A stretch of DNA of 64,000 nucleotides, from the NCBI RefSeq assembly GCF_021266465.1, contig NZ_CP089848.1:1178001-1242000 (forward strand). Reading direction: 5' to 3'. A program made the translations under genes and the position numbers. Position 1 is the first letter of the stretch. Each line of letters starts with the position of its first letter. This stretch comes from Paralcaligenes sp. KSB-10. GTDB lineage: Bacteria; Pseudomonadota; Gammaproteobacteria; Burkholderiales; Burkholderiaceae_B. The notes below the pieces were generated by a model. The model was not told where the DNA came from. It ran no database searches and saw nothing but the letters and a program-made list of their open reading frames with translations. This document shows positions 1 through 64,000 of this stretch, one piece after another.

Positions 1-27
1 GGCATGCTCGCCTTACTCTGAGCTAGA

Positions 28-54
28 GTATTTTTGGTTTAGGTGTTTACGGCG
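28..54 (+). repeat. Left terminal inverted repeat of block I
   Basis: The sequence begins GTATTTTTGG and ends TGTTTACGGCG. Its reverse complement recurs at 876-902 with two mismatches. Similar ends occur near 30715 and 47659 (left) and 11116, 31217 and 48477 (right), with a looser consensus TTAGCGCATTTTTGGTTC followed by GTGTTTACGGC. Confidence 0.85.
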
Positions 55-130
55 CTGAAGACGTTTCAGTCGATTTTTTTGAACCGTTCGTTCAGGTTTG
101 AGTTGCTACTTTGGGTGGTTAATTCTATAA

Positions 131-359
131 AGACGCCGCAGGGTGGGCGGTGCTGTGTAGTCCGGCACGTCCAGCGGTCGGCTAGCTGCGCTAGCCGACT
201 GCCCGGGTCTGCCTCGTCCAGGCGGGCGTCGGGCCAACTCGCAGTGCCTCGCGCGCGAGGCACTGCTCAGACAGGGCCCGCCGAAGGCCCCCGCCTTCCC
301 TTCGTCAGCACCCGGCGCTGGACTACCGCCGGACTACACAGCACCGCCCACCCTGCGGC
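131..359 (+). repeat. Type A long hairpin, copy I
   Basis: The outer arms (CGCCGCAGGGTGGGCGG onward, and the complementary GCACCGCCCACCCTGCGG at the far end) pair over about 30 bp. Inside are a perfect 10-bp stem-loop (GTCGGCTAGC, loop TGC, GCTAGCCGAC) and a CAGTGCCTCGC/GCGAGGCACTG stem. Other copies are at 10715-10948 (inverted) and 47791-48018. Block III retains only a collapsed remnant near 30826-30850. The inner core matches the core of the type B hairpin when read in reverse. Confidence 0.85.
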
Positions 360-559
360 TTGCGTTGAGGCAATGCAGCGAGGTATACGTTGGGGAAGCC
401 CCGTTGAGCCAATCACAGGCTACGTTGAGGCATCGGTCGCTTAGTAAATTCAGGGTTTGGCATATCGTGGTGTAGTGGTCACTCGATAGAGGCATGGGTG
501 CGGGCACGTTACCTGTTCTATGGATACAGGCCCATTAACGGTAGATGCAAGCACATTGA

Positions 560-643
560 TTCCAGGCATGCCGTCTCCACAAGACATCTCTCCTTCCAGG
601 CACACCGTTCCAGGTGCACCATTCCAGGCAATCGTTCCAGGCA
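560..643 (+). repeat. Five TTCCAGG(C/T)(A/G) direct repeats
   Basis: The 9-mer TTCCAGGCA (one variant TTCCAGGTG) starts at 560, 594, 608, 622 and 635. The last four are spaced 13-14 bp apart. The array sits between the A and B hairpins and is reduced to a single CATTCCACGCATGCC in blocks III and IV. Confidence 0.7.
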
Positions 644-656
644 TGCCCTAACGTGA

Positions 657-851
657 GCCGTCTATCGGGGCTAGGGTCAGGACCGGCGTAAGGCGTGCGC
701 CGGATTTAGCTCGCCAAGGCGGGGGCCTTCGGCGGGCGCTGTCTGAGCCCGGCCTCGCGAGGCCGGGCGAGTTCGCCCGACGCCCGCCTTGGCGTGCTAA
801 ATCCGGATCAAGCACGCCGTGCCGGGCCTGACCCTAGCCCCGATAGACGGC
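657..851 (+). repeat. Type B long hairpin, copy I
   Basis: The outer 24-bp arms starting GCCGTCTATCGGGG are perfect inverted repeats (657-680 and 828-851). They are followed by an inner 18-bp stem with one mismatch (TTAGCTCGCCAAGGCGGG against CCCGCCTTGGCGTGCTAA) and an apical palindrome CCCGGCCTCGCGAGGCCGGG. Other copies are at 30955-31160 and 48196-48397. The arms vary between copies but pairing is mostly kept. Confidence 0.88.
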
Positions 852-913
852 GTCTTCAAATACCAAAACATCGAACGCCGTAAACACCCGAACCAAAAAT
901 ACCCCAGTCACGC

Positions 914-942
914 AAAAAGCAAAACAGCGGCCGAAGCCGCTG
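914..942 (-). terminator. Rho-independent terminator downstream of the GntR gene
   Basis: On the minus strand, CAGCGGC-TTCG-GCCGCTG forms a 7-bp GC stem with a tight tetraloop. It is followed by TTTTGCTTTTT. It lies 28 bp past the stop codon of the regulator gene and outside the repeat block. Confidence 0.8.
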
Positions 943-969
943 TGTGCGAGCCCGCACAACAAGAGGCAA

Positions 970-1719
970 TCAGGTCGCTGCGGGTTCGCGGGTCATGCGT
1001 TCGTAGGCCCGGCGCAGGCGCTCGCGGCTATTGGTAAGATGGGTGCGCATGGCCGCGCGAGCCGCTTCAGGGTCGTGCCGGTCGATGGCGGCGTAGATGT
1101 CTTCGTGCTCTTGATTCACGCGCTGCAAATAGGTGTGCTCATCGTTCAAGGCCAGATTCGCCGTATCGATACGGGTACGAGGGATCAGGTTCTTGCCCAA
1201 TTGGCCCAGGATGTCCTGGAAGTACCGATTACCGGTCGCATTGGCGATTTTCAGGTGAAACGCCAGGTCGGCCGAAACGGCGCTGCCATCGGCCTGGTCG
1301 ATATGCCCTTCGAAATCATCGAGCAAGGAACGCAAGGCTCGTACATCGTCATCGGTGCGGCGCATTGCCGCCAATGCCGCGGACTCTGTTTCGAGGCTGA
1401 TGCGCAATTCCAGAACCGCCATGGTGTCGAGCATGGTGAAAATATTGTCGGCCGCCAGCCGGACGGTATGGCCGACGCTGGACTCCATGACAAAGGTGCC
1501 GATGCCATGGCGTGTTTCGACCAGGCCGGCCGCCTGCAGGCGGGAAATGGCTTCACGCACGACCGTGCGGCTGACCGCCTGTTCGCGCATGATGGCCGAT
1601 TCAGTGGGCAACTTGGCACCGGGCCTGAAACGGCCGTTCTGGATGTGCTCGGACAACGCAGCCACGACATCGTCGGTCAGGCTGCGCGAACGCTTTTTTT
1701 CTGGGCCGCTGGAAATCAT
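970..1719 (-). CDS. GntR family regulator, FadR/FCD subfamily (probable galactarate regulator)
   Basis: A 249-residue protein with an N-terminal winged helix (about residues 12-80, including TESAIMREQAVSRTVVREAI and the wing sequence GIGTFVM). A C-terminal all-helical FCD ligand domain follows (about 95-235). Length and order are typical of FadR-subfamily repressors that sense sugar acids or carboxylates. It lies downstream of garD on the same strand with a 194-bp gap, so it probably controls the garD/ABC genes and may be partly co-transcribed. The ligand is inferred only from context: galactarate, glucarate or a breakdown product. Confidence 0.85.
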   Translation of the reverse strand: MISSGPEKKRSRSLTDDVVAALSEHIQNGRFRPGAKLPTESAIMREQAVSRTVVREAISRLQAAGLVETRHGIGTFVMESSVGHTVRLAADNIFTMLDTMAVLELRISLETESAALAAMRRTDDDVRALRSLLDDFEGHIDQADGSAVSADLAFHLKIANATGNRYFQDILGQLGKNLIPRTRIDTANLALNDEHTYLQRVNQEHEDIYAAIDRHDPEAARAAMRTHLTNSRERLRRAYERMTREPAAT

Positions 1720-1723
1720 ATTA

Positions 1724-1751
1724 TTTATATAGTAAGTAGTTGAGCCTACAA
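1724..1751 (-). promoter_or_regulatory. Candidate promoter of the GntR gene
   Basis: The minus strand has TTGTAG (1746-1751), a 16-bp spacer and TATAAA (1724-1729). This is a few bases upstream of the ATG at 1719, so any transcript would have a very short leader. A second TATAAT-like box lies about 30 bp further upstream, so the exact promoter is uncertain. Confidence 0.35.
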
Positions 1752-1913
1752 GGCTGGATTATAGCTGCCCTTAATACAGACAGCATACCCATATACCCTT
1801 GCTCTTCAAACAATGACACCCAATGCGGCGCCCCCCCGGTACATCACATTCGAATCGCCATCGACAGCGGCACACTTCATTTTCCTGAACCGCATGGCCG
1901 GCACAATCCGCCC

Positions 1914-3467
1914 TCAGGTCACCGGCGCCGGGTTGAACAATGCCAGCGAATTTTGCAGTTTCCACTGTTCGGCCCATGTTTTCTTGCGCCCGCTGGCCAC
2001 ATCCAGAATGAACTGGAACAGCTCCCAGCCCACTTCTTCAATCGTGGCCTGGCCGGTGGCTATCTTGCCCGCATTGATATCCATGAGATCGTGCCAACGC
2101 CTGGCCAAGTCGTCGCGCGTGGCGACCTTCACCACTGGAACAGCGGCCAGCCCATAAGGCGTGCCGCGCCCGGTCGTGAACACATGCACATTCATGCCGG
2201 CGGCCAGTTGCAAAGTGCCGCAAATAAAGTCGCTGGCCGGCGTAGCGGTATATATCAAGCCTTTTTTGCGCAGCTTCTCGCCGGGCGACAGGACGTCGAC
2301 GATTGCGCTGGAGCCTGATTTGACGATGGATCCCATGGCCTTTTCGACAATATTCGAAAGCCCGCCCTTTTTATTGCCCGGGGTCGTATTGGCGCTTCGA
2401 TCGGCGCTGCCGCGCTTGAGATACTGGTCGTACCAATCCATTTCCCGAATCAGGGCCTGAGCTACCTCCGGAGTGCTCGCCCGGGCAGTCAATTGATCGA
2501 TGCCGTCGCGCACTTCGGTGACTTCGGAAAACATGACCGCGCCCCCTGCCCGCACCAGCAGGTCGCTGGCAAAGCCAACCGCCGGATTGGCCGTCAGGCC
2601 CGAAAAAGCGTCGCTGCCCCCGCACTGCACGCCGACGACCAGGTCGGATGCGGGGCAGCTGACGCGCTGGCGCAAATTCAATTCGGCCAGCCGCGTTTCG
2701 GCGCGCTGCATGATGGAGACGACCATGGACTCGAAACCCACGTGTTCATCGTCCTGCAAACGAACCAGGTCGGGATCGACGCGCTGGATGGCGATGGCTC
2801 CTTCGGGAAAGAGCCTGGCCGGCTGCAGCTTTTCGCAGCCCAGGCTTACCAGCAGGGTAACGCCTCCAAAATTGGGGTTGCGGCTGATATTGCGCAAAGT
2901 GCGTATGGGAATGTCGGCGCCCGGCGCATCGATGGCCACACCGCAACCGTAGACGTGTTCGATACTGACCACGTCGTCGACATTGGGAAAGCGCGGCAAC
3001 AGCTCTTCCTTGATGCGCTTGACCGCATAGGCCACCACGCCCGACACGCATTGAACGGTAGTGCTGATGGCCAGGATATTGCGTGTTCCCACGGAACCGT
3101 CGGCATTGCGATAACCCTGGAAGGTGTAGCCCTCGAGCGGGGCCAGAACCGGCGCCTTGACGGTGGCAATGGGCAAGCCTTCAAGCGACGGCGGCTCGGG
3201 CATGCGCATGCGGGCCTCACTGAGCCAACTGCCCTTGGAAACCGCCTGCAAGGCGTACCCGATCACCACGTTGTAGCGCACAATGGGCGCTCCTTCAGCC
3301 AGATCGGACAACGCCACCTTGTGGCCCTGCGGTACGCGTTCGACCAGCGTCAGGCCGTCGGCAAACACCGCTCCGGCGGGCAGGCCGCCATCGTTCACGA
3401 CAATGGCGACATTGTCGTTGTCGTGAACCCGTATATATAGGGGATCAATCCCTTTCTGCGTAATCAT
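1914..3467 (-). CDS. garD: Galactarate dehydratase (D-threo-forming)
   Basis: A 517-residue protein closely resembling E. coli GarD throughout as recalled. Landmarks are the N-terminal SAF-type domain ([29 protein letters not shown]), [63 protein letters not shown] and the terminus ALFNPAPVT. The enzyme converts galactarate to 5-dehydro-4-deoxy-glucarate. The ATG at 3467 is preferred over the longer open frame because it follows an AGAGG site and matches the family N-terminus. It is the last structural gene before the regulator, and the ABC importer upstream on the same strand presumably supplies its substrate. No aldolase (garL) or reductase (garR) gene lies nearby. Confidence 0.95.
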
Positions 3468-3504
3468 GAATACCTCTGAATAAAAACCGTAACAGCCACG
3501 GGCG

Positions 3505-4365
3505 CTATTCCTGCGGCTCAGCCTTGACACGGCTGACCAACTGCGTCGGGCTTACAAACTGCAAGGCAATCAGCACCCATACCAGAGTGATCACCATATA
3601 GATGATGGCCATGGCATCGATAGCCTGAGGCGCCCTCACGCCGGTCGAGAACACGGCGTAATACAAGGCCACCACCAGGGTCTGGGTATCCGGCCCGGCG
3701 GTAAAGAAAGTCAGCTCGAACATGCCTATGGTCCGCACCAGCACCAACAGCGCGGCAGCCAGCATGCCCGGCACCAGCAGCGGCACCAGCACATACCGGA
3801 AATACTGGCGCGTATTGGCGCCGAAAATGCGTGCCGCCAGTTCCAGGTTGGGGTCGAGCTGCTCTATGAACGGTGTCATGACGAGAATGACAAATGGCAA
3901 GGCGGGAACAAGATTGGCCAGAATCACGCCGCCGAGAGTCCCGGCCAGGCCAATCTTGTACATGACCGTGGCCATCGGGATACCGTACGTGACGGGCGGC
4001 ACCATCAATGGCAGCAAAAAGACGAGCATGGCCCATTTTTTCCCGCGGAAGTCGACTCGGGCCAGCGCATAGGCGGCCGGCACTCCCAGCAAAACCGACA
4101 GTATCACCACTGCGCCGACGACCTTCACAGTGACCCACAGCACCGGACCCAACTGAAAATCGTTCCAGGCGCGGGCATACCACTGCAAGGTAAAGCCTTG
4201 CGGCAGAAGTGTGCCGAACCAACGCGTGGCCACCGAGTCGACGGCGACGGCCATTATCATCAGCACCACATTCAACAGGAAAAAAATGACAGAACCCCAA
4301 ACCAGGTAACGCCATGATTTGGCCAGCAAGGGCGAGGATTGTTTTATTGTTTGGTTCATCTGCAC
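3505..4365 (-). CDS. ABC transporter permease (PotC/YdcV-like)
   Basis: A 286-residue inner-membrane protein with six predicted helices. The binding-protein-dependent permease EAA-type loop reads [27 protein letters not shown] at about residues 175-200. It follows the other permease by 6 bp and precedes garD by 37 bp, so it is part of one operon. It would form a heterodimeric channel with the product of 4372-5229. The family as a whole imports polyamines, ferric iron, phosphonates and some acids, so the assignment to galactarate rests on garD next to it. Confidence 0.85.
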
Positions 4366-4371
4366 ACCTCG

Positions 4372-5229
4372 TCAGCCTTTGCCGCCGGAAACCGGGCCCG
4401 TATAGAAAGCCTTGCGTGCCGCCAGCATCGCCCCTACAAGCAACAATTGCGCAAACCCCATCAAAACCGCGATGGTGGAAGCCATGCCGTAATCGTAGGA
4501 TTCGAAAGCGGCCTCGTAGGCGGCAATCGAAATGACGCGCGTCGCCCCCGCCGGCACACCCAGCAAAATGGCCGAAGGGAACACCGAAAAGGCCTGCACG
4601 AAGGTCAGGCACGCCGCCATGGTCAGGCCGGGCGCCAGCAGCGGCAGGTAAATTCGCCGAAACTGTTCCCAGGGCGTAGCCCCCAATGTGGACGCCGCTT
4701 TGGCCAAGGTGGGATCTATGCCGGTCACGTAAGACAGTATCAGCAGGAAAGAAAAGGGAAAGCCCGAGATGATCAGCGACAGCAGAACCCCCCAGTAGTT
4801 ATGCGTCAGGCGTACTTCGCCGCTATACAGGTTGAGCCCATGCACCGCCTGCGAAAACCAGCCATTGGGAGCAAAGTAGCTGAGCATTCCATTGGCAATC
4901 AGCACCGTACCCAGGGTAACGGGCACCACCAGCAGCGTGGTCACCCACTTCTGGTAGCGCGATTTGCGGCGCAATACAAAGGCAATCGGCAGCGATGCTG
5001 CCACATTGATGATGGTGGCCGGCACCGCCAGATTCAGGGTAATGACCAGGGTGTACCACTGACGCTTATGGCTGAAGAAATCGATATAGTTGGCCCAGAT
5101 GCCATGCCCGTTCATCGGTTGAAACGTAAGCATGAACCCATAGGCGAAGGGATACACAAACAGGGCAATAATGCACAGCAATGCCGGTGCGAGCAGCCAG
5201 CTGCGCAAATCACGGGGAAACGGACTCAT
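4372..5229 (-). CDS. ABC transporter permease (PotB-like)
   Basis: A 285-residue integral membrane protein beginning [18 protein letters not shown], with about six helices and the permease loop [20 protein letters not shown] at about 185-205. Its ATG overlaps the ATPase stop codon (ATGA at 5226-5229), a usual sign of translational coupling. A longer open frame runs into the ATPase gene out of frame and is not the gene. It is partner to the permease at 3505-4365. Confidence 0.86.
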
Positions 5230-6305
5230 GCGTGTTCCCTCGCATACACCAGCGCCTTTTGCGGCGAGATATGCAGGCATACCGACTGGCCTGACTGGAA
5301 ATCGCCGCCCACACGCGCATAAAGCGGGCCCACCGCGGAACGCAAGGAAAGCAGAGAGTCGTGGCCGCCGTATTCCACCGCTTCGATCTGGGCCTCGAAC
5401 GAATTGGCGGCGCCGCGCTCGCATACTTCGAAATCTTCGGGCCGGATCGCCACGCTGACCGACGGCCCGCTGGACGGCGCGAGCAGGGTTCCGGACAGCG
5501 ATACGCCGTTGGCCTCGAAAGAGGCGCAATCTTCCCGTGCACCGCTCAAGGTAAAGTCGAGCACATTGCGATAGCCCATGAAACGCGCCACATGCAAATT
5601 GGTAGGCCGGCCGTACACTTCCCGGGGCGTGCCGACCTGCTGCATCACGCCCTCGCGCATCACCACGATACGGTCGGCCATGGACAAGGCTTCGTCCTGA
5701 TCGTGCGTCACATAAACGGTAGCGCGATCGAGCTGGCTGTGTATGCGCCGGATCTCGGCGCGCATCTCGATGCGCAGCTTGGTATCCAGATTGGACAGGG
5801 GCTCGTCCATGAGAACCACTGGAGGCTCGATCACGATCGCGCGGGCAATGGCCACGCGCTGCTGCTGGCCACCGGACAACTGGCCAGGCAGCTTTTTCTC
5901 GTGGCCATTGAGCTGAACCAGAGACAAGGCGGCGCGCACGCGGCGGCCGATCTCGCTTTTCGAAACGCCCCGCATTTTCAAGCCGAATCCCACGTTGTCC
6001 ACCACATTCATATGGGGAAACAGCGCATAGCTTTGAAACACCATGCCAAAGCCGCGCCGTTCGGGCGGCAGGACGTCGATGCGCTTGCCGTCCAGGGTAA
6101 TACTGCCCCCCGACAAAGGCAGGAGACCGGCCAGGCAATTGAGCGCGGTGGTTTTCCCGCAACCCGAGGGGCCGAGAAATGCAATGAATTCCCCACACTC
6201 GATCTTCAGATCCAGACCTTTCAAGGCGTCGATGCGATTCCCGCTTGCGTCGGCAAAGCTGCGAGTGACGGAATTGAGATGCAGGGTTTTAAAAATCTGT
6301 GTCAT
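5226..6305 (-). CDS. ABC transporter ATP-binding protein (PotA/UgpC-like)
   Basis: A 359-residue ATPase starting [17 protein letters not shown]. Motifs: Walker [10 protein letters not shown] (about residue 45), Q-loop FQSYALFPH, signature [14 protein letters not shown], Walker [13 protein letters not shown] and switch [13 protein letters not shown]-terminal TOBE-like region follows (about 270-355). It energises the importer whose permeases follow directly. The start at 6305 is chosen because the domain begins there; the upstream extension of the frame lies in the gap after the binding-protein gene. Confidence 0.9.
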
Positions 6306-6407
6306 GGTGTGGATGCGTGATTGACGAAGCCGCCCGGCAGGCACCGGGATCAGGCCGGGCAGGTGCTCGGCGGCCACCAGGACCGCCGGCACAAGAACGT
6401 TGAATAC

Positions 6408-7571
6408 TTACTTCAGAGCGCCGATGTCGGAGTCCCATTTCTGGAAAGCGGCAACCATGGTCGTCGCATCCAGCGGCAAAACATGGGGATAGTCGGCCAG
6501 CCATTGGGCATATTCGGCGCGGCCGTATTTCTTTATGACCTCCTGGCTATGCTCGGGGGCATCCTTGATCGTCACGTTCTTGATGGCTGGGCCGGGATAA
6601 AAGTAGCCATCGTCATAGGTCATGGCCTGCTGCTTGGGCTCAAGCATGAAATTCATGAGCTTGAACAGGATTTTCTGTTTGGCCGCGGACACGCCTTTCG
6701 GTATGACCATATAGTGGGCATCATTGACCCAGGTCATGTGATCAAAATGCTGCACCTTGAACGAAGCCGGCACCACCCCCAGCGCACGGGGGTTGATGTC
6801 CCAGCCCGTGACGGTCACCGTCATGTCGCGCGACCCGTCGCCCAACTCTTTCATGACGGCGGAAGTGCCGCCGGGATAGTACGGCACACAACTATTGAGC
6901 TGCTTCAAATACGCCCAGGTCTTGTCCCAGCCATGGATAGGATCGCTCGGATTCTTGTCACCCAGCAAATAAGGCAGCCCCATCAGAAAGGTGCGGCCTG
7001 GCCCGGAATTGGCCGGGCGCGCATAAATGAACCGCCCGGGATTGGCCTGACACCACTTCAGCAATTCTTCCGGGGTTTTCGGCGCGGCCTTCACCTTGTC
7101 GGGGTTGTATTCGAGCAAGGGGCCCGCGGGCATGTACGTGACCTCCAGCCCAAAGCCTTGCGCCAGGCCTTGCATCTTCAGCGGGCCTGGAGCGTAGTTG
7201 TCCATTACCCCCGGAAACGCCGCGGCCTGATCGGGCAAGAGCTTGATCCACAGGTTCTGCTGTATGCCGGCGGCCAGGCCGTCGGTGCCGGTCAGCACCA
7301 GGTCGATTTCAGCGCGGCCTGCGGCCTGCATGGCCTTGATCTTGCCCGGCAATTGCGGTGCGGGGGCATTGGTAAATGTAATGCGGGAAACCAGGTCGGG
7401 ATTCTGCTTCTGGAAGTTCTCGAATGCCTGTCGAGTCAGCGCCAGATTGCCGGCGATATCGACAATATTGATTTGCACCGGCTCGGCCTGGGCCTGTGTT
7501 CCAGCCCACAGGCCCAGAACCAGGGAACCGCATAGTGAAAGGCGTTTTAGCGAGTTGCTGCGTGGTCTCAT
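6408..7571 (-). CDS. Periplasmic solute-binding protein of the galactarate-linked ABC importer
   Basis: A 387-residue exported protein. The Sec signal peptide has an RPRSNSLKRLSL start and a probable cut after TQAQA at about residue 29. The rest fits family-1-type extracellular binding proteins (PotD/thiamine-binding-like), with GLEVTYMPAGPLLEYNPDKV, a PGGTSAVMKELGDG segment and KLMNFMLEPKQQA. A GGAGACACC site precedes the ATG. It is first in the operon (binding protein, ATPase, permease, permease, garD, gntR). Galactarate or a related aldarate is the likely ligand by context, not by a residue signature. Confidence 0.8.
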   Translation of the reverse strand: MRPRSNSLKRLSLCGSLVLGLWAGTQAQAEPVQINIVDIAGNLALTRQAFENFQKQNPDLVSRITFTNAPAPQLPGKIKAMQAAGRAEIDLVLTGTDGLAAGIQQNLWIKLLPDQAAAFPGVMDNYAPGPLKMQGLAQGFGLEVTYMPAGPLLEYNPDKVKAAPKTPEELLKWCQANPGRFIYARPANSGPGRTFLMGLPYLLGDKNPSDPIHGWDKTWAYLKQLNSCVPYYPGGTSAVMKELGDGSRDMTVTVTGWDINPRALGVVPASFKVQHFDHMTWVNDAHYMVIPKGVSAAKQKILFKLMNFMLEPKQQAMTYDDGYFYPGPAIKNVTIKDAPEHSQEVIKKYGRAEYAQWLADYPHVLPLDATTMVAAFQKWDSDIGALK

Positions 7572-7904
7572 GGTGTCTCCAACATAAGGTTATTTATAAA
7601 AACCAGCCTTTATGAATTTAATCCAACTGCGCTACTTTATACAGGACGTACGATGTCTGTCAATGAAATATTAGCCTTACAGAACCATGAAAGAATTGAT
7701 TTAATCTTATTTATAATTAATGACTTATATATTATTTTGTTTTTACAAAGGGTAATTACCAACAAAAAAAAGATATGTTTTAAAAACTTATACTATGAAT
7801 AAAACCCGGGCCATGACAGCAAGAAACAGTCTAAGGGAAAACCTTTATAGCATCCCTCCAATACCATTCGTTACATTGTGTTAGTTAACAGATAAGGTAC
7901 TTTT
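7572..7904. other. AT-rich divergent regulatory region
   Basis: A 333-bp gap, visibly far more AT-rich than its surroundings, between the binding-protein gene (leftward) and the DUF5993/dsbB genes (rightward). It must carry promoters for both. It holds the perfect palindrome GGTAATTACC at 7751-7760 and long runs such as TTATATATTATTTTG. I see no ORF or RNA gene in it. Confidence 0.6.
7751..7760. promoter_or_regulatory. Palindrome GGTAATTACC, candidate GntR/FCD operator
   Basis: A perfect 10-bp dyad reading TTGGTAATTACCC on the minus strand. This is close in form to known FCD-family sugar-acid operators (TGGTnnACCA type). It sits 180 bp upstream of the galactarate-operon start. The link to the regulator at 970-1719 is inference. 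Confidence 0.35.
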
Positions 7905-8063
7905 ATGATCATGATGCTGCCCTTCCTGACCGGAATCATGTCAATCTGGTTTGGAATACGGGGCCAACGCCGGGCATGCTTGTGGTTCTGGCTGCTCAGC
8001 TCAATTATCTTCCTCGCCTGGTGCAAGGTCCACATGAATGATCCCTTGATCTTGTCGCTTTAA
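7905..8063 (+). CDS. DUF5993-type small membrane protein
   Basis: A 52-residue protein (MIMMLPFLTGIMSIWFGIRG at the start, ending HMNDPLILSL). It has two hydrophobic stretches (about 3-18 and 26-40) and two cysteines (C25, C40). A GATAAGG site lies about 8 nt upstream of the ATG. Short proteins of this kind are often encoded immediately upstream of dsbB, as here with a 19-bp gap. The role is unknown; help with DsbB assembly or quinone access is only a guess. Confidence 0.7.
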   Translation: MIMMLPFLTGIMSIWFGIRGQRRACLWFWLLSSIIFLAWCKVHMNDPLILSL

Positions 8064-8082
8064 GCCTTCCTGGTTCATATCC

Positions 8083-8640
8083 GTGCACTTTCATACCGAT
8101 TCTTTTCATGTATCGCGCTCCGTCAACTCGCTGGCGCTTCTGGGCGTATGCGGCGTGCTCTCGTTCGCGTTTGCCTGGCAATTGATCTTCCACGAGCTGC
8201 CCTGCCCCCTGTGCCTGCTGCAGCGAATCGCATTCATTCTGACCGGAATCGGGCTGCTGCTCAATGTGCGGTTCGGTCCCGCTCCGCTGCATTACGGCGT
8301 CACGATCCTGTCGGCGCTGGGAGGGGCTTTTGCCTCCATCCGCCAGGTGGCGCTGCATATCGGGCCCGGGGACCCAGGCTACGGAGCTCCGTTTCTGGGC
8401 CTGCATTTCTATACCTGGGCGCTGCTCGCATTCGTGGCGCTCATTGCCTATTGCGGCCTGATGCTCAGCCTGGATCGCGCCAACGCCGAATACACCATGC
8501 CGCGCACCACCGGGCCTTATGCGCGGCTGATCATGTGGCTGTTTTTCCTGCTGGTCCTGGCCAACCTGGGATCCACCCTGCTCGAATGCGGTTTCGGAGC
8601 GTGCCTGGACAATCCGACCCACTATTTATGGCTGCGCTGA
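8083..8640 (+). CDS. dsbB: Disulfide bond formation protein DsbB
   Basis: A 185-residue inner-membrane protein that would reoxidise DsbA and pass electrons to quinone. The first redox pair is CPLC (C41, C44) with the downstream LLQR seen in DsbB. The second pair, C169 and C174, lies in ECGFGAC at the C-terminal tail. I count about five helices (16-36, 46-63, 71-90, 107-127, 145-162), which would put both pairs in the periplasm. Classical DsbB instead has four helices with the second pair in an internal loop. The GTG at 8083 is the only reasonable start close to the conserved region. It is co-transcribed with the DUF5993 gene. Confidence 0.85.
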   Translation: MHFHTDSFHVSRSVNSLALLGVCGVLSFAFAWQLIFHELPCPLCLLQRIAFILTGIGLLLNVRFGPAPLHYGVTILSALGGAFASIRQVALHIGPGDPGYGAPFLGLHFYTWALLAFVALIAYCGLMLSLDRANAEYTMPRTTGPYARLIMWLFFLLVLANLGSTLLECGFGACLDNPTHYLWLR

Positions 8641-8701
8641 TTCGCGAGTGTCTGCATCATGCATTACAATTTAATTATCATTACTGACACTTCAAGTATT
8701 T

Positions 8702-8905
8702 ATGGAAAACAAGACCGCCCGCCTTACCGTCTTGATCGACCCACATAAAAAGAAAGCCTTCGAAGGCTTGTGCGCCGCACAGGACATCACTCCTTCGCAA
8801 GTCGTACGGAAGATGATCCGCGACTACCTCGCCCAGCACGGGGTCACATACGGCAAGGCTGCCGCCACGTCCAATCCCAAGATCAAGACATCCGTGGGCA
8901 AATAG
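8702..8905 (+). CDS. Ribbon-helix-helix (CopG/Arc-like) DNA-binding protein
   Basis: A 67-residue basic protein. Residues 5-12 (TARLTVLID) would form the antiparallel strand. FEGLCAAQDITPSQVVRKMI and YLAQHG form the two helices of an RHH fold. The C-terminal tail is lysine-rich (KIKTSVGK). No toxin gene is adjacent: the next gene is the convergent sulP, 6 bp away, so a toxin-antitoxin role is not supported. It is probably a small transcriptional regulator with unknown target. Confidence 0.7.
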   Translation: MENKTARLTVLIDPHKKKAFEGLCAAQDITPSQVVRKMIRDYLAQHGVTYGKAAATSNPKIKTSVGK

Positions 8906-8911
8906 AGGTTT

Positions 8912-10561
8912 TCAGGCCGGGATCGCGCCGCAAGCGGTCATGGCCTGCGCCAGCGTTCCCACCACGTTCTCGCGACCCAGCTTGTCGATCAGCCCCATCT
9001 TGCCCAGCTTACGCTCCACCCGCGCATTTGCCTCGGTCAGGATGACACGGACCCGTTGTCCGTGCCAGTCGTGAACCACAGACTCAAGCGCCTGCAGGCC
9101 CGTTGCGTCGATAAACGGGACTCGTTTCAAACGGATGACCAGAAACTGCAAATCGGCCTGCGCACTGTCGAACGCCTGTTCGAAGGCCTCGACGGCGCCA
9201 AAAAAGATGGGCCCCTCTACGGCACAGACCCGCACCCCCGCAGGCAGACGGGTAAATCCTTCCAATGACAGTTCCCTATGGAGATCCTGCTCCGACTCCT
9301 CATGCACCACGACGCTGGCCGCCATGCGCCGCAAAAAGTGCAGCATGGCCAGCACTACTCCAATATTGACGGCCACGACCAGGTCGGCGAAAACCGTCAG
9401 GCAAAAAGTAACCAGCAAGATAATCACATCGGCGCGCGGCGCCCGCCTGACCAGCCTGACGAAGTGCCGGGCTTCGCTCATGTTCCATGCGACCATGAAC
9501 AAAATTGCCGCGAGCGTCGCCAGCGGCACATTGGAAGCATAAGGAGCCAGGAACAGAATAATGAGCACCAGCGTCAGCGAGTGCACAATGCCGGCCAGGG
9601 GACTCGTGCCGCCATTGCGGACATTAGTGGCAGTGCGGGCAATGGCGCCGGTTGCCGCAATACCACCGAATAAAGGCGACGCTATATTGGCAAGGCCCTG
9701 TCCAATCAGTTCCTGGTTCGAATTGTGGCGCGTCCCTGCCATGCCATCGGACACGACCGCCGACAACAGAGACTCGATGGCTCCCAGCATCGCAATGGCA
9801 AAGGCCGGGCCGATCAGTTCGATGATACGCGACAAGCTGACCGCCGGGATCTGAAACGTTGGCAGGCTACGCGGGATCCCGCCGAAGGTAGTGCCTATGG
9901 TGGCGACGCTCTTGAACTCGAACACGGACTGCAGGACCGTCACCACGACCAAGGCCACCAGGGGTCCGGGGACACGCTCGAAGCGAGGAATCCTGGGAGT
10001 AAAGATCACCAGCAGCAGCGACAGCAGAGACAAGCCGGTAGTGGCCGGATCGAGTTGCGGAAGCGCCTGCAGGAGATGCCATAGCTTTTCATGAAAGTGT
10101 TCGCCACCTACTTTGGGCAAACCGAAAAAATCCTTCCACTGACCCACCCAGATAATGACGCCTATGCCTGCGGTAAAACCGGCGATCACCGGCGCCGGAA
10201 TAAATTTGATGATGGCACCCAAGCGGGCCAAGCCAAAGCAAAACAGTATGACGCCCGCCATCAGGGTGGCAATTTGCAGGCCATCGACGCCATATTTGGC
10301 GGTTATCCCCGACAGGATGACAATAAACGCGCCGGTCGGGCCGGCGATCTGGATTCGGCTACCGCCAAATATCGACACCGCCAAACCTGCCACGATGGAG
10401 GTATACAGTCCCTGCTCGGGCTTGACCCCCGAAGCGATCGCGAACGCCATCGCCAGCGGCAAAGCCACCACGCCGACAATCACGCCGGCAACAATATTGG
10501 AGAACCAGTGCGGCCGCCGCAGCAGGCCTGCACGATACGCTTCACGCAGGGCAAACATCAT
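8912..10561 (-). CDS. SulP family inorganic anion transporter with STAS domain
   Basis: A 549-residue membrane protein. The SLC26/SulP core (about residues 15-400, 10-14 helices) includes LPLAMAFAIASGVKPEQGLYTSI, GPTGAFIVILSG and GIAATGAIARTATNVRNGG. A cytoplasmic STAS domain (about 435-545) contains FIDATGLQALE. Family members move sulfate, bicarbonate or dicarboxylates by proton or sodium coupling; the substrate cannot be told from sequence. It converges with the RHH gene. Its promoter region abuts repeat block II. Confidence 0.88.
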   Translation of the reverse strand: MMFALREAYRAGLLRRPHWFSNIVAGVIVGVVALPLAMAFAIASGVKPEQGLYTSIVAGLAVSIFGGSRIQIAGPTGAFIVILSGITAKYGVDGLQIATLMAGVILFCFGLARLGAIIKFIPAPVIAGFTAGIGVIIWVGQWKDFFGLPKVGGEHFHEKLWHLLQALPQLDPATTGLSLLSLLLVIFTPRIPRFERVPGPLVALVVVTVLQSVFEFKSVATIGTTFGGIPRSLPTFQIPAVSLSRIIELIGPAFAIAMLGAIESLLSAVVSDGMAGTRHNSNQELIGQGLANIASPLFGGIAATGAIARTATNVRNGGTSPLAGIVHSLTLVLIILFLAPYASNVPLATLAAILFMVAWNMSEARHFVRLVRRAPRADVIILLVTFCLTVFADLVVAVNIGVVLAMLHFLRRMAASVVVHEESEQDLHRELSLEGFTRLPAGVRVCAVEGPIFFGAVEAFEQAFDSAQADLQFLVIRLKRVPFIDATGLQALESVVHDWHGQRVRVILTEANARVERKLGKMGLIDKLGRENVVGTLAQAMTACGAIPA

Positions 10562-10593
10562 TATTCTTGATGGACCAATTGAATGTGGTTTAC

Positions 10594-10622
10594 ATTATAA
10601 TGTTATGCAAATAAAAGTTGCA
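10594..10622 (-). promoter_or_regulatory. Candidate sulP promoter
   Basis: On the minus strand a perfect TATAAT (10594-10599) is preceded by 17 bp and a weak -35 TGCAAC (10617-10622). The start codon is at 10561, giving a leader of about 25 nt. The -10 is convincing, the -35 is not. Confidence 0.45.
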
Positions 10623-10639
10623 GAAACCAAATACTGAAG

Positions 10640-11116
10640 TGTCATCGTGACGCAACACCCTGCGTCTCGCCATGGGGCCGCCACGCTTCTCTCGCTGCAT
10701 TGCCTCAACGCAAGCCGCAGGGTGGGCGGTGCTGTGTAGTCCGGCGGTAGTCCAGCGCCGGGTGCTGACGAAGGGAAGGCGGGGGCTTTCGGCGGGCCCT
10801 GTTTGAGCAGTGCCTCGCACGCGAGGCACTGCGAGTTGGCCCGACGCCCGCCTGGACGAGGCAGACCCGGGCAGTCGGGGTGCGCAGCACCACGACCGCT
10901 GGACGTGCCGGACTACACAGCACCGCCCACCCTGCGGCGTCTTTATAGAAATACGATCGCGCCTACACAGACTACACAGCAACGCACAGCCCAAAGTCAT
11001 CAATCAAGCCAATACAGGCAATCCAAAGTCATCGCCCCAGCCGGTATAGGCAGCTCAAAACGAAAGTCACTGAAACACGCTCAGCGCCGTAAACACTGGA
11101 ACCGAAAATGCGCTAA
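10640..11116. repeat. Composite hairpin element, block II (half element, inverted)
   Basis: It carries one hairpin A in reverse orientation (10715-10948) and one terminal end (11080-11116, GCGCCGTAAACACTGG...AAAATGCGCTAA). Hairpin B and the opposite end are missing. The left boundary is uncertain, near 10640. The outermost CTAA at 11113-11116 contains the stop codon of the adjacent P-type ATPase gene. Confidence 0.75.
10715..10948 (-). repeat. Type A long hairpin, copy II
   Basis: Inverted relative to copy I. The outer arms are near identical to copy I (CCGCAGGGTGGGCGG...CCGCCCACCCTGCGG). The internal tip differs: read in the copy I direction it is GTCGTGGTGC, loop TGC, GCACCCCGAC, pairing with one mismatch. 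Confidence 0.85.
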
Positions 11117-13383
11117 CGGCGCAAAAGCCTCAACGCATTACCCACCACCAACAAGCTGGCGCCCACATCGGCGAATACAGCCATCCACATGGTACCCAGC
11201 CCAAGCAGCGTCAATGCCAGAAACAGGACCTTGATACTCAACGCCAGCGCGATATTCTGCACCAGCACCGCATGGGTACTGCGCGACAGACGCACAAAGC
11301 GGGGAATCTTGCGCAGATCGTCATCCATCAAGGCAACATCAGCCGTTTCAATAGCCGTATCGGTGCCCATCGCCCCCATGGCAAAACCGACATCGGCGCA
11401 CGCCAGCGCGGGGGCATCATTGATTCCATCGCCGACCATCCCCACAATGCCCCGCGTGGCATAGCCGTCGATAGCCGCCAGCTTGTCCTGCGGCAATTGC
11501 GAACCCAACACCTCGGTTATGCCCACCTGGGCCGCAATCGCTTGGGCCGTATGCGTGTTGTCGCCCGACAGCATGACGGTGCGCACCCCCATTTCATGCA
11601 GATCGGCAATGGCCTGGCGACTCGATTCCTTGACCGTGTCGGCCACAGCAAACAAGGCCAGGGCCTGGCCGGCACCCGCCAGCACCACAGCAGTCTTGCC
11701 TTGGCGCTCAAGCGTATCGAGACGCGCCTCAAGCGCCGGTGAGCCATAGCCGGACTCGCGGACCAGACGATAATTGCCCAGCAGATAGAGGCTGCCATTT
11801 ATCGTGCCGCGCAGGCCGCCGCCTGCAACGGCCTCGAAACCCGTTACCGGAAGCAAGTCTTGCCCGCCTGCGCCGCCCGCCTCGACCCCATCGGCCATAT
11901 GGGCCGCCGCTATGGCGCGCGACACCGGATGATCGGAGCCGCTTGCGAGGCTTGCGGCCAAACGCCGGCACGCCGCGGCATCGAGTCCGGCCAAAGGCTC
12001 GAAATCGGTTTGCACCGGCTTGCCCTGTGTGATGGTGCCGGTTTTATCCAGAGCCACGAGCATCAGCTTGCGCCCCTGCTCCAGGTACACGCCGCCTTTG
12101 ATCAGAATGCCATGCCGGGCCGCGGCAGCCAGGCCACTGACTATGGCCACAGGCGTGGAAATAACCAGCGCGCAGGGGCACGCAATAACCAGCAGTACCA
12201 GCGCCTTATAAGCCCAGTCCAGCCATGCGCCACCCAGGAACAAAGGCGGCAACAGCGCCGCCAGCAAAGCCAAGCCGCAGACTATGGGCGTATAAATCGC
12301 TGAAAAGCGATCGACAAAGCGCTGCGTAGGCGCCTTGCCGGATTGCGCCTCTTGCACCGCGTGAATAATACGCGCCAGCATGGTGTTGTCCGACGCCGCC
12401 ACGACACGGTATTCGAAAGCGCCCGCGCCGTTGATGGTGCCCGCGTAAACCTCATCGCCCACTGTCTTGTCCACAGGCAGGCTCTCGCCGGTGATCGGCG
12501 CCTGATCAAGCACCGAGCAGCCCGAAACAATCACGCCGTCGAGCCCGACCCGTTCCCCGGGTTTGACCCGCACAATGGCGCCGGGGGTAACCTGGGCCGC
12601 TTCAACCTCGGCCCAGGTTCCGTCGCCCTGTCGCATCGTCACGGTTTCGGGAACGATCTGCATCAGGCTTTCAATCGCATGGCGCACGCGATCAAGCGAT
12701 CGGGCTTCGATCAGCTCGGCAATGGCGAACAGCACCATGACCATGGCCGCTTCGGGCCAATGCCCCAGCAACACCGCGCCACTGACGGCAATGCTCATGA
12801 GCGCATTGATATTGAGCGTGCCGTTGAACACCGCGACCAGGCCCTTTTTATATGTGCCCAGCCCGCTGAACGCAATGGCCGAAACGGCCGCGACGACCGA
12901 TAGCCAGGGGGCATACCCCCACCAGCTGAACATTTCAGCACACAATGCCAGCGCTACGCCCAGCGCCAGAGGCCACCAATGCCTGGCAGGCGCATCCACC
13001 GATTTGCCTTGCCTCTGGCCGGCGCCAGGCAGTTCGGGCGTAAAGCCCAGAGAGCGGATGGCGGCAAGAATCGGCGTCTCGGAATCGACGGCATGATCCA
13101 CGGTCAGCACCCGCTGCATCAGGTTGAACTCGACGGCGTGGACGCAATCCATGCTCTCGAGCTTCCTGCGTATCAGGGCTTCTTCAGTCGGACAATCCAT
13201 TTGCATAATACGCATGGCGGTGCGCGTGCCTCGTTCGTGGAAAACAGGACGAGCCAGCGCGGCCAATGCGGCATCGCCCTGGACGCAGCAGCCCCCGGCC
13301 GCCGCTGCATGCCCATGAGACTCGTGTTGGTGGACCGAACCGCCTCCATGGTCCGAATGGCCGCAATCTCCGGCTTGCTTCAT
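11113..13383 (-). CDS. cadA: Heavy-metal P1B-type ATPase (Cd/Zn/Pb efflux)
   Basis: A 756-residue ATPase from the ATG at 13383 (GGGGA just upstream; a TTG five codons earlier is less likely). A His-rich N-terminus precedes an HMA-like domain whose metal site is MDCPTEE (about 62-68), as in ZntA-type pumps. The transmembrane CPC (402-404) and DKTGT phosphorylation site (about 446), with GDGINDAPAL later, complete the family pattern. It exports divalent soft metals from the cytoplasm. It is divergent from a PbrR/CadR regulator, whose operator sits in its promoter. Its stop codon lies in the end of repeat block II. Confidence 0.92.
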   Translation of the reverse strand: MKQAGDCGHSDHGGGSVHQHESHGHAAAAGGCCVQGDAALAALARPVFHERGTRTAMRIMQMDCPTEEALIRRKLESMDCVHAVEFNLMQRVLTVDHAVDSETPILAAIRSLGFTPELPGAGQRQGKSVDAPARHWWPLALGVALALCAEMFSWWGYAPWLSVVAAVSAIAFSGLGTYKKGLVAVFNGTLNINALMSIAVSGAVLLGHWPEAAMVMVLFAIAELIEARSLDRVRHAIESLMQIVPETVTMRQGDGTWAEVEAAQVTPGAIVRVKPGERVGLDGVIVSGCSVLDQAPITGESLPVDKTVGDEVYAGTINGAGAFEYRVVAASDNTMLARIIHAVQEAQSGKAPTQRFVDRFSAIYTPIVCGLALLAALLPPLFLGGAWLDWAYKALVLLVIACPCALVISTPVAIVSGLAAAARHGILIKGGVYLEQGRKLMLVALDKTGTITQGKPVQTDFEPLAGLDAAACRRLAASLASGSDHPVSRAIAAAHMADGVEAGGAGGQDLLPVTGFEAVAGGGLRGTINGSLYLLGNYRLVRESGYGSPALEARLDTLERQGKTAVVLAGAGQALALFAVADTVKESSRQAIADLHEMGVRTVMLSGDNTHTAQAIAAQVGITEVLGSQLPQDKLAAIDGYATRGIVGMVGDGINDAPALACADVGFAMGAMGTDTAIETADVALMDDDLRKIPRFVRLSRSTHAVLVQNIALALSIKVLFLALTLLGLGTMWMAVFADVGASLLVVGNALRLLRR

Positions 13384-13422
13384 GATGTCCCCAGACAAAG
13401 GATTTGTATTTCGCCAGTAAAC

Positions 13423-13446
13423 ACCTTAAAGTAACTACAAGGTCAA
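13423..13446 (-). promoter_or_regulatory. MerR-type promoter and operator of the metal ATPase
   Basis: The dyad ACCTT-N11-AAGGT (13423-13443) closely resembles CadR/PbrR/ZntR operators. On the minus strand a -35 TTGACC (13441-13446) and a -10-like TTTACT are separated by 19 bp, with the dyad lying between them. This elongated spacer is the hallmark of MerR-activated promoters. Confidence 0.75.
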
Positions 13447-13481
13447 CCCTTAGTCTTTTTTACGCGATGCCGGAGCACACC

Positions 13482-13916
13482 ATGAAAATCGGCGATCTCG
13501 CCAGACTGGCCAATTGCAGTACAGAAACCATCCGTTTTTATGAAAAAGCGGGGCTGCTTCCTGCGCCCGATCGCAGCGACAGCAACTACCGCAACTACCA
13601 GACCGCCCATCTGGAACGCTTGCGCTTCATACGCAACTGTCGAACGCTGGATATGGGCCATGACGAAATACGGTCCTTGCTTGGGCACATGGATGATCCC
13701 GGCGGCGGCGATTGCGGACCGGTCAATAGCCTGCTCGACGAGCATATTCATCACGTCGCCGTGCGCATCAAAGAACTGCAGGTCTTGCAGGAACAGCTGG
13801 CCACGCTGCGGCGACAATGCGGCACCGAACGGCCGATTGAAGACTGCGGCATAATCCACGGCCTGGCATCCATGGAAACCGAGGAAAAACATCCTTCGGC
13901 GTCGCATCTGGGCTGA
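13482..13916 (+). CDS. cadR: MerR family Cd(II)/Pb(II)-responsive regulator
   Basis: A 144-residue protein from the ATG at 13482 (GGAG 7 nt upstream; in-frame upstream ATG and other starts would add up to 26 residues without family support). It has an N-terminal MerR winged helix (MKIGDLARLANCSTETIRFYEKAGLL) and a dimerisation helix at about 85-115. Metal-binding cysteines are at 78, 113 and 122, the positions known for PbrR/CadR. It would distort the promoter between itself and the ATPase gene to switch it on when Cd, Pb or Zn binds. Confidence 0.9.
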   Translation: MKIGDLARLANCSTETIRFYEKAGLLPAPDRSDSNYRNYQTAHLERLRFIRNCRTLDMGHDEIRSLLGHMDDPGGGDCGPVNSLLDEHIHHVAVRIKELQVLQEQLATLRRQCGTERPIEDCGIIHGLASMETEEKHPSASHLG

Positions 13917-13993
13917 GCAACCCGCGTATCTGCCCTTATCATTGGCGGCAGTATCCAACTGACTCGACGACATACTCAAGGAACAAACCGGAC

Positions 13994-15307
13994 GTGACGA
14001 ACTCTTCCTCCTCGACCCCGGGCAACCAGGCACTGACGCCACTGCCCGCATCCGCCCGCGTTTTTGGCTGGACCGATCACGCTTCGCTCTGGTTCAGCCT
14101 GGGTGTCGGGCTGCTGGTCATGCAGATCGGCGCCTACCTGGCGCCCGCTATCGGCACCCGGGAGGCCTTGCTGGCGGTGGTGGCAGGCTCCCTCATAGGC
14201 GCCGGACTGTTGGCCTGGGTCGCCAAGGTGGGCTGCGACTGCGGCCTGTCCAGCGCCGGTCTGATTCACGTCACCTACGGCCGCCACTTCGCGCGCCTGC
14301 CGGTTTTCTTGAACATCGTGCAACTATTGGGCTGGACCACGTTCGAGCTCGTGATCATGCGCGAAGGTACTGCGGCCATAGGAAAACACGCTTTCGGCCT
14401 GCATCTGGACAGCGGCTGGGGGCTGATCCTGTGCACGGTATTCTGGGGAGCCGTGCTCACCGCGCTGCTGGCGGGATCGATGATCACTCTGGTGCGGCGA
14501 TTCGTCAGCCGCCTGGGTCTGCCGCTGGTCGTGCTGTCACTGCTGTGGTTGAGCTGGCAGTTTTCCAGCCAATTGCAAACCACGGGACTGGCCACGCTCT
14601 GGAACCGCCAGGGCGACGGCAGCATGGGCATGTTTTCGGCAATCGACCTGGTAATAGCCATGCCCGTGTCGTGGCTGCCTCTGGTGGCCGACTACGCCCG
14701 CTACGGCCGCCGCGGCCGGGGCGCCCTGGGAGGAACCTGGCTGGGCTACACCGTCGCCAATATCTGGTGCTACGGCCTGGGCGTGGTCGTGGTCAGTGTG
14801 GCCAATCCCGATACCGATCTGGTCAGTGCCTTGTTGCTGGCGCAAGGCGGCCTGATTGCCCTGGGCCTGATCCTGGTCGACGAACTCGATAACGCGTACG
14901 GCGACGTATATTCAGGCTCGGTCTCGGCGCACAGCCTGAAGCCAGGCTGGAGCATACGCCGCTGGGGATTGCTGCTGGCGGTGGGCAGTACTCTGCTCGC
15001 GCTGGTGCTGCCCATGCACAGTCTGGAGCCTTTCCTGCTGCTGCTCAGCTCAGTGTTCGTGCCGCTATATGGCGTGATACTGGGGCGCCTGGGTTTCGGG
15101 CATGCCGCATTCGCGCCGCAGATCCGCAAAATCGATGCCTTCGCCGCGGGCCTGTGGCTGCTGGGCATAGCCACGTACCATGTCCTGGCGCAATGGGCAC
15201 CAAATCTGGGTTCTGCCCTGCCTACCCTGGCACTTACCTTTGTGCTGGCGGCGCTGACACGCGGCAAAACAAGACGGGCCGAATCAGGCCCGGCGGTTTC
15301 ATTCTGA
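13994..15307 (+). CDS. NCS1 family permease (CytX-like, putative hydroxymethylpyrimidine/cytosine transporter)
   Basis: A 437-residue membrane protein with about 12 helices. The N-terminal LPASARVFGWTDHASLWFSLG and the central PVSWLPLVADYARYGRRGRG are typical of CytX-type NCS1 carriers. It starts at a GTG. The 77-bp upstream gap has no TPP riboswitch, although CytX relatives are often so controlled. Its end overlaps the end of the convergent MocA-like gene by 9 bp. Substrate is uncertain among hydroxymethylpyrimidine, cytosine and other nucleobases. Confidence 0.75.
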   Translation: MTNSSSSTPGNQALTPLPASARVFGWTDHASLWFSLGVGLLVMQIGAYLAPAIGTREALLAVVAGSLIGAGLLAWVAKVGCDCGLSSAGLIHVTYGRHFARLPVFLNIVQLLGWTTFELVIMREGTAAIGKHAFGLHLDSGWGLILCTVFWGAVLTALLAGSMITLVRRFVSRLGLPLVVLSLLWLSWQFSSQLQTTGLATLWNRQGDGSMGMFSAIDLVIAMPVSWLPLVADYARYGRRGRGALGGTWLGYTVANIWCYGLGVVVVSVANPDTDLVSALLLAQGGLIALGLILVDELDNAYGDVYSGSVSAHSLKPGWSIRRWGLLLAVGSTLLALVLPMHSLEPFLLLLSSVFVPLYGVILGRLGFGHAAFAPQIRKIDAFAAGLWLLGIATYHVLAQWAPNLGSALPTLALTFVLAALTRGKTRRAESGPAVSF

Positions 15308-15865
15308 CGCGGGGGCCAGATCCTCCGGCCGGTCAATATCGCGCACGCTGCCTGCATCCTCAACCGGCAGCAGATACAGGTCGGCGTCCCGCAACAGGCG
15401 GCGTGCGCCTTCGTCGCCCTTGAGCGCACACAAAGCGTGATAGTAGCGATGTGCAAACCAGACCGGGTGGCCGCGTCTGCCCTGGAACACCGGTGCCGCC
15501 AAGGCATGCCCTTTTGCCGCCTGGACCAGATCCGATAGCGTGCCGTCCTGGATATACGGCATATCGGCCGGCATGATGAGCCAGCCCGCCGCCGCGGGCC
15601 GCTGCGCCACACCATAAGCCAGGCTATGGCCCATGCCCAGGGCGGCATCGGGGCAAAAGGCCGCATCGATTCCGTGCTTGTCCAGGATTCGGGCATGCTC
15701 CACGTCGCCCGCAGCCAGCACGACCAGCGTATCGGGAATGATTTTTTTCAGTTTGAGCGCTGTGCGCAAAAACATGGGTATTGAATCGACAAGCTCCAGG
15801 CGCTTGTCTCGTCCAAATCGCCGCGCACGCCCGGCGGCCAGAACGATTGCCGTACTTTTTTCCAC
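15299..15865 (-). CDS. MocA-like molybdenum cofactor nucleotidyltransferase
   Basis: A 188-residue NTP-transferase (MobA-like, NTP_transf_3). VLAAGRARRFGRDKR is the nucleotide-binding loop near the N-terminus; MPADMPYI and GRRGHPVWF follow. MocA attaches CMP to molybdopterin to make the cofactor used by xanthine-dehydrogenase-family enzymes, which fits the exported Mo hydroxylase upstream. The GTG start at 15865 is chosen because AAAGGAG lies 7 nt upstream; an ATG at 15955 would add 30 residues with no family match. Confidence 0.8.
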   Translation of the reverse strand: MEKSTAIVLAAGRARRFGRDKRLELVDSIPMFLRTALKLKKIIPDTLVVLAAGDVEHARILDKHGIDAAFCPDAALGMGHSLAYGVAQRPAAAGWLIMPADMPYIQDGTLSDLVQAAKGHALAAPVFQGRRGHPVWFAHRYYHALCALKGDEGARRLLRDADLYLLPVEDAGSVRDIDRPEDLAPASE

Positions 15866-15999
15866 TGCGAGGCTCCTTTCGGTGGCTGGTTGACGGGCGG
15901 CCACAAGGGTCGCCTCTACGCGATCCGTGCAAATATCCATCAGGACAGTCGGCATATCCGCGTTACGACATTCATTGCGATATTCGTGATGACGCCGAA

Positions 16000-16983
16000 T
16001 TATGATGCTTTGGGCGTGAAGGCGCAGGCGCTGGCGGGGGAGGTGTCCTTGGCGGCATTGCGAAGCGCCACCAGTTCGGCCAGGATGGATACGGCTATCT
16101 CGGCCGGCGCGCGGCTGTTGATCGGCAAGCCTATGGGTGCATGCAGGTGGCTTAGCTCCTGCTGTGTCACATCGAGCGTCAATAAGCGCTCGCGCCTGGC
16201 CTGGGTGCTTGCCGCCGAGCCGATGGCGCCTATATAGAATGCCTTCGTCTTGAGAGCCTCCATCAGCGCCATGTCATCGATCTTGGGATCGTGGCTAAGC
16301 GTAACGATCACCGTACGCCGGTCGGGCTTGAATTCCAGCACGGCATCATCGGGCATGCCCGCCAGCCACTGCGCACCCTCCGCATGCCAATTGCGCTGCT
16401 GCTCTTCGCGCGGATCGTTGATATAGACCGCAAAATCCAGGGCCGGCGCCATTTGCGCCAGACATTCCGACACGGCACCCGCGCCGATGATCAGCAGGCG
16501 CCAGCGCGGCCCGAATACCTGCACCATTTCGGCGTCACTATAGCGAACCGCAAAATCGGCGGCGCCGGGTTTGACACTGACCGCCCCACTGGCAAGGTCG
16601 ACATGCCTTTCCAGCAATTCCCCCGACTCGATGCCGGTGCAGAGCATTTCAATGCTGGCCGGATCATGCAAACGCTCGACCACCAGTTCGAGCGTACCCC
16701 CGCAAGGCAGGCCGAAGCGACGCATATCGGCCGCGGCAATGCCGTAGCGGGCTATCGACACCCCTTGAGGAAAGGCCGCGGTAAAGCGCGCCAGCAAATC
16801 GTCCTCAATGCAGCCGCCGGATACCGAACCGATGAAGTCTCCGGCGTTGGAGACCGCAAACAGCGATCCCGGCGGCCGCGGCGCCGACCCCCAATTGCGC
16901 ACAACCGTCGCCAGCGCCACAGCCTTGCCTTGACGCAACCACTTGAGCACACTTTGAAGAACTTGATAGTCGACTGAATCCAT
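16000..16983 (-). CDS. XdhC family molybdenum-enzyme maturation protein
   Basis: A 327-residue protein. The XdhC N-terminal region (ALATVVRNWGSAPRPPGSLF, SGGCIEDDLL) is followed by a Rossmann-like domain (RLLIIGAGAVSECLAQMAPAL, TLSHDPKIDDMAL, YIGAIGS). XdhC binds Mo cofactor, aids its sulfuration and inserts it into the large subunit. It lies 14 bp after the cytochrome gene, so it belongs to the Mo-hydroxylase operon. A GAGG site sits 8 nt before the ATG. Confidence 0.88.
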   Translation of the reverse strand: MDSVDYQVLQSVLKWLRQGKAVALATVVRNWGSAPRPPGSLFAVSNAGDFIGSVSGGCIEDDLLARFTAAFPQGVSIARYGIAAADMRRFGLPCGGTLELVVERLHDPASIEMLCTGIESGELLERHVDLASGAVSVKPGAADFAVRYSDAEMVQVFGPRWRLLIIGAGAVSECLAQMAPALDFAVYINDPREEQQRNWHAEGAQWLAGMPDDAVLEFKPDRRTVIVTLSHDPKIDDMALMEALKTKAFYIGAIGSAASTQARRERLLTLDVTQQELSHLHAPIGLPINSRAPAEIAVSILAELVALRNAAKDTSPASACAFTPKAS

Positions 16984-16997
16984 GACTCAAAACCTCG

Positions 16998-18251
16998 TTA
17001 TTTGCGCAAAGCCTTTACAGCCTCTGGCTGAACATCCGCTTTCTGCCCGCCCCAGCTTACCCGCAGATAATTCGCCAGATCGGCCATTTCCCTATCGTTC
17101 AGCTTGCCGGCAAAGCCCGGCATGGCCTGCATGGCCTGATTGCCCGGGAACTTCTGCTCGTCGATCCCCCTGAGCATCACCGCAATCAGATTATGCGGAT
17201 CGACGTTACGCACAGTTGTGTTGCCGTCCATTGCAACCGCCACATTGGGCTTGCCCTGACCCTGGGCCGCGTGACAAGCCGCGCACAGGGCCAGATAATG
17301 CAGCTTGCCCGCTGTGAGATCGGCATTGCCGGCGGCGGCGCGCGGCATGGCTACCGGTGCCAAGGGCATGTCGCCCATCAGGTAGGCGACCATCGCCTTA
17401 TTGTCGGCGGGACTCAGGTATTGGGTGCTGTGATGGAAGGCCGAAAACATTTCGCCAAACGCCGACCCTTGAGGCGCAATACCCTGGCTCAGGAATATCC
17501 GCAGGTCTTGCGGTGTCCAGCCCCGGGAGGCCAAGCCTTTGGGCGTGATGTCCGGAGCCTTGATATCGCCCAGGTCGCCTCCAGCCAGGGTGCTGCCCAG
17601 GTTCAACTGCCCCATCGAACCGCGCGGCGTGTGGCATTCCGTGCAATGACCCAGCGCATTGCTCAGGTACCGTCCACGCACCCATTCTTGCGAGCTGCCC
17701 GAGGACACGTCGGGCAGGGTGTTTTTCAGAAACAGCAGATTCCAGCCACGCATGAGTATCGGCAAGTTGAACGGAAAGGCAAACTCGTTGCCTCTATCAG
17801 GCTGCGCAACCGGTTTGAGGCTTTGCAAATAGGCAAAAATGGCATCGCTGTCTTCGCGCGTCACGCCGCGGTAGCTTGTATACGGCATGGCCGGATACAA
17901 GGAGCGATCGGGAGCCAGGCCGTCGTGCAGGGCCTTGTAGAAATCCGCGGAAGTCCACTTGCCTATGCCATGCTCTTTATCGGGCGTGATGTTCGAGCCG
18001 TATATTTTTCCGAATGGTGTATCCAGCGCATCTCCGCCCGCAAATAGCGCGCCGTTGCGGGTTGTATGGCAGGCCGTGCAATCGGCGGCCTTCGCCAGAT
18101 ATTTGCCGCGCGCCAGAAGTTCGAGAGAATTCCCTCCCCTATCGACATCCGAGGTCGGGTAAGACGAGTCCAGCACACCCGAGAACACCAGCCCCGCGGC
18201 CACCAAGGCCACAATCACCACGCCCCCGAATATCTTTTTCTTACTTGCCAT
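16998..18251 (-). CDS. Tri-haem cytochrome c subunit of a periplasmic dehydrogenase
   Basis: A 417-residue protein with an uncleaved or signal-type N-terminal helix (about 7-25). Three c-type haem sites are visible: CTACH (58-62), CTECH (203-207) and CAACH (323-327). The architecture matches the cytochrome subunits of membrane alcohol/aldehyde dehydrogenases and of exported Mo hydroxylases. It would accept electrons from the 2Fe-2S subunit and hand them to quinone or the respiratory chain. Its ATG overlaps the end of the 2Fe-2S gene by 11 bp. Confidence 0.9.
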   Translation of the reverse strand: MASKKKIFGGVVIVALVAAGLVFSGVLDSSYPTSDVDRGGNSLELLARGKYLAKAADCTACHTTRNGALFAGGDALDTPFGKIYGSNITPDKEHGIGKWTSADFYKALHDGLAPDRSLYPAMPYTSYRGVTREDSDAIFAYLQSLKPVAQPDRGNEFAFPFNLPILMRGWNLLFLKNTLPDVSSGSSQEWVRGRYLSNALGHCTECHTPRGSMGQLNLGSTLAGGDLGDIKAPDITPKGLASRGWTPQDLRIFLSQGIAPQGSAFGEMFSAFHHSTQYLSPADNKAMVAYLMGDMPLAPVAMPRAAAGNADLTAGKLHYLALCAACHAAQGQGKPNVAVAMDGNTTVRNVDPHNLIAVMLRGIDEQKFPGNQAMQAMPGFAGKLNDREMADLANYLRVSWGGQKADVQPEAVKALRK

Positions 18252-18801
18252 GAGCGGTCTCCTTGAGCAGGCCGGGCGTCGTCATGATCAGGTCTTTGAC
18301 GGCCTGGTGGTAACGCACATACCCCGTGCAACGACAGATATGATCGTTCAAGGCTTCGGTCACCACCGCTTCGACCTGGTCGCCCGCAATTGGCTGGCGT
18401 TTCAATTTTTCAAGCAAGACCGTCGCTGCATTGACAAACCCCGGTGTGCAATACCCGCACTGGAAACTATAAAACTCAAGGAACTTCTGCTGGATGGGAG
18501 AAAGGGCTGTAAGTTCGCCGGCCTGGTTGCGCTGCGCATGGCCTTCCACCGTCCGCAGCTTTTTCCCCTGGAAGAAAATGGCTCCGGTGATGCAGGTGCG
18601 AATTTCCTCGCTGGTGCCGTCTTCGTGATCGAGAATGGCCACACAGGCATGGCAAATGCCCTGGCCGCAACCCAGGCGCGATCCGGTCAGGCCGGCGTAT
18701 TCGTGCAGAAAATCAATCATCATCAGGCTTTCCGGCACATCGAAGGGCCCCACCGCCGTGCCGTTGATGGTCATGGAAACCGACTTGCTTGCAACGCTCA
18801 T
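18241..18801 (-). CDS. 2Fe-2S subunit of molybdenum hydroxylase (xanthine dehydrogenase family)
   Basis: A 186-residue protein. It has a plant-ferredoxin-type cluster (C45, C50, C53, C70 in CGQGICHAC and RTC) and a second all-helical cluster (C115, C118, C156, C158 in CGYC and CRC). This is the standard small-subunit layout. The start at 18801 overlaps the stop of the large-subunit gene (ATGA), so an upstream extension in frame is not real. There is no signal peptide; it would be co-exported with the Tat-bearing large subunit. Confidence 0.92.
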   Translation of the reverse strand: MSVASKSVSMTINGTAVGPFDVPESLMMIDFLHEYAGLTGSRLGCGQGICHACVAILDHEDGTSEEIRTCITGAIFFQGKKLRTVEGHAQRNQAGELTALSPIQQKFLEFYSFQCGYCTPGFVNAATVLLEKLKRQPIAGDQVEAVVTEALNDHICRCTGYVRYHQAVKDLIMTTPGLLKETAHGK

Positions 18802-21623
18802 GCCAGAGCCTCCTGTATTTTTTCGGGCGTAAGGGGCAAGGTATTGAAACGATGGCCAGTCGCGTGCGCGACGCCATTGACTATGGCCCCGACGATCGGA
18901 ATCATGACCACCTCCGCCATGCCTTTGGGCGGATCGGTCTCGGACAAGGGCGGCAGCACCTCGTAGCTTTGCGACCACAGGGCCACTTCTTTGGCGCGCG
19001 GCAAGTGGTAACGATTGAAATTCCAGGTGCCATTGCCCGGGCCATCTTCGTACAAGGGCAGGTACTCGTACAGGGCATGTCCGATTCCCATGGCTATCCC
19101 GCCCTGTATCTGGCCCGACACCAATTCTTCGGACAGCACATTGCCGCATTCGATAATGGAGTGATGGTTCAGGAGTTCAACCTCGCCATTGGCCAGATTA
19201 ATGTCTATTTCAGCCAAACTTCCCATGGCGCTGTAATAGGTCACCCCCGCATTATTGCGTTGTACGGGCGGGTAATAAACACTGGTTCGCTTTATCGCCC
19301 GGTACGGCTTTGCAGCCGCGCTGGCCGGACCAGCCGTGCCCGCCCCCGCGCCGAAATACAGGGCCAGGCCATCGACGGCCAGGCGTGCAGCGGCTTTGCC
19401 GATCTGGAATTCGGCTTCGGCCCACTGCCAGCGATTGAAACCATGCACCACGACACCCACCACACCCCCCATCTCGTGAGCCTTCGCGGCAAGCTGCGCC
19501 AGGCTCAGGCCCTGCATGCCATTGGCAGTCAGCAAACCCTGCTCCCAACGCGCATCTTCCTGCCGAACCACATAGGGGGCGGCCTGTCCCCCGCCCGTGC
19601 CGCTGCCCCACAGCGCAAGCGCCGCCGGCCACAAGCCATATTGAAATATCACGCGGCAGGCTTCGCGCGTGGTGTGCGTGTAATAGAAAGCCGAATTCGA
19701 CGCGCTGGCCGGTGAAGCCAGTGCCGGAGTCCACTGGGGATCGGCCTGGGCGCCGTCCTGGTCGGACTGGCTCATCAGATAAGGATCTCCGCTGGTCTTC
19801 ATGGGCAAATCGGGCCAGTCTGTTATGGCAAAACCCAGATCGGTGGCCGGCGAACCAAGCCAGCGAACACAGGCAATGGCTTGCGAAGTGCTCATACCGG
19901 TGCCGATTTCGGTACCCGTATGACGCAACATGATGCGCCCTTCGGGCGAGACTTCGATTTTGGCGAACGACGACTCGGCGCCGGTGCCGAAATCTTTTTG
20001 CACACAGGCAAACCCAATGCCATAGGCACGGCCGGGATGGCTCGCCTCGTACTCTTTCTTGCGGCTGGCCCGGTTGATCCACAGGGGATGCTTCTGCGCC
20101 TTGCGCAGGATTTCATCCGCACGCACCGCACCGGCCGGAATCGCCCCCTGGGTGTTTTTCATGCCGGTCTTCAGAACATTCTTCAACCTGAGTTCGATCG
20201 GATCGAGCCCGAGTTGCTGGGCCACGTCGTCGACCATGAGCTCGGTCGCGACCATCGATTGCAAGGTGCCATAGCCGCGCGCCGATCCGGCATCGACCGC
20301 GCGCGAGGCATCGGCGCGCGCCGTCAGGTCGGTCTTGGGCAGATAATAGATGGACTGAGCCGCGGTAGCGCCAACCATCGCCACCGAGGGCGAAAAATTG
20401 CAGCGGCCACCGCCATTGGCCGTCATGTCCGCCGTAAACGACTGAAACAGGCCCGTCTTGCGATCCACCGCCAGGCGGTAGCTTATGTCGAAAGCATGGC
20501 GCTTCAATGCCGTCTGGAATTGCTCATAGCGGTCGTTGGCGAGACGCACCGGGTGCCCGTCCGAGTACAGGGCACAAACCAGGCCGTAAAACGGCATATT
20601 GCAGTGATCTTTGGAGCCATAACCCACCGTGTAGCACGGATGCAAAAATACGGACTTCACAGGAAACTTCGCTTTGGCCAGCATCTCGCCGGCGGTCTCA
20701 ACCACCTCGCTGGGCGATTGAGTAGGCACCACCATATGCAAGGCCTGGGCCTGTGCGTCGTACCAGCAATTGGCATTGTCCGGCTCCAGCGCCGCCGTAT
20801 CGACCGACTGCGTCTGATAACGGCGCTCGACCACGAGCCAGTCTTTGGGAGGGTCATCGAGTTCCCGGCGAATGCTTGCGGCGTGAAACATGCCTTCTTC
20901 GCCGACATTGCCGTGATCTTTGCCATCCGGCCAGACCGGCAATTGCTTGCGCATCTGGCTTGGAAATACCGGAGCGTCTTTCAGGCTGGAAAACACATCG
21001 TCGTCGTAGGGCGTCTTGCCCCCCACGCGCACGAAACGGAATGTCCCCCATGGGTCGCGCACCAGCGGCCCCGTGCTCGCGCCATACCGTATCACGTCGG
21101 CCTGGAACTGCAAGGTGTTCTTGGCCAGACGGAAATGGGCGAAATCATGGTAGATAAGGATGGCCACCGCCTGCCCCAGATACGCCGGTGTCTTGCCCTC
21201 GGGCAACAGCATGTCTTCGCCGTAGAAATCGGTAAATGCCACACCATCGCGCTGCAAATCGGCCGCGGTCACAATGCGGTCTGGCTTCAGGTCGCCGCCC
21301 AGGCGAGCCAGGTCGAAACCCCGATACACGGCATCGGCCCGGGTGGCGCGCAGCACCAATGCGTGGCTTTGCTGTGCCGGCCAATGGGGCAAATCGCGGG
21401 CACGGATATCGCGGGCAAAAACCTTCGCGCCGGTCACCTTGGCCATGCCATCGACGCGAAACCGTGCCCGGCCGGCGACGGGATCCCAGTCGATCGGCGT
21501 GAGGATTTTTTCATCGAACAAGGCCGCGTAGGCGGCCGAGCCGAACGGCGCGATATAAGCCGTAATACCGGCTATCACGGTAGTCTTCAAGAAGCGGCGG
21601 CGGGATGGATTGAGATTGGCCAT
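18798..21623 (-). CDS. Tat-exported molybdopterin-binding large subunit (aldehyde/isoquinoline oxidoreductase type)
   Basis: A 941-residue protein beginning MANLNPSRRRFLKTTVIAG, a clear twin-arginine signal (R8-R10, FLK). The mature part has xanthine-dehydrogenase-family large-subunit features (GRARFRVDGMAKVTGAKVFA, RGYGTLQSMVATELMVDDVA, GTEIGTGMSTSQAIA). Together with the 2Fe-2S protein, cytochrome c, XdhC and MocA-like genes it forms a periplasmic hydroxylase or dehydrogenase, as in isoquinoline 1-oxidoreductase, nicotinate dehydrogenase or aldehyde dehydrogenase systems. The substrate cannot be assigned. GGAA upstream and the Tat motif decide the start. Confidence 0.88.
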   Translation of the reverse strand: MANLNPSRRRFLKTTVIAGITAYIAPFGSAAYAALFDEKILTPIDWDPVAGRARFRVDGMAKVTGAKVFARDIRARDLPHWPAQQSHALVLRATRADAVYRGFDLARLGGDLKPDRIVTAADLQRDGVAFTDFYGEDMLLPEGKTPAYLGQAVAILIYHDFAHFRLAKNTLQFQADVIRYGASTGPLVRDPWGTFRFVRVGGKTPYDDDVFSSLKDAPVFPSQMRKQLPVWPDGKDHGNVGEEGMFHAASIRRELDDPPKDWLVVERRYQTQSVDTAALEPDNANCWYDAQAQALHMVVPTQSPSEVVETAGEMLAKAKFPVKSVFLHPCYTVGYGSKDHCNMPFYGLVCALYSDGHPVRLANDRYEQFQTALKRHAFDISYRLAVDRKTGLFQSFTADMTANGGGRCNFSPSVAMVGATAAQSIYYLPKTDLTARADASRAVDAGSARGYGTLQSMVATELMVDDVAQQLGLDPIELRLKNVLKTGMKNTQGAIPAGAVRADEILRKAQKHPLWINRASRKKEYEASHPGRAYGIGFACVQKDFGTGAESSFAKIEVSPEGRIMLRHTGTEIGTGMSTSQAIACVRWLGSPATDLGFAITDWPDLPMKTSGDPYLMSQSDQDGAQADPQWTPALASPASASNSAFYYTHTTREACRVIFQYGLWPAALALWGSGTGGGQAAPYVVRQEDARWEQGLLTANGMQGLSLAQLAAKAHEMGGVVGVVVHGFNRWQWAEAEFQIGKAAARLAVDGLALYFGAGAGTAGPASAAAKPYRAIKRTSVYYPPVQRNNAGVTYYSAMGSLAEIDINLANGEVELLNHHSIIECGNVLSEELVSGQIQGGIAMGIGHALYEYLPLYEDGPGNGTWNFNRYHLPRAKEVALWSQSYEVLPPLSETDPPKGMAEVVMIPIVGAIVNGVAHATGHRFNTLPLTPEKIQEALA

Positions 21624-21706
21624 AAGTGCGTTCCGTGACAGGTAAAAAGTTCTGATTAATCGACAAAGCGTACTCAGTGATCCATGAGCGGCTGATCGAT
21701 GGCCGG

Positions 21707-22303
21707 CTATCCGGAGAATCCGCCCGAATCCAGAAAGGCTTGTTCCGCCGGTGTCGAAGCCCGCCCCAACTGGAAATTCCTGTGCGGAAACCGCCCGAAC
21801 CGCCGCACGATTTCGCAATGCTCTTGCGCATGCCTGAGATTATCGGGGCTGTGCCGCTCGTACAAATCAAGCGCGTAGTGCTGATCTTCGATATTTTCCG
21901 AATGTACGAATGGCAGGCACACGAAGAGCTTGAGCGTGTCTTCAATCGCCGCAATCGCATTCGAATCAATGGCTGTTCGGGCATAGGCTCGCGCCAGCGA
22001 ATCGGTGGCATACATATGCGCCGAGCCGCGAAACGCATTGCGCGGGAACTGATCCAGCAAAAGAATCAGGGCCAGGTTGCCATAAGGATCGTCCAGCCAG
22101 CGATCACACTCGCGCCGCGCGGCGGCAAAGTGCAGATCGCAAAACGAGGTGCGGAAGGCCTGATCGAAATCGTCGTTTTTGGCAAACCAGGAGGCAGGTC
22201 CCGCATTGCGCCAAAACGATACAACGGCGTTGGCCTCGGCATGGGCGCTGGCGTGCGCCCCATTCGTTCTTGCTGACGGAGTCGCTGAGTTGCTTGCATT
22301 CAT
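21707..22303 (-). CDS. DUF924 family protein
   Basis: A 198-residue soluble protein. LILLLDQFPRNAFRGSAHMYATD (about 80-102) is the DUF924 hallmark, followed by FVCLPFVHSEN and GRFPHRN. The ATG at 22303 has a GAG 6 nt upstream and is preferred over a TTG six codons earlier. It is 83 bp upstream of the Mo-hydroxylase large subunit on the same strand, so it may head that operon. Its biochemical role is unknown. Confidence 0.82.
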   Translation of the reverse strand: MNASNSATPSARTNGAHASAHAEANAVVSFWRNAGPASWFAKNDDFDQAFRTSFCDLHFAAARRECDRWLDDPYGNLALILLLDQFPRNAFRGSAHMYATDSLARAYARTAIDSNAIAAIEDTLKLFVCLPFVHSENIEDQHYALDLYERHSPDNLRHAQEHCEIVRRFGRFPHRNFQLGRASTPAEQAFLDSGGFSG

Positions 22304-22404
22304 TTCCGGCTCTTTGTTCAAGCACCTGGTCTATCCAGTGGCATGGGCCTTCAATATACAAGTTTTGCCACGACAACGATACAGGCACCGCGCCCAGCCC
22401 CGGT

Positions 22405-24879
22405 TTAGAAACGCACCCTCAGGTACAGCGAACCGGCGTTATCGGTATTTCCCGCACCAAACTGGCCGCTATAGGACATGCCCACGGCCGCCTTCTTGCC
22501 GATTGCCATTTCAGCCCCCAGATCCACCACGGCCGCATTTCTGGCTATCGGGGCGCCGGACACCGTAAAGGCAGTGCCATTGCCCTGCAGGAAAGCCAGA
22601 CGCCGTTCGGGGTTCACATCACCTCCCGCATGACGCCAGCCCAGGCCCGCCGTCAGCCTGACCGTCTGGCGACCCACATTCACCATGGTCTTGCCCCGCA
22701 CGCCCAGCGTCATCGTCGTGACGCTGTCGGTGCGGCTGTCGCCATGCAATGCGGCCGCCCCGCCCGTCTCGTCAAACCCCTGCGAGCGTTGATTGATCCA
22801 CGCCAGCCCCACGTAGGGTTCGATCGTGCCGGCCTGCCCCACAGGCAGCGCATAGCCCAGTTCTGTAAAGAGCTGGGTGGCATTCGCATGGTACTTCGCC
22901 TCCAGCGCCTGGTTGCCTCCCATGCTCACGGTGCGGCGGCTATCGATGACATGGCGTGTATAGCCCGCTCCGACCAGGAAGTTGATGCGCCCTTTGCCCG
23001 TTGCCCAACTCTTGCCTCCATACACTGAAGCCGTATAGCTCTTGAGCCTGGATCTCGCGCTGCGATCGTCGACGTCGACCTGGCCGTCGGTGAAGCCCAG
23101 GGCTCCCCCTACGCGCCAGCCGGCACCGACATCGGCATCGCCCCCCAGATACAAGCCGCCCGTGGCCAGCCTGCTTTTGGCAGTGTTGTTATCCCGGCCT
23201 TTGAAAGTTTGCCAGCTACCTACCACCTGGGCCCATAAAGGATAGGCTGCGGATTGAGGCATGGCGCTGGCGGGTACCGCCCCGGAGGCTTGCGCCAGGG
23301 GCGCGCCCGCCATCAGGCCCACGCCCAGGTTGCCACGCATACGATTCGAAAGAGTGCTCACCATCAGGTCGCCCGAACTGAGCAAAGCCGACTGTGTGCT
23401 GGCGTGCAGTTCGCCCGAAAGCTGGTTCAGCGCCCCCTTGGTGTCTGTCGAGACCAGTGCCGCGTCGGCCGCCGCGTTGCTTCCCGCGACCGAAATCACC
23501 CCGCCAAGCGTGGCATTCTGATTCATGCTCAGGCTCGAAGTCTTGGCGGCCACCTTGGCCGGATCGATCGACAGGCTCACCCCCACGTCCTGGGCGCCAT
23601 ACAGCACCGGATCGAGTTTGACCAGGGTATCGGCAAAGCTCGCGTCCAGCCCGGTGCTCTTGAACGTGTTCAGCACCGCACCGCCCGGGGTCTGGATGAT
23701 TGTGTATTTCTGCCGCAAGCGATAGCCGCCAGTGCCGTTTTCCTGCGCCACCGTCAGGTCGATTCCCGACAGGTCCAGATTGCCCGAACGGATGATGATC
23801 AAGTCGGACTGGCCCGCCGCATTGACTTCGGCTTTATAAGCGCCGACAAAGCCCGCGCTGGTCGCATAGCTTTGCGTACCGACCGAATTGCCGGGACTGA
23901 CCGTGCCGCCGCTGCCGCCCAAGGAACCCGAGACGATCAGGTTGCCGCCCAGGGTCGAGCCGCTGTTGACCGTGGCCGCTCCGAGGATCCGGATCGGCGT
24001 GGCAATCGTACCGCCCTTCAGGCTCGAACTGCGTCCCAGCACCACGTCGCCGCCAATGGTGGTGGCCTCGCCCTTACTGAACACGAAACTCGTGCTTTGG
24101 CCCGAAACGCTCTGGCCAATGCTGGTGGGTCCGGCAAAACTGAAGCTCGAGCCCACATCTCCGGTCACGCCCTGGCCAATGGTGGCCGGCCCATTAAAGG
24201 CCAGCGTCGAGCCAGTGCCCACCACGCTGCCGCCTATCGTGGCCGCGCCGCGGAATGTGCCCTGGGTGCCGGCGCCCGTAGCCACATTCCCGCCTATCTG
24301 CGCACCGTTATTGAAGGTTATCGTTGAGTTGCTGCCGCCGACCACGTTGCCGGCAATCGGCGCGCCGCCATTGTCGACCATCGAGGCGCCATCGGCCACA
24401 GTCGATGTGTTCAAGCCCTGGACAATGCCTGTCCAGCTCGCACCCGGCGCTATGGTGAGATTGGTCTTGCCGCCTTGGCTGCGCGTATCGCTGCCGCCCT
24501 TGACCAGGCCATCCAGATCAATAATATCGCCCGCCGAGATCGACCCCGCCCCCAGGCTGAGGTTGACGGTACCGTCCATGCCCGCCAAGTTGCGGTTGAC
24601 CTGCAACAACACGCCATTGTTCTTGGTCAACACCGTTCCCGATCCAATCGCAATATTCTGGGTTTGCCCGGTCGAGCCGAAACTGGACATGATGGAAGCG
24701 CCAGCCGATTCAACCCTGGTGCCCGTCAGCGCAATATCGCTGTCGTTGCTCAGTTGCACCGCGGCCGAACCCGCCCCAGTGGTGGTGATGGAGCCGCCGC
24801 TCACCATGATCTGGGCACCATTCGCCCCGGACACGCCCGGCGCCCGCGCCACTGGTTGCAACCGTAGTGTTGACGGCAT
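22405..24879 (-). CDS. Autotransporter C-terminal part: passenger end and outer-membrane beta-barrel
   Basis: The downstream frame of the interrupted autotransporter. Real coding begins near the frameshift (about 24850) with GVSGANGAQIMVSGG, not at the formal start codon. It contains valine/glycine-rich passenger repeats (AATIGGSVVGTGS, GPTSIGQSVSGQS), an SGSLGGSGGTVSPGNSVGTQ segment and a barrel domain from about WAQVVGSWQTFKGR to the final phenylalanine, the usual Bam recognition end. Confidence 0.6.
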   Translation of the reverse strand: MPSTLRLQPVARAPGVSGANGAQIMVSGGSITTTGAGSAAVQLSNDSDIALTGTRVESAGASIMSSFGSTGQTQNIAIGSGTVLTKNNGVLLQVNRNLAGMDGTVNLSLGAGSISAGDIIDLDGLVKGGSDTRSQGGKTNLTIAPGASWTGIVQGLNTSTVADGASMVDNGGAPIAGNVVGGSNSTITFNNGAQIGGNVATGAGTQGTFRGAATIGGSVVGTGSTLAFNGPATIGQGVTGDVGSSFSFAGPTSIGQSVSGQSTSFVFSKGEATTIGGDVVLGRSSSLKGGTIATPIRILGAATVNSGSTLGGNLIVSGSLGGSGGTVSPGNSVGTQSYATSAGFVGAYKAEVNAAGQSDLIIIRSGNLDLSGIDLTVAQENGTGGYRLRQKYTIIQTPGGAVLNTFKSTGLDASFADTLVKLDPVLYGAQDVGVSLSIDPAKVAAKTSSLSMNQNATLGGVISVAGSNAAADAALVSTDTKGALNQLSGELHASTQSALLSSGDLMVSTLSNRMRGNLGVGLMAGAPLAQASGAVPASAMPQSAAYPLWAQVVGSWQTFKGRDNNTAKSRLATGGLYLGGDADVGAGWRVGGALGFTDGQVDVDDRSARSRLKSYTASVYGGKSWATGKGRINFLVGAGYTRHVIDSRRTVSMGGNQALEAKYHANATQLFTELGYALPVGQAGTIEPYVGLAWINQRSQGFDETGGAAALHGDSRTDSVTTMTLGVRGKTMVNVGRQTVRLTAGLGWRHAGGDVNPERRLAFLQGNGTAFTVSGAPIARNAAVVDLGAEMAIGKKAAVGMSYSGQFGAGNTDNAGSLYLRVRF

Positions 24880-26032
24880 TAATCACCGTGGGGCCGCTGC
24901 TCGTTCCCTGTGCCGCCAGCAAACCCTGGGCATTCGCCCCGCTCGTCGTCACGCTGGTGTTGACAAGAGAGACCTGACTGCCGTATTGGGCCAACACACC
25001 CGCGCTGCCGTCCGTACCCACGGGGCCGCCCATCGTGACTATGGAACCGCCGTTCAGATTGACGATTCCAGCAGACCCCTCGGCTCCGGCCACCACCCCT
25101 GCCGCACCCAGGCCGCTGGTCGCAATCCGCGTACCGTTGACGGTGACAGCGCCAAGGCCCAGAACCCCTCCGCCATATGCACGCACACCGGCAGCCGTTG
25201 CTCCCGAGGTGGCAATACTGCCATTCGTCAATACCACCGTGGCCCCGTTGAATACCTCAACGCCGAAACTATTAGTGCCCACAGTCGTGATATCGGTGGC
25301 CGTCGCATTGACGCTGGCGCCTTTGTTTGCGGATTGAATCCCAACGGCATAATTCAAGTCATGTGTGTTGATCGTGACATGATCGAGGTCAATGGCCGTT
25401 ACCGAGTCTCCCAGCGTCACGGTTCTGTAGGCATTGACGGCATGACCGAACGAGCTATAAGTATCAATGGCCAGGTTGCTGGCATTGATGGACCCACCGT
25501 CCTTGGCCTCCATGCCCACAGTGCGTTTGCTGCCCGAAGCCGTAATTGACCCGCCGCTGATATCGACATGCCCGCCCGCATCGGCCCCGACCCCCGCCGT
25601 GTACGCATGCGCATAATTCGTGCCGGGATTGCTTGAAAAGGCCCTCAGGACTATGTCCGAATTGGTGAGCGATGCTGTGGCGCCCACGCCGCTGGCCGTT
25701 ACCCCTCGTCCATTGGTGCCGGTCGGAGTGCTGACGTCGTTCAGTATGTATGCGCCGGTCAGCGTCAGGCCGCCGCCGGCATTGACCTTCGTAAGTTCGT
25801 ACAAGGACCCGGCAATTCGGGAATTATTGCCCGTCGCGATTCCCAAATTGTTCACCACCACGCTGGTATATGTCAAAGCAGGGTCCAGTGTGCATCCCGG
25901 ACCCCCGCACAGCAGCGTATCGGCGCAAGCCGTTCCAGCCATTCCCAAAAGCGCGGCCGTCAGCGCCGTTAACCTGAAAACATCGCGGCTCGAAGCGGCC
26001 CGCTTTGCGCCCGCCCTCATTGCATTGCTCAT
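24710..26032 (-). CDS. Autotransporter N-terminal part: signal peptide and passenger start
   Basis: The upstream frame of the same gene. It starts MSNAMRAGAKRAASSRDVFR, followed by a hydrophobic stretch and an Ala-Cys-Ala cleavage region. Beta-helix passenger follows to about VNTTVATSGAGA. After that the frame reads into non-homologous Arg/His-rich sequence (RVRGEWCPDHGERRLHHHHW), which marks the frameshift. Confidence 0.6.
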   Translation of the reverse strand: MSNAMRAGAKRAASSRDVFRLTALTAALLGMAGTACADTLLCGGPGCTLDPALTYTSVVVNNLGIATGNNSRIAGSLYELTKVNAGGGLTLTGAYILNDVSTPTGTNGRGVTASGVGATASLTNSDIVLRAFSSNPGTNYAHAYTAGVGADAGGHVDISGGSITASGSKRTVGMEAKDGGSINASNLAIDTYSSFGHAVNAYRTVTLGDSVTAIDLDHVTINTHDLNYAVGIQSANKGASVNATATDITTVGTNSFGVEVFNGATVVLTNGSIATSGATAAGVRAYGGGVLGLGAVTVNGTRIATSGLGAAGVVAGAEGSAGIVNLNGGSIVTMGGPVGTDGSAGVLAQYGSQVSLVNTSVTTSGANAQGLLAAQGTSSGPTVINAVNTTVATSGAGAGRVRGEWCPDHGERRLHHHHWGGFGRGATEQRQRYCADGHQG

Positions 26033-26662
26033 TTTGTCCCCTCGCCCAGCTTGCCTGGCGGCTCTAAACAGCGCTCCCCGATCCCGGCCACCGCACCTCT
26101 CATGCGACAGCCCAAGTTACGCATTGAAGTAAAAAATTAGCTATTCGATCTATTTACAAATAGATTTTTTTATATATCGAATAAGAAATAATCAAAATTT
26201 CGCCATTGCTTGCCTGAGTTTTTTAATAATGTTACTTAACGAAACAAGCCAAGCAATTCTTAAATTTGGTTGCAAACATAACTTAATGTAAGTTTTATGT
26301 CTACGCAATTAACACTTTCTAGGGAAAACACCAGGAAGAAATAAGGCAAATAACGCCCTTACTTCAGCGCATTGACTCAAATTGAAAATTGCGAGCCGAG
26401 CCGCTTGATGCGGCGAAATGGCTCTCGGGATGGAGATACAAAATCGAACTTTAATTATTGTTTTGCTCGATCAATATTGCCTGGCTCGATCAATATTGTT
26501 TGGCTCGGTCAAAAAAGAATTTGATACGCGGCCACGACTTTGCGGCTGAAAACCCATGATGGGCGCCGCGGACAAAACACGGGGCCGAACGTCCTGTAAA
26601 CCCTATGCCTGGGCATGGGACCGGCAACAGGACTTCGGCGTAGAAGATGCTCGACAGGTGTG
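26033..26662. other. Long AT-rich intergenic region upstream of the autotransporter
   Basis: 630 bp without a credible gene, between the autotransporter start and the end of the tautomerase gene (both on the minus strand). 26130-26360 is strongly AT-rich (TTTTTTATATATCG, CTTAATGTAAGTTTTATG), which suits a horizontally acquired or silenced promoter. It also contains the 19-bp tandem repeat at 26465-26512. Confidence 0.6.
26465..26512 (+). repeat. Tandem 19-bp repeat (GCTCGATCAATATTG unit)
   Basis: Three units with exact 19-bp period begin at 26465, 26484 and 26503. The first two share GCTCGATCAATATTG; the third is partial (GCTCGGTCAA). Direct repeats of this size in a promoter region are usually protein-binding iterons. 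Confidence 0.75.
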
Positions 26663-27037
26663 TCAGCGGCCAGCCTGCTTGGCGCTGATGCCGCCTGCCA
26701 TACCCATGTTCGGTTTGGGAAAATCGATCAGCCTTACCCGTATGTTCTGCTCTGAAATGCCGGTGGCTTCATGCGCGGTTTTACTCAGCGCGGCAATCAG
26801 CGCGGACTTGAGCTCTTCATTGCGGCCTTCAATAAACTCCACTTGATACATTACGGTAGGCGCGCCGTACTGGCCGGCATCCAGATAGTGATCGCGCGAC
26901 AACTCGTGCAGCATGATCCGCACACTGGTAATCGGCGCGCCTATGCTGCTGACCACGGCATCGCTCGAACGCTCGAGCAGCTGTTTTTTCTGATCGGAAG
27001 ACAAACCCTGTGTAGCGGTAATCGTAATGTATGGCAT
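26663..27037 (-). CDS. Tautomerase superfamily protein (fused 4-oxalocrotonate tautomerase-like)
   Basis: A 124-residue protein, about twice the 4-OT length. The first unit starts MPYITITATQGLSSDQKK, where Pro2 becomes the catalytic N-terminal proline after Met removal. The second unit (about 60-120) has YQVEFIEGRNEELKSALIAALS and lacks its own terminal proline, as in fused tautomerases. These enzymes tautomerise or dehalogenate small oxo-acids. No pathway neighbour fixes the substrate. Confidence 0.8.
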   Translation of the reverse strand: MPYITITATQGLSSDQKKQLLERSSDAVVSSIGAPITSVRIMLHELSRDHYLDAGQYGAPTVMYQVEFIEGRNEELKSALIAALSKTAHEATGISEQNIRVRLIDFPKPNMGMAGGISAKQAGR

Positions 27038-27344
27038 GCAAACTCTCTCAAACGGAAGGAGGATAAAAGAGGATATGCCTGAGCGACAGGCATGCGTCGC
27101 CGCCAGCCCCGATTATCCGGCACCTGGCGCCGACCCCGGGATCAATCGTAACTCTTTTTGATTCGCGGCAGGGCCGCGGCAAACACGGCCGGGAATGTGC
27201 CCTTCTCCGTTCCGGGCGGCGCCGGGTGCGCATCCCGATCCCGCATCGTCAAATCCCCCTTATACTTGTGCACTGTCATCCCGACGCGCTCCCATCCCTA
27301 TACCGGTCGACGCGCCACGAGCCGCCATACTCCAAGGAACCGCA
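27038..27344. other. Divergent promoter region, tautomerase and MBL genes
   Basis: 307 bp between two divergent genes. A TATACT box at about 27261-27266 could serve the rightward MBL gene, whose ribosome site is CCAAGGAACC. I see no further ORF, RNA or repeat. Confidence 0.5.
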
Positions 27345-28211
27345 ATGCCGTCCTCTCTTGTTCAAGCTTTTTTTGATGAACATACTTCGACATTCACCTA
27401 TGTAGTCCATGACGCCGATTCCTCCGCATGCGCGATTATCGATTCGGTGCTGGATTACGACGCGGCATCGGGCCACACGTCCACCGCCTCGGCCGACAAA
27501 ATCATTGCCTGGGTGCGAGCACAAGGCCTGTCGGTCCAGTGGATTCTGGAAACCCATGCCCATGCCGACCATCTATCGGCCGCCGCCTACTTGAAAGAGC
27601 AGCTTGGCGGACAAATCGCCATCGGCGCGCAGATCCGGCGCGTGCAGCAGGTCTTCAAAAGTATTTTCAACCTGGAAAAAGAATTCCTGCCCAATGGCTC
27701 GCAATTCGATCGCCTGCTCAACGACGGCGAACACTTCCAGATCGGCAATCTGCGGGCCACCGCCCTGCATGTGCCTGGCCACACCCCCGCCGACATGGCC
27801 TATCGTATTGAAGATATAGGTGTATTCGTGGGCGATACCTTGTTTTTGCCGGATGTGGGCACCGCGCGCTGCGACTTTCCCGGCGGCGACGCACCGCGAT
27901 TGTACGAGTCCATCCAGGAAATACTCGGCCTGGATGAAAATACGGTACTTTATATGTGCCACGACTATCCACCCCCCGGGCGTGCACCGCAGTGTTTCAC
28001 AACCGTGGGAGCCCAGCGCAACGCCAACATTCACGTCCACGACGGCATCAGCGCGAATGAATTTGTCGCCATGCGTACCCGGCGCGACCAGACACTGGGT
28101 ATGCCGACGCTGATTTTGCCGGCAATACAAGTCAATATCCGCGCGGGATACTTTCCCGAACCCGAGGCCAACGGGGTGCGCTATCTGAAAATTCCAGTCA
28201 ATGGTTTGTGA
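27345..28211 (+). CDS. MBL-fold metallo-hydrolase, persulfide-dioxygenase-like (Blh/ETHE1 group)
   Basis: A 288-residue protein from the ATG at 27345 (AAGGA 6 nt upstream; a longer frame to 27195 lacks family support). The metal motif HAHADH lies at about 68-73. Further ligands are in GHTPADMAY and GDTLFLPDVGTARCDFPGGD, and the C-terminal MCHDY completes the site. The length and the C-terminal GMPTLILPAIQVNIRAG resemble Blh/SDO-type proteins that oxidise glutathione persulfide to sulfite. It stands alone, with no rhodanese or SQR gene adjacent, so the sulfide link is by family only. Confidence 0.78.
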   Translation: MPSSLVQAFFDEHTSTFTYVVHDADSSACAIIDSVLDYDAASGHTSTASADKIIAWVRAQGLSVQWILETHAHADHLSAAAYLKEQLGGQIAIGAQIRRVQQVFKSIFNLEKEFLPNGSQFDRLLNDGEHFQIGNLRATALHVPGHTPADMAYRIEDIGVFVGDTLFLPDVGTARCDFPGGDAPRLYESIQEILGLDENTVLYMCHDYPPPGRAPQCFTTVGAQRNANIHVHDGISANEFVAMRTRRDQTLGMPTLILPAIQVNIRAGYFPEPEANGVRYLKIPVNGL

Positions 28212-28324
28212 ACGCGGGCGACAAGGCCGGGGAACCTCTGCCAAAAACCCAGGTCATTAAGAACGACCGGCCAGCAGCCAGCCAAACCCCGGAGTGCCAG
28301 GCACTCTCCCGTTACGGAGCATGA

Positions 28325-30238
28325 ATGAACTGGAATCACGAGCTACTTGAAAGTGGGCTTTGGATATTAAAAGCCTACGCCATCACTGTCGTACTTGCCG
28401 GACTGGCAATCTGGGCTCTGGTTCGATTCACGATATGGGGGCGGCAGTTCTGGACTCTGGCAAAAGGCTATTTTTCTCCGAAACGCAGTTGGCAACCTCT
28501 GATCGCGCTGGCCTTCATCCTGTTTTTAACGCTGTGCGGCGTGCGCCTGGATGTGCTGTTTTCGTCCTGGTACAACAATATGTATACCGCGCTGCAGAAG
28601 CTCGATGAAACCGAATTCTGGTTTGCCATGTGGCTGTTCGCGGTTCTGGCAACGACGCATGTCATCCGTTCGCTCATCGATTTTTATGTAGAACAGGCCT
28701 TCACCATTCATTGGCGCGTCTGGCTGAACGAACAGATGCTCAGCCGCTGGCTCGATCATCAGGCCTACTACCGAACCCAGTACCTCGACAAACCCACAGA
28801 CAACCCCGACCAGCGCATACAACAGGACGTAAACAGCTTCGTCTCAACATCGCTGACCTTATCGATGGGCGTGGTAAACGCGCTGGTGTCGACCTTTGCC
28901 TTCACCCTGATCTTGTGGAATTTATCCGGCCCCCTGTCTGTCATGGGGCTGGACATTCCACGCGGCATGGTCTTTCTGGTGTTCCTGTACGTATTGGTGG
29001 CCACTGTATTCGCCATACGCATCGGCCGTCCGCTCATAAGCCTGAATTTTTTGAACGAACGCTTTAATGCCGATTATCGATACGCACTGGTGCGCTTGCG
29101 CGAATACGCGGAAAGCGTGGCCTTTTATGCCGGCGAAAAAGTGGAAGGCGCCCTGCTGCGCAATCGTTTTGCGCAAGTCATCGCCAACTCGTGGGCAATT
29201 GTGTACCGATCCCTGAAGTTCCTGGGGTTCAATTTTTCCATCACGCAGGCGGCGGTGGTTTTCCCTTTCATTATCCAGGCGCAACGTTTTTTCACGAAAA
29301 AAATCAGCCTGGGCGATTTGATCCAGACCGCCCAGGCTTTTGGGCGCCTGCAGGACAATCTGTCGTTTTTCCGAAATGCCTACGATAGCTTTGCCGCATA
29401 CCGGGCCACTCTCGACCGCCTGACCGGCTTCACCACCGCCATCAGGCATTCATACGAGCTACCCACGCCGCAAGTGCAAGCCCAAGGCAAACGGGTCGCG
29501 CTCGACCATCTGACCGTGCTCACGCCAAGCCGGCAGCTCCTGATCAACCGCCTGTCGCTCGAGGTTCAACCAGGCGCGCCGCTGCTGATCCGCGGCGCCT
29601 CCGGATCGGGCAAAACCACGTTATTGCGCTCGATTGCCGGTCTTTGGCCCTATTGCGAAGGGGGCATTATCCGGCCCGAGAGCGGCGCACTGTTCCTGTC
29701 GCAAAAGCCGTATCTGCCGCTCGGAAGCCTGCGCGAGGCCTTGTACTACCCAAGCCAGTTGCCGGGCGCGGCCGGTACATCCATTATCGCCAGTCCCCAA
29801 CGCCAACAGGAAGCCGCTATGACAAGTTCGCGCGGCGGCTCGGCAAACCTCGATACCCTTCTTGTCTCCAGCGACTCGCTGCTTGAAACCCAGCCATCGA
29901 ACCTCTCCGACGGCCAGGCCCAGGAGGTGCTCAAGCAGGTGCAACTGGGCCACCTTATCGACAAACTCGACGAAGTCGCGGACTGGGGCCGCATCCTGTC
30001 GCTGGGCGAACAACAACGCCTGGCATTCGGCCGCATGCTCCTGGCCCGGCCCGACGCCGCTTTCCTGGATGAGGCCAGTTCAGCCCTGGACGAAGGGCTG
30101 GAAGAATCCATGTACCGACTGACGCGCGAGCATCTGCCTGACATGATATTGCTGAGCGTAGGCCATCGCAGCACATTGGTGGCGCACCATTCCCGGCAAC
30201 TTATCATCAAGGGGGGCGGAGCCTGGGAATTGAGCTGA
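28325..30238 (+). CDS. ABC transporter, fused permease-ATPase (YddA/SbmA-BacA type)
   Basis: A 637-residue half-transporter. The SbmA/BacA-like membrane domain (about 1-370; helices near 18-40, 60-80, 100-120, 180-230) includes FYVEQAFTIHWRVWLNEQMLSRWL and the EAA-like EYAESVAFYAGE. The ATPase (about 395-635) has Walker A GASGSGKTT, a degenerate signature LSLGEQQRLAFGR and Walker B AAFLDEASSALDE. A Gly/Ser/Gln-rich insert (about 495-535) sits between the Q-loop region and the signature. Relatives transport peptides, vitamin B12 or long-chain acyl compounds. No operon partner. Confidence 0.85.
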   Translation: MNWNHELLESGLWILKAYAITVVLAGLAIWALVRFTIWGRQFWTLAKGYFSPKRSWQPLIALAFILFLTLCGVRLDVLFSSWYNNMYTALQKLDETEFWFAMWLFAVLATTHVIRSLIDFYVEQAFTIHWRVWLNEQMLSRWLDHQAYYRTQYLDKPTDNPDQRIQQDVNSFVSTSLTLSMGVVNALVSTFAFTLILWNLSGPLSVMGLDIPRGMVFLVFLYVLVATVFAIRIGRPLISLNFLNERFNADYRYALVRLREYAESVAFYAGEKVEGALLRNRFAQVIANSWAIVYRSLKFLGFNFSITQAAVVFPFIIQAQRFFTKKISLGDLIQTAQAFGRLQDNLSFFRNAYDSFAAYRATLDRLTGFTTAIRHSYELPTPQVQAQGKRVALDHLTVLTPSRQLLINRLSLEVQPGAPLLIRGASGSGKTTLLRSIAGLWPYCEGGIIRPESGALFLSQKPYLPLGSLREALYYPSQLPGAAGTSIIASPQRQQEAAMTSSRGGSANLDTLLVSSDSLLETQPSNLSDGQAQEVLKQVQLGHLIDKLDEVADWGRILSLGEQQRLAFGRMLLARPDAAFLDEASSALDEGLEESMYRLTREHLPDMILLSVGHRSTLVAHHSRQLIIKGGGAWELS

Positions 30239-30343
30239 ATCACGCCCTGCTGCGGCATCCAATCCGGTGCCTGGCGCTGGCCGAGGGTCCAGCCCTACGG
30301 GCCACGCCGACTTTAATCCACTGCCCTTGATACTTGGTCAATC

Positions 30344-30718
30344 ATGAACTATTCGATCGTCAAACATTTGCACGTAAGCGCTGCCGCCATAAGCATTATC
30401 CTGTTCGCGCTGCGGGCCTATTGGTCTGTCACCGGTTCGGGCAAGCTGCAACTGCGCGCAATCAAGATTCTTCCGCATGTAGTAGATACGGTGTTGCTCG
30501 TTTGCGGCATTATTCTTACTTTCATGCTGGGCGGCCTGCAGCCGTGGATCGTGGCCAAATTGCTGGCCCTGGTCCTTTACATAGGGATAGGCACGATCGC
30601 GATCAAGCGCGGCAAAACCTCCGGGACACGAGCCTTGGCAGCCCTGGTCGCCATTGCCGTTTTCTTTTATATCGTGGGCGTGGCCATACGGCACAATCCT
30701 ATGTCGTGGCTGGGTTAG
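30344..30718 (+). CDS. SirB2 family membrane protein
   Basis: A 124-residue protein with four hydrophobic helices (about 10-28, 45-65, 70-88, 98-116). The SirB2 pattern is visible (KHLHVSAAAISIILFALR, LPHVVDTVLLVCGI, PWIVAKLLALVLYI). Function is unknown. Its TAG stop (30716-30718) lies within the terminal TTAG of repeat block III. Confidence 0.85.
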   Translation: MNYSIVKHLHVSAAAISIILFALRAYWSVTGSGKLQLRAIKILPHVVDTVLLVCGIILTFMLGGLQPWIVAKLLALVLYIGIGTIAIKRGKTSGTRALAALVAIAVFFYIVGVAIRHNPMSWLG

Positions 30719-31217
30719 GCGCATTTTTGGTTCGGATGTTTACTGCGCTGAACGTGGTTCCGTGACTGTCGTTTTGAACCGTTCAGGTTTGGGCTTATTA
30801 CTTTGTACTTTGGACGGTAGTTCTATTAAGACGCCGCAGGGTGGGCTTGCATAGAGAGAGAGGCATTGGGGTCATGCACCGAGAGAAACGTTGAGATCAT
30901 GCATCGAGGTATACGTTGGGCCGGCAAGCTCATTCCACGCATGCCATTACGCGAGCCGTCTATCGGGGCTTGGGGTCAGGACCGGCGTAAGGCGTGCGCC
31001 GGATTTAGCTCGGCAAGGCGGGGGTAGTCGTCGGGCGCTGTCTGAACGGAGCCTCGCGCAGTGTGCGAGGCGCAGTGAGTTCGCCCGACGCCCGCCTTGA
31101 CGAGCTAAATCCGGATGAAGCACGCCGTGCCGGGCCTGACCCCAAGCTCCGATAGACGGCGTCTTCAAATACCAAACCGTCAAATGCCGTAAACAACTCA
31201 AACCAAAAACTACGCTA
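30715..31217. repeat. Composite hairpin element, block III (hairpin A collapsed)
   Basis: It fills the space between the convergent sirB2 and sulfatase genes. The left end GCGCATTTTTGGTTCGG (30719 on) and the right end (31186-31217) are inverted relatives. Hairpin B is complete (30955-31160). Of hairpin A only the leading AAGACGCCGCAGGGTGGGC (30829-30847) remains, joined directly to the TTGC that normally follows the far arm. This looks like deletion of the hairpin. Confidence 0.82.
30955..31160 (+). repeat. Type B long hairpin, copy III
   Basis: The outer arms are GGCTTGGGGTCAG/CTGACCCCAAGC, where copy I has GGCTAGGGTCAG/CTGACCCTAGCC, so both sides changed together. The inner stem has one mismatch. 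The apical palindrome is GCCTCGCGCA...TGCGAGGC. Confidence 0.85.
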
Positions 31218-31236
31218 GTGCGCTGCGGATTACCAA

Positions 31237-32799
31237 TCACCACTGCCCGTAAAACACGCCAGCCTTCTTGTAGGCATCGGTCCCCTTTTCGACCGACTCG
31301 TCCGTTACCGTGGTACGACGCTTAAGATGCGTAAACCAGTCGAACAGCCTGGCCTTCAGTTCCCCGCGAACAGCCGCATGACCGGCATCCCGGCCCAGGT
31401 CCTGGAATTGCTCCGGATCGGCCTGCAAATCGTAGAGCTGTTCGGGCTCACCCATCCAGTACACATATAGCCAGCGATCGGTGCGCACCGACCACGCGCG
31501 AGCTGTCTGCGGCGTCTTGTGCACCAGCAGGCGCGCCAGCCGATAACTGTAGTCGAGTTCGGAAAATACGCAATCGCGCCAGGCTTCGGGTTCACCATGC
31601 AAGATCGGCAAAAGGCTGCGCCCTTCCAGGCGATGTGCCGCCAAAGGAATATTCAAGGCCTCGAGCAGCGTCGGCAAGACATCGACCGACTCCACCATGC
31701 GCGATTCGACCCGGCCGCGCGACACATCGGCGGCGGGCGACGGATCCATCACGATAAAGGGAACGCGCTGCACAGTATCGTAGAACAACTCTTTTTCGCC
31801 GAGCCAATGGTCTCCGAGGAAATCGCCGTGATCCGCCGTGAACACGATGAGGGTATTTTGCATCAACCCAGTACGCTCCATGTACTCGAACAACCGCCCC
31901 AAATGATCGTCAAGCTGAGTAATCAAGCCCTGATAAGCCGGACGCACCACCCGTATGCAATCATCCTGCGCAAAACTCAGGCTTTCTTCCTGTTGGCGAT
32001 ATGCCGCCACGACCGGATGCGCATTCTGTTTTTCGGACTCGTTGCGAATCACAGGCAAACACTGGTCCGCACTGTACATGGCGTGATAAGGAGCCGGAGC
32101 AATGTACGGCCAATGCGGCTTGACGTAGCTGAGGTGCAACACCCAAGGCTGGCCGCCCATTTTCCGCATGAAACCCAAAGCCTGATCGGTCATGTAAGCC
32201 GTTTCGGAATGCTTTTCTTCCACCAGCGACGGAAAGCGGGAATTGCGCATATGCCAGCCACTCACCACTTTGCCGGTGTGATCGCGCGCTGAAATCACGA
32301 AATCGGTCCAGGGATCGTCCGACACATACCCCTGGCGGCGCAGGTATGCCGGATAGCCGCTTTCCTCGCCAGGTTCGTGGTGGCCATCGTAGCGATCGAT
32401 TTCCTCGAATCCGCCACTGGCCAGCAAGCGTCCCAATTCGGATCCGCCATCGATAGCCAGGCGTTCCAGGCCGGCGTGGTCGGGCATGACATGGGTTTTT
32501 CCCGCCAGCACCAGTTTGCGCTGATGATTACGCAAATACTCGCCCATGGTGACTTCGCCCACCGGCAAAGGCACCCGGTTCCAGGTAGCCCCATGGGTAG
32601 ACGGATAGCGCCCCGTGTAATAGCTCATGCGCGAAGGGCCGCATACGCCCGAATTCACGAACGCGCGTTCGAAACGCACGCCTTTTTTCGCGAGGCCGTC
32701 GATATTGGGCGTCCGCATGTATGGATGTCCGTAGCACCCCAAATGATCGGCGCGCAATTGATCGGACATAATGAACAAGACATTCTGAATCTGGGCCAT
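31237..32799 (-). CDS. Type I sulfatase / phosphonate monoester hydrolase family enzyme
   Basis: A 520-residue enzyme of the alkaline-phosphatase superfamily. The formylglycine precursor is C53 in CGPSR (C-x-P-S-R). Metal ligands are in IMSDQLRADH near the N-terminus and FTADHGDFLGDH (about 325-336). There is no signal peptide, so it is cytoplasmic, unlike many arylsulfatases. Layout and length resemble PMH/choline-sulfatase-like enzymes. The ATG at 32799 has no strong ribosome site; an upstream TTG at 32844 is possible. It follows the Bug receptor gene by 136 bp on the same strand. Confidence 0.82.
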   Translation of the reverse strand: MAQIQNVLFIMSDQLRADHLGCYGHPYMRTPNIDGLAKKGVRFERAFVNSGVCGPSRMSYYTGRYPSTHGATWNRVPLPVGEVTMGEYLRNHQRKLVLAGKTHVMPDHAGLERLAIDGGSELGRLLASGGFEEIDRYDGHHEPGEESGYPAYLRRQGYVSDDPWTDFVISARDHTGKVVSGWHMRNSRFPSLVEEKHSETAYMTDQALGFMRKMGGQPWVLHLSYVKPHWPYIAPAPYHAMYSADQCLPVIRNESEKQNAHPVVAAYRQQEESLSFAQDDCIRVVRPAYQGLITQLDDHLGRLFEYMERTGLMQNTLIVFTADHGDFLGDHWLGEKELFYDTVQRVPFIVMDPSPAADVSRGRVESRMVESVDVLPTLLEALNIPLAAHRLEGRSLLPILHGEPEAWRDCVFSELDYSYRLARLLVHKTPQTARAWSVRTDRWLYVYWMGEPEQLYDLQADPEQFQDLGRDAGHAAVRGELKARLFDWFTHLKRRTTVTDESVEKGTDAYKKAGVFYGQW

Positions 32800-32935
32800 C
32801 GACTTTGCGCGAGAACCTTTGGGCTGAACAACAACGGCACACAATGTCCGGCGCCCCGCCCTCGCCTACCTCCGTTAATGATTATCGCAAACCGCGAACG
32901 GCCCGAGCCGCCTGCGGCCTCAGCGCCTGGACCGC

Positions 32936-33925
32936 CTATTTTTCCACCACATAGCCTGAACTCTCGACAACCGGCGCCCATTGTTTGCGGAACGCATCGA
33001 CCATTTTCCTCGTTTCAGCGGCGCCGGCCACAACAGGGACCAGGTCGTTCTGTTCCAGGATTTTCTGCACGCTGGGCGTGGAAAGAGTGTCCATGATAGC
33101 CCGGCTCAGGATCTTGACCTTGGCATCGGGCATGGTGGCGGGGGCAAAGAACGCATTCCAGCCAAAAGCCTCGAGCCCGACACCCGCCTGTGTAAAAGTA
33201 GGCACATCCGGCGTCCTGATTTCACGCTTGGCGCCCGAAGTGGCCAGGATACGGATTTTCCCGCCCACATGCTGCGGAGTCTGCACGTCCAGCGTATCGA
33301 TGGCCACCGGAATCGAATTGCCGATAAGATCGGTCATGACGGGCGCCGATCCGCGATAGCCTATCACTTGCCCTTTGATACCGATTTTCCCGGCAAGCAT
33401 CAATGCAAAAAAGTGAGGCAGGCTGCCCGTAGCCGGCACGCCCACATTGAACTCTTTGGGATGCGCCTTGGCCCACTCGATGAGCTGAGACAAATTCTTG
33501 ATGGGATTTGTGGCCGCCACAGCCACGCCGAAGCCATATTTGGTCACTATCGACACCGGCTTGAAATCCTTGACGGGGTCATAGTTCAACTGCTTGTACA
33601 CCAATGGCGCCACCACCATCACCGCCGGATTGCCCAACAGCAATACATTCTTGCCCGCCGGCGTCGCCTTGACATACGCGGCAGCGATGCGGCCGCCCGC
33701 GCCGGTCTTGTTTTCCACAATCACGGAAACTCCGAGCTTGTGCTGCAGTTCTTGCGAAACAATGCGGGCGGTGCGATCCGAAGTTCCCCCCGGCGCATAA
33801 CCGACCACCAGCGTCAAGGGCCCATCGAGCTTTGCCGATTCGGCATGGGCGGCCGTCATGGCCAGGCTCGAACACGCCGCGATCGCAGCAACAATCGCCT
33901 TTATTTTTAATAGATTGCCGTGCAT
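32936..33925 (-). CDS. Bug family tripartite tricarboxylate transporter receptor
   Basis: A 329-residue periplasmic protein. The signal peptide is cut after AAHA (about 28). The Bug fold shows LTLVVGYAPGGTSDRTARIV, VIVENKTGAGG, LLGNPAVMVVAPLVYKQLNYDPVKDF and RILATSGAKREIRTPDVPTF. AGGAGA precedes the ATG. Such receptors are very abundant in Alcaligenaceae and often lack adjacent TctAB membrane genes, as here. The neighbouring sulfatase suggests a sulfate-ester or organic-acid ligand, by inference only. Confidence 0.9.
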   Translation of the reverse strand: MHGNLLKIKAIVAAIAACSSLAMTAAHAESAKLDGPLTLVVGYAPGGTSDRTARIVSQELQHKLGVSVIVENKTGAGGRIAAAYVKATPAGKNVLLLGNPAVMVVAPLVYKQLNYDPVKDFKPVSIVTKYGFGVAVAATNPIKNLSQLIEWAKAHPKEFNVGVPATGSLPHFFALMLAGKIGIKGQVIGYRGSAPVMTDLIGNSIPVAIDTLDVQTPQHVGGKIRILATSGAKREIRTPDVPTFTQAGVGLEAFGWNAFFAPATMPDAKVKILSRAIMDTLSTPSVQKILEQNDLVPVVAGAAETRKMVDAFRKQWAPVVESSGYVVEK

Positions 33926-33982
33926 GATGGTCTCCTGATTTTCATATGACTATGATTTGCAGCTTAACAAGCACGCCGGTAA

Positions 33983-33995
33983 TTGATCTAATCAA
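33983..33995. promoter_or_regulatory. Palindrome TTGAT-CTA-ATCAA, candidate MarR operator
   Basis: A perfect 5-3-5 dyad in the 96-bp gap between the divergent bug and marR genes. Size and placement fit a MarR-family operator controlling both directions. Confidence 0.5.
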
Positions 33996-34021
33996 GTATC
34001 TGGCAACAAGGGAAAACACTT

Positions 34022-34591
34022 ATGGTCGAGGCAGCATCCCGGCCCTCACCCGGCCGCAGCACTCGGGCAGGCGCAAGCCCCGCGCCTGTTGTGCCCGAGC
34101 CAACCATCCAGGACATGACGGTGTTTCGCATTTATCGAGCGTGGTCCGGGGCCAATCCGATCTTCACGCGCCTGTGCGAAGGCCGGTTCAATATCACGCG
34201 ACGGGAATGGCGCATCCTGGCCACCGCGGCCGTCAACGGCCGGCTCGGCTCGGCGGCGCTGGCCAAAGCGGCCAATCTCGATCTGGTACGCACCTCGCGA
34301 ACCATCAGCACACTGTGCAACAAAGGCTGGCTGATCCGCCATCGCAATTCGCGCGACGCCCGCAATATTTTCATCGACGTCAGCGAGGCCGGCCACGCGC
34401 TCTACCGGCAGATCATGCCCACCATCGTCGAGCTGAACGCCCAGGTCACCCAGGATCTGGATGCCGATGAATTGCGTGTGCTCAGGAAAGCCCTGGACAA
34501 GATCACCCTGCGCGCGCAGCGCATGCTGGAGGTCGAAATCATAAAAGAACGCCCGCACAGGGGGCAGCCGGGCAAGCGGAAAACCGGCTGA
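34022..34591 (+). CDS. MarR family transcriptional regulator
   Basis: A 189-residue protein. A Pro/Ala-rich N-terminal tail (1-30) precedes the winged helix (FNITRREWRILATAAVNGRLGSAALAKAANLDLVRTSRTISTL, wing HRNSRDARNIFIDVSEAG). The C-terminal dimerisation helix ends in a basic tail. AAGGGAA lies 7 nt before the ATG. It is divergent from the Bug receptor and sulfatase genes and so is their likely regulator, sensing an aromatic or organic acid ligand in the usual MarR manner. Confidence 0.85.
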   Translation: MVEAASRPSPGRSTRAGASPAPVVPEPTIQDMTVFRIYRAWSGANPIFTRLCEGRFNITRREWRILATAAVNGRLGSAALAKAANLDLVRTSRTISTLCNKGWLIRHRNSRDARNIFIDVSEAGHALYRQIMPTIVELNAQVTQDLDADELRVLRKALDKITLRAQRMLEVEIIKERPHRGQPGKRKTG

Positions 34592-34660
34592 AGCGAGCGC
34601 CGAAGGTGACTGCAAGAGATTCCCCTTGCGATCACCCGCCATTCGCGTTCTTTAAGCGAA

Positions 34661-35752
34661 CTACCACGACCCCATGTAGTGCTGCACCAACAGGCTGCTG
34701 AGCGATACGGACAACCACACGCCCAGGCCCAACAGGAAGGGGCGCATGCCGGCGGTGGCCATGCGGCGTAAATCCGAGGACAGGCCGATAGCGGTAAGCG
34801 CCACGATAATCAGAAACTCGGCCATGAAATGAATGACCCCATTCCAGGCCTCGGGAATGATCCCTGCCGAACGTACCCCGGACGCCACCAGGAACCACAG
34901 GATGAACCAGGGAAAAATGCGCGCCAGGCTGAAATCGGTGCCGCCCTGCTTTTTATGCCGCCAGGCTTCATAGAAAGCCAGGGCCAGGCAAATGGGAATG
35001 ATCAAGGTTGCGCGGGTGAGCTTGACAATGGTGGCATAATCGCCGGCGGCGTGGCTGTAGCTATAGCCGGCAGCCACCACCGAAGAGGTATCGTTGATGG
35101 CCGTACCGGCCCACATGCCAAAGCCCGCATCCGACATCTGCAGCCAATGCCCCAGCAAGGGGAAAGTCAGGACACCCACAATATTGAAGATAAAAATCGT
35201 GGAAATCGCAAACGCCGTATCATGATCGTCGGATTTTATGATGGGCGTGACGGCCGCAATGGCCGAGCCGCCGCAAATCGCCGTCCCCACACCGATCAGG
35301 ATTTTCAGCTTGGCGGGAATATTCAGCCACTTGCCCAGGAAATACGCCGAGGCGAAAGCCGCTGAGATCGTCACCAGGGTGACCGAAAGCGACTCCACGC
35401 CCGTTTTGGCTACCTGCTGGATGCTCAGGCCAAACCCCAAGGCGATAATCGACCACTGCAGCACCTGCTTGGAAGCAAACCCCAGGCCGGGCTTGAATAT
35501 CGGCCCCACCCCCACGGAATTGCGGATTGCAATACCCAATACAATCCCAAATACAGGTCCGCCGATAATCGGAGCCCAGCGCCCCAGGTACAGGGCGGCC
35601 ATGCCCACCACCATCGCCAGCACCAATCCATATAAAGGCGATGATTTCGGCGGCGCCAGACGGCTGCTGCGGCGGCCTCCGGCATGATGGATGGGCGCTG
35701 CCAGAGGCCGGTGGGATACTGCCTGAGAGGAGGAAGGCGTTGACGTCAACAT
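34661..35752 (-). CDS. YeiH/YadS (UPF0324) family putative sulfate exporter
   Basis: A 363-residue membrane protein with about 10 helices. Family hallmarks are GPVFGIVLGIAIRNS, FASKQVLQWSIIALGFGLSI, GVGTAICGGSAIAAVTPII and GMWAGTAINDTSSVVAAGYSYS. The family is annotated as putative sulfate or sulfite-type exporter. A divergent LysR gene (YeiE-like position) follows 96 bp away, the common pairing. A sulfatase encoded nearby would fit with sulfate or sulfite handling. Confidence 0.87.
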   Translation of the reverse strand: MLTSTPSSSQAVSHRPLAAPIHHAGGRRSSRLAPPKSSPLYGLVLAMVVGMAALYLGRWAPIIGGPVFGIVLGIAIRNSVGVGPIFKPGLGFASKQVLQWSIIALGFGLSIQQVAKTGVESLSVTLVTISAAFASAYFLGKWLNIPAKLKILIGVGTAICGGSAIAAVTPIIKSDDHDTAFAISTIFIFNIVGVLTFPLLGHWLQMSDAGFGMWAGTAINDTSSVVAAGYSYSHAAGDYATIVKLTRATLIIPICLALAFYEAWRHKKQGGTDFSLARIFPWFILWFLVASGVRSAGIIPEAWNGVIHFMAEFLIIVALTAIGLSSDLRRMATAGMRPFLLGLGVWLSVSLSSLLVQHYMGSW

Positions 35753-35770
35753 TACAGACTCGCATATCTT

Positions 35771-35787
35771 AATAATCTGAAGTTATT
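35771..35787. promoter_or_regulatory. Dyad AATAA-N7-TTATT, candidate LysR site
   Basis: A 5-7-5 inverted repeat just upstream of the YeiH gene, in the AT-rich divergent promoter. The same 5-7-5 geometry recurs at 35824-35840. Confidence 0.45.
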
Positions 35788-35823
35788 TTAAATTCGCCAA
35801 CAATATAAAAAAATTCATTAATA

Positions 35824-35840
35824 CTTATTTATCGTATAAG
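35824..35840. promoter_or_regulatory. Dyad CTTAT-N7-ATAAG, candidate LysR site
   Basis: A 5-7-5 inverted repeat with T-N11-A form, 8 bp before the LysR start codon, as expected for an autoregulatory LysR box. Confidence 0.5.
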
Positions 35841-35848
35841 ATTTATTG

Positions 35849-36739
35849 ATGATTGGAATCAGCATACGACAGCTTGAAGTCTTCGTCTCCATTGCCGCCA
35901 CAGGTAGCGTCCGTACGGCGGCCGAGCGCCTGTTTGTCACGCAACCGGCCGTCAGCATGGCGCTGGCCGAACTCGAACGCCAGTTGAACGCCCCCCTGTT
36001 CGATCGGACACGCGGACGCCTGCATTTAAGCTCTCGCGGCAAGGAATTGCTTCCCATGGCCCAGGAAGTCGTTGAGCGCATGCACGAAATGCTGCGTCAG
36101 TCCAGCGGCAATCCCCTGGAATTGAAAGGAGAATTGCGCCTGGGCACCAGCAACACCATAGGCAATTACCTGGTAGGCGAGCTGCTGGGCCCCTACGTCG
36201 CCGCGCATCCTCGGGTTTCCCTGACTGTCAGCGTCGAAAACACCGATACGATAGTGGCCGGGCTGTTGGAACACAGAATAGACGTGGGGTGCGTGGAAGG
36301 CCCTGTCAACCACCCGCAACTCGACGTCCAACCCTGGCGCGACGACGCACTGGTCGTCTGCGCCGCGGCCAATCATCCCTTGACCCAACATCGCCGACTG
36401 CAACCCAGCCACTTCAAAGACGCCAAATGGATTCTGCGCGAGCCGGGCTCGGCAATGCGGGCATTGGCAGAACAGGCGATGAATTCACTTCCTCCTGGCC
36501 AGATCGTGCTGGAACTCGGGCAGGTTGAAGCCATCAAGCAGGCCGTCATCGCTGGGCTGGGCATCGCCTGCCTGCCCGCCACGGCGACTGGCGACGCCGT
36601 TGCCGTAGGGCGCCTGGCCATTCTGAATACTCCCTTCCTGGATCTGCATCGGCGCCTGTCGCTGGTACTGCACAAGGCACGCTATCGGGGAGCGCTTATC
36701 GAGGCCTTTATCGCCAGCCTGAACGCCGGCGCACGCTGA
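35849..36739 (+). CDS. LysR family regulator (CysB/YeiE-like)
   Basis: A 296-residue protein. The N-terminal HTH reads IRQLEVFVSIAATGSVRTAAERLFVTQPAVSMALAELE. The effector domain (about 90-295) includes LRLGTSNTIGNYLVGELL and the conserved GLGIACLPATA. It is divergent from the YeiH-family exporter gene, the classical arrangement for a LysR activator. The ATG at 35849 is used; a TTG directly before it is also in frame. Confidence 0.88.
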   Translation: MIGISIRQLEVFVSIAATGSVRTAAERLFVTQPAVSMALAELERQLNAPLFDRTRGRLHLSSRGKELLPMAQEVVERMHEMLRQSSGNPLELKGELRLGTSNTIGNYLVGELLGPYVAAHPRVSLTVSVENTDTIVAGLLEHRIDVGCVEGPVNHPQLDVQPWRDDALVVCAAANHPLTQHRRLQPSHFKDAKWILREPGSAMRALAEQAMNSLPPGQIVLELGQVEAIKQAVIAGLGIACLPATATGDAVAVGRLAILNTPFLDLHRRLSLVLHKARYRGALIEAFIASLNAGAR

Positions 36740-36811
36740 TCGCAGGTCCCTCGCCCGGCGCCCACGGTCGGCTACACTAAAAACCAACGCCTTACGCGCC
36801 TTTGGACTGCC

Positions 36812-38194
36812 ATGACAACTCAACTAGAACTGTTCTCCGCTGCAACCGCTTCCACCGACAATCCCCGCTCGCCTTCGCGGCGCGCGGGGAAAACCCGGGG
36901 TAAGAAAACGGGCCACGTCAAAGCCGCGCCAGCGCGCGGGCGCAAGACAAGCGCATTGAACATGCCAATCAAAGCACAGATCCCGCAGGCAATCGCCGCA
37001 CGCGGCAAATGGAGCGAAAAGGATCGTGAGCTCGGGCTGCCGCCCTATGAAACTATCGCCTTGGTCTTGCAAGGCGGCGGGGCTCTGGGAGCCTATCAGG
37101 CAGGCGTCTTTCAGGGCTTGTCCGAGGCAGGCATCGAGCCCGACCGCCTGTCGGGTATCTCGATCGGCGCACTGAATACCGCCATCATCGCCGGCAACCC
37201 TCCCGAAAAACGCATTGCAAGACTGGTCGAGTTCTGGGAAACCATCTGCCAGCCGAACCTGGGTTTGGCGCCCAACCCGTTTATAGAGCAGAGTTTTTTC
37301 AACCTGGGCGACGCCGTGCGCCAGACAATGAGCGCCCTGAGCGCCGCCAGCGCGGTCCTGGACGGGCAGAAAGGTTTTTTCAAGCCCCGTTTCCCGTCGC
37401 CGGCGTTCATCTCCTCGAGCGGCCCCGGCCACGCCAGCTATTACGACACCAGCCCACTGAAAGAAACGCTCGAGCGGCTTTGCGATTTCGACCGGATCAA
37501 TTCCGGCGAGCTGCATGTGTCGGTGGGCGCCGTCAATGTACGCACGGGCAATTTCAATTATTTCGATAACACCAAAATCGCCTTGCGGCCCGAACACTTC
37601 ATGGCCTCGGGCGCCCTGCCCCCTGCCTTTCCAGCCATAGAAATCGATGGCGAGTATTACTGGGATGGCGGCCTGGTCTCGAATACGCCCTTGTCCGACG
37701 TGCTGAATACGCGCCCACGCAAGGACACACTGGTATTCCAGGTGGACTTGTGGAGCGCGCGCGGCCGGCTGCCTGCCAATATGAGCGAAGTATCCGATCG
37801 CATCAAGGAAATCCAATACTCAAGCCGCACGCGCCTGGTTACCGAACACCTGCGCTGGACCCAATATCTGAGGCACGTGCTGCTCAATGTGCTCGAAGAC
37901 GTCCCGGCCGAGGCGCGGACCAGCGAGCACTACTGCAAACTGGCCCAGGAACTTTCGTCGAGCAAGCACTATAACGTCGTGCACCTCATCTATCGCGACA
38001 AGCCCTACGAACAGTACTACAAGGATTATCAATTCGACCTGGCCACCATGCGCGGACGCTGGGCCAGCGGGCTGCAGGACATACGCGACACCCTGGCCCA
38101 GCCGGATCGCCTGGCCATGCCCGACAATGACGCCGGATTCGTCACGCACGATGTACACCGCGAAGAAATCGAACAATCCATGCGGCACGATTGA
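36812..38194 (+). CDS. Patatin-like phospholipase with DUF3734 tail
   Basis: A 460-residue protein. A Lys/Arg-rich N-terminal extension (1-60) precedes the patatin domain: oxyanion loop GGGALG (88-93), nucleophile elbow GISIG with S117, catalytic DGG with D285. A C-terminal DUF3734 region (about 300-430; DKPYEQYYKDYQFD) follows. No signal peptide. Related proteins act as cytoplasmic lipases, some linked to polyhydroxybutyrate or membrane turnover. Single gene. Confidence 0.87.
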   Translation: MTTQLELFSAATASTDNPRSPSRRAGKTRGKKTGHVKAAPARGRKTSALNMPIKAQIPQAIAARGKWSEKDRELGLPPYETIALVLQGGGALGAYQAGVFQGLSEAGIEPDRLSGISIGALNTAIIAGNPPEKRIARLVEFWETICQPNLGLAPNPFIEQSFFNLGDAVRQTMSALSAASAVLDGQKGFFKPRFPSPAFISSSGPGHASYYDTSPLKETLERLCDFDRINSGELHVSVGAVNVRTGNFNYFDNTKIALRPEHFMASGALPPAFPAIEIDGEYYWDGGLVSNTPLSDVLNTRPRKDTLVFQVDLWSARGRLPANMSEVSDRIKEIQYSSRTRLVTEHLRWTQYLRHVLLNVLEDVPAEARTSEHYCKLAQELSSSKHYNVVHLIYRDKPYEQYYKDYQFDLATMRGRWASGLQDIRDTLAQPDRLAMPDNDAGFVTHDVHREEIEQSMRHD

Positions 38195-38214
38195 GCCATG
38201 GCAGGCCTGTGGCA

Positions 38215-38248
38215 AACAGATCTGGCCAAAAAGTCCGGCGGATCTGTT
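38215..38248 (+). terminator. Weak stem-loop after the patatin gene
   Basis: AACAGATC and GATCTGTT pair over 8 bp around an 18-nt loop, followed by GCTATTTTG. The stem has only modest GC and the T-run is short, so termination is uncertain. Confidence 0.3.
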
Positions 38249-38299
38249 GCTATTTTGTGGAATTATTAGCTGCACAAAAGAATAATGAGAAGTCAGTAG

Positions 38300-38328
38300 T
38301 TGCCTAGGCAATAAATTCGCGCTAGAAT
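38300..38328 (+). promoter_or_regulatory. Promoter and operator of the efflux MarR gene
   Basis: -35 TTGCCT (38300-38305), a 17-bp spacer and -10 TAGAAT (38323-38328). The -35 is half of the perfect palindrome TTGCCTAGGCAA (38300-38311). The start codon is 8 nt after the -10, so the mRNA would be leaderless. Binding of the regulator here would block its own promoter. Confidence 0.65.
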
Positions 38329-38335
38329 TCTTTCC

Positions 38336-38929
38336 ATGGCACACGACAAGACTTCTCTTTCCCCGACACCTTCAGCGGCAGGCAAGTCCGCGGCTCACGA
38401 AGCCGCGCGCGGCACCGCACCGGCAAGCGCGCGGGCACACGCCCAGTCGACTTTTTACAGCCCCAACGAAGAATCGCTTTGCGAGACCAACAACATCGGC
38501 CATCTTATCAAGAACGTATACGCCTCGATCAATCGCAACATCGATCTGGGCGTCGCCCCCCTGGGCCTGACCGCTATGCAGTGGAAGCCCCTGGTATTGA
38601 TCTGCCACCGCGACATCCACACGCCCGCCGAGCTGTCACGTGTCACTAATGTAGATACAGGCGCCATGACCCGCACTCTCGACCGCCTTGAGGCCAAGGG
38701 GTTCCTTACCCGGCACCGCTGCCTGGAAGATCGCCGCGTCGTCAATCTGGAACTTACCGAAAGCGGCACCAAGGTGGTTAAAGACATCTTGCCTGCCGTA
38801 GCCCATACCTTGAACGCCCATCTTGCCGGATTCTCGGAAAAGGAAACCGAAACGCTGCTAAAGTTCCTGCGACGCATGATAGACAATGGCGCCTGTATGG
38901 ACTCCTCGTTCGATCAAGACGCTCATTAA
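38336..38929 (+). CDS. MarR family regulator of the EmrAB-NodT efflux operon
   Basis: A 197-residue protein with a low-complexity N-terminal tail (1-45). The winged helix includes GVAPLGLTAMQWKPLVLI, HTPAELSRVTNVDTGAMTRTLDRLEAKGFL and the wing RHRCLEDRRVVNLELTESG. The ATG at 38336 has no Shine-Dalgarno and lies where transcription should begin. It is first in a rightward cluster with the outer-membrane factor, EmrA and EmrB genes. It is the probable EmrR/MprA-like repressor, released by phenolic or uncoupler-type drugs. Confidence 0.87.
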   Translation: MAHDKTSLSPTPSAAGKSAAHEAARGTAPASARAHAQSTFYSPNEESLCETNNIGHLIKNVYASINRNIDLGVAPLGLTAMQWKPLVLICHRDIHTPAELSRVTNVDTGAMTRTLDRLEAKGFLTRHRCLEDRRVVNLELTESGTKVVKDILPAVAHTLNAHLAGFSEKETETLLKFLRRMIDNGACMDSSFDQDAH

Positions 38930-38971
38930 TTCCGCACTCTTACATTCATCGTAAATAGCTTGCCTGTACCT

Positions 38972-39010
38972 TTGCATAACCTCCAAGGTCCTGCTTAAAT
39001 TATTGCCTAG
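38972..39010 (+). promoter_or_regulatory. Candidate promoter and operator of the efflux genes
   Basis: TTGCAT (38972-38977), 17 bp, TTAAAT (38995-39000). The half-operator TTGCCTAG (39003-39010) lies over the expected start of transcription. It matches 8 of 12 bases of the palindrome at the regulator's own promoter, so both are probably bound by the same MarR protein. Confidence 0.5.
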
Positions 39011-39051
39011 TCAGATACGACCCGATCAATCAAATTCAGTTTAATGTCAGT

Positions 39052-40500
39052 ATGAAACCCCTATTACCTCTTTTGCTGCTTGCCGCTCTGACTGGTTGTG
39101 CGGCCATCAATCCTGGAGAGCCCGGACTCAAGGAAATCCAGGGCGCGCAGCTTGGCCTGCAGACAGCGGCCATCGACTGGCCAACCGAACAATGGTGGCT
39201 GCGCTATAAAGATCCACAGCTTGACAGCCTGATCGATCAGGCCTTGCAAAACAATCCGTCGCTGGCCGCGGCCAAGGCTCGTTTAGGCATGGCCAACGCA
39301 GCTGTCAGCGGCGCCCGAGCCGTGCAACTGCCCCAGCTCAACGCCAATTATCAAATGACACGCGAGCGTTTTTCGGAAAACTACATCTATCCGCCGCCTT
39401 ACGCGGGTTCCATGCAAACCGACAACACCCTGCAGCTCCAACTGGGTTTCGACCTGGACTTGTGGGGCAAGAACCGCGCGCGCTATGCCGCGGCCGTGTC
39501 GCGCGTTGAAGCCAGCAAGGCCGATGCGCAGCTGGCGCGCAATGCTCTGGTCAGCGCCGTAACGCAAAGCTATTTCAATCTGCAAAATGCACTGGCGCAA
39601 CACCAGGTTATCGCGCAAATCGTCAGACAGCTTGAAGACGTCGCCAAGATCACGCATCAACGCGTCGTTGCCGGGCTCGACACACAGGTTGAAGTCAACC
39701 AGGCCGATTCAGCCGTTTCAGCCGCCAAGGTTCAGTTAAGCCAGGTCGGCACCAATGCCGACCTGCTGCGCCATCAGTTGTCGGCGCTGGTTGGGGCCGG
39801 GCCGGACCGAGGCATGAGCATTGAACGCGCCAAGCTGCCGGCCGTGGCCGCCGGTGTGCCTGCCCTGCTTCCCATGAATCTGTTGGGAAGGCGCCCCGAT
39901 ATCGTCGCGGCAAAGCGCCTGGTGGAAGCCAGTTCGAGTGAAATCTCGGCCGCCAAGGCGGAATTCTTTCCCGATATAAACCTTTCCGCCTTTGCCGGGT
40001 TCATGTCGCTGGGGCTGGACAACCTGTTGAAAAACGGCAGCAAGGTCTACGGCGCAGGGCCCGCTATTACCTTGCCGATTTTCCATGGCGGGGCGCTCAA
40101 TGCGCAACTGAACGCGAAGCGGTCCGAACGCGACCTGGCCATTGCCAATTACAACCAGGCCGTGCTGACGGCAGTGCGGGAGGTGGCTGATGCCAGCACC
40201 GCGATTCGCGCCTTGCAACAGCAGATCGTCGATCAGCACGCCAGCTACACCGCCATTTCGTCGGCCTATGACATTGCGGTTCAGCGTTATCGCTCCGGAC
40301 TGGGCAATTATGTGCAAGTGCTGCTGGCACAGAATGAGGTTCAGAAACAAGCCATTCTGGACACCGATCTGCAGGCGCGCGCCTATAACCTGGATGCCCA
40401 ACTCGCTACAGCGCTGGGTGGCGGATACCGCTCCGCGCCGGCCGCTGGCACGTCGCCCGGCAATGTCCCCGCAATGCCCAAGGCCGGCGCACTCCACTGA
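39052..40500 (+). CDS. NodT family outer-membrane efflux lipoprotein
   Basis: A 482-residue TolC-superfamily channel. The N-terminus MKPLLPLLLLAALTGCAA is a lipoprotein signal with lipobox LTGC (Cys16). Two outer-membrane-efflux repeats follow (about 60-250 and 270-460), with LGFDLDLWGKNRARYAAA and the second-repeat RRPDIVAAKRLVEASSSEI. It would dock with EmrA to give an outer-membrane exit duct. It precedes emrA by 35 bp. Confidence 0.92.
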   Translation: MKPLLPLLLLAALTGCAAINPGEPGLKEIQGAQLGLQTAAIDWPTEQWWLRYKDPQLDSLIDQALQNNPSLAAAKARLGMANAAVSGARAVQLPQLNANYQMTRERFSENYIYPPPYAGSMQTDNTLQLQLGFDLDLWGKNRARYAAAVSRVEASKADAQLARNALVSAVTQSYFNLQNALAQHQVIAQIVRQLEDVAKITHQRVVAGLDTQVEVNQADSAVSAAKVQLSQVGTNADLLRHQLSALVGAGPDRGMSIERAKLPAVAAGVPALLPMNLLGRRPDIVAAKRLVEASSSEISAAKAEFFPDINLSAFAGFMSLGLDNLLKNGSKVYGAGPAITLPIFHGGALNAQLNAKRSERDLAIANYNQAVLTAVREVADASTAIRALQQQIVDQHASYTAISSAYDIAVQRYRSGLGNYVQVLLAQNEVQKQAILDTDLQARAYNLDAQLATALGGGYRSAPAAGTSPGNVPAMPKAGALH

Positions 40501-40535
40501 TACTGATACACGACTCACTGAAACACGAGACAGTT

Positions 40536-41720
40536 ATGACTACCGAAACCAAATCGGCCTCCAAGCGCAAACCCCTGCTTCTTACCGCAGCACTGATTTT
40601 TATTGTCCTGGGCATCTGCTACGCCGTCTGGTGGTTCGTGGTGGCCTCGCACTACGAATCCACCGATGACGCCTATGTGCACGGCAACCTGGTGCAGGTC
40701 ACTTCACAAATAGCGGGAACAGTCGTGGCGATCGATGCCGACGACACCCAGCACGTCAAAAAAGGCACGGCGCTGATCAAACTCGACCCCACCGATGCCG
40801 GAGTCGCCCTCAAGCAGGCTGAAGCGGCGCTGGCCCAGGCCGTACGCCACACGCACACGCTTTTTGTGCAAAACGATGCGCTCAAGGCCGATATTGCCGT
40901 GCGGCAGGCCGACATCGAGCGTGCCCGGGTCGATCTGAACAAGGCGCAAAGCGATTTGAAGCGGCGCCAGACACTGGCCAAATCGGGCGGCATAAGCGGC
41001 GAAGAAATCCTTCATGCCGAAACCGCCGTCAAGGCGGCGCAGTCAGGGCTGGCACAGGTCCAGGCAGCACTGGCCGCATCCAAGGCCAAGCTTGAAACCA
41101 ACCAGGCCCTGACGAACAACACAACGATTGCAGCCCACCCCGACGTGCAGCAAGCCGCCGATCAGTTGCGCAAAGCCTGGCTCGCCAGCGCCCGTACCGT
41201 TTTACCCGCTCCGGTCGACGGCATGGTCGCACAGCGCTCCGTCCAGGTCGGACAGCGCGTCGGCCCAGGCACTCCCTTGATGACTCTTGTGCCGCTGCAG
41301 CAGGTCTGGGTCGAAGCCAACTTCAAGGAAGGCCAGGTCGCCCACATGAAGCCTGGCCAGGACGTGAAACTGACCGCCGATCTCTATGGCAGCGACGTCA
41401 GCTATAACGGCAAGATACAGGGCATTGCCGCCGGCACCGGCAGCGCTTTCGCCCTGCTTCCCGCGCAAAATGCCAGCGGCAACTGGATCAAGGTCGTGCA
41501 GCGCGTCCCCGTGCGCATCGCCCTCGACCCCAAGCAGCTGGCCGATCACCCCTTGCGCGTAGGCTTGTCGATGGTGGCTGAAGTCCATCTCGTCGACCCT
41601 GGCAAACAAGCCGTGGACAAAAACATCAACTCCAAACTTGAAACCAGTGTCTTCGAAGACAACAAGAATGGTGCTGATGCACTCATCGATAAAATCATCA
41701 AAGAAAATCTTGGATCATGA
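40536..41720 (+). CDS. emrA: EmrA-type HlyD family membrane fusion protein
   Basis: A 394-residue periplasmic adaptor anchored by one helix (about 14-36). The lipoyl halves flank a coiled-coil hairpin (about 95-205; ADIAVRQADIERARVDLNKA, ETAVKAAQSGLAQVQAALAA). DGMVAQRSVQVGQRVGPGTPLMTLVPL and WVEANFKEGQVAHMKPGQ mark the second lipoyl and beta-barrel regions, as in EmrA. It is translationally coupled to emrB (4-bp overlap). Confidence 0.92.
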   Translation: MTTETKSASKRKPLLLTAALIFIVLGICYAVWWFVVASHYESTDDAYVHGNLVQVTSQIAGTVVAIDADDTQHVKKGTALIKLDPTDAGVALKQAEAALAQAVRHTHTLFVQNDALKADIAVRQADIERARVDLNKAQSDLKRRQTLAKSGGISGEEILHAETAVKAAQSGLAQVQAALAASKAKLETNQALTNNTTIAAHPDVQQAADQLRKAWLASARTVLPAPVDGMVAQRSVQVGQRVGPGTPLMTLVPLQQVWVEANFKEGQVAHMKPGQDVKLTADLYGSDVSYNGKIQGIAAGTGSAFALLPAQNASGNWIKVVQRVPVRIALDPKQLADHPLRVGLSMVAEVHLVDPGKQAVDKNINSKLETSVFEDNKNGADALIDKIIKENLGS

Positions 41721-43309
41721 GCTCCGAAGAGCCTAAAGCCCCGAAACCGGCCGGCAAACCCAAGCCCGTCGTGCACCTGCCGCTCGAAGGCAAGGCACGC
41801 CTGTTCGGTACCATTGCCGTGTCCGCCGCCGTCTTCATGAATGTACTCGACTCGTCGATTGCAAACGTGTCCATTCCAACCATCGCCGGCGACCTCGGCG
41901 TGAGCGCCACGCAGGGCACCTGGGTCATCACCTCGTTTGCGGTGGCCAACGCCATTACCGTTCCGCTGACAGGCTGGCTGACTCAGCGCTTCGGCCAGGT
42001 GCGCCTGTTCGTCCTGTCGACCCTGCTGTTCGTGCTGGCTTCATGGCTCTGCGGATTGTCGTGGTCACTGGAATCGCTGGTGATTTTCCGTGTGATACAG
42101 GGGGCCGTTGCAGGCCCCATGATCCCTTTGTCGCAAGCGCTCATGCTGGGCAGCTATCCCAAAGAAAAGGCGGGCATGGCACTGGCCATGTGGTCGATCA
42201 CGGTGCTGGTCGGGCCTGTTGCAGGGCCTTTGCTGGGAGGCATGATCTCCGACAATTACAATTGGTCGTGGATCTTCTACATCAACGTGCCCGTGGGATT
42301 GATCGCCGGATGGGCCTCGTGGCAAATCTATAAAACCCGCGACTCGGCGCGAATCAAGCTGCCCATCGATGGCACCGGCCTGGCACTGCTTGTCCTGTGG
42401 GTGGGCGCGCTGCAGTTGATGCTCGACAAAGGCAAGGAACTGGACTGGTTCGCCAGCTCGGCCATTACGACCATGGCGGTCGTCGCCATCGTGTCATTTG
42501 TGTTTTTCGTGATCTGGGAGCTGACTGCCAAGCATCCGGTGATAGATCTTACGCTGTTCAAAGGCCGCAATTTCACCTCCGGCACAGTGACCATCTCGGT
42601 AGCATACGGGGTATTTTTCGGCACAGTGGTACTGCTTCCCCTGTGGCTCCAGAGCACCCTGGGCTATTCCGCCACCGATGCCGGGATCGCCTCGGCTCCC
42701 GTCGGCATCCTGGCGATCATTTTCTCGCCCATTGTCGGCAAACTGCTGGGCAAGCACGATCCGCGCTACATCGTCACTGTGTCGTTCCTGATCTTCGCCC
42801 TGGTCAGCTACATGCGGGCCGACTTCAATACCGAAGTTGATCTGGGCACGGTCATGATACCCACCTTCATCCAGGGTGCGGCCATGGCGATGTTCTTCAT
42901 TCCCCTGACAACAATCACCCTGTCGGGGCTGGAGCCGCATCGCATTCCCGCCGCAGCCGGCCTGTCCAATTTCGTGCGCCTGGTCTTCGGAGCATTCGGC
43001 ACCTCGATTACCACCACACTCTGGGAAAATCGCGCTGCCCTGCATCACGCCCAACTGACCGAAATTGCCAGGCCGGGCAAGCCGGCCTTCGATATGGCCA
43101 TGGCAGGCCTGCACGACAAAGGATTGAATCAGGCGCAGTCGGCATCGCTGATCAACAATCTCATCAACCAGCAGGCGTTTACCATTTCCGCCACCGATAT
43201 TTTCTACGCCTCGGCAATTATCTTTTTGGCGCTGATCATCCTGGTCTGGTTTGCGCGCCCCAGAAAGATGAACTCCGGCGCGGGAGATGTTGCCGCCGCC
43301 GCGCATTGA
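41717..43309 (+). CDS. emrB: EmrB-type MFS multidrug exporter (DHA2, 14 helices)
   Basis: A 530-residue inner-membrane proton antiporter. The early LDSSIANVSIPTIAGDLGVSATQGTWVITSF and motif C region GPVAGPLLGGMISDNYNWSWIFYINVPVG are characteristic of the EmrB/QacA group. With EmrA and the NodT-type channel it would export hydrophobic toxicants across both membranes. It ends 64 bp before the tRNA-Asn gene. Confidence 0.93.
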   Translation: MSSEEPKAPKPAGKPKPVVHLPLEGKARLFGTIAVSAAVFMNVLDSSIANVSIPTIAGDLGVSATQGTWVITSFAVANAITVPLTGWLTQRFGQVRLFVLSTLLFVLASWLCGLSWSLESLVIFRVIQGAVAGPMIPLSQALMLGSYPKEKAGMALAMWSITVLVGPVAGPLLGGMISDNYNWSWIFYINVPVGLIAGWASWQIYKTRDSARIKLPIDGTGLALLVLWVGALQLMLDKGKELDWFASSAITTMAVVAIVSFVFFVIWELTAKHPVIDLTLFKGRNFTSGTVTISVAYGVFFGTVVLLPLWLQSTLGYSATDAGIASAPVGILAIIFSPIVGKLLGKHDPRYIVTVSFLIFALVSYMRADFNTEVDLGTVMIPTFIQGAAMAMFFIPLTTITLSGLEPHRIPAAAGLSNFVRLVFGAFGTSITTTLWENRAALHHAQLTEIARPGKPAFDMAMAGLHDKGLNQAQSASLINNLINQQAFTISATDIFYASAIIFLALIILVWFARPRKMNSGAGDVAAAAH

Positions 43310-43329
43310 TGATCGAAGGCCGCGTCAGT

Positions 43330-43359
43330 TTGCAAGCACCTAAAATTCTATGCTATAGT
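43330..43359 (+). promoter_or_regulatory. Promoter of tRNA-Asn
   Basis: TTGCAA (43330-43335), 18-bp spacer, TATAGT (43354-43359), ending 14 bp before the mature tRNA. Confidence 0.7.
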
Positions 43360-43373
43360 TTCGCTTCTTTAAT

Positions 43374-43449
43374 TCCCCGATAGCTCAGTCGGTAGAGCGA
43401 CGGACTGTTAATCCGCAGGTCCCTGGTTCGAGCCCAGGTCGGGGAGCCA
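43374..43449 (+). tRNA. tRNA-Asn (anticodon GTT)
   Basis: A 76-nt cloverleaf with acceptor arms TCCCCGA/TCGGGGA, D arm GCTCAGTCGGTAGAGC, anticodon stem-loop CGGACTGTTAATCCG with GTT, T arm CCTGGTTCGAGCCCAGG and an encoded GCCA 3' end. A strong terminator follows 9 bp downstream, so it is a single-gene transcript. Confidence 0.98.
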
Positions 43450-43457
43450 ACAAAATC

Positions 43458-43488
43458 AAGCCTTTCGAGAAATCGAAAGGCTTTTTTG
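43458..43488 (+). terminator. Rho-independent terminator of tRNA-Asn
   Basis: An 11-bp stem AAGCCTTTCGA/TCGAAAGGCTT with a GAAA loop, followed by TTTTTTG. Confidence 0.9.
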
Positions 43489-43514
43489 TTTGGCGCGCAT
43501 GCATACTTTCCAAT

Positions 43515-43536
43515 GGGCATCCACAAGGGCTGCCCC
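43515..43536 (+). repeat. Short palindromic repeat (CCACAAGGG family)
   Basis: GGGCATCCACAAGGGCTGCCCC forms a GGGCA/TGCCC stem. Relatives lie at 52147, 56867, 56917 and, inverted, 57000. It is upstream of the two-component genes. Confidence 0.6.
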
Positions 43537-43634
43537 GGACGCCGCCCGGCGGAGCTAAGGCAGGCCTAAGCCTCTTGCGCCAAACTCTGGATTAATATTC
43601 CAATACATCATAAGTGGCGCCACAGGGAGGGTGA

Positions 43635-44303
43635 ATGCGGATACTGCTGGTTGAAGACGATCCGATGATAGGGCAAGCCATACAAGACGCTCTGAAAGAC
43701 GCTTCCTATGCCACCGACTGGGTGAAGAACGGGCAAACTGCCCTCGATACGCTTGCCTGCCAGCACTACGACCTCGTGCTGCTTGACCTTGGCTTGCCCG
43801 GCAAAGACGGCCTGGACGTATTGACTTCCATTCGCGCCAAAGACAATCCTGTGCCCCTGCTCATTGTTACAGCGCGCGACGATCTGGGCGACCGGATTCG
43901 TGGGCTGGACAGCGGCGCGGACGACTACATACTGAAACCTTTCGAGATGGCCGAGCTGCTTGCGCGCATGCGGGCCGTACTGCGCCGCAAGGGAGGCACG
44001 GCAGGCCCTGTCCTGAGCAATGGAATCGTGTCGCTCGATCCGGCCACACGTGAGGCTCATACGCATGGCCGGATCGAGGCAACACAGCTCTCCAGCAGGG
44101 AATTCGCCTTGCTGCAAGCCCTGATGGTGCGGCCTGGGGCTATTCTTTCCCGCAGCAACCTGGAAGAGCGAATATACGGTTGGGGAGACGAGGTGGAAAG
44201 CAATGCGGTCGAATTCCTGATCCACACACTGCGCAAAAAGCTGGGAAGCGAAGTCATCAAGAATGTCAGGGGGGTGGGATGGATGGTTTCAAAGGGCGAC
44301 TGA
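43635..44303 (+). CDS. OmpR family response regulator (QseB/TctD-like)
   Basis: A 222-residue protein. The receiver has acidic pocket EDD (7-9), phosphoacceptor D51 in LLDLGLPGKDG and K101 in DDYILKPFEMAEL. A winged-helix OmpR/PhoB domain follows (about 125-220; LSSREFALLQALMVRPGAILSR). AGGGAGG precedes the ATG. It overlaps its sensor-kinase gene by 25 bp. The target genes are unknown; the AI-2E-family permease gene follows the kinase. Confidence 0.9.
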   Translation: MRILLVEDDPMIGQAIQDALKDASYATDWVKNGQTALDTLACQHYDLVLLDLGLPGKDGLDVLTSIRAKDNPVPLLIVTARDDLGDRIRGLDSGADDYILKPFEMAELLARMRAVLRRKGGTAGPVLSNGIVSLDPATREAHTHGRIEATQLSSREFALLQALMVRPGAILSRSNLEERIYGWGDEVESNAVEFLIHTLRKKLGSEVIKNVRGVGWMVSKGD

Positions 44304-45634
44304 AGCGCTCGATCCAGCTTCGACTCTCCTTCTGGCTGCTGCTGGCGATTCTGGCGGTAGCCTTGATCGCCGGCGTGTTTTCTTTCGCGGCGGCATTCAA
44401 TGAAGCCCAGGAACTCCAGGACGACACACTGCGCCAGATTGCGGCGCTGTTCGATCGCCGGCATTTGCCCGACGCCCACTTGGGAGACAGGGGCAGACTT
44501 CCCGGCAGCAACGAAGAGTCGCGAGTCATCGTGCAGTATCTGTCGGGAAACGCCGCAAACGGGAACAGCGCCGATGCGAACCCTTCCCCGGCATTGCCCG
44601 CCTCCCTGATCGATGGCCTCCAGACCGTCAAGATAAAAGGCGAGCCGCACCGGGTCCTGGTCAAAACCCTGGCTACCGGGGAGCGTATCGCCGTGGCCCA
44701 GGAAACCGGCATCCGCGACGAAATCGCCCGGGACAGTGCATTGCGCACACTGATGCCCCTTCTGATTCTGATGCCCCTCCTGCTCTTGGTGGTTGCCGCC
44801 CTCGTACGCTCGATGTTCCGGCCTATCGCGGCATTATCCGTCGAAATAGAACAACGCAGCGAGCAGGAGCTGCACCCCCTCGCGCCAGACAAGCTGCCTA
44901 CGGAAATTCGGCCTTTCGTCGTTGCCATCAATCAATTGCTGCATCGTGTTTCGCAGTCCATGGAGGCCCAGCGCCGCTTCGTGGCCGACGCGGCCCACGA
45001 GCTGCGCTCGCCGCTGACCGCACTGTCTCTACAGGCGGAGCGGCTCGCCGACGCCGAGATGCCGGACGCCGCCCGGGAGCGAGTCGCTACCCTGCGCCGG
45101 GGCATTGAACGAGGAAGGAACCTGCTCGATCAATTGCTGACCCTGGCCCGAGTGCAATCCGAGCCGGTAAAGCCTGTCGCGGCGGTTCCTGTGGAACGCA
45201 TTTACCGGCGCGTACTGGAAGACTTGATGCCTCTGGCGACAGCCAAGAACATCGATATCGGCGTTGAAGGTACCGCCGAGGCGGAAATCCTGGCCAACGA
45301 AATCGACTTGATCACCATAGTCAGAAATCTGGTGGATAACGCCATTCGCTATACGCCCGACGGCGGACGGATCGATCTGTCCGAGTACGTCAGCGAAGGC
45401 AAGGTGGTCTTGCAAGTCCGCGACTCGGGGCCGGGCATTTCTCCCGAAGAACGCAGCCGGATTTTCGACCCTTTTTATCGCATAGCGGGCAATGGAGCCA
45501 TAGGATCGGGGTTAGGCTTGTCGATTGTCCAGACGATTGCCGGTCGAATCGGAGCGCAAGTGCATATCGGCTACTCAGACGAAGCGGCACAAACAGGCAC
45601 ATGTGTAACGGTAACTATCCAGAGTTTCGCTTAG
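44279..45634 (+). CDS. Sensor histidine kinase (QseC/TctE-like)
   Basis: A 451-residue membrane kinase from the ATG at 44279 (GGGGGG upstream; the longer frame lies in the regulator gene). Two helices (about 18-40 and 155-178) frame a periplasmic domain of about 115 residues. Then come a HAMP-like segment, H240 in AHELRSPLTAL, N-box NLVDNAIRYTP, and ATP-lid motifs DSGPGISPEE and GSGLGLSIV. It is the partner of the response regulator. The signal is unknown. Confidence 0.9.
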   Translation: MDGFKGRLKRSIQLRLSFWLLLAILAVALIAGVFSFAAAFNEAQELQDDTLRQIAALFDRRHLPDAHLGDRGRLPGSNEESRVIVQYLSGNAANGNSADANPSPALPASLIDGLQTVKIKGEPHRVLVKTLATGERIAVAQETGIRDEIARDSALRTLMPLLILMPLLLLVVAALVRSMFRPIAALSVEIEQRSEQELHPLAPDKLPTEIRPFVVAINQLLHRVSQSMEAQRRFVADAAHELRSPLTALSLQAERLADAEMPDAARERVATLRRGIERGRNLLDQLLTLARVQSEPVKPVAAVPVERIYRRVLEDLMPLATAKNIDIGVEGTAEAEILANEIDLITIVRNLVDNAIRYTPDGGRIDLSEYVSEGKVVLQVRDSGPGISPEERSRIFDPFYRIAGNGAIGSGLGLSIVQTIAGRIGAQVHIGYSDEAAQTGTCVTVTIQSFA

Positions 45635-45725
45635 AATTGCCTAACTGTGGCGCTATCCGGGGTATGGCGCGGTGTGCTGCGCCAGCAACCGCTTTCGCCC
45701 TCCACCCCTATTCATTGGATTCCGG

Positions 45726-46787
45726 ATGGAAAACTCCAACCTCTACTTCCGCTCATTCCTGATACTGCTGCTTGCCGTGACCGTGGCATTCGTCTGGGTC
45801 TTGCTGCCTTATTACGGCGCCATTTTCTGGGGCGTAATCCTGGCCATCGTCTTCACGCCGCTGCACCGGCGGCTGCTTGCCAGAATGCACAAGCGCCCCA
45901 GCCTCGCCGCCCTGACGACCGTGCTTATCATTATCCTGATCGTGATCATTCCAATGATCCTCATTACCGGGGTCCTGCTCAAGGAAGGGGCGATCATCTA
46001 CAAACAGATCAGTTCCGGAGACCTGAATCTGGGCAATTACTTCGAACAGATCGTCAATGTCCTGCCCGCATCGGTGCACGATACCCTAACCCGCCTCGGC
46101 ATCAGCGACATCTTCAGCCTGCAGGAAAAACTCTCCGCCGCAGCCTTGCAAGGCAGCAAATTCCTGGCCACACAGGCAGTCAGCGTAGGGCAACACACAT
46201 TCGAGTTCCTGATCGGCATGGGCGTCATGCTGTACCTGCTGTTCTTCCTGCTGCGCGACGGCGCTCAACTGGCCCGGCAAAGCAAACTGCTGATCCCCCT
46301 TAGCGACGATCACCAGCGGCATCTATACCGCAAGTTCGCCACTGTCGTGCGCGCCACCGTCAAGGGCAATATTGTCGTGGCCGCCACGCAAGGTGCGCTG
46401 GGCGGCCTTATTTTCTGGTTCCTGGGCATTCAAGGCGCCCTGTTGTGGGGGGTGCTGATGGCTTTCCTCTCGCTGCTGCCCGCGATCGGGGCCGCCCTGG
46501 TCTGGGCGCCCGTGGCGATTTACTTCCTGGTTACCGGGGCCATCTGGCAAGGTGTGGTCCTGACGCTTTTCTGCGTGCTGGTCATAGGCCTGGTCGATAA
46601 TATTCTGCGCCCTCAACTGGTAGGCAAAGACACCAAGATGCCCGACTATGTCATCCTGATCTCAACGCTGGGCGGCATCACTGTATTCGGACTGAATGGC
46701 TTTGTGATCGGGCCATTATGCGCAGCACTGTTCATCGCCTGCTGGGATCTCTTTCCCGCGGCCATCGCATTGAACAGGGAAGAATAA
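45726..46787 (+). CDS. AI-2E family (PerM-type) transporter
   Basis: A 353-residue membrane protein from the ATG at 45726. The 6-8 helices include the twin N-terminal pair (LILLLAVTVAFVWVLLPYYGAIFWGVILAIVFTPL). The family motif GAALVWAPVAIYFLVTG and C-terminal LISTLGGITVFGLNGFVIGPLCAALF are present. Members export AI-2 or other small compounds or act in cation exchange, so the substrate is open. It lies 3 bp upstream of the amidohydrolase gene. Confidence 0.85.
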   Translation: MENSNLYFRSFLILLLAVTVAFVWVLLPYYGAIFWGVILAIVFTPLHRRLLARMHKRPSLAALTTVLIIILIVIIPMILITGVLLKEGAIIYKQISSGDLNLGNYFEQIVNVLPASVHDTLTRLGISDIFSLQEKLSAAALQGSKFLATQAVSVGQHTFEFLIGMGVMLYLLFFLLRDGAQLARQSKLLIPLSDDHQRHLYRKFATVVRATVKGNIVVAATQGALGGLIFWFLGIQGALLWGVLMAFLSLLPAIGAALVWAPVAIYFLVTGAIWQGVVLTLFCVLVIGLVDNILRPQLVGKDTKMPDYVILISTLGGITVFGLNGFVIGPLCAALFIACWDLFPAAIALNREE

Positions 46788-46790
46788 GGA

Positions 46791-47627
46791 ATGGAAACGA
46801 AGCCTGCAAACTCGGCGCAAATGCCCGACCAGGCATGCGACGCGCATATTCATATCTACGACAAGCGTTTTCCGAAGCGGGCCGCGGGCCTTGAGCCGCC
46901 ACGATTTTTGGGCGTACCCGAATATAAATTACTGCAGCACAAGCTGGGCCTGAAAAGAGTCGTTGTGGTGGCACCCGGAATCTACGGAACAGACAACCGG
47001 GCGACTTTGCACGCCATCGCCGAACTTGGCGAAAAAGACGCTCGCGGCATCGCCGTAGTGCATCCGGATGTGGCCGATTCCGAGCTTGATACCCTGCACG
47101 CGGGTGGGATACGCGGCATACGATTCACACTATTCAATCCTGCCACCGCGGTAACTACATTCGATATGATCGAACCGCTTGCCCGCCGGGTGCAGCGTCT
47201 GGGCTGGCATCTCCAATTGCATCTGCTTCCCGGCCAAATCGTTGAACACGCCGCCATGCTCAAGCGCCTTCCCGGGACTCTGGTTTTCGATCATATGCTG
47301 CGCCTGCATGGAGAAGCTGGGTCCACGCACGAAGCATTGGATGTCGTCGCCGGGCTGGTCGCACGCGGCAACACCTGGATCAAGTTGTCCGGCGCTTATC
47401 TGAATTCCGGCAAAGACGGCTATTCGGACACTGTCGCCACTGCGCAGGCTCTTATCCGCTTGTCGCCCCAGCGCATGGTGTGGGGTTCGGACTGGCCGCA
47501 TCCGACCGAAAAAGGGAATGGGCCCGACGATATCGCATTGCTCAATCTTCTGACGCAATGGGCTCCCGATGAGACTGTACGAAATCGAATCCTGGTCGAA
47601 AATCCAGCGGAACTCTACGGGTTCTGA
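46791..47627 (+). CDS. Amidohydrolase family protein (COG3618; LigI / galactarolactone isomerase-like)
   Basis: A 278-residue TIM-barrel protein. The metal-site-like DAHIHIYD (about 17-24), LQLHLLP and WGSDWPHP near the C-terminus match the COG3618 group. That group includes 2-pyrone-4,6-dicarboxylate lactonase and D-galactarolactone isomerase. AAGGA sits directly before the ATG, so it is coupled to the upstream permease gene. A link to the galactarate genes at 1914-7571 is possible but unproven. Confidence 0.8.
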   Translation: METKPANSAQMPDQACDAHIHIYDKRFPKRAAGLEPPRFLGVPEYKLLQHKLGLKRVVVVAPGIYGTDNRATLHAIAELGEKDARGIAVVHPDVADSELDTLHAGGIRGIRFTLFNPATAVTTFDMIEPLARRVQRLGWHLQLHLLPGQIVEHAAMLKRLPGTLVFDHMLRLHGEAGSTHEALDVVAGLVARGNTWIKLSGAYLNSGKDGYSDTVATAQALIRLSPQRMVWGSDWPHPTEKGNGPDDIALLNLLTQWAPDETVRNRILVENPAELYGF

Positions 47628-47790
47628 ATGCAATGCTCGGCACCAATACTACGCTGAATTAGAGCTTTCTTGGTTCACGTGTTTATGGCACTGGGTGCGT
47701 TTCAGTGACTTTCGTGTTGAGCTGTTTTTAGGCTTGATCTGTGGCTTTTGGACTGTGCGTTGTTGTGTTGGCGGCGGTTAATTCTATAAA

Positions 47791-48018
47791 GACGCCGCAG
47801 GGTGGGCGGTGCTGTGCAGTCCGGCACGTCCAGCGGTCGAGGCGCTTGCGCGCCCCGACTGCCCGGGTCTGCCTCGTCCAGGCGGGCGTCGGGCCAACTC
47901 GCAGTGCCTCGCCCGCGAGGCACTGCTCAGACAGGGCCCGCCGAAAGCCCCCGCCTTCCCTTCGTCAGCACCCGGCGCTGGACTACCGCCGGACTACACA
48001 GCACCGCCCACCCTGCGG
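47791..48018 (+). repeat. Type A long hairpin, copy IV
   Basis: The outer arms are nearly identical to copy I. The internal tip is GTCGAGGCGC, loop TTGC, GCGCCCCGAC, a different sequence at the same place that pairs with one mismatch. Confidence 0.85.
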
Positions 48019-48195
48019 CTCGCGTTGAGGAAATGCATAGAGGGATACGTTGGAGCGGCGGGCGCTTAGTACATCGAGTCGTCAATCGAGGTATACGCGG
48101 CCACTTGATGGAGATGGGCACGTTCACTATCCTTTAGGTGCAACCCCATGAACTATGGATGCGAGCGGGTTCATTCCACGCATGCCATGACGCGA

Positions 48196-48397
48196 GCCGT
48201 CTATCGGGGCTTGGGGCCAGGACCGGCGTAAGGCGTGCGCCGGATTTAGCGCGGCAAGGCGGGGGAAGTCGTCGGGCGCTGTCTGAGTATCGACCCGCGC
48301 CGCGGGGCGATGCGAGTTCGCCCGACGCCCGCCTTGCCGCGCTAAATCCGGATCAAGCACGCCGTGCCGGACCTGGCCCCAAGCCCCGATAGACGGC
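48196..48397 (+). repeat. Type B long hairpin, copy IV
   Basis: The arms GGCTTGGGGCCAG/CTGGCCCCAAGCC pair perfectly. The inner 18-bp stem TTAGCGCGGCAAGGCGGG/CCCGCCTTGCCGCGCTAA is also perfect. The apical stem is ATCGACCCGC...GCGGGGCGAT. Confidence 0.87.
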
Positions 48398-48473
48398 GTC
48401 TTTAAATACCAAACCGCAAATACCAAAGCTATCCAAACATCGAATCCCGTAAACAACCCGAACAAAAAATGCT

Positions 48474-48848
48474 CTAAACAGCGGAAAACAGAATGACAAT
48501 ATTCACAGCGATGCCAACGCCCCAGACCAGGGACCGCAAGGCGCCATAGCCACCGATATATAAACCCAGATACACGAGCCGCACAATCACCCAGGCCAGC
48601 ATCAGTTTGCCCAGATAGACCGGATCGACATTGGCATGCAGGGCGAATAACACCGCCGCATAAAAGAACGGCAGCCCTTCGAACAGGTTGATCTGCGCGG
48701 CATTGGCCCGCGCTCGCCATCCTTGCTGCCTTTCCAGCCACGGGCGCGGATTGTTGTTGTCATAGCCCTTCCCCCCTCCCTTGGATATCATCGCGGCGAC
48801 CACCGGCAACAATGCCGCCGCCAACATCAACCACGCAATCATTTTCAT
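48474..48848 (-). CDS. MAPEG family membrane protein
   Basis: A 124-residue protein with four helices (about 4-22, 55-75, 82-98, 103-122). The MAPEG pattern shows RARANAAQINLFEGLPFFYAAVLFA and LAWVIVRLVYLGLYI. Relatives include glutathione-dependent membrane enzymes, but many bacterial members are uncharacterised. The TAG stop lies in the end of repeat block IV. Confidence 0.87.
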   Translation of the reverse strand: MKMIAWLMLAAALLPVVAAMISKGGGKGYDNNNPRPWLERQQGWRARANAAQINLFEGLPFFYAAVLFALHANVDPVYLGKLMLAWVIVRLVYLGLYIGGYGALRSLVWGVGIAVNIVILFSAV

Positions 48849-48897
48849 ACTGTGTCCTATGTGCTTGCTCTGTAAAATAGCGAAAAGTATTCACGAC

Positions 48898-49371
48898 TCA
48901 ATACTGCAACTGAATTCCGACACTCGCCCCTTCGGCTGGAACCGTAAAACGGGCCTCATCAAAATTGGCCGCACGCATCTTTGGTCTGGGGTTGTTTGAA
49001 AAGCCGTAGCCTTTTTTCGGCACGCCAAAAAAATTGGTTTCAAGCTTGCCGCTATTGTTGTCATCGTGGAAGGCGGCAATAGCGTACGTGCCCGGGGCAA
49101 TGTCCGAAAAAACAGTTTTCGCCGAATGCGATGCGCCATCTATAGGCAGCATCGCCCGCCGTATCGCCTTGGAATCGTCTTTCGGAAAACCCTCGGCACT
49201 TGCAAATACGGCAACCGCCACCTTCCCTTGTACATTATGCAGGCCTGAAACTTCGACTGTCAGCTTAGCCGCCAGGACAATGGATGGCCAGCAAAGCGCA
49301 AACAGCAGAATCGGCAAACGCACACGAGATGCCGTGCGGCCGAACGACCAAAACACTGAATTCCTGCGCAT
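48898..49371 (-). CDS. DUF2141 domain exported protein
   Basis: A 157-residue protein with a signal peptide (about 1-34, ending IVLAA). The DUF2141 beta-domain reads LTVEVSGLHNVQGKVAVAVF, APGTYAIAAFHDDNNSGKLETNFFGVPKKGYGFSNN. AAGGAGA is placed 6 nt before the ATG at 49371. It follows the carotenoid oxygenase gene by 16 bp on the same strand. It is periplasmic, function unknown. Confidence 0.85.
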   Translation of the reverse strand: MRRNSVFWSFGRTASRVRLPILLFALCWPSIVLAAKLTVEVSGLHNVQGKVAVAVFASAEGFPKDDSKAIRRAMLPIDGASHSAKTVFSDIAPGTYAIAAFHDDNNSGKLETNFFGVPKKGYGFSNNPRPKMRAANFDEARFTVPAEGASVGIQLQY

Positions 49372-49387
49372 GAGATTCTCCTTGGTT

Positions 49388-50824
49388 TCAAACTGGGCGC
49401 CGATGCCACCAGCCATGAAAACTGAGCGGGGTGGAATGATTCAGCAACACCCTGGCCACCGGCCCGTCGGCGAGGCGTTCGGCACGAAAAATACCTAAAA
49501 AGGAATGCCCGGATTTACCGTCCAGGCCCAAGGAAAGCAGCCAGCCCGGTTCGTCGGCCGCCACGCCATCGGGCACGAATATCGGTTCGCCCAGATGATA
49601 ATCGCCGCCCAGGTGGACGGCATCGCGCTTGCCGGTGTCCAGGTCCAGCCTGGCCAGGCCGTTATGGAAAGCCGTGCTGTGCGATGCCGTGGAGAAATAT
49701 CCGTAGCGGCTGCGGTAACAGGCTAGCCGAGGATTGACAATGGGAAACTCATGGTTTTCCTGGCTCAGCACGTCTTCGGTAATCTGTTTTTGCTCGAGAT
49801 TGATCAAATAGCGCCGTACCGTGCCGGAATAATTCTGCTCGCCCTGCCTTTTTTGCATGATCGCCTTGAACGCGGCATTGGAGCCGAGAAAATGATCGGG
49901 CTCGTCGTAGCCTACAAAATCGGCGATGATGGAATCCTTCATTTCAAAGGCATTCACACTGTGCCACATGAAACATGCCGAGGTTTCCAGTACGATTGGG
50001 GCCTTGATACCCTCGCGGTCTATCACCAGGAGCAAATTCCCGAGTTCGGGCTTCCACTGCAGACTGTCCGTAAAGCTGGCCCAGCCGCTCAAGAACTTTG
50101 CAAGAGAAAGCTTGACCGGATGCAGCAGCACCAGCGCATAGTGTTCCGTGGCAAACCAGTCGTGAATATAAAAGGATCGCGGCGCCGCAATACGCTGATG
50201 GCGCAGCAAAGCACCATCCACGGAATGCTCGGCAAGGTGCAGATGCATGCGCGGCCCGTTTTCAATACCCAGCAACAGCCAGGCACCGGTTTTGGGATCG
50301 GTTTTGGTATGGGCCTTGTAGTCGATATGCGTACCGGGCGGGCCAAGCTGCTGTTCGCCCAGCGTATCCAGCGTTTGCAGATCCAGGCCATAAGGCAGCC
50401 CGACCTCGTCAAAGGCATACAGGCAGCCATGCTTGACCACTGCCGTGACTCCGGCCTGCGACTTGATGCGATTGCCCATGTTTTTCAGGACACCGCCCGG
50501 CGCCCTCGTCGTCCAGGTAGGCAGGCTCAGGTGTCCGGCCTGTTCCTCGGCAAGATATTTCTCGGTGCGCACGAAACGATTGCGGTACCTTACCCTGCCG
50601 TCTTGAAAGTCGAAAGCCTGGATCATTCCATCGCCGTCCAGCAAATGCTGCTTGCGCACGCCGCCCAGATCGAAACGGCCGGGGCCATTGCGGTAAAGAG
50701 TACCTTGCAAGGCCGCCGGCAACTGCCCTTCGACTTGCGCGTAGTAATCGTGCTCCACCGTCATGGAGCTTGCCAGCCCGGACAGCCACGCCGGGCTGGT
50801 ATCGGTGTTTTCACTGTGCGTCAT
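49388..50824 (-). CDS. Carotenoid oxygenase family dioxygenase
   Basis: A 478-residue seven-bladed propeller enzyme. The four iron-binding histidines are visible in AHTKTDP, IHDWFATEHY, FMWHSVNAFE and the C-terminal FHGWW. RNGPGRFDLGG and LLDGDGMIQAF near the N-terminus are typical of carotenoid and stilbene cleavage oxygenases. GGGGAG lies 7 nt before the ATG at 50824; the longer frame is not supported. No carotenoid biosynthesis gene is nearby, so the substrate could be a stilbene, a lignin-derived compound or an imported carotenoid. Confidence 0.88.
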   Translation of the reverse strand: MTHSENTDTSPAWLSGLASSMTVEHDYYAQVEGQLPAALQGTLYRNGPGRFDLGGVRKQHLLDGDGMIQAFDFQDGRVRYRNRFVRTEKYLAEEQAGHLSLPTWTTRAPGGVLKNMGNRIKSQAGVTAVVKHGCLYAFDEVGLPYGLDLQTLDTLGEQQLGPPGTHIDYKAHTKTDPKTGAWLLLGIENGPRMHLHLAEHSVDGALLRHQRIAAPRSFYIHDWFATEHYALVLLHPVKLSLAKFLSGWASFTDSLQWKPELGNLLLVIDREGIKAPIVLETSACFMWHSVNAFEMKDSIIADFVGYDEPDHFLGSNAAFKAIMQKRQGEQNYSGTVRRYLINLEQKQITEDVLSQENHEFPIVNPRLACYRSRYGYFSTASHSTAFHNGLARLDLDTGKRDAVHLGGDYHLGEPIFVPDGVAADEPGWLLSLGLDGKSGHSFLGIFRAERLADGPVARVLLNHSTPLSFHGWWHRRPV

Positions 50825-51044
50825 GAGGTTTCTCCCCGTCATCAAACAGCTACGAAAACGCCTCATATTAAGCCGGATTCCCGCCAAATGCGGATCCAAA
50901 CGTGTCAACGAATCGAGCACCGTTCGAGAGCGCTTCGGCTGCCGGGCGCAAACATGGCAGTAGCCATAAATCGCCGGCTCCTCTATCATAGCCACGGGAA
51001 CGGGAATTCACTATCCCTTTATAAAAATCTACAGGAGAAGACTT

Positions 51045-52139
51045 ATGCTACGACCATCACGTCTGGCGGCCGCGTGCGCTGCCGCCTTTGCCGTTGTAAC
51101 CGGAACCGCCCTGGCCCAGGTGCCGGCAGGCTATCCGGCCGATTATCAGAAGCTCATCGATGGCGCCAACAAGGAAGGCAAGGTAGTCGTGTATTCCACC
51201 ACCGACACCAAAGCGGCCAACCCCGTCGTGAAAGACTTTGAAAAGCTCTATCCAGGCGTCAAAGTCGAATACAACGACATGAACAGCACCGAAATCTACA
51301 ACCGCTACATCAGCGAACAGGCAGCGGGCGGCGCCAGCGGCGACATCGTCTGGAGCTCGTCCATGGATTCCGCCCTGAAACTGGCTGTCGACTACGCCCT
51401 GGCGTACAAATCCCAGGAAATAGCCAAGGTGCCCTCCTGGTCGGTCTGGAAAGACAAGGCCTACGGCACCACCTATGAACCTGCGGTATTCATCTACAAC
51501 AAGCGCCTGATCAAAAAAGAAGAAGTTCCCACCACGCACGCCGCGCTGGCCAAACTGGTCAGCAGCCAGGTCGACCGCTTCAAGAACAAAGTCACCACCT
51601 ACGACATCGAGAAATCCGCGGTGGGATTCATGTTCGCCGTACAAGACAACCTCGATAATCCGAAATACTTCGATTTCGTCCGCGACGTGGGCAAAGCGGG
51701 CCTGGTGGTACAGTCGTCCACCGGCACCATGATGGAACGGGTCTCTTCGGGTGAAAACCTGATCGGCTACAACATCCTTGGTTCCTATGCCGAAACACGC
51801 GCCAAAAAAGATCCGTCGATCGGCGTAGCCTATCCTACCGACTACACCTTGGTACTGTCGCGCGTTGCCTTTATCAGCAAGAAGGCCAAGCACAAGAACG
51901 CCGCCAAGCTATGGCTCGACTACCTGCTGTCCAAGCGCGGCCAGGATGTATTGGCCAACAAGGCAGACCTGGCGTCGGTGCGCGATGACATCGATGGCGA
52001 CAACGATGTCGACGGCATGACCAAGAAACTGGGCAAATCCCTCAAGCCCATTCCGGTCAACGAATCCCTGCTCGACTATTTGCAACAAGACAAGCGCCTT
52101 GCGTTCATCAAGCAATGGCGCACCGCCGCGGGCAAGTAA
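51045..52139 (+). CDS. ABC transporter substrate-binding protein, Fe(III)-type
   Basis: A 364-residue periplasmic protein with a signal peptide cut after GTALA (about 24). The family pattern shows GKVVVYSTTDTKAANPVVKDFEKLYPGVKVEYNDMNSTEIYNRY, DIVWSSSMDSA and KLWLDYLLSKRGQDVL, as in FutA/AfuA-like proteins. It heads a three-gene importer. AGGAGA precedes the ATG. I see no clear Fur box in the upstream 50 bp, so iron as ligand is not certain. Confidence 0.85.
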   Translation: MLRPSRLAAACAAAFAVVTGTALAQVPAGYPADYQKLIDGANKEGKVVVYSTTDTKAANPVVKDFEKLYPGVKVEYNDMNSTEIYNRYISEQAAGGASGDIVWSSSMDSALKLAVDYALAYKSQEIAKVPSWSVWKDKAYGTTYEPAVFIYNKRLIKKEEVPTTHAALAKLVSSQVDRFKNKVTTYDIEKSAVGFMFAVQDNLDNPKYFDFVRDVGKAGLVVQSSTGTMMERVSSGENLIGYNILGSYAETRAKKDPSIGVAYPTDYTLVLSRVAFISKKAKHKNAAKLWLDYLLSKRGQDVLANKADLASVRDDIDGDNDVDGMTKKLGKSLKPIPVNESLLDYLQQDKRLAFIKQWRTAAGK

Positions 52140-52146
52140 GCTAACC

Positions 52147-52225
52147 GGGGGCGGCCCTTGTGGCCGCCCTTTGTGCCTCGAACAAAAGGTGGCATGTGCA
52201 GGGGCGCCCACATGGGTACCCCTGC
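52147..52225. repeat. Two short palindromic repeats between binding-protein and permease genes
   Basis: 52147-52169 (GGGGCGGCCCTTGTGGCCGCC) and 52198-52225 (GCAGGGGCGCCC, loop ACAT, GGGTACCCCTGC) are strong hairpins. The first belongs to the CCACAAGGG family. Position inside an operon suggests partial termination or mRNA protection, giving more binding protein than permease. Confidence 0.6.
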
Positions 52226-52250
52226 GGGATCGAAAAACACGGGGGCTCCC

Positions 52251-54020
52251 ATGCATTCCTTGCGCACAAAATGGCAATCGCTGCCACGCGGCGTAGTCGT
52301 AGTTATTACCGCACTGGCAATTTATGTACCGCTGTCGCTGATTATTTATCAGAGCTTCCTGTCGGCGCCCTTTTTTATGCCGTCCAAGCATGTGGGGCTT
52401 GAGGCTTTTCGTTTCATTTTCGCCGATCCCGACTTTCTGAAGGCGCTTACAAGCGGCTTCATTCTGGCGTTCGGGCTTTTCATCATTGCCGTGCCGCTGG
52501 GAGGAATGCTGGCCTTCCTCATGATCCGCACCGATCTCTCGGGGCGCCGCTGGATCGAGCCGCTGATACTCGTGCCGGTATTCGTATCGCCCATGGTCCT
52601 GGGATTCGGCTACGTGGTGGCCGCCGGCCCTGTCGGCTTCTTCTCGCTGTGGGCAAAAGACCTCTTTGGCTTCGTCCCCTGGAACATCTATTCCCTTGGC
52701 ACCATTGTCATCATTGCCGGGCTGACTCACGTCCCCTACGCCTACCTCTATATCTCTTCGGCACTGCGCAGCATGGGCTCCGACGTTGAAGAAGCCGCGC
52801 GGATTGCCGGCGCCAGGCCCCTGCAAGTCATGATGTCGGTCAGCCTGCCCATGGTGCGCCCCGCCATGCTGTACGCATCGGTGCTGCTGTTCTTCCTGGG
52901 CCTGGAAGTATTCGGCCTGATGCTGGTGCTGGGCGACCCCGAAGGCCATCTGGTGATGTCCACCTATCTGTACAAACTCACCAACAAGCTGGGCACCCCT
53001 TCCTACCACCTGATGGCGGCGGTTGCCGTAGTTCTTATTGCCTTCACGATTCCGCTGGTGATGCTGCAGCGCCGGCTCATGCGTTCCGCCAACCGCTACG
53101 TGACACTCAAGGGCAAGGCTTCGCGCGCGCGGCCCTTGCCCCTGGGGAGATGGCGCTGGCTGGCGGGCGCGGTCGTTGTTTTCTGGTTGCTGCTCGCCGT
53201 AGTGGTACCGCTGGCCGGCGTTTTCCTGCGCTCGTTCGTCTCCAACTGGGGAATGGGCGTCTCGCTATTCGACGTACTGTCGGTAGAGGCATTTCGCACC
53301 ATACTCTCGCAACCCACCCTGATGCGCGCCATTGTCAACTCGATTGCCATAGGCGTGGTGGGCGGTGCCCTGGCTGTGGCCTGCTATACAGCCATCGGCC
53401 TGGCCATGCATCGCAAGCCCGATGGCATCACCCGTTTCATGGACTACAGCGTGCTGGTGCCGCGCGCCGTGCCCGGCCTGCTGGCCGGCCTGGCCTTCTT
53501 ATGGGTCTTCCTGTTCGTGCCCATGCTGCTGGACAACTCGCTGGATGACGGCTGGCTCTCGGTACTGCCCATGGCCCAATGGCTGCGCGACAACGTCATC
53601 GAAAGCCTGCGCGGCCTGCGCTCCACCATCTTCAGCGTCTGGCTCGCCTATTCGGTGGTGTGGATGGCCTATGGCCTGCGGCTGATTTCATCCACTCTAT
53701 TGCAAGTGGCGCCCGAACTCGAAGAAGCCGCCCGCAGCACGGGGGCAACACGCGCGCAAATCACGCGCCATGTCACCATTCCGCTGGCGCGCTACGGCCT
53801 GATCGGTTCGTGGCTGCTGATGTTCCTGATTTTCGAGCGCGAATACTCTACCGGCGTATACCTGCTGTCGCCCGGCACCGAAACCATAGGCTCCATGCTG
53901 GTTTCCCTATGGGCCTCGGGTGCCATCGACATCGTGGCCGCCTTGTCTTTTATCAATATTGTCCTGGTGGTGGCCGGCCTGGGCGTGGCCTTGCGATTCG
54001 GAGTAAAGCTTCATGATTGA
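52251..54020 (+). CDS. ABC transporter permease, fused double domain (FbpB/AfuB-like)
   Basis: A 589-residue protein from the ATG at 52251 with about 12 helices in two repeats. Each repeat carries a permease loop: EEAARIAGARPLQVMMSVSLPMVRP (about 180-205) and LEEAARSTGATRAQITRHVTIPLARYG (about 490-515). The fused form is typical of Fe(III) importers. It overlaps the ATPase gene by 8 bp. Confidence 0.9.
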   Translation: MHSLRTKWQSLPRGVVVVITALAIYVPLSLIIYQSFLSAPFFMPSKHVGLEAFRFIFADPDFLKALTSGFILAFGLFIIAVPLGGMLAFLMIRTDLSGRRWIEPLILVPVFVSPMVLGFGYVVAAGPVGFFSLWAKDLFGFVPWNIYSLGTIVIIAGLTHVPYAYLYISSALRSMGSDVEEAARIAGARPLQVMMSVSLPMVRPAMLYASVLLFFLGLEVFGLMLVLGDPEGHLVMSTYLYKLTNKLGTPSYHLMAAVAVVLIAFTIPLVMLQRRLMRSANRYVTLKGKASRARPLPLGRWRWLAGAVVVFWLLLAVVVPLAGVFLRSFVSNWGMGVSLFDVLSVEAFRTILSQPTLMRAIVNSIAIGVVGGALAVACYTAIGLAMHRKPDGITRFMDYSVLVPRAVPGLLAGLAFLWVFLFVPMLLDNSLDDGWLSVLPMAQWLRDNVIESLRGLRSTIFSVWLAYSVVWMAYGLRLISSTLLQVAPELEEAARSTGATRAQITRHVTIPLARYGLIGSWLLMFLIFEREYSTGVYLLSPGTETIGSMLVSLWASGAIDIVAALSFINIVLVVAGLGVALRFGVKLHD

Positions 54021-55098
54021 ACTCACGGTTGAAAACCTGCATCTCGACTACGGCACCAATCCGGTGCTCAAGGGTGTATCCATGGAATTGCGGCGCGGCG
54101 AAGTCGTTTCGCTGCTCGGCCCTTCGGGCAGCGGCAAAACAACATTGCTGCGAGCCGTCGCCGGCCTGGAAGCCGCCAAGCAAGGACGCATCACCATCAA
54201 TGAACGCGTCATGTTCGATAGCGTCGCAGGCACAGAGGTCGCCGCCGAATTCCGTGATCTCGGACTGGTATTCCAGTCCTACGCCCTATGGCCTCATAAA
54301 ACCGTATTTGAAAACGTGGCTTACCCGCTGAAGCTGCGCAAGGTTGCAGGCGCCGAATTACGCGAACGAGTGCAAACCGTGCTGGACCAACTGGGCCTGG
54401 GCCATTTAGGCCAGCGCCATCCGCACGAACTGTCGGGCGGCCAACAACAGCGGGTGGCAATCGGCCGGGCCCTGGTCTATAACCCCCCGGTACTGCTGCT
54501 CGACGAGCCGCTATCGAATCTGGATGCCAAACTGCGCGAAGAAGCCCGTGCCTTCCTGCGCGAACTCATCATGCGGCTGGGCCTCTCCGCCTTGATGGTT
54601 ACTCACGACCAGAGCGAGGCAATGGCGATATCCGACCGCATATTGCTGCTGAACAACGGAAAAATCGAACAGCAAGGCACGCCCCAGGAAATGTACGGCG
54701 CCCCCACTACCTTGTTTTGTGCCGAATTCATGGGCAGCAACAACCGCTTGCAGGGCCGCGTCAGCCAGATACAAGATGGCCGAGCCCGCATCGAAGGCCC
54801 GGGCTGGTCCTTGTGGGGCAAGGCGGGGCAAGGCCTCGAAAGCGGCAACGATGCCGTGGCAGTAATCCGCGTCGAACAAGTGCAACTGTCCGAAAACGCT
54901 GTCGACAACAGCCTGGCAATGCCCTTGCTAACCAATATGTACCTCGGGGATCGATGGGAATATCTGTTCCGGGCAGCGAACGACAATCCGGCCCAGGCCC
55001 TGGCTCTGCGGGCCTACGGCGCGGCCAGCCGCACTCCTGGCGACTACCATCTGGTACTGCCTGAAGGTCAGGTTTGGGTGTTCCCTTCCAAAACCTGA
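54013..55098 (+). CDS. ABC transporter ATP-binding protein (FbpC-like)
   Basis: A 361-residue ATPase with Walker A GPSGSGKTT, Q-loop FQSYALWPH, signature [14 protein letters not shown], Walker [13 protein letters not shown] and switch HDQSEAM. The C-terminal TOBE-like regulatory part (about 240-355) is of the MalK/FbpC type. It completes the importer with the two preceding genes and is followed by a terminator. Confidence 0.9.
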   Translation: MIELTVENLHLDYGTNPVLKGVSMELRRGEVVSLLGPSGSGKTTLLRAVAGLEAAKQGRITINERVMFDSVAGTEVAAEFRDLGLVFQSYALWPHKTVFENVAYPLKLRKVAGAELRERVQTVLDQLGLGHLGQRHPHELSGGQQQRVAIGRALVYNPPVLLLDEPLSNLDAKLREEARAFLRELIMRLGLSALMVTHDQSEAMAISDRILLLNNGKIEQQGTPQEMYGAPTTLFCAEFMGSNNRLQGRVSQIQDGRARIEGPGWSLWGKAGQGLESGNDAVAVIRVEQVQLSENAVDNSLAMPLLTNMYLGDRWEYLFRAANDNPAQALALRAYGAASRTPGDYHLVLPEGQVWVFPSKT

Positions 55099-55138
55099 TC
55101 GCCATGCGGGACCATTGCGACGATCAAGCACCTGGAAG

Positions 55139-55180
55139 CAGGCGCTGGGGTTTGTACAACACACCCCTGCGCCTGTTTCT
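55139..55180 (+). terminator. Terminator after the Fe(III)-type ABC operon
   Basis: CAGGCGCTGGGG and CCCCTGCGCCTG form a 12-bp stem with one T-T mismatch around a 13-nt loop, followed by TTTCTGT. Confidence 0.7.
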
Positions 55181-55308
55181 GTCATGGCGATTTAGGGTAA
55201 ACCACAAGAGCAAACTAGTTGAGGTCTATAGTTAAATGGCCAGAAGTGGTCAGACCACATGTGAAAACCCAGACGCGGAATGCGCACATCTACCTTTTAG
55301 GGGACATT

Positions 55309-56853
55309 ATGGATATTCTAAAAACTGGAAGCCTGTTAACACGCCTTGCCGCGTGTGCTCTGATGAGCGGCTTGATGGCCCTGAGCAGCCCGGCCCTGGC
55401 CAACAAAAAAGACGACACCGTGCGCTTTGCCTACGACCAGGCGCCGGAAAGCGTGGACCCCTATTTCAATAATGTGCGCATCGGCGTCATCATCGGCGCC
55501 AACGTCTGGGATACGCTGATCTATCGCGACCCGGAAACCAACGAATACAAGGGCCTGCTCGCGAAAAGCTGGAAGCAGGTCGATGACCACACCATCGATT
55601 TCGAACTGCGCCAGGGCATCAAGTTCCATAACGGTGAAGACTTCGACGCAGACTCCGTCGTGTATACGCTGAACTTCATTGCCGATCCCAACAACAAGGT
55701 AACCACCCAGCAGAACGTCAACTGGATTGCCAAGGCGGAAAAGCTCGGCAAATACAAGGTGCGCCTTACCACCAAAGGGGTCTTCCCGGCGGCCATCGAA
55801 TACCTGGCGGGTCCGGTCGTCATACACCCTGCCAAATACTACAAGGAAGTCGGCCCCCAGGGCATGAACGCCAAGCCGGTCGGCACTGGGCCTTACATGG
55901 TGTCGCAATACACGCCGGGCAAATCCATTACGCTGGTGCGCAATCCGCATTATTTCGCCGATTCGCCCAAGGCCCATGCCAAGATAGGAAAAATTGAAAT
56001 CCGTTTCATCCCGGACCGCCAGACCCAGATGGCCGAAGCCCTGTCCTCGGGCGTGGATTTCATCATGTATGTGCCTAAAGACCAGGCTGAGCAGGCCGCC
56101 CAGGTACCAACGCTGCAAGTCGTCAGCGGTGAAACCATGCGTATTTCGTTCCTGCAAATGAACATGCAGGATGGCGCCCCGGCAGCCAAGGAACTGAAAG
56201 ACATCCGTGTACGCAAAGCGATCATTCACGCAATCGACCGCGAAACCATCGCCAAGAACATCGTCGGCGCCGGCTCGCGCGTACTCAACACCATGTGCTT
56301 CCCGTCGCAGTTCGGCTGCACCGACGAGGGTGCGCCGCGCTACACCTACGATCCGGCATTGTCCAAAAAGCTGCTGGCCGAGGCGGGCTTTCCCAACGGA
56401 TTCAATATCAGCATCCTCGCCTACCGGGAGCGCAGCCAGGTTGAAGCCATCATCAACTACCTGCAAGCCGTGGGCATCAAGGCCAAGCTGAACTTCCTGC
56501 AGTACGCGGCCATGCGCGACATGAATCGCGCCAATAAGTCCGAACTCATCAATCAAACCTGGGGCTCCTTCTCGGTCAACGACGTGTCCGCTTCCACGCC
56601 CGTCTTCTATGGCGGTGGCAAAGACGACGTCACACAAGACAAACAGGTCAAGGAATGGCTCGACAAAGGGAATAATTCGGTCGATCCCCAGGTCCGCAAA
56701 GACGCCTATAAAAAGGCGCTGACCCGCATCGCCGATCAGGCCTACGGCGTTCCGCTGTGGTCTCTGCCGGTGTATTACGTGGCGAACAAGGACTTGTCGT
56801 TCAAGGCTTACCCCGATGAACTGGTTCGCTTCTGGGAAATGAGCTGGAAGTAA
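55309..56853 (+). CDS. Peptide/nickel-type ABC substrate-binding protein (SBP_bac_5)
   Basis: A 514-residue exported protein. MDILKTGSLLTRLAACALMS starts a signal peptide cut near ALA (about 33). Family features are VRFAYDQAPESVDPYFNN, GLLAKSWKQVDDHTIDFELRQGIKFHNGEDFDADSVVYTL and PVGTGPYMV. AGGGGA lies 5 nt before the ATG at 55309. It heads a Dpp/Opp-type operon. The ligand is likely a peptide or aminoacyl conjugate, in keeping with the M20 hydrolases encoded downstream. Confidence 0.9.
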   Translation: MDILKTGSLLTRLAACALMSGLMALSSPALANKKDDTVRFAYDQAPESVDPYFNNVRIGVIIGANVWDTLIYRDPETNEYKGLLAKSWKQVDDHTIDFELRQGIKFHNGEDFDADSVVYTLNFIADPNNKVTTQQNVNWIAKAEKLGKYKVRLTTKGVFPAAIEYLAGPVVIHPAKYYKEVGPQGMNAKPVGTGPYMVSQYTPGKSITLVRNPHYFADSPKAHAKIGKIEIRFIPDRQTQMAEALSSGVDFIMYVPKDQAEQAAQVPTLQVVSGETMRISFLQMNMQDGAPAAKELKDIRVRKAIIHAIDRETIAKNIVGAGSRVLNTMCFPSQFGCTDEGAPRYTYDPALSKKLLAEAGFPNGFNISILAYRERSQVEAIINYLQAVGIKAKLNFLQYAAMRDMNRANKSELINQTWGSFSVNDVSASTPVFYGGGKDDVTQDKQVKEWLDKGNNSVDPQVRKDAYKKALTRIADQAYGVPLWSLPVYYVANKDLSFKAYPDELVRFWEMSWK

Positions 56854-56866
56854 ATGGCGCACGCCA

Positions 56867-57021
56867 GGGGCATCCACAAGGGTGCCCCGGCAATGGCATG
56901 GCGCTTCCCACCTGTCGGGCATCCACAAGGGCCGCCCCTGCAAACGAAGGAGTTGCGGATTAGTAAAGACCGTCTTGGAAATCAAGGAATCACGATGTAG
57001 GGGCGCCCCTTGTGGGCGCCC
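56867..57021. repeat. Cluster of three short palindromic repeats in the peptide-ABC operon
   Basis: GGGCATCCACAAGGGTGCCCC at 56867-56890, GGGCATCCACAAGGGCCGCCCC at 56917-56940 and the inverted GGGGCGCCCCTTGTGGGCGC at 57000-57021. They occupy most of the 200-bp gap between binding-protein and permease genes. The two outermost copies are also complementary to each other. Confidence 0.75.
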
Positions 57022-57053
57022 TGCTTCAAAAGGCAGTACGGAGAACTAGAAAC

Positions 57054-57971
57054 ATGTTTGCATACATCCTGAAACGGCTGGCACTGGCAATACTGGTGGG
57101 GCTGACCGTATCGATCATCGCCTTCCTGCTGTTGCGCCTGTCGGGCGACCCGGCCCTGGCAATTGCCGGTGAAGGTGCGCGGCAGGCCGATATCGACCTG
57201 ATACGCCATACCTACGGCTTTGACCGGCCCTTGCCCATACAGTACCTGGATTGGCTGGGCAAAATACTGCACGGCGATTTCGGCAATTCGATCTATTTCA
57301 AGACGCCCGCCGGTCCGCTCATATTCGAGAAGCTGCAAACCACACTGATTCTCGGCGTCGCCGCCCTGGCCGTGGCCCTGTCCATTTCAATCCCGCTGGG
57401 AGTTCTGGCCGCCATTTACAAAAACAGCTGGATAGACCGGCTTTGCCTGGCCATCGCTGTGGTGGGCCAGGCCCTGCCCAATTTCTTCTTTGCATTGCTC
57501 CTGATCATGCTCTTCTCGATATCGCTGCGCATCCTGCCTGTATCGGGCAGCGGTACCTGGCAGCATTTCGTCATGCCCGCCGTCGCACTGGGCTATTACG
57601 TTGCACCGGCCTTCATGCGCCTGATCCGCGCCGGCATGATCGAAGTGCTCGAGGCCGACTACATCCGGACCGCCCGCGCCAAAGGGCTGTCGACAGGCAG
57701 CGTCATTTTCAAGCACGCGCTGCGCAACGCGGTCGTACCGGTCGTGGCGCTCACTGCCGTACAGCTGGGTTTCCTGCTGGGCGGCTCAGTCGTCGTCGAG
57801 ACCATCTTCGCTCTGGATGGGCTAGGCTATCTGGCCTACCAGAGCATCACCTACAAGGACTTCCCGGTCATGCAACTGATCGTTCTCCTGCTATCGGTGA
57901 TTTACGTGGTGCTGACTCTGGCGTCCGATATCGCCAACGCCTGGCTTGATCCACGCATCCGGGTAGCCTGA
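57054..57971 (+). CDS. Peptide ABC transporter permease (DppB-like)
   Basis: A 305-residue inner-membrane protein with six helices. DppB features are LRLSGDPALAIAG, YGFDRPLPIQYLDWLGKILHGDFGNSI and the loop DYIRTARAKGLSTGSVIFKHALRNAVVPV. GGAG lies 10 nt before the ATG at 57054. It is followed 2 bp later by the DppC-like gene. Confidence 0.92.
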   Translation: MFAYILKRLALAILVGLTVSIIAFLLLRLSGDPALAIAGEGARQADIDLIRHTYGFDRPLPIQYLDWLGKILHGDFGNSIYFKTPAGPLIFEKLQTTLILGVAALAVALSISIPLGVLAAIYKNSWIDRLCLAIAVVGQALPNFFFALLLIMLFSISLRILPVSGSGTWQHFVMPAVALGYYVAPAFMRLIRAGMIEVLEADYIRTARAKGLSTGSVIFKHALRNAVVPVVALTAVQLGFLLGGSVVVETIFALDGLGYLAYQSITYKDFPVMQLIVLLLSVIYVVLTLASDIANAWLDPRIRVA

Positions 57972-57973
57972 CC

Positions 57974-58879
57974 ATGAGCACAAGCACCTTGCTCGACGTC
58001 CCTGTGAGCCTTGCCGCCGCCCCAACCTCCACCAAAGGGTTCTGGCGCCGGGCCTGGCGCAACAAGGCCTTTACCGTTGGCGGCGGCCTGCTGCTGCTGA
58101 TTTTCCTGATCGCCGTTTTCGCTCCATGGCTGTCGCCGCACGACCCCTATTCACAGGATCTGATTCATCGAACCGTGCCTCCGGTCTGGTACGCCAAAGG
58201 AAGTTGGCTGCACCCCCTGGGCACCGACCCCCTCGGCCGCGACTATCTTTCCCGCCTGTTTTACGGCGCACGTATTTCACTGCTGATCGGCGCCAGCGTG
58301 GCGCTGATCTCCGGCCTTATCGGCACGACCATAGGCATGCTGGCCGGATACTTCGGCGGCAAGATGGATATGTTCGTCTCGTTCCTGGTTACTACCCGTC
58401 TGTCGATGCCGGTGATCCTGGTGGCGCTGGCCACCGTGGCCATAGTCGGCAGCTCCTTGTGGGTCGTCATCATCGTGCTCGGCCTGCTCAAATGGGACCG
58501 GTTTGCCGTGGTCATGCGCAGCGCCACGCAGCAAGTGTGCTCACTGGATTACGTGGCAGCCGCCAAATCCGCCGGAGCCTCGACCACGCGCATCCTGCTC
58601 ACAGAGGTTCTGCCCAACGTAATGCCTCACCTTATCGTTATCGCCACCCTGGAAGCCGCCAGCGCCATACTGCTTGAAGCCGCACTGTCCTTCCTGGGCC
58701 TGGGCGTACAGCCTCCCCTGCCGTCCTGGGGGCTGATGATCTCAGAAGCCAAATCCTATATGTTCTTTTCATTCTGGCTTATCGCCTTGCCGGGCAGCGC
58801 GCTGGCCCTGCTGATTTTTTCCATCAATCTGGCCGGCGACGGGCTGCACGATCTGCTCTCGCCCGAAGGGAGAGCCTGA
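57974..58879 (+). CDS. Peptide ABC transporter permease (DppC-like)
   Basis: A 301-residue permease. The N-terminal cytoplasmic extension and first helix (FTVGGGLLLLIFLIAVFAPWLSPHDPYSQD), HPLGTDPLGRDYLSRLFYGARISL and the loop DYVAAAKSAGASTTRILLTEVLPNVMPH are typical. It pairs with the preceding permease. Confidence 0.92.
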   Translation: MSTSTLLDVPVSLAAAPTSTKGFWRRAWRNKAFTVGGGLLLLIFLIAVFAPWLSPHDPYSQDLIHRTVPPVWYAKGSWLHPLGTDPLGRDYLSRLFYGARISLLIGASVALISGLIGTTIGMLAGYFGGKMDMFVSFLVTTRLSMPVILVALATVAIVGSSLWVVIIVLGLLKWDRFAVVMRSATQQVCSLDYVAAAKSAGASTTRILLTEVLPNVMPHLIVIATLEAASAILLEAALSFLGLGVQPPLPSWGLMISEAKSYMFFSFWLIALPGSALALLIFSINLAGDGLHDLLSPEGRA

Positions 58880-58883
58880 CGAT

Positions 58884-59861
58884 ATGACTGATATTGTCCT
58901 GGATGTCCAAAACCTGGAGGTCGATATTCCAACAGCACGCGGCACCCTGCATGCGGTGCGCAACGTGTCGTTCCAGGTCCGGCGCGGCGAAACGCTCTGT
59001 ATCGTGGGCGAATCGGGCTGCGGCAAATCGATGACCTCGCTGGCCCTCATGAGCCTGTTGCCCAAGACGGCCGAACGCCGCGCGCAAAGCCTTTCCTTCC
59101 TGGGTGAAGACCTCGGCAAGGCGGGGAAAAAACGCATCAATGCCCTGCGCGGCAATAAAATGGCCATGATCTTCCAGGAACCCATGACCGCCCTCAACCC
59201 GGCCTACACCATAGGCAACCAGTTGATGGAACCCTATCTGCACCACCGCAACAGCAGCGCAACCGAGGCCCGCGAGCGGGCCATCGATCTCCTGGGGAAA
59301 GTCGGCATTACCTCGGCGGCCGAACGTCTGGGCCAGTACCCGCACCAATTATCAGGAGGTTTGCGGCAACGCGTCATGATTGCCATGGCGCTCATGTGCA
59401 ACCCCGAACTGCTGATTGCCGACGAGCCCAGCACGGCGCTGGATGTCACCATACAGGCGCAAATCCTGCGGCTGCTGGCCGACATACAAAAGGACCTGGG
59501 TATCGCCATGATACTCATCACCCACGACCTGGGGGTGGTGGCGCGCATCGCGCACCGTGTGGCGGTCATGTACGCGGGCGAAATCGTCGAAGAAGGCACC
59601 GCCCGCGAACTATTCGCCAATCCACGCCATCCCTACACGCAGGGCCTGCTCGGCTGCATACCCATCCCGGGCCGTACCGAACCTGGCGGCAGGCTGGGGA
59701 CCATACCGGGCGTGGTTCCATCCCTCATCGGCCAATTCCACGGCTGCGGTTTTCGCGACCGCTGCCCCCATGCGCAAGACATCTGCGGTGCGACAATCCC
59801 CGTGCACGGCTCGCCGCCCGACCACAGCTGGCGCTGCATCCTGAACGGAGCCACGGCATGA
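58884..59861 (+). CDS. Peptide ABC transporter ATPase (DppD-like)
   Basis: A 325-residue ATPase with Walker [10 protein letters not shown]-loop [10 protein letters not shown], signature [15 protein letters not shown] and Walker [13 protein letters not shown]. The C-terminal oligopeptide-type cysteine region is [14 protein letters not shown], the site of an Fe-S cluster in some relatives. Its stop overlaps the start of the next ATPase gene (ATGA). Confidence 0.93.
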
Positions 59862-60832
59862 GCGCACTACTGCAGGCCCACGGCCTGACGCGTACCTTTC
59901 GCGTGGGCGGCAGCATGTTCCAGCCGCGCCGCACCCTGCATGCGGTCAACGGCGTAGACCTCAGCCTCAATCGCGGCGATGTCCTGGCCATTGTGGGCGA
60001 ATCGGGCTGCGGCAAATCGACCCTGGCCCGCATGCTGCTCGGCCTGCTGCCTTCCAGCACCGGCCGCATTACCCTCGATGGGCAAGACATACTCAGCCTG
60101 GATCGCCGCAAGCTGGCGCGACGCGTGCAGCCCGTGTTCCAGGATCCCTATTCGTCGCTCAATCCGCGGCGCAGCATCGCTTCGATCGTGGCTCTGCCGC
60201 TCGAAGTCCACCATATAGGAACCGCCGCCGAGCGGCGCGGCAAGGCCATCGAGATGCTCGAACGCGTAGGGCTTCCGGCGCGTTACGCCGACCATACGCC
60301 CGGCCAGTTGTCCGGCGGACAGCGCCAGCGTGTCGCCATCGCCCGAGCCTTGGTAATGAGCCCCGAAATCGTGATCTGCGATGAGCCCACCTCGGCCCTG
60401 GACGTATCGGTACAAGCCCAGATCCTCAATCTTCTGCTCGACCTGCGCCGCGAGTTCGGACTGACCTACGTATTTATCAGCCACAACCTGGCCGTCGTCG
60501 AGCACATTGCCACTCACGTTGCGGTCATGTATCTGGGGCGCGTCGTGGAGCAGGCCGACACGGCCGCTTTGTTCCACAAGCCTCGCCACCCGTATACCCA
60601 GGCTTTGCTGGCCTCGGTGCTGACGCCCGAACCCGGCCTGGGCATTCCGGATATCGGCCTGGGCCTGGCCTTTCCAGATCCGCTAAATCCTCCGACCGGC
60701 TGCTCCTTTTATCCGCGCTGCCCGCAAAAACTGCTTCAGTGCAGCAGCCAGAGGCCGGACCTTATCTCGTATGAGCAAGGCAAAGTGGCCTGCCATCTAT
60801 ATCCGCCTATTACTTCAGGACAAACATCATGA
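59858..60832 (+). CDS. Peptide ABC transporter ATPase (DppF-like)
   Basis: A 324-residue ATPase from the ATG at 59858. Motifs: Walker [11 protein letters not shown]-loop FQDPYSSLNPR, signature [15 protein letters not shown], Walker B IVICDEPTSALD and the C-terminal CSFYPRCPQKLLQC. The longer upstream open frame runs out of phase through the DppD gene. It overlaps the following M20 gene by 4 bp. Confidence 0.93.
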   Translation: MSALLQAHGLTRTFRVGGSMFQPRRTLHAVNGVDLSLNRGDVLAIVGESGCGKSTLARMLLGLLPSSTGRITLDGQDILSLDRRKLARRVQPVFQDPYSSLNPRRSIASIVALPLEVHHIGTAAERRGKAIEMLERVGLPARYADHTPGQLSGGQRQRVAIARALVMSPEIVICDEPTSALDVSVQAQILNLLLDLRREFGLTYVFISHNLAVVEHIATHVAVMYLGRVVEQADTAALFHKPRHPYTQALLASVLTPEPGLGIPDIGLGLAFPDPLNPPTGCSFYPRCPQKLLQCSSQRPDLISYEQGKVACHLYPPITSGQTS

Positions 60833-62220
60833 GCCGCGCTCAAGCCATTGCCAACGCCCAGCAGCATTTCGATTCCGGCAAGTTCCAGGAAACCCTGGCC
60901 CGCCGCATCGCCATTCCCACCGAAAGCCAGAATCCCGAACGCCAACCCATACTGGCGAGCTACCTCGAGACCGAGATGCGCCCCGCTTTCGAAGCCATGG
61001 GCTTCGCCTGCCAGATCCTGACACATCCCAAGGCCAAGGCGCCGTTCCTGTTTGCCCAGCGGCTCGAAGACCCAAGCCTGCCCACGGTCTTCGGCTACGG
61101 GCACGGAGACGTGATACGCGGTCTTGATCCCGAATGGAAGGATGCTCTCTCACCCTGGACGCTCACGGCCTCCGAAGGCCGCTGGTACGGGCGCGGCATC
61201 GCCGACAACAAAGGCCAGCACTCAGTCAATATGGAAGCCCTGCGCACCGTTCTCGAAACACGCGGCAAACTGGGTTTCAACGCCAAATACCTGATAGAAA
61301 TGGGCGAGGAAACCGGTTCCCCCGGCCTGCGCGAGCTGTGCGAAAACAACAAAGACCTGTTCAAGGCCGATTTGCTGCTGGCCTCCGACGGACCGCGCCT
61401 TGGCATTGAGCGCCCTACCGTATTCCTGGGCTCACGCGGCAGCATGAATTTCGATCTGACCATCGAGGCACGCAAGGGCGGGCATCATTCCGGCAATTGG
61501 GGAGGCCTGATCTCCAACCCCGGCATTCAGCTGGCACACGCCATAGCCAGCATCGTATCGCCCACCGGGCAGATCCGCATCCCCGAATGGGTTCCCGAAA
61601 AACTGCCCGCGTCCGTACGCCGTGCGCTGGCCGATTGCGAAGTCGACGGAGGAACCGACGGCCCCGAGATCGAACCCTGGTGGGGCGAGGCCGGATTGTC
61701 GCCGGCCGAACGAGTATTCGGCTGGTGCTCTTTCGAGGTTCTGGCCTACAAGACAGGCAACCCGGAAACCCCTGTCAATGCCATTCCTCCACGAGCCTGG
61801 GCGCGTTGCCAACTGCGCTTTGTAGTGGGAATCGATCCCGACGATATTCTGCCCGCCCTGCGCCGCCACCTGGACCGGCAAGGCTTTCCCATGGTCAAGG
61901 CCGAGCCGAATCGAGAAGGCAAGTTCCAGGCCACGCGCATCGATCCTGAAGATCCATGGGTGCAATGGGCCGTGGCCTCGATCGCCCAAACCAGTAGCAA
62001 AAAGCCGGCCGTGCTGCCTAATCTGGGGGGCTCGCTGCCCAACGACATTTTCACGGATATACTGGGCTTGCGCACCGTGTGGGTACCGCACTCCTACCCA
62101 GGCTGCTCGCAGCATGCGCCCAATGAACACTTGCCGCCCGCCATATTGCGCGAAGGCCTGAGCATCATGACGGGCCTGTATTGGGACATGGGCGCCGGCA
62201 AAACACCGAAACAGGCTTGA
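60829..62220 (+). CDS. M20 family metallopeptidase
   Basis: A 463-residue cytoplasmic zinc hydrolase. Putative ligands are in GYGHGDVI (His), IADNKGQHS (bridging Asp), EMGEETGS (general-base Glu and ligand Glu), SDGPR and the C-terminal HSYPGCSQHAPNEH. The dimerisation lid lies at about 200-320. ATGA overlap with the DppF-like gene shows that uptake and hydrolysis are co-expressed. It is likely a dipeptidase or aminoacylase acting on the imported substrate. Confidence 0.9.
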   Translation: MSRAQAIANAQQHFDSGKFQETLARRIAIPTESQNPERQPILASYLETEMRPAFEAMGFACQILTHPKAKAPFLFAQRLEDPSLPTVFGYGHGDVIRGLDPEWKDALSPWTLTASEGRWYGRGIADNKGQHSVNMEALRTVLETRGKLGFNAKYLIEMGEETGSPGLRELCENNKDLFKADLLLASDGPRLGIERPTVFLGSRGSMNFDLTIEARKGGHHSGNWGGLISNPGIQLAHAIASIVSPTGQIRIPEWVPEKLPASVRRALADCEVDGGTDGPEIEPWWGEAGLSPAERVFGWCSFEVLAYKTGNPETPVNAIPPRAWARCQLRFVVGIDPDDILPALRRHLDRQGFPMVKAEPNREGKFQATRIDPEDPWVQWAVASIAQTSSKKPAVLPNLGGSLPNDIFTDILGLRTVWVPHSYPGCSQHAPNEHLPPAILREGLSIMTGLYWDMGAGKTPKQA

Positions 62221-62246
62221 CGCGACGACTCAAAGGTAAAGCTTTC

Positions 62247-63443
62247 ATGACCATCCACACCCGCTACAGCCAGGTCGACGACCTGATCGATTCAGCCGGT
62301 TTTCTCACACAAACCCGCCATCATTTGCATCACAACCCGGAACTTTCATTTCACGAGGTGGATACCGCCGAGCTGGTCGCGTCGCGCCTGGAAGAATGGG
62401 GCTACCAGGTTACACGCAAAGTCGGCGGACATGGCGTCGTGGGAACGCTGAAACTGGGCAAGGGGGCACGCAGTGTCAGTGTGCGCGCCGATATGGACGC
62501 GCTACCCATCCAGGAAGAAACCAAGCTGCCCTACGCCAGCCGCCATGCCGGCCGGATGCACGCGTGCGGACACGATGGCCACACCACCATGCTGCTGGGT
62601 GCGGCCCGCCATCTTGCCCAAAAGCGGAATTTTTCCGGCACGGTACACCTGGTGTTCCAACCAGCGGAAGAAGCCGGGCGCGATAGCGGAGCCCAGCAAA
62701 TGATTGCCGACGGGCTGTTCGAGCGCTTTCCGTGCGACGCCATCTTCGGCCTGCACAACCATCCCGGATATCCAGTGGGCACCTTCATGTTCGGCAGCGG
62801 CCCCTTCATGGCGGCCTCCGATACGGTCAAGATCACGATTCACGGCCGCGGCGGCCACGCGGCGCGCCCCCATCTGGCCGTCGATCCGGTGCTGATCGCC
62901 GGCAGCCTGGTCATGGCGCTGCAAAGCGTCGTGTCGCGCAATATCGACCCTACGCAAACCGCCATCGTCACAATCGGTACATTGAATGCCGGTATCGCGC
63001 CCAACGTTATCCCCGAATCCGCCACAATGGGCTTGAGCGTGCGCTCCTTCAGCGCCGATGTGCGGAAAAAACTGCAGCAGCGTATTACCGAACTGGTCAC
63101 GCTGCACGTACAGGGCTATGGCGGCAGCGTGGATATCGACTATCGGCAAGGCTACCCTGTCGTGGTCAATAGCGAAGCCGAAACCGAATTCGCCCGGGGC
63201 ATAGCCGAAGAACTCGTCGGCCCCGCGCGGGTAATCGCGCCTTTCGGCCCCATCACCGGCAGCGAAGATTTCGCCTATTACCTGCAGCACAAGCCCGGCT
63301 GTTTCCTGCGTTTGGGCAATGGCGAACACAGCCCCATGCTGCACAACGCTTCGTACGATTTCACGGACGACAACCTCACCGTTGGCGCCGCGTACTGGGC
63401 AAGGCTGGTGGAACGTTTTCTCGGGCAGGAGACACAGGTATAG
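62247..63443 (+). CDS. M20 family amidohydrolase (hippurate hydrolase/IAA-amino-acid hydrolase type)
   Basis: A 398-residue enzyme from the ATG at 62247 (AAAGGT upstream). Ligands are in HACGHDGHTTMLLGAA, PAEEAGRDSG, GLHNHPGYPVG and TGSEDFAYYL. The lid sequence HGRGGHAARPHLAVDP is typical of the amidohydrolase branch, which splits N-acyl amino acids. It is 26 bp after the first M20 gene and is the last of the operon. Confidence 0.91.
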   Translation: MTIHTRYSQVDDLIDSAGFLTQTRHHLHHNPELSFHEVDTAELVASRLEEWGYQVTRKVGGHGVVGTLKLGKGARSVSVRADMDALPIQEETKLPYASRHAGRMHACGHDGHTTMLLGAARHLAQKRNFSGTVHLVFQPAEEAGRDSGAQQMIADGLFERFPCDAIFGLHNHPGYPVGTFMFGSGPFMAASDTVKITIHGRGGHAARPHLAVDPVLIAGSLVMALQSVVSRNIDPTQTAIVTIGTLNAGIAPNVIPESATMGLSVRSFSADVRKKLQQRITELVTLHVQGYGGSVDIDYRQGYPVVVNSEAETEFARGIAEELVGPARVIAPFGPITGSEDFAYYLQHKPGCFLRLGNGEHSPMLHNASYDFTDDNLTVGAAYWARLVERFLGQETQV

Positions 63444-63452
63444 CGGAAAAAC

Positions 63453-63483
63453 AGGCCGTCAGGATGGGCATAACGGTCTTTCT
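63453..63483 (+). terminator. Possible terminator after the peptide-ABC/M20 operon
   Basis: AGGCCGT and ACGGTCT pair (one G-T) around a 13-nt loop, followed by TTCTGTG. The T-run is weak. Confidence 0.4.
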
Positions 63484-63506
63484 GTGTCGATCACTCAAAA
63501 AAAACC

Positions 63507-63686
63507 TATAATAGAGCGCATTCGGCCTAGACTTTCGTCTTCGATAAGGCTACATTGCCGAATAGATTTTCAAGTTCGTTGAAATTAGTACAAGCCAGTA
63601 CCAGAAACAGTACTTTTTTGCTCAAACCTTCACACCTTGATAGTCTCCCCTAGAGTATCGTGCTCGTAATTTTAAAGGTTGCAAAA
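63507..63686 (+). promoter_or_regulatory. Promoter (-10) and long leader of the cold-shock gene
   Basis: A perfect TATAAT at 63507-63512 with a poor -35 lies about 170 bp before the start codon. The leader would be about 165 nt, the size of the thermosensing 5' UTR of E. coli cspA. It includes a possible GCCT...AGGC hairpin (about 63527-63552). Confidence 0.5.
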
Positions 63687-63896
63687 ATGAAAACAGAAAC
63701 TGGTATCGTTAAATGGTTCAACAACGAAAAAGGCTTCGGCTTTATCACTCCTGAGTCGGGCGGCAAAGATCTGTTCGCCCACCACACCGACATCGTCGGC
63801 ACCGGCTTCAAATCGCTCGAAGAAAACCAGCGGGTTTCCTTCGAAGTAGCTGAAGGCCCCAAAGGCCCCCAAGCCAAGAACATCCAGTCCGTCTAA
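63687..63896 (+). CDS. cspA: Cold-shock domain protein (CspA family)
   Basis: A 69-residue single-stranded nucleic-acid-binding OB-fold protein. [15 protein letters not shown] contains RNP1 (KGFGFI); DLFAHHTDI is the RNP2 region; [17 protein letters not shown] closes the fold. It acts as an RNA chaperone. The ATG at 63687 follows TAAAGG; nine more codons in frame upstream are not part of the family. Paralogues are common, so the exact csp letter is not certain. Confidence 0.93.
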
Positions 63897-63910
63897 ACAC
63901 GGAATGTTCG

Positions 63911-63940
63911 AAAAAGCCCACCGCATGGTGGGCTTTTTTT
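63911..63940 (+). terminator. Rho-independent terminator of the cold-shock gene
   Basis: The 7-bp stem GCCCACC, loop GCAT, GGTGGGC (63916-63933) is flanked by AAAAA upstream and TTTTTTT downstream. It could act in both directions. Confidence 0.9.
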
Positions 63941-64000
63941 ATGGGCAACGTTCTTGAGCGCAGCAGTGCTGCAACACGACACATAGCTTCTGGGGCATTT

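Follow-up and report, generated by a model that had tools for sequence, protein, structure and literature searches.

Correia or NEMIS elements (CREE) of Neisseria and other TA-ended MITEs resemble the element described here in being interspersed, non-coding and intergenic, and in having terminal inverted repeats (TIRs) with TA at their ends. In the passages cited, TA-ended MITEs are described as smaller than about 200 bp and mostly A+T-rich (PMC2229807), and NEMIS-type transcripts with long stem-loops as proposed substrates of RNase III (PMC2229807, PMC2649163). REP, BIME and REPIN sequences and their RAYTs offer a second comparison, since they too are palindromic and intergenic, form inverted pairs and are tied to the insertion of certain ISs; according to excerpts of PMC3733652, a REP is an imperfect palindrome of 20–40 nt with a GTAG or CGTC tag, the latter being the tag of one REP superfamily. 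From excerpts of PMC3110155, the BRE of Bordetella (with the sRNA bprJ) is a repeat of about 90 bp, rich in GC, often tandem and for the most part intergenic, that occurs in Alcaligenaceae and in other Betaproteobacteria; one of its copies yields an 80-nt RNA. The structured RNAs of Rfam, in turn, have a conserved fold, fixed internal loops and covarying helices, as the hairpins described below do.

The present element departs from all of these. Unlike Correia/NEMIS elements, it measures 503–978 bp (59 copies with well-scored ends and without an IS insert) and carries two separate GC-rich hairpins, A and B, of about 200 nt (166–227 nt), whose internal loops are conserved; in other genera the hairpin is also found as a single unit. 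Unlike REP, it combines hairpins of that size with the absence of a Y1 transposase from four high-copy genomes, and REPIN membership was rejected on both grounds. The base of hairpin B carries CGTC on its 3′ side in 78 of 83 copies in this genome and in only 13 of 46 hairpins of relatives. BRE, as far as the excerpts of its description go, is reported from other families too, whereas in the genomes sampled the matches to our two covariance models (R1, built from the B hairpins of this genome, and R2, built from relatives only) are confined to one family; the element is set apart from BRE by that description rather than by sequence comparison. A known Rfam RNA was likewise rejected, as nothing in Rfam 15 overlapped the hairpins, whether the window was searched at gathering scores or 12 loci with an E-value limit of 5. 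A literature search over open-licence PMC papers found no description of the element. We read it as a variant of the MITE/REPIN kind: MITE-like, but carrying large, structured, covarying and strand-biased RNA-like hairpins.

Architecture and copies of the element

The window, that is, the whole stretch of 64,000 nt analysed here, covers positions 1178001–1242000 of a single-contig genome of 4.45 Mb. Copy I of the element runs from the left TIR through hairpin A, a mosaic spacer and hairpin B to the right TIR, and parts of three further copies lie in the window:

23–907 (+): whole element, copy I (885 bp); ends taken from the terminal repeats, which are inverted, aligned over 88 loci
23–54 (+): left TIR, CTAG plus ..ATTTTTGGTTYRRGTGTTTACGGCG, 88% complementary to 876–907
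135–359 (−): hairpin A, copy I, reading outward to the left TIR; minus strand richer in wobble-type pairs
360–656 (no strand): mosaic spacer between the hairpins, with tandem 14-bp units at 594–643 in copy I
657–851 (+): hairpin B, copy I, reading outward to the right TIR; plus strand richer in wobble-type pairs
876–907 (+): right TIR; copy I ends in CCAG, where CTAR is usual
10693–10953 (−): copy II, hairpin A block, without a full hairpin B (L115)
30955–31160 (+): copy III, hairpin B, its hairpin A truncated (L041)
47794–48019 (+): copy IV, hairpin A (L042)
48196–48397 (+): copy IV, hairpin B (L042)

The outer arms of hairpin B form an inverted repeat (657–687/821–851) that is 97% complementary, and the apical part of hairpin A is related, in inverted orientation, to that of hairpin B. 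As RNA, the region 1–960 is predicted to fold much better than do 20 shuffles of it (z = −14.7). Just beyond the element, a terminator-like stem-loop with a T-rich tail (924–943) would serve the right-hand ORF (970–1719, minus strand).

A 15-base anchor taken from the right base of hairpin B has 74 exact occurrences genome-wide, and 12 more sites match it with a single mismatch, so that there are about 86 copies. We fetched 88 loci (the 86 anchor sites and two with hairpin A only), among which a full hairpin B is present in 83, a full hairpin A in 79 and both in 76; in the latter, the gap between the A and B blocks is 32–263 bp. The TIR pattern, with up to three mismatches, was found at 48 genomic places as against none for the reversed control, and the ends align; terminal inverted repeats are thus common to many copies, as in a MITE.

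The spacers are mosaics of short segments that are combined differently from copy to copy, and in copy III a 25-bp unit stands about twice in tandem (30856–30908) before hairpin B. The apical stems come in several very different forms among copies, each self-complementary, and some of these forms are common to A and B.

Compensatory change in the hairpins

Bacterial interspersed palindromes are often called structured merely for being palindromes, and the ambiguity between selection and copying is common to palindromic repeats generally. A module that is high-copy in one genome and low-copy in other genera allows selection for pairing to be separated from copying between arms. A preliminary description of hairpin B had claimed, from copies I, III and IV, that changes in one arm are compensated on the other, and the wider comparison confirms this observation. 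For the outer arms of those three copies it holds at the places named, apart from one right-arm change in copy III, a single C-to-T substitution (AAGCTCCG) that leaves a G-U pair; by themselves, three copies are little proof of compensation. The same trend had been described for the inner and apical stems and is borne out in both: the inner stem has two versions, each matched on both sides, found in 66 and 17 of the 83 copies, and the apical stem has several such versions.

For covariation within the genome, we used 40 of the 68 distinct hairpin B sequences, picked for diversity (model R1, alignment A1), and 36 of the 78 hairpin A sequences (alignment A2). In the 40 distinct B hairpins, 99.2% of cells are paired. 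Changes on both sides occur in nine of the 66 pairs, in 52 cells as compared to 15.2 in shuffles and 0–4 when the arms are slid; the number of further pair types, 21, shows no excess over the 20.3 found in shuffles (199 of 500 shuffles reach 21). We also confronted the alignments with a tree-based null in the spirit of R-scape, using a script of our own rather than R-scape itself and a FastTree tree, in which the number of changes per column is kept and the changes are placed at random on the branches. For hairpin B, five of the 12 doubly variable pairs were significant against this null, and at the level of all pairs none of 19,306 column pairs was. For hairpin A, 11 of 15 doubly variable pairs were significant, and so were 16 column pairs at the all-pairs level, only six of them within the structure; the columns of hairpin A therefore carry linkage that the tree-based null does not remove. 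The single-genome covariation signal for hairpin B is weak.

The comparison between genera is far more telling. Thirty of 268 genomes of the family, this one included, have a blast match to hairpin B. R1 matches all 18 relatives chosen among the genomes with such a match, 50 times in G225, 41 in G208, 30 in G209 and one to nine times in the others, some of the matches being of the A type; conversely, R2 matches this genome 71 times, which equals the number of candidates scored. Alignment A4 contains 41 matches from 12 relative genomes of six genera (36 of the 40 relative loci fetched were used); pairs were counted with a partial match kept and a duplicate merged (40 rows), and the test against the tree-based null was run with one partial match and one duplicate removed (39 rows). 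In A4, 96.4% of cells pair, as against 37–40% when slid, and 47 of the 66 pairs change on both sides (452 such cells as compared to 123 in shuffles). In the outer helix this is true of 30 of 31 pairs, often with three or four Watson-Crick types. Against the tree-based null, 32 of 45 doubly variable pairs were significant, and of the 22 column pairs (out of 16,290) significant at the all-pairs level, 19 lie within the structure. Across genera, the helices thus covary above phylogenetic background, as expected of a structured RNA, by our script rather than by R-scape itself; the alignment of this genome alone is marginal in this respect for hairpin B. The suggestion, made from the window alone, that pairing itself is kept is upheld by these data.

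Being an alignment made with a covariance model, A4 leans toward the structure, which is why a check of the arms by model-free means matters. In 46 hairpins of relatives, comparison of the outer 24 nt at one end with those at the other shows Watson-Crick pairing at 1044 of 1105 aligned positions. The outer arms differ widely in sequence between genera, yet they remain complementary. The pairing of the hairpin is preserved by compensatory change, while the letters of the internal loops stay fixed.

Ends, neighbouring genes and distribution

The ends were analysed in the 63 of the 88 copies in which they were well scored, both neighbours being called in 61 of these. The left end reads CTAG in 25 copies, TTAG in 13, CTGG in nine and otherwise in 16; the right end, read outward, is CTAG in 22 and TTAG in 17. 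The pattern is a TA flanked by C or T on the outside and by G on the inside (YTAG/CTAR tetramers). Outside the end tetramers, two bases are shared in eight of the 63 copies (3.9 expected), three in two, five in one and eight in one, and no consistent duplication longer than TA was found across this set. The end tetramers would fit insertion into YTAR with duplication of the TA.

The copies of this genome sit between genes, many of them directly at a stop codon. By an ORF-based reading, for which no annotation was used, the neighbours are convergent in 38 of 61 copies, and a stop codon falls exactly within the terminal tetramer for 22 of 47 co-directed ORFs on the left and 11 of 52 on the right. 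YTAR is rare in GC-rich coding sequence except at stop codons; consequently, the choice of target together with selection against gene disruption can account for these positions.

As for a parent IS with matching TIRs, of the kind by which a MITE is recognised, the transposases sought, DDE_3 and DDE_Tnp_1, have no match in this genome, and an IS630-type or DDE_Tnp_1 parent resident here was rejected. The parent transposase may have been lost from this genome. DDE_Tnp_1 was found in four of nine genomes searched, including the high-copy G209 and G225. Y1_Tnp (PF01797) has no match in the four high-copy genomes (G000, which is this genome, G208, which is 82% complete, G209 and G225) and is present in two of 12 genomes searched, G232 and G002.

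A degenerate DNA pattern for the core of the hairpin, written to exclude the commonest type of this genome, hit 68 stretches among 84,980 named species genomes, in a scan that may omit records of this genome. The carriers are Pollutimonas, Candidimonas, Paralcaligenes, Paenalcaligenes, a Pusillimonas and ‘Alcaligenaceae bacterium CGII-64’, all of them Alcaligenaceae in the NCBI taxonomy. With stricter filters, at which weak matches are lost, R1 was also run over 399 genomes of the order, and it hit this one and two more from its family. R2, run over 36 genomes, matched seven of 21 within the family (this genome included) and none of 15 outside it; three g16 genomes gave no more than one match each, and four g4 genomes gave none. 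Window 641–860 had no blastn match in phage and plasmid collections, and carriage by phage or plasmid was rejected on that ground.

In low-copy genomes, the hairpin is mostly solitary between ORFs. Reading 31 loci of relatives by eye, we found about 15 between convergent genes, five in sense, five in antisense and two between divergent genes, four not being called. Certain sites recur. A hairpin upstream of miaB is found in this genome (L070), G018 and G224, always on the same strand; another, between ruvB and recQ, is found in G020 and G232, which belong to one genus, and in G223 of another genus, where the strand is flipped. We judge sharing of sites by chance to be unlikely for genomes with three to six matches, but it may apply to copy L070 of this genome. 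Outward-facing pairs of hairpins also occur in genus g47 (G146, G152). Several genera thus have the module, either as a single hairpin or as an inverted pair facing outward; in this genome the pair sits between genes in a MITE-like element with TIRs.

In G018, two outward-facing hairpins of locus L182 (1623–1826 and 11493–11711) lie 9.7 kb apart. In G230 (L191), similar flanking genes stand directly beside one hairpin, one of them by 93.7% protein identity and the other by eye. This stretch of about 10 kb in G018 was considered as a full-length element and rejected, as no mobile-element gene was recognised by eye in its ORF list. In G201, a gene for an Rpn-like protein (recombination-promoting nuclease; L193:6281–7251) ends about 60 bp from a hairpin; it scores below curated cut-offs, is apparently split over two frames and was seen once.

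The folded strand and competing readings

Gene conversion from arm to arm, by template switching in the palindrome, would match the arms and leave pairing without a function, and had been put forward as another possible cause of the matched changes. It would account for the very high Watson-Crick fraction of the outer arms and for how little the arms diverge between copies of one genome, but it is contradicted by a mismatch site within the outer stem, column pair 43/199: copying between arms should also match this site, which is complementary in 35 of 83 copies (32.7 expected if the two columns are independent, p = 0.40) and so varies freely, while the pairs flanking it are paired in 83 of 83. 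Nor does conversion agree with the one-sided TAA bulge and the G-T pair, both fixed in 83 of 83 copies, or with the internal loops, which are one-sided and largely fixed and have similar letters in other genera. Wobble pairs are strand-biased besides. In the outer helix of relatives we counted 24 distinct G-U events against five A-C events (p = 5e-4); among distinct column events in this genome, there are seven G-U and three A-C in hairpin B and six and three in hairpin A read on the minus strand, neither significant alone, and 13 and six when pooled (p = 0.17). In all three sets, the bias is toward the strand reading from the element's centre outward. A double-stranded cruciform or copying between arms should show no such bias, and RNA or single-stranded DNA should, which suggests that one strand folds. 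Conversion as the general cause was rejected on the free mismatch site and the fixed bulge, and we hold it to be very improbable. Both tests, on the mismatch site and on the wobble strand, can be reused on other palindromic repeats.

One strand of the hairpin probably folds, as RNA or as single-stranded DNA, although the strand bias could in part be due to strand-biased mutation. The preliminary description had left a choice between RNA and extruded DNA; a single strand, RNA or DNA, is favoured, and a double-stranded cruciform is disfavoured by the wobble bias in relatives. The degree of constraint differs along the element. Among the copies of this genome, identity is 97–98% in the outer arms and 99.9% in one inner stretch of B, as compared to 66–73% for the TIRs, 73–74% for the adjoining tracts, and 81–82% for the side stem of hairpin A and the apical stem of hairpin B, which are more variable than the arms. 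While the rest of the element diverges, arms and inner stem are held constant, which could be due to selection or to conversion from copy to copy. At about 94%, the arms have a Watson-Crick fraction that seems higher than would be expected of an RNA helix; some homogenisation of the arms at the DNA level is possible.

The reading we prefer, with a probability of roughly 0.55, is that hairpins B and A are a strand-specific structured module of Alcaligenaceae that is spread in a MITE-like element and acts as folded RNA. Transposition into YTAR sites, with the TA duplicated, would have spread the element, by means of a transposase that is now gone or not recognised. The folded strand, more likely RNA than single-stranded DNA, would be transcribed by read-through from the mostly convergent neighbours, 3′ of the genes, where so stable a hairpin may serve as a barrier to RNases or as a processing substrate; such a location has been proposed for REP and NEMIS RNAs in passages of PMC3733652 and PMC2229807. 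The fixed internal loops hint at a bound protein partner. Against an RNA stand the lack of an orientation bias, the lack of a sigma-70-like promoter in window 1–1000 (promoter scan) and the terminator-like site that the right-hand neighbour has of its own (943–924). With five sense and five antisense cases at co-directed loci and the strand flip between ruvB and recQ, the module is a poor fit to a cis-acting mRNA element. If expressed, it would be a structured RNA family that Rfam 15 lacks, apparently spreading in a MITE-like vehicle, and adjoining housekeeping genes in some genomes (e.g., miaB, ruvB, recQ).

The strand-biased wobbles fit single-stranded DNA equally well, and the fold could act in that form, as a recognition structure for a one-strand transposase or recombinase during replication in the manner of REP and RAYT, the pair then being a giant REPIN. 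The high copy number of some genomes, the recurrence of outward-facing inverted pairs in genus g47 and the indifference to the orientation of neighbouring genes would all suit such a role. We regard it as possible but doubtful: Y1_Tnp is missing from all four high-copy genomes, the hairpin is several-fold larger than a REP, and Y1 transposition does not fit TIR-type ends with YTA/TAR; moreover, intergenic sites common to low-copy genomes of different genera suggest vertical retention. The position at gene ends could also mean that the hairpins terminate the transcription of convergent genes in both directions, and the convergent neighbours of most copies here and of about half the relative loci (the latter read by eye) point that way. 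The same positions are also explained by insertion into YTAR and survival outside genes, and the hairpins do not look like terminators. The longest run of T in the next 12 nt is three or fewer in 206 of 208 hairpins (83 of 83 B and 77 of 79 A hairpins of this genome, the other two having four, and 46 of 46 in relatives); a terminator scan, whose stem and loop limits are tight, lists neither hairpin, the right-hand gene has its separate site, and the conserved internal loops would be left unexplained. We therefore think a terminator function unlikely. It is a long shot that the hairpins are the nucleic-acid half of a mobile ribonucleoprotein system, in which two structured RNAs would read outward, each continuing past the end of the element into flanking DNA and so having a piece of the insertion site as its 3′ end; a protein of the host or of the element might use these RNAs to find or to protect target sites at gene ends.

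Hairpin A is itself a site of insertion. Four copies of this genome outside the window (L054, L063, L067 and L080) carry an insert of about 1.44 kb at one identical position of hairpin A, and the frame in the insert of L063 encodes an RNA-guided transposase of the IS110 family (NCBIfam NF033542). Given the shared position and the identity of this frame, hairpin A appears to be a programmed target of the IS110-family insert.
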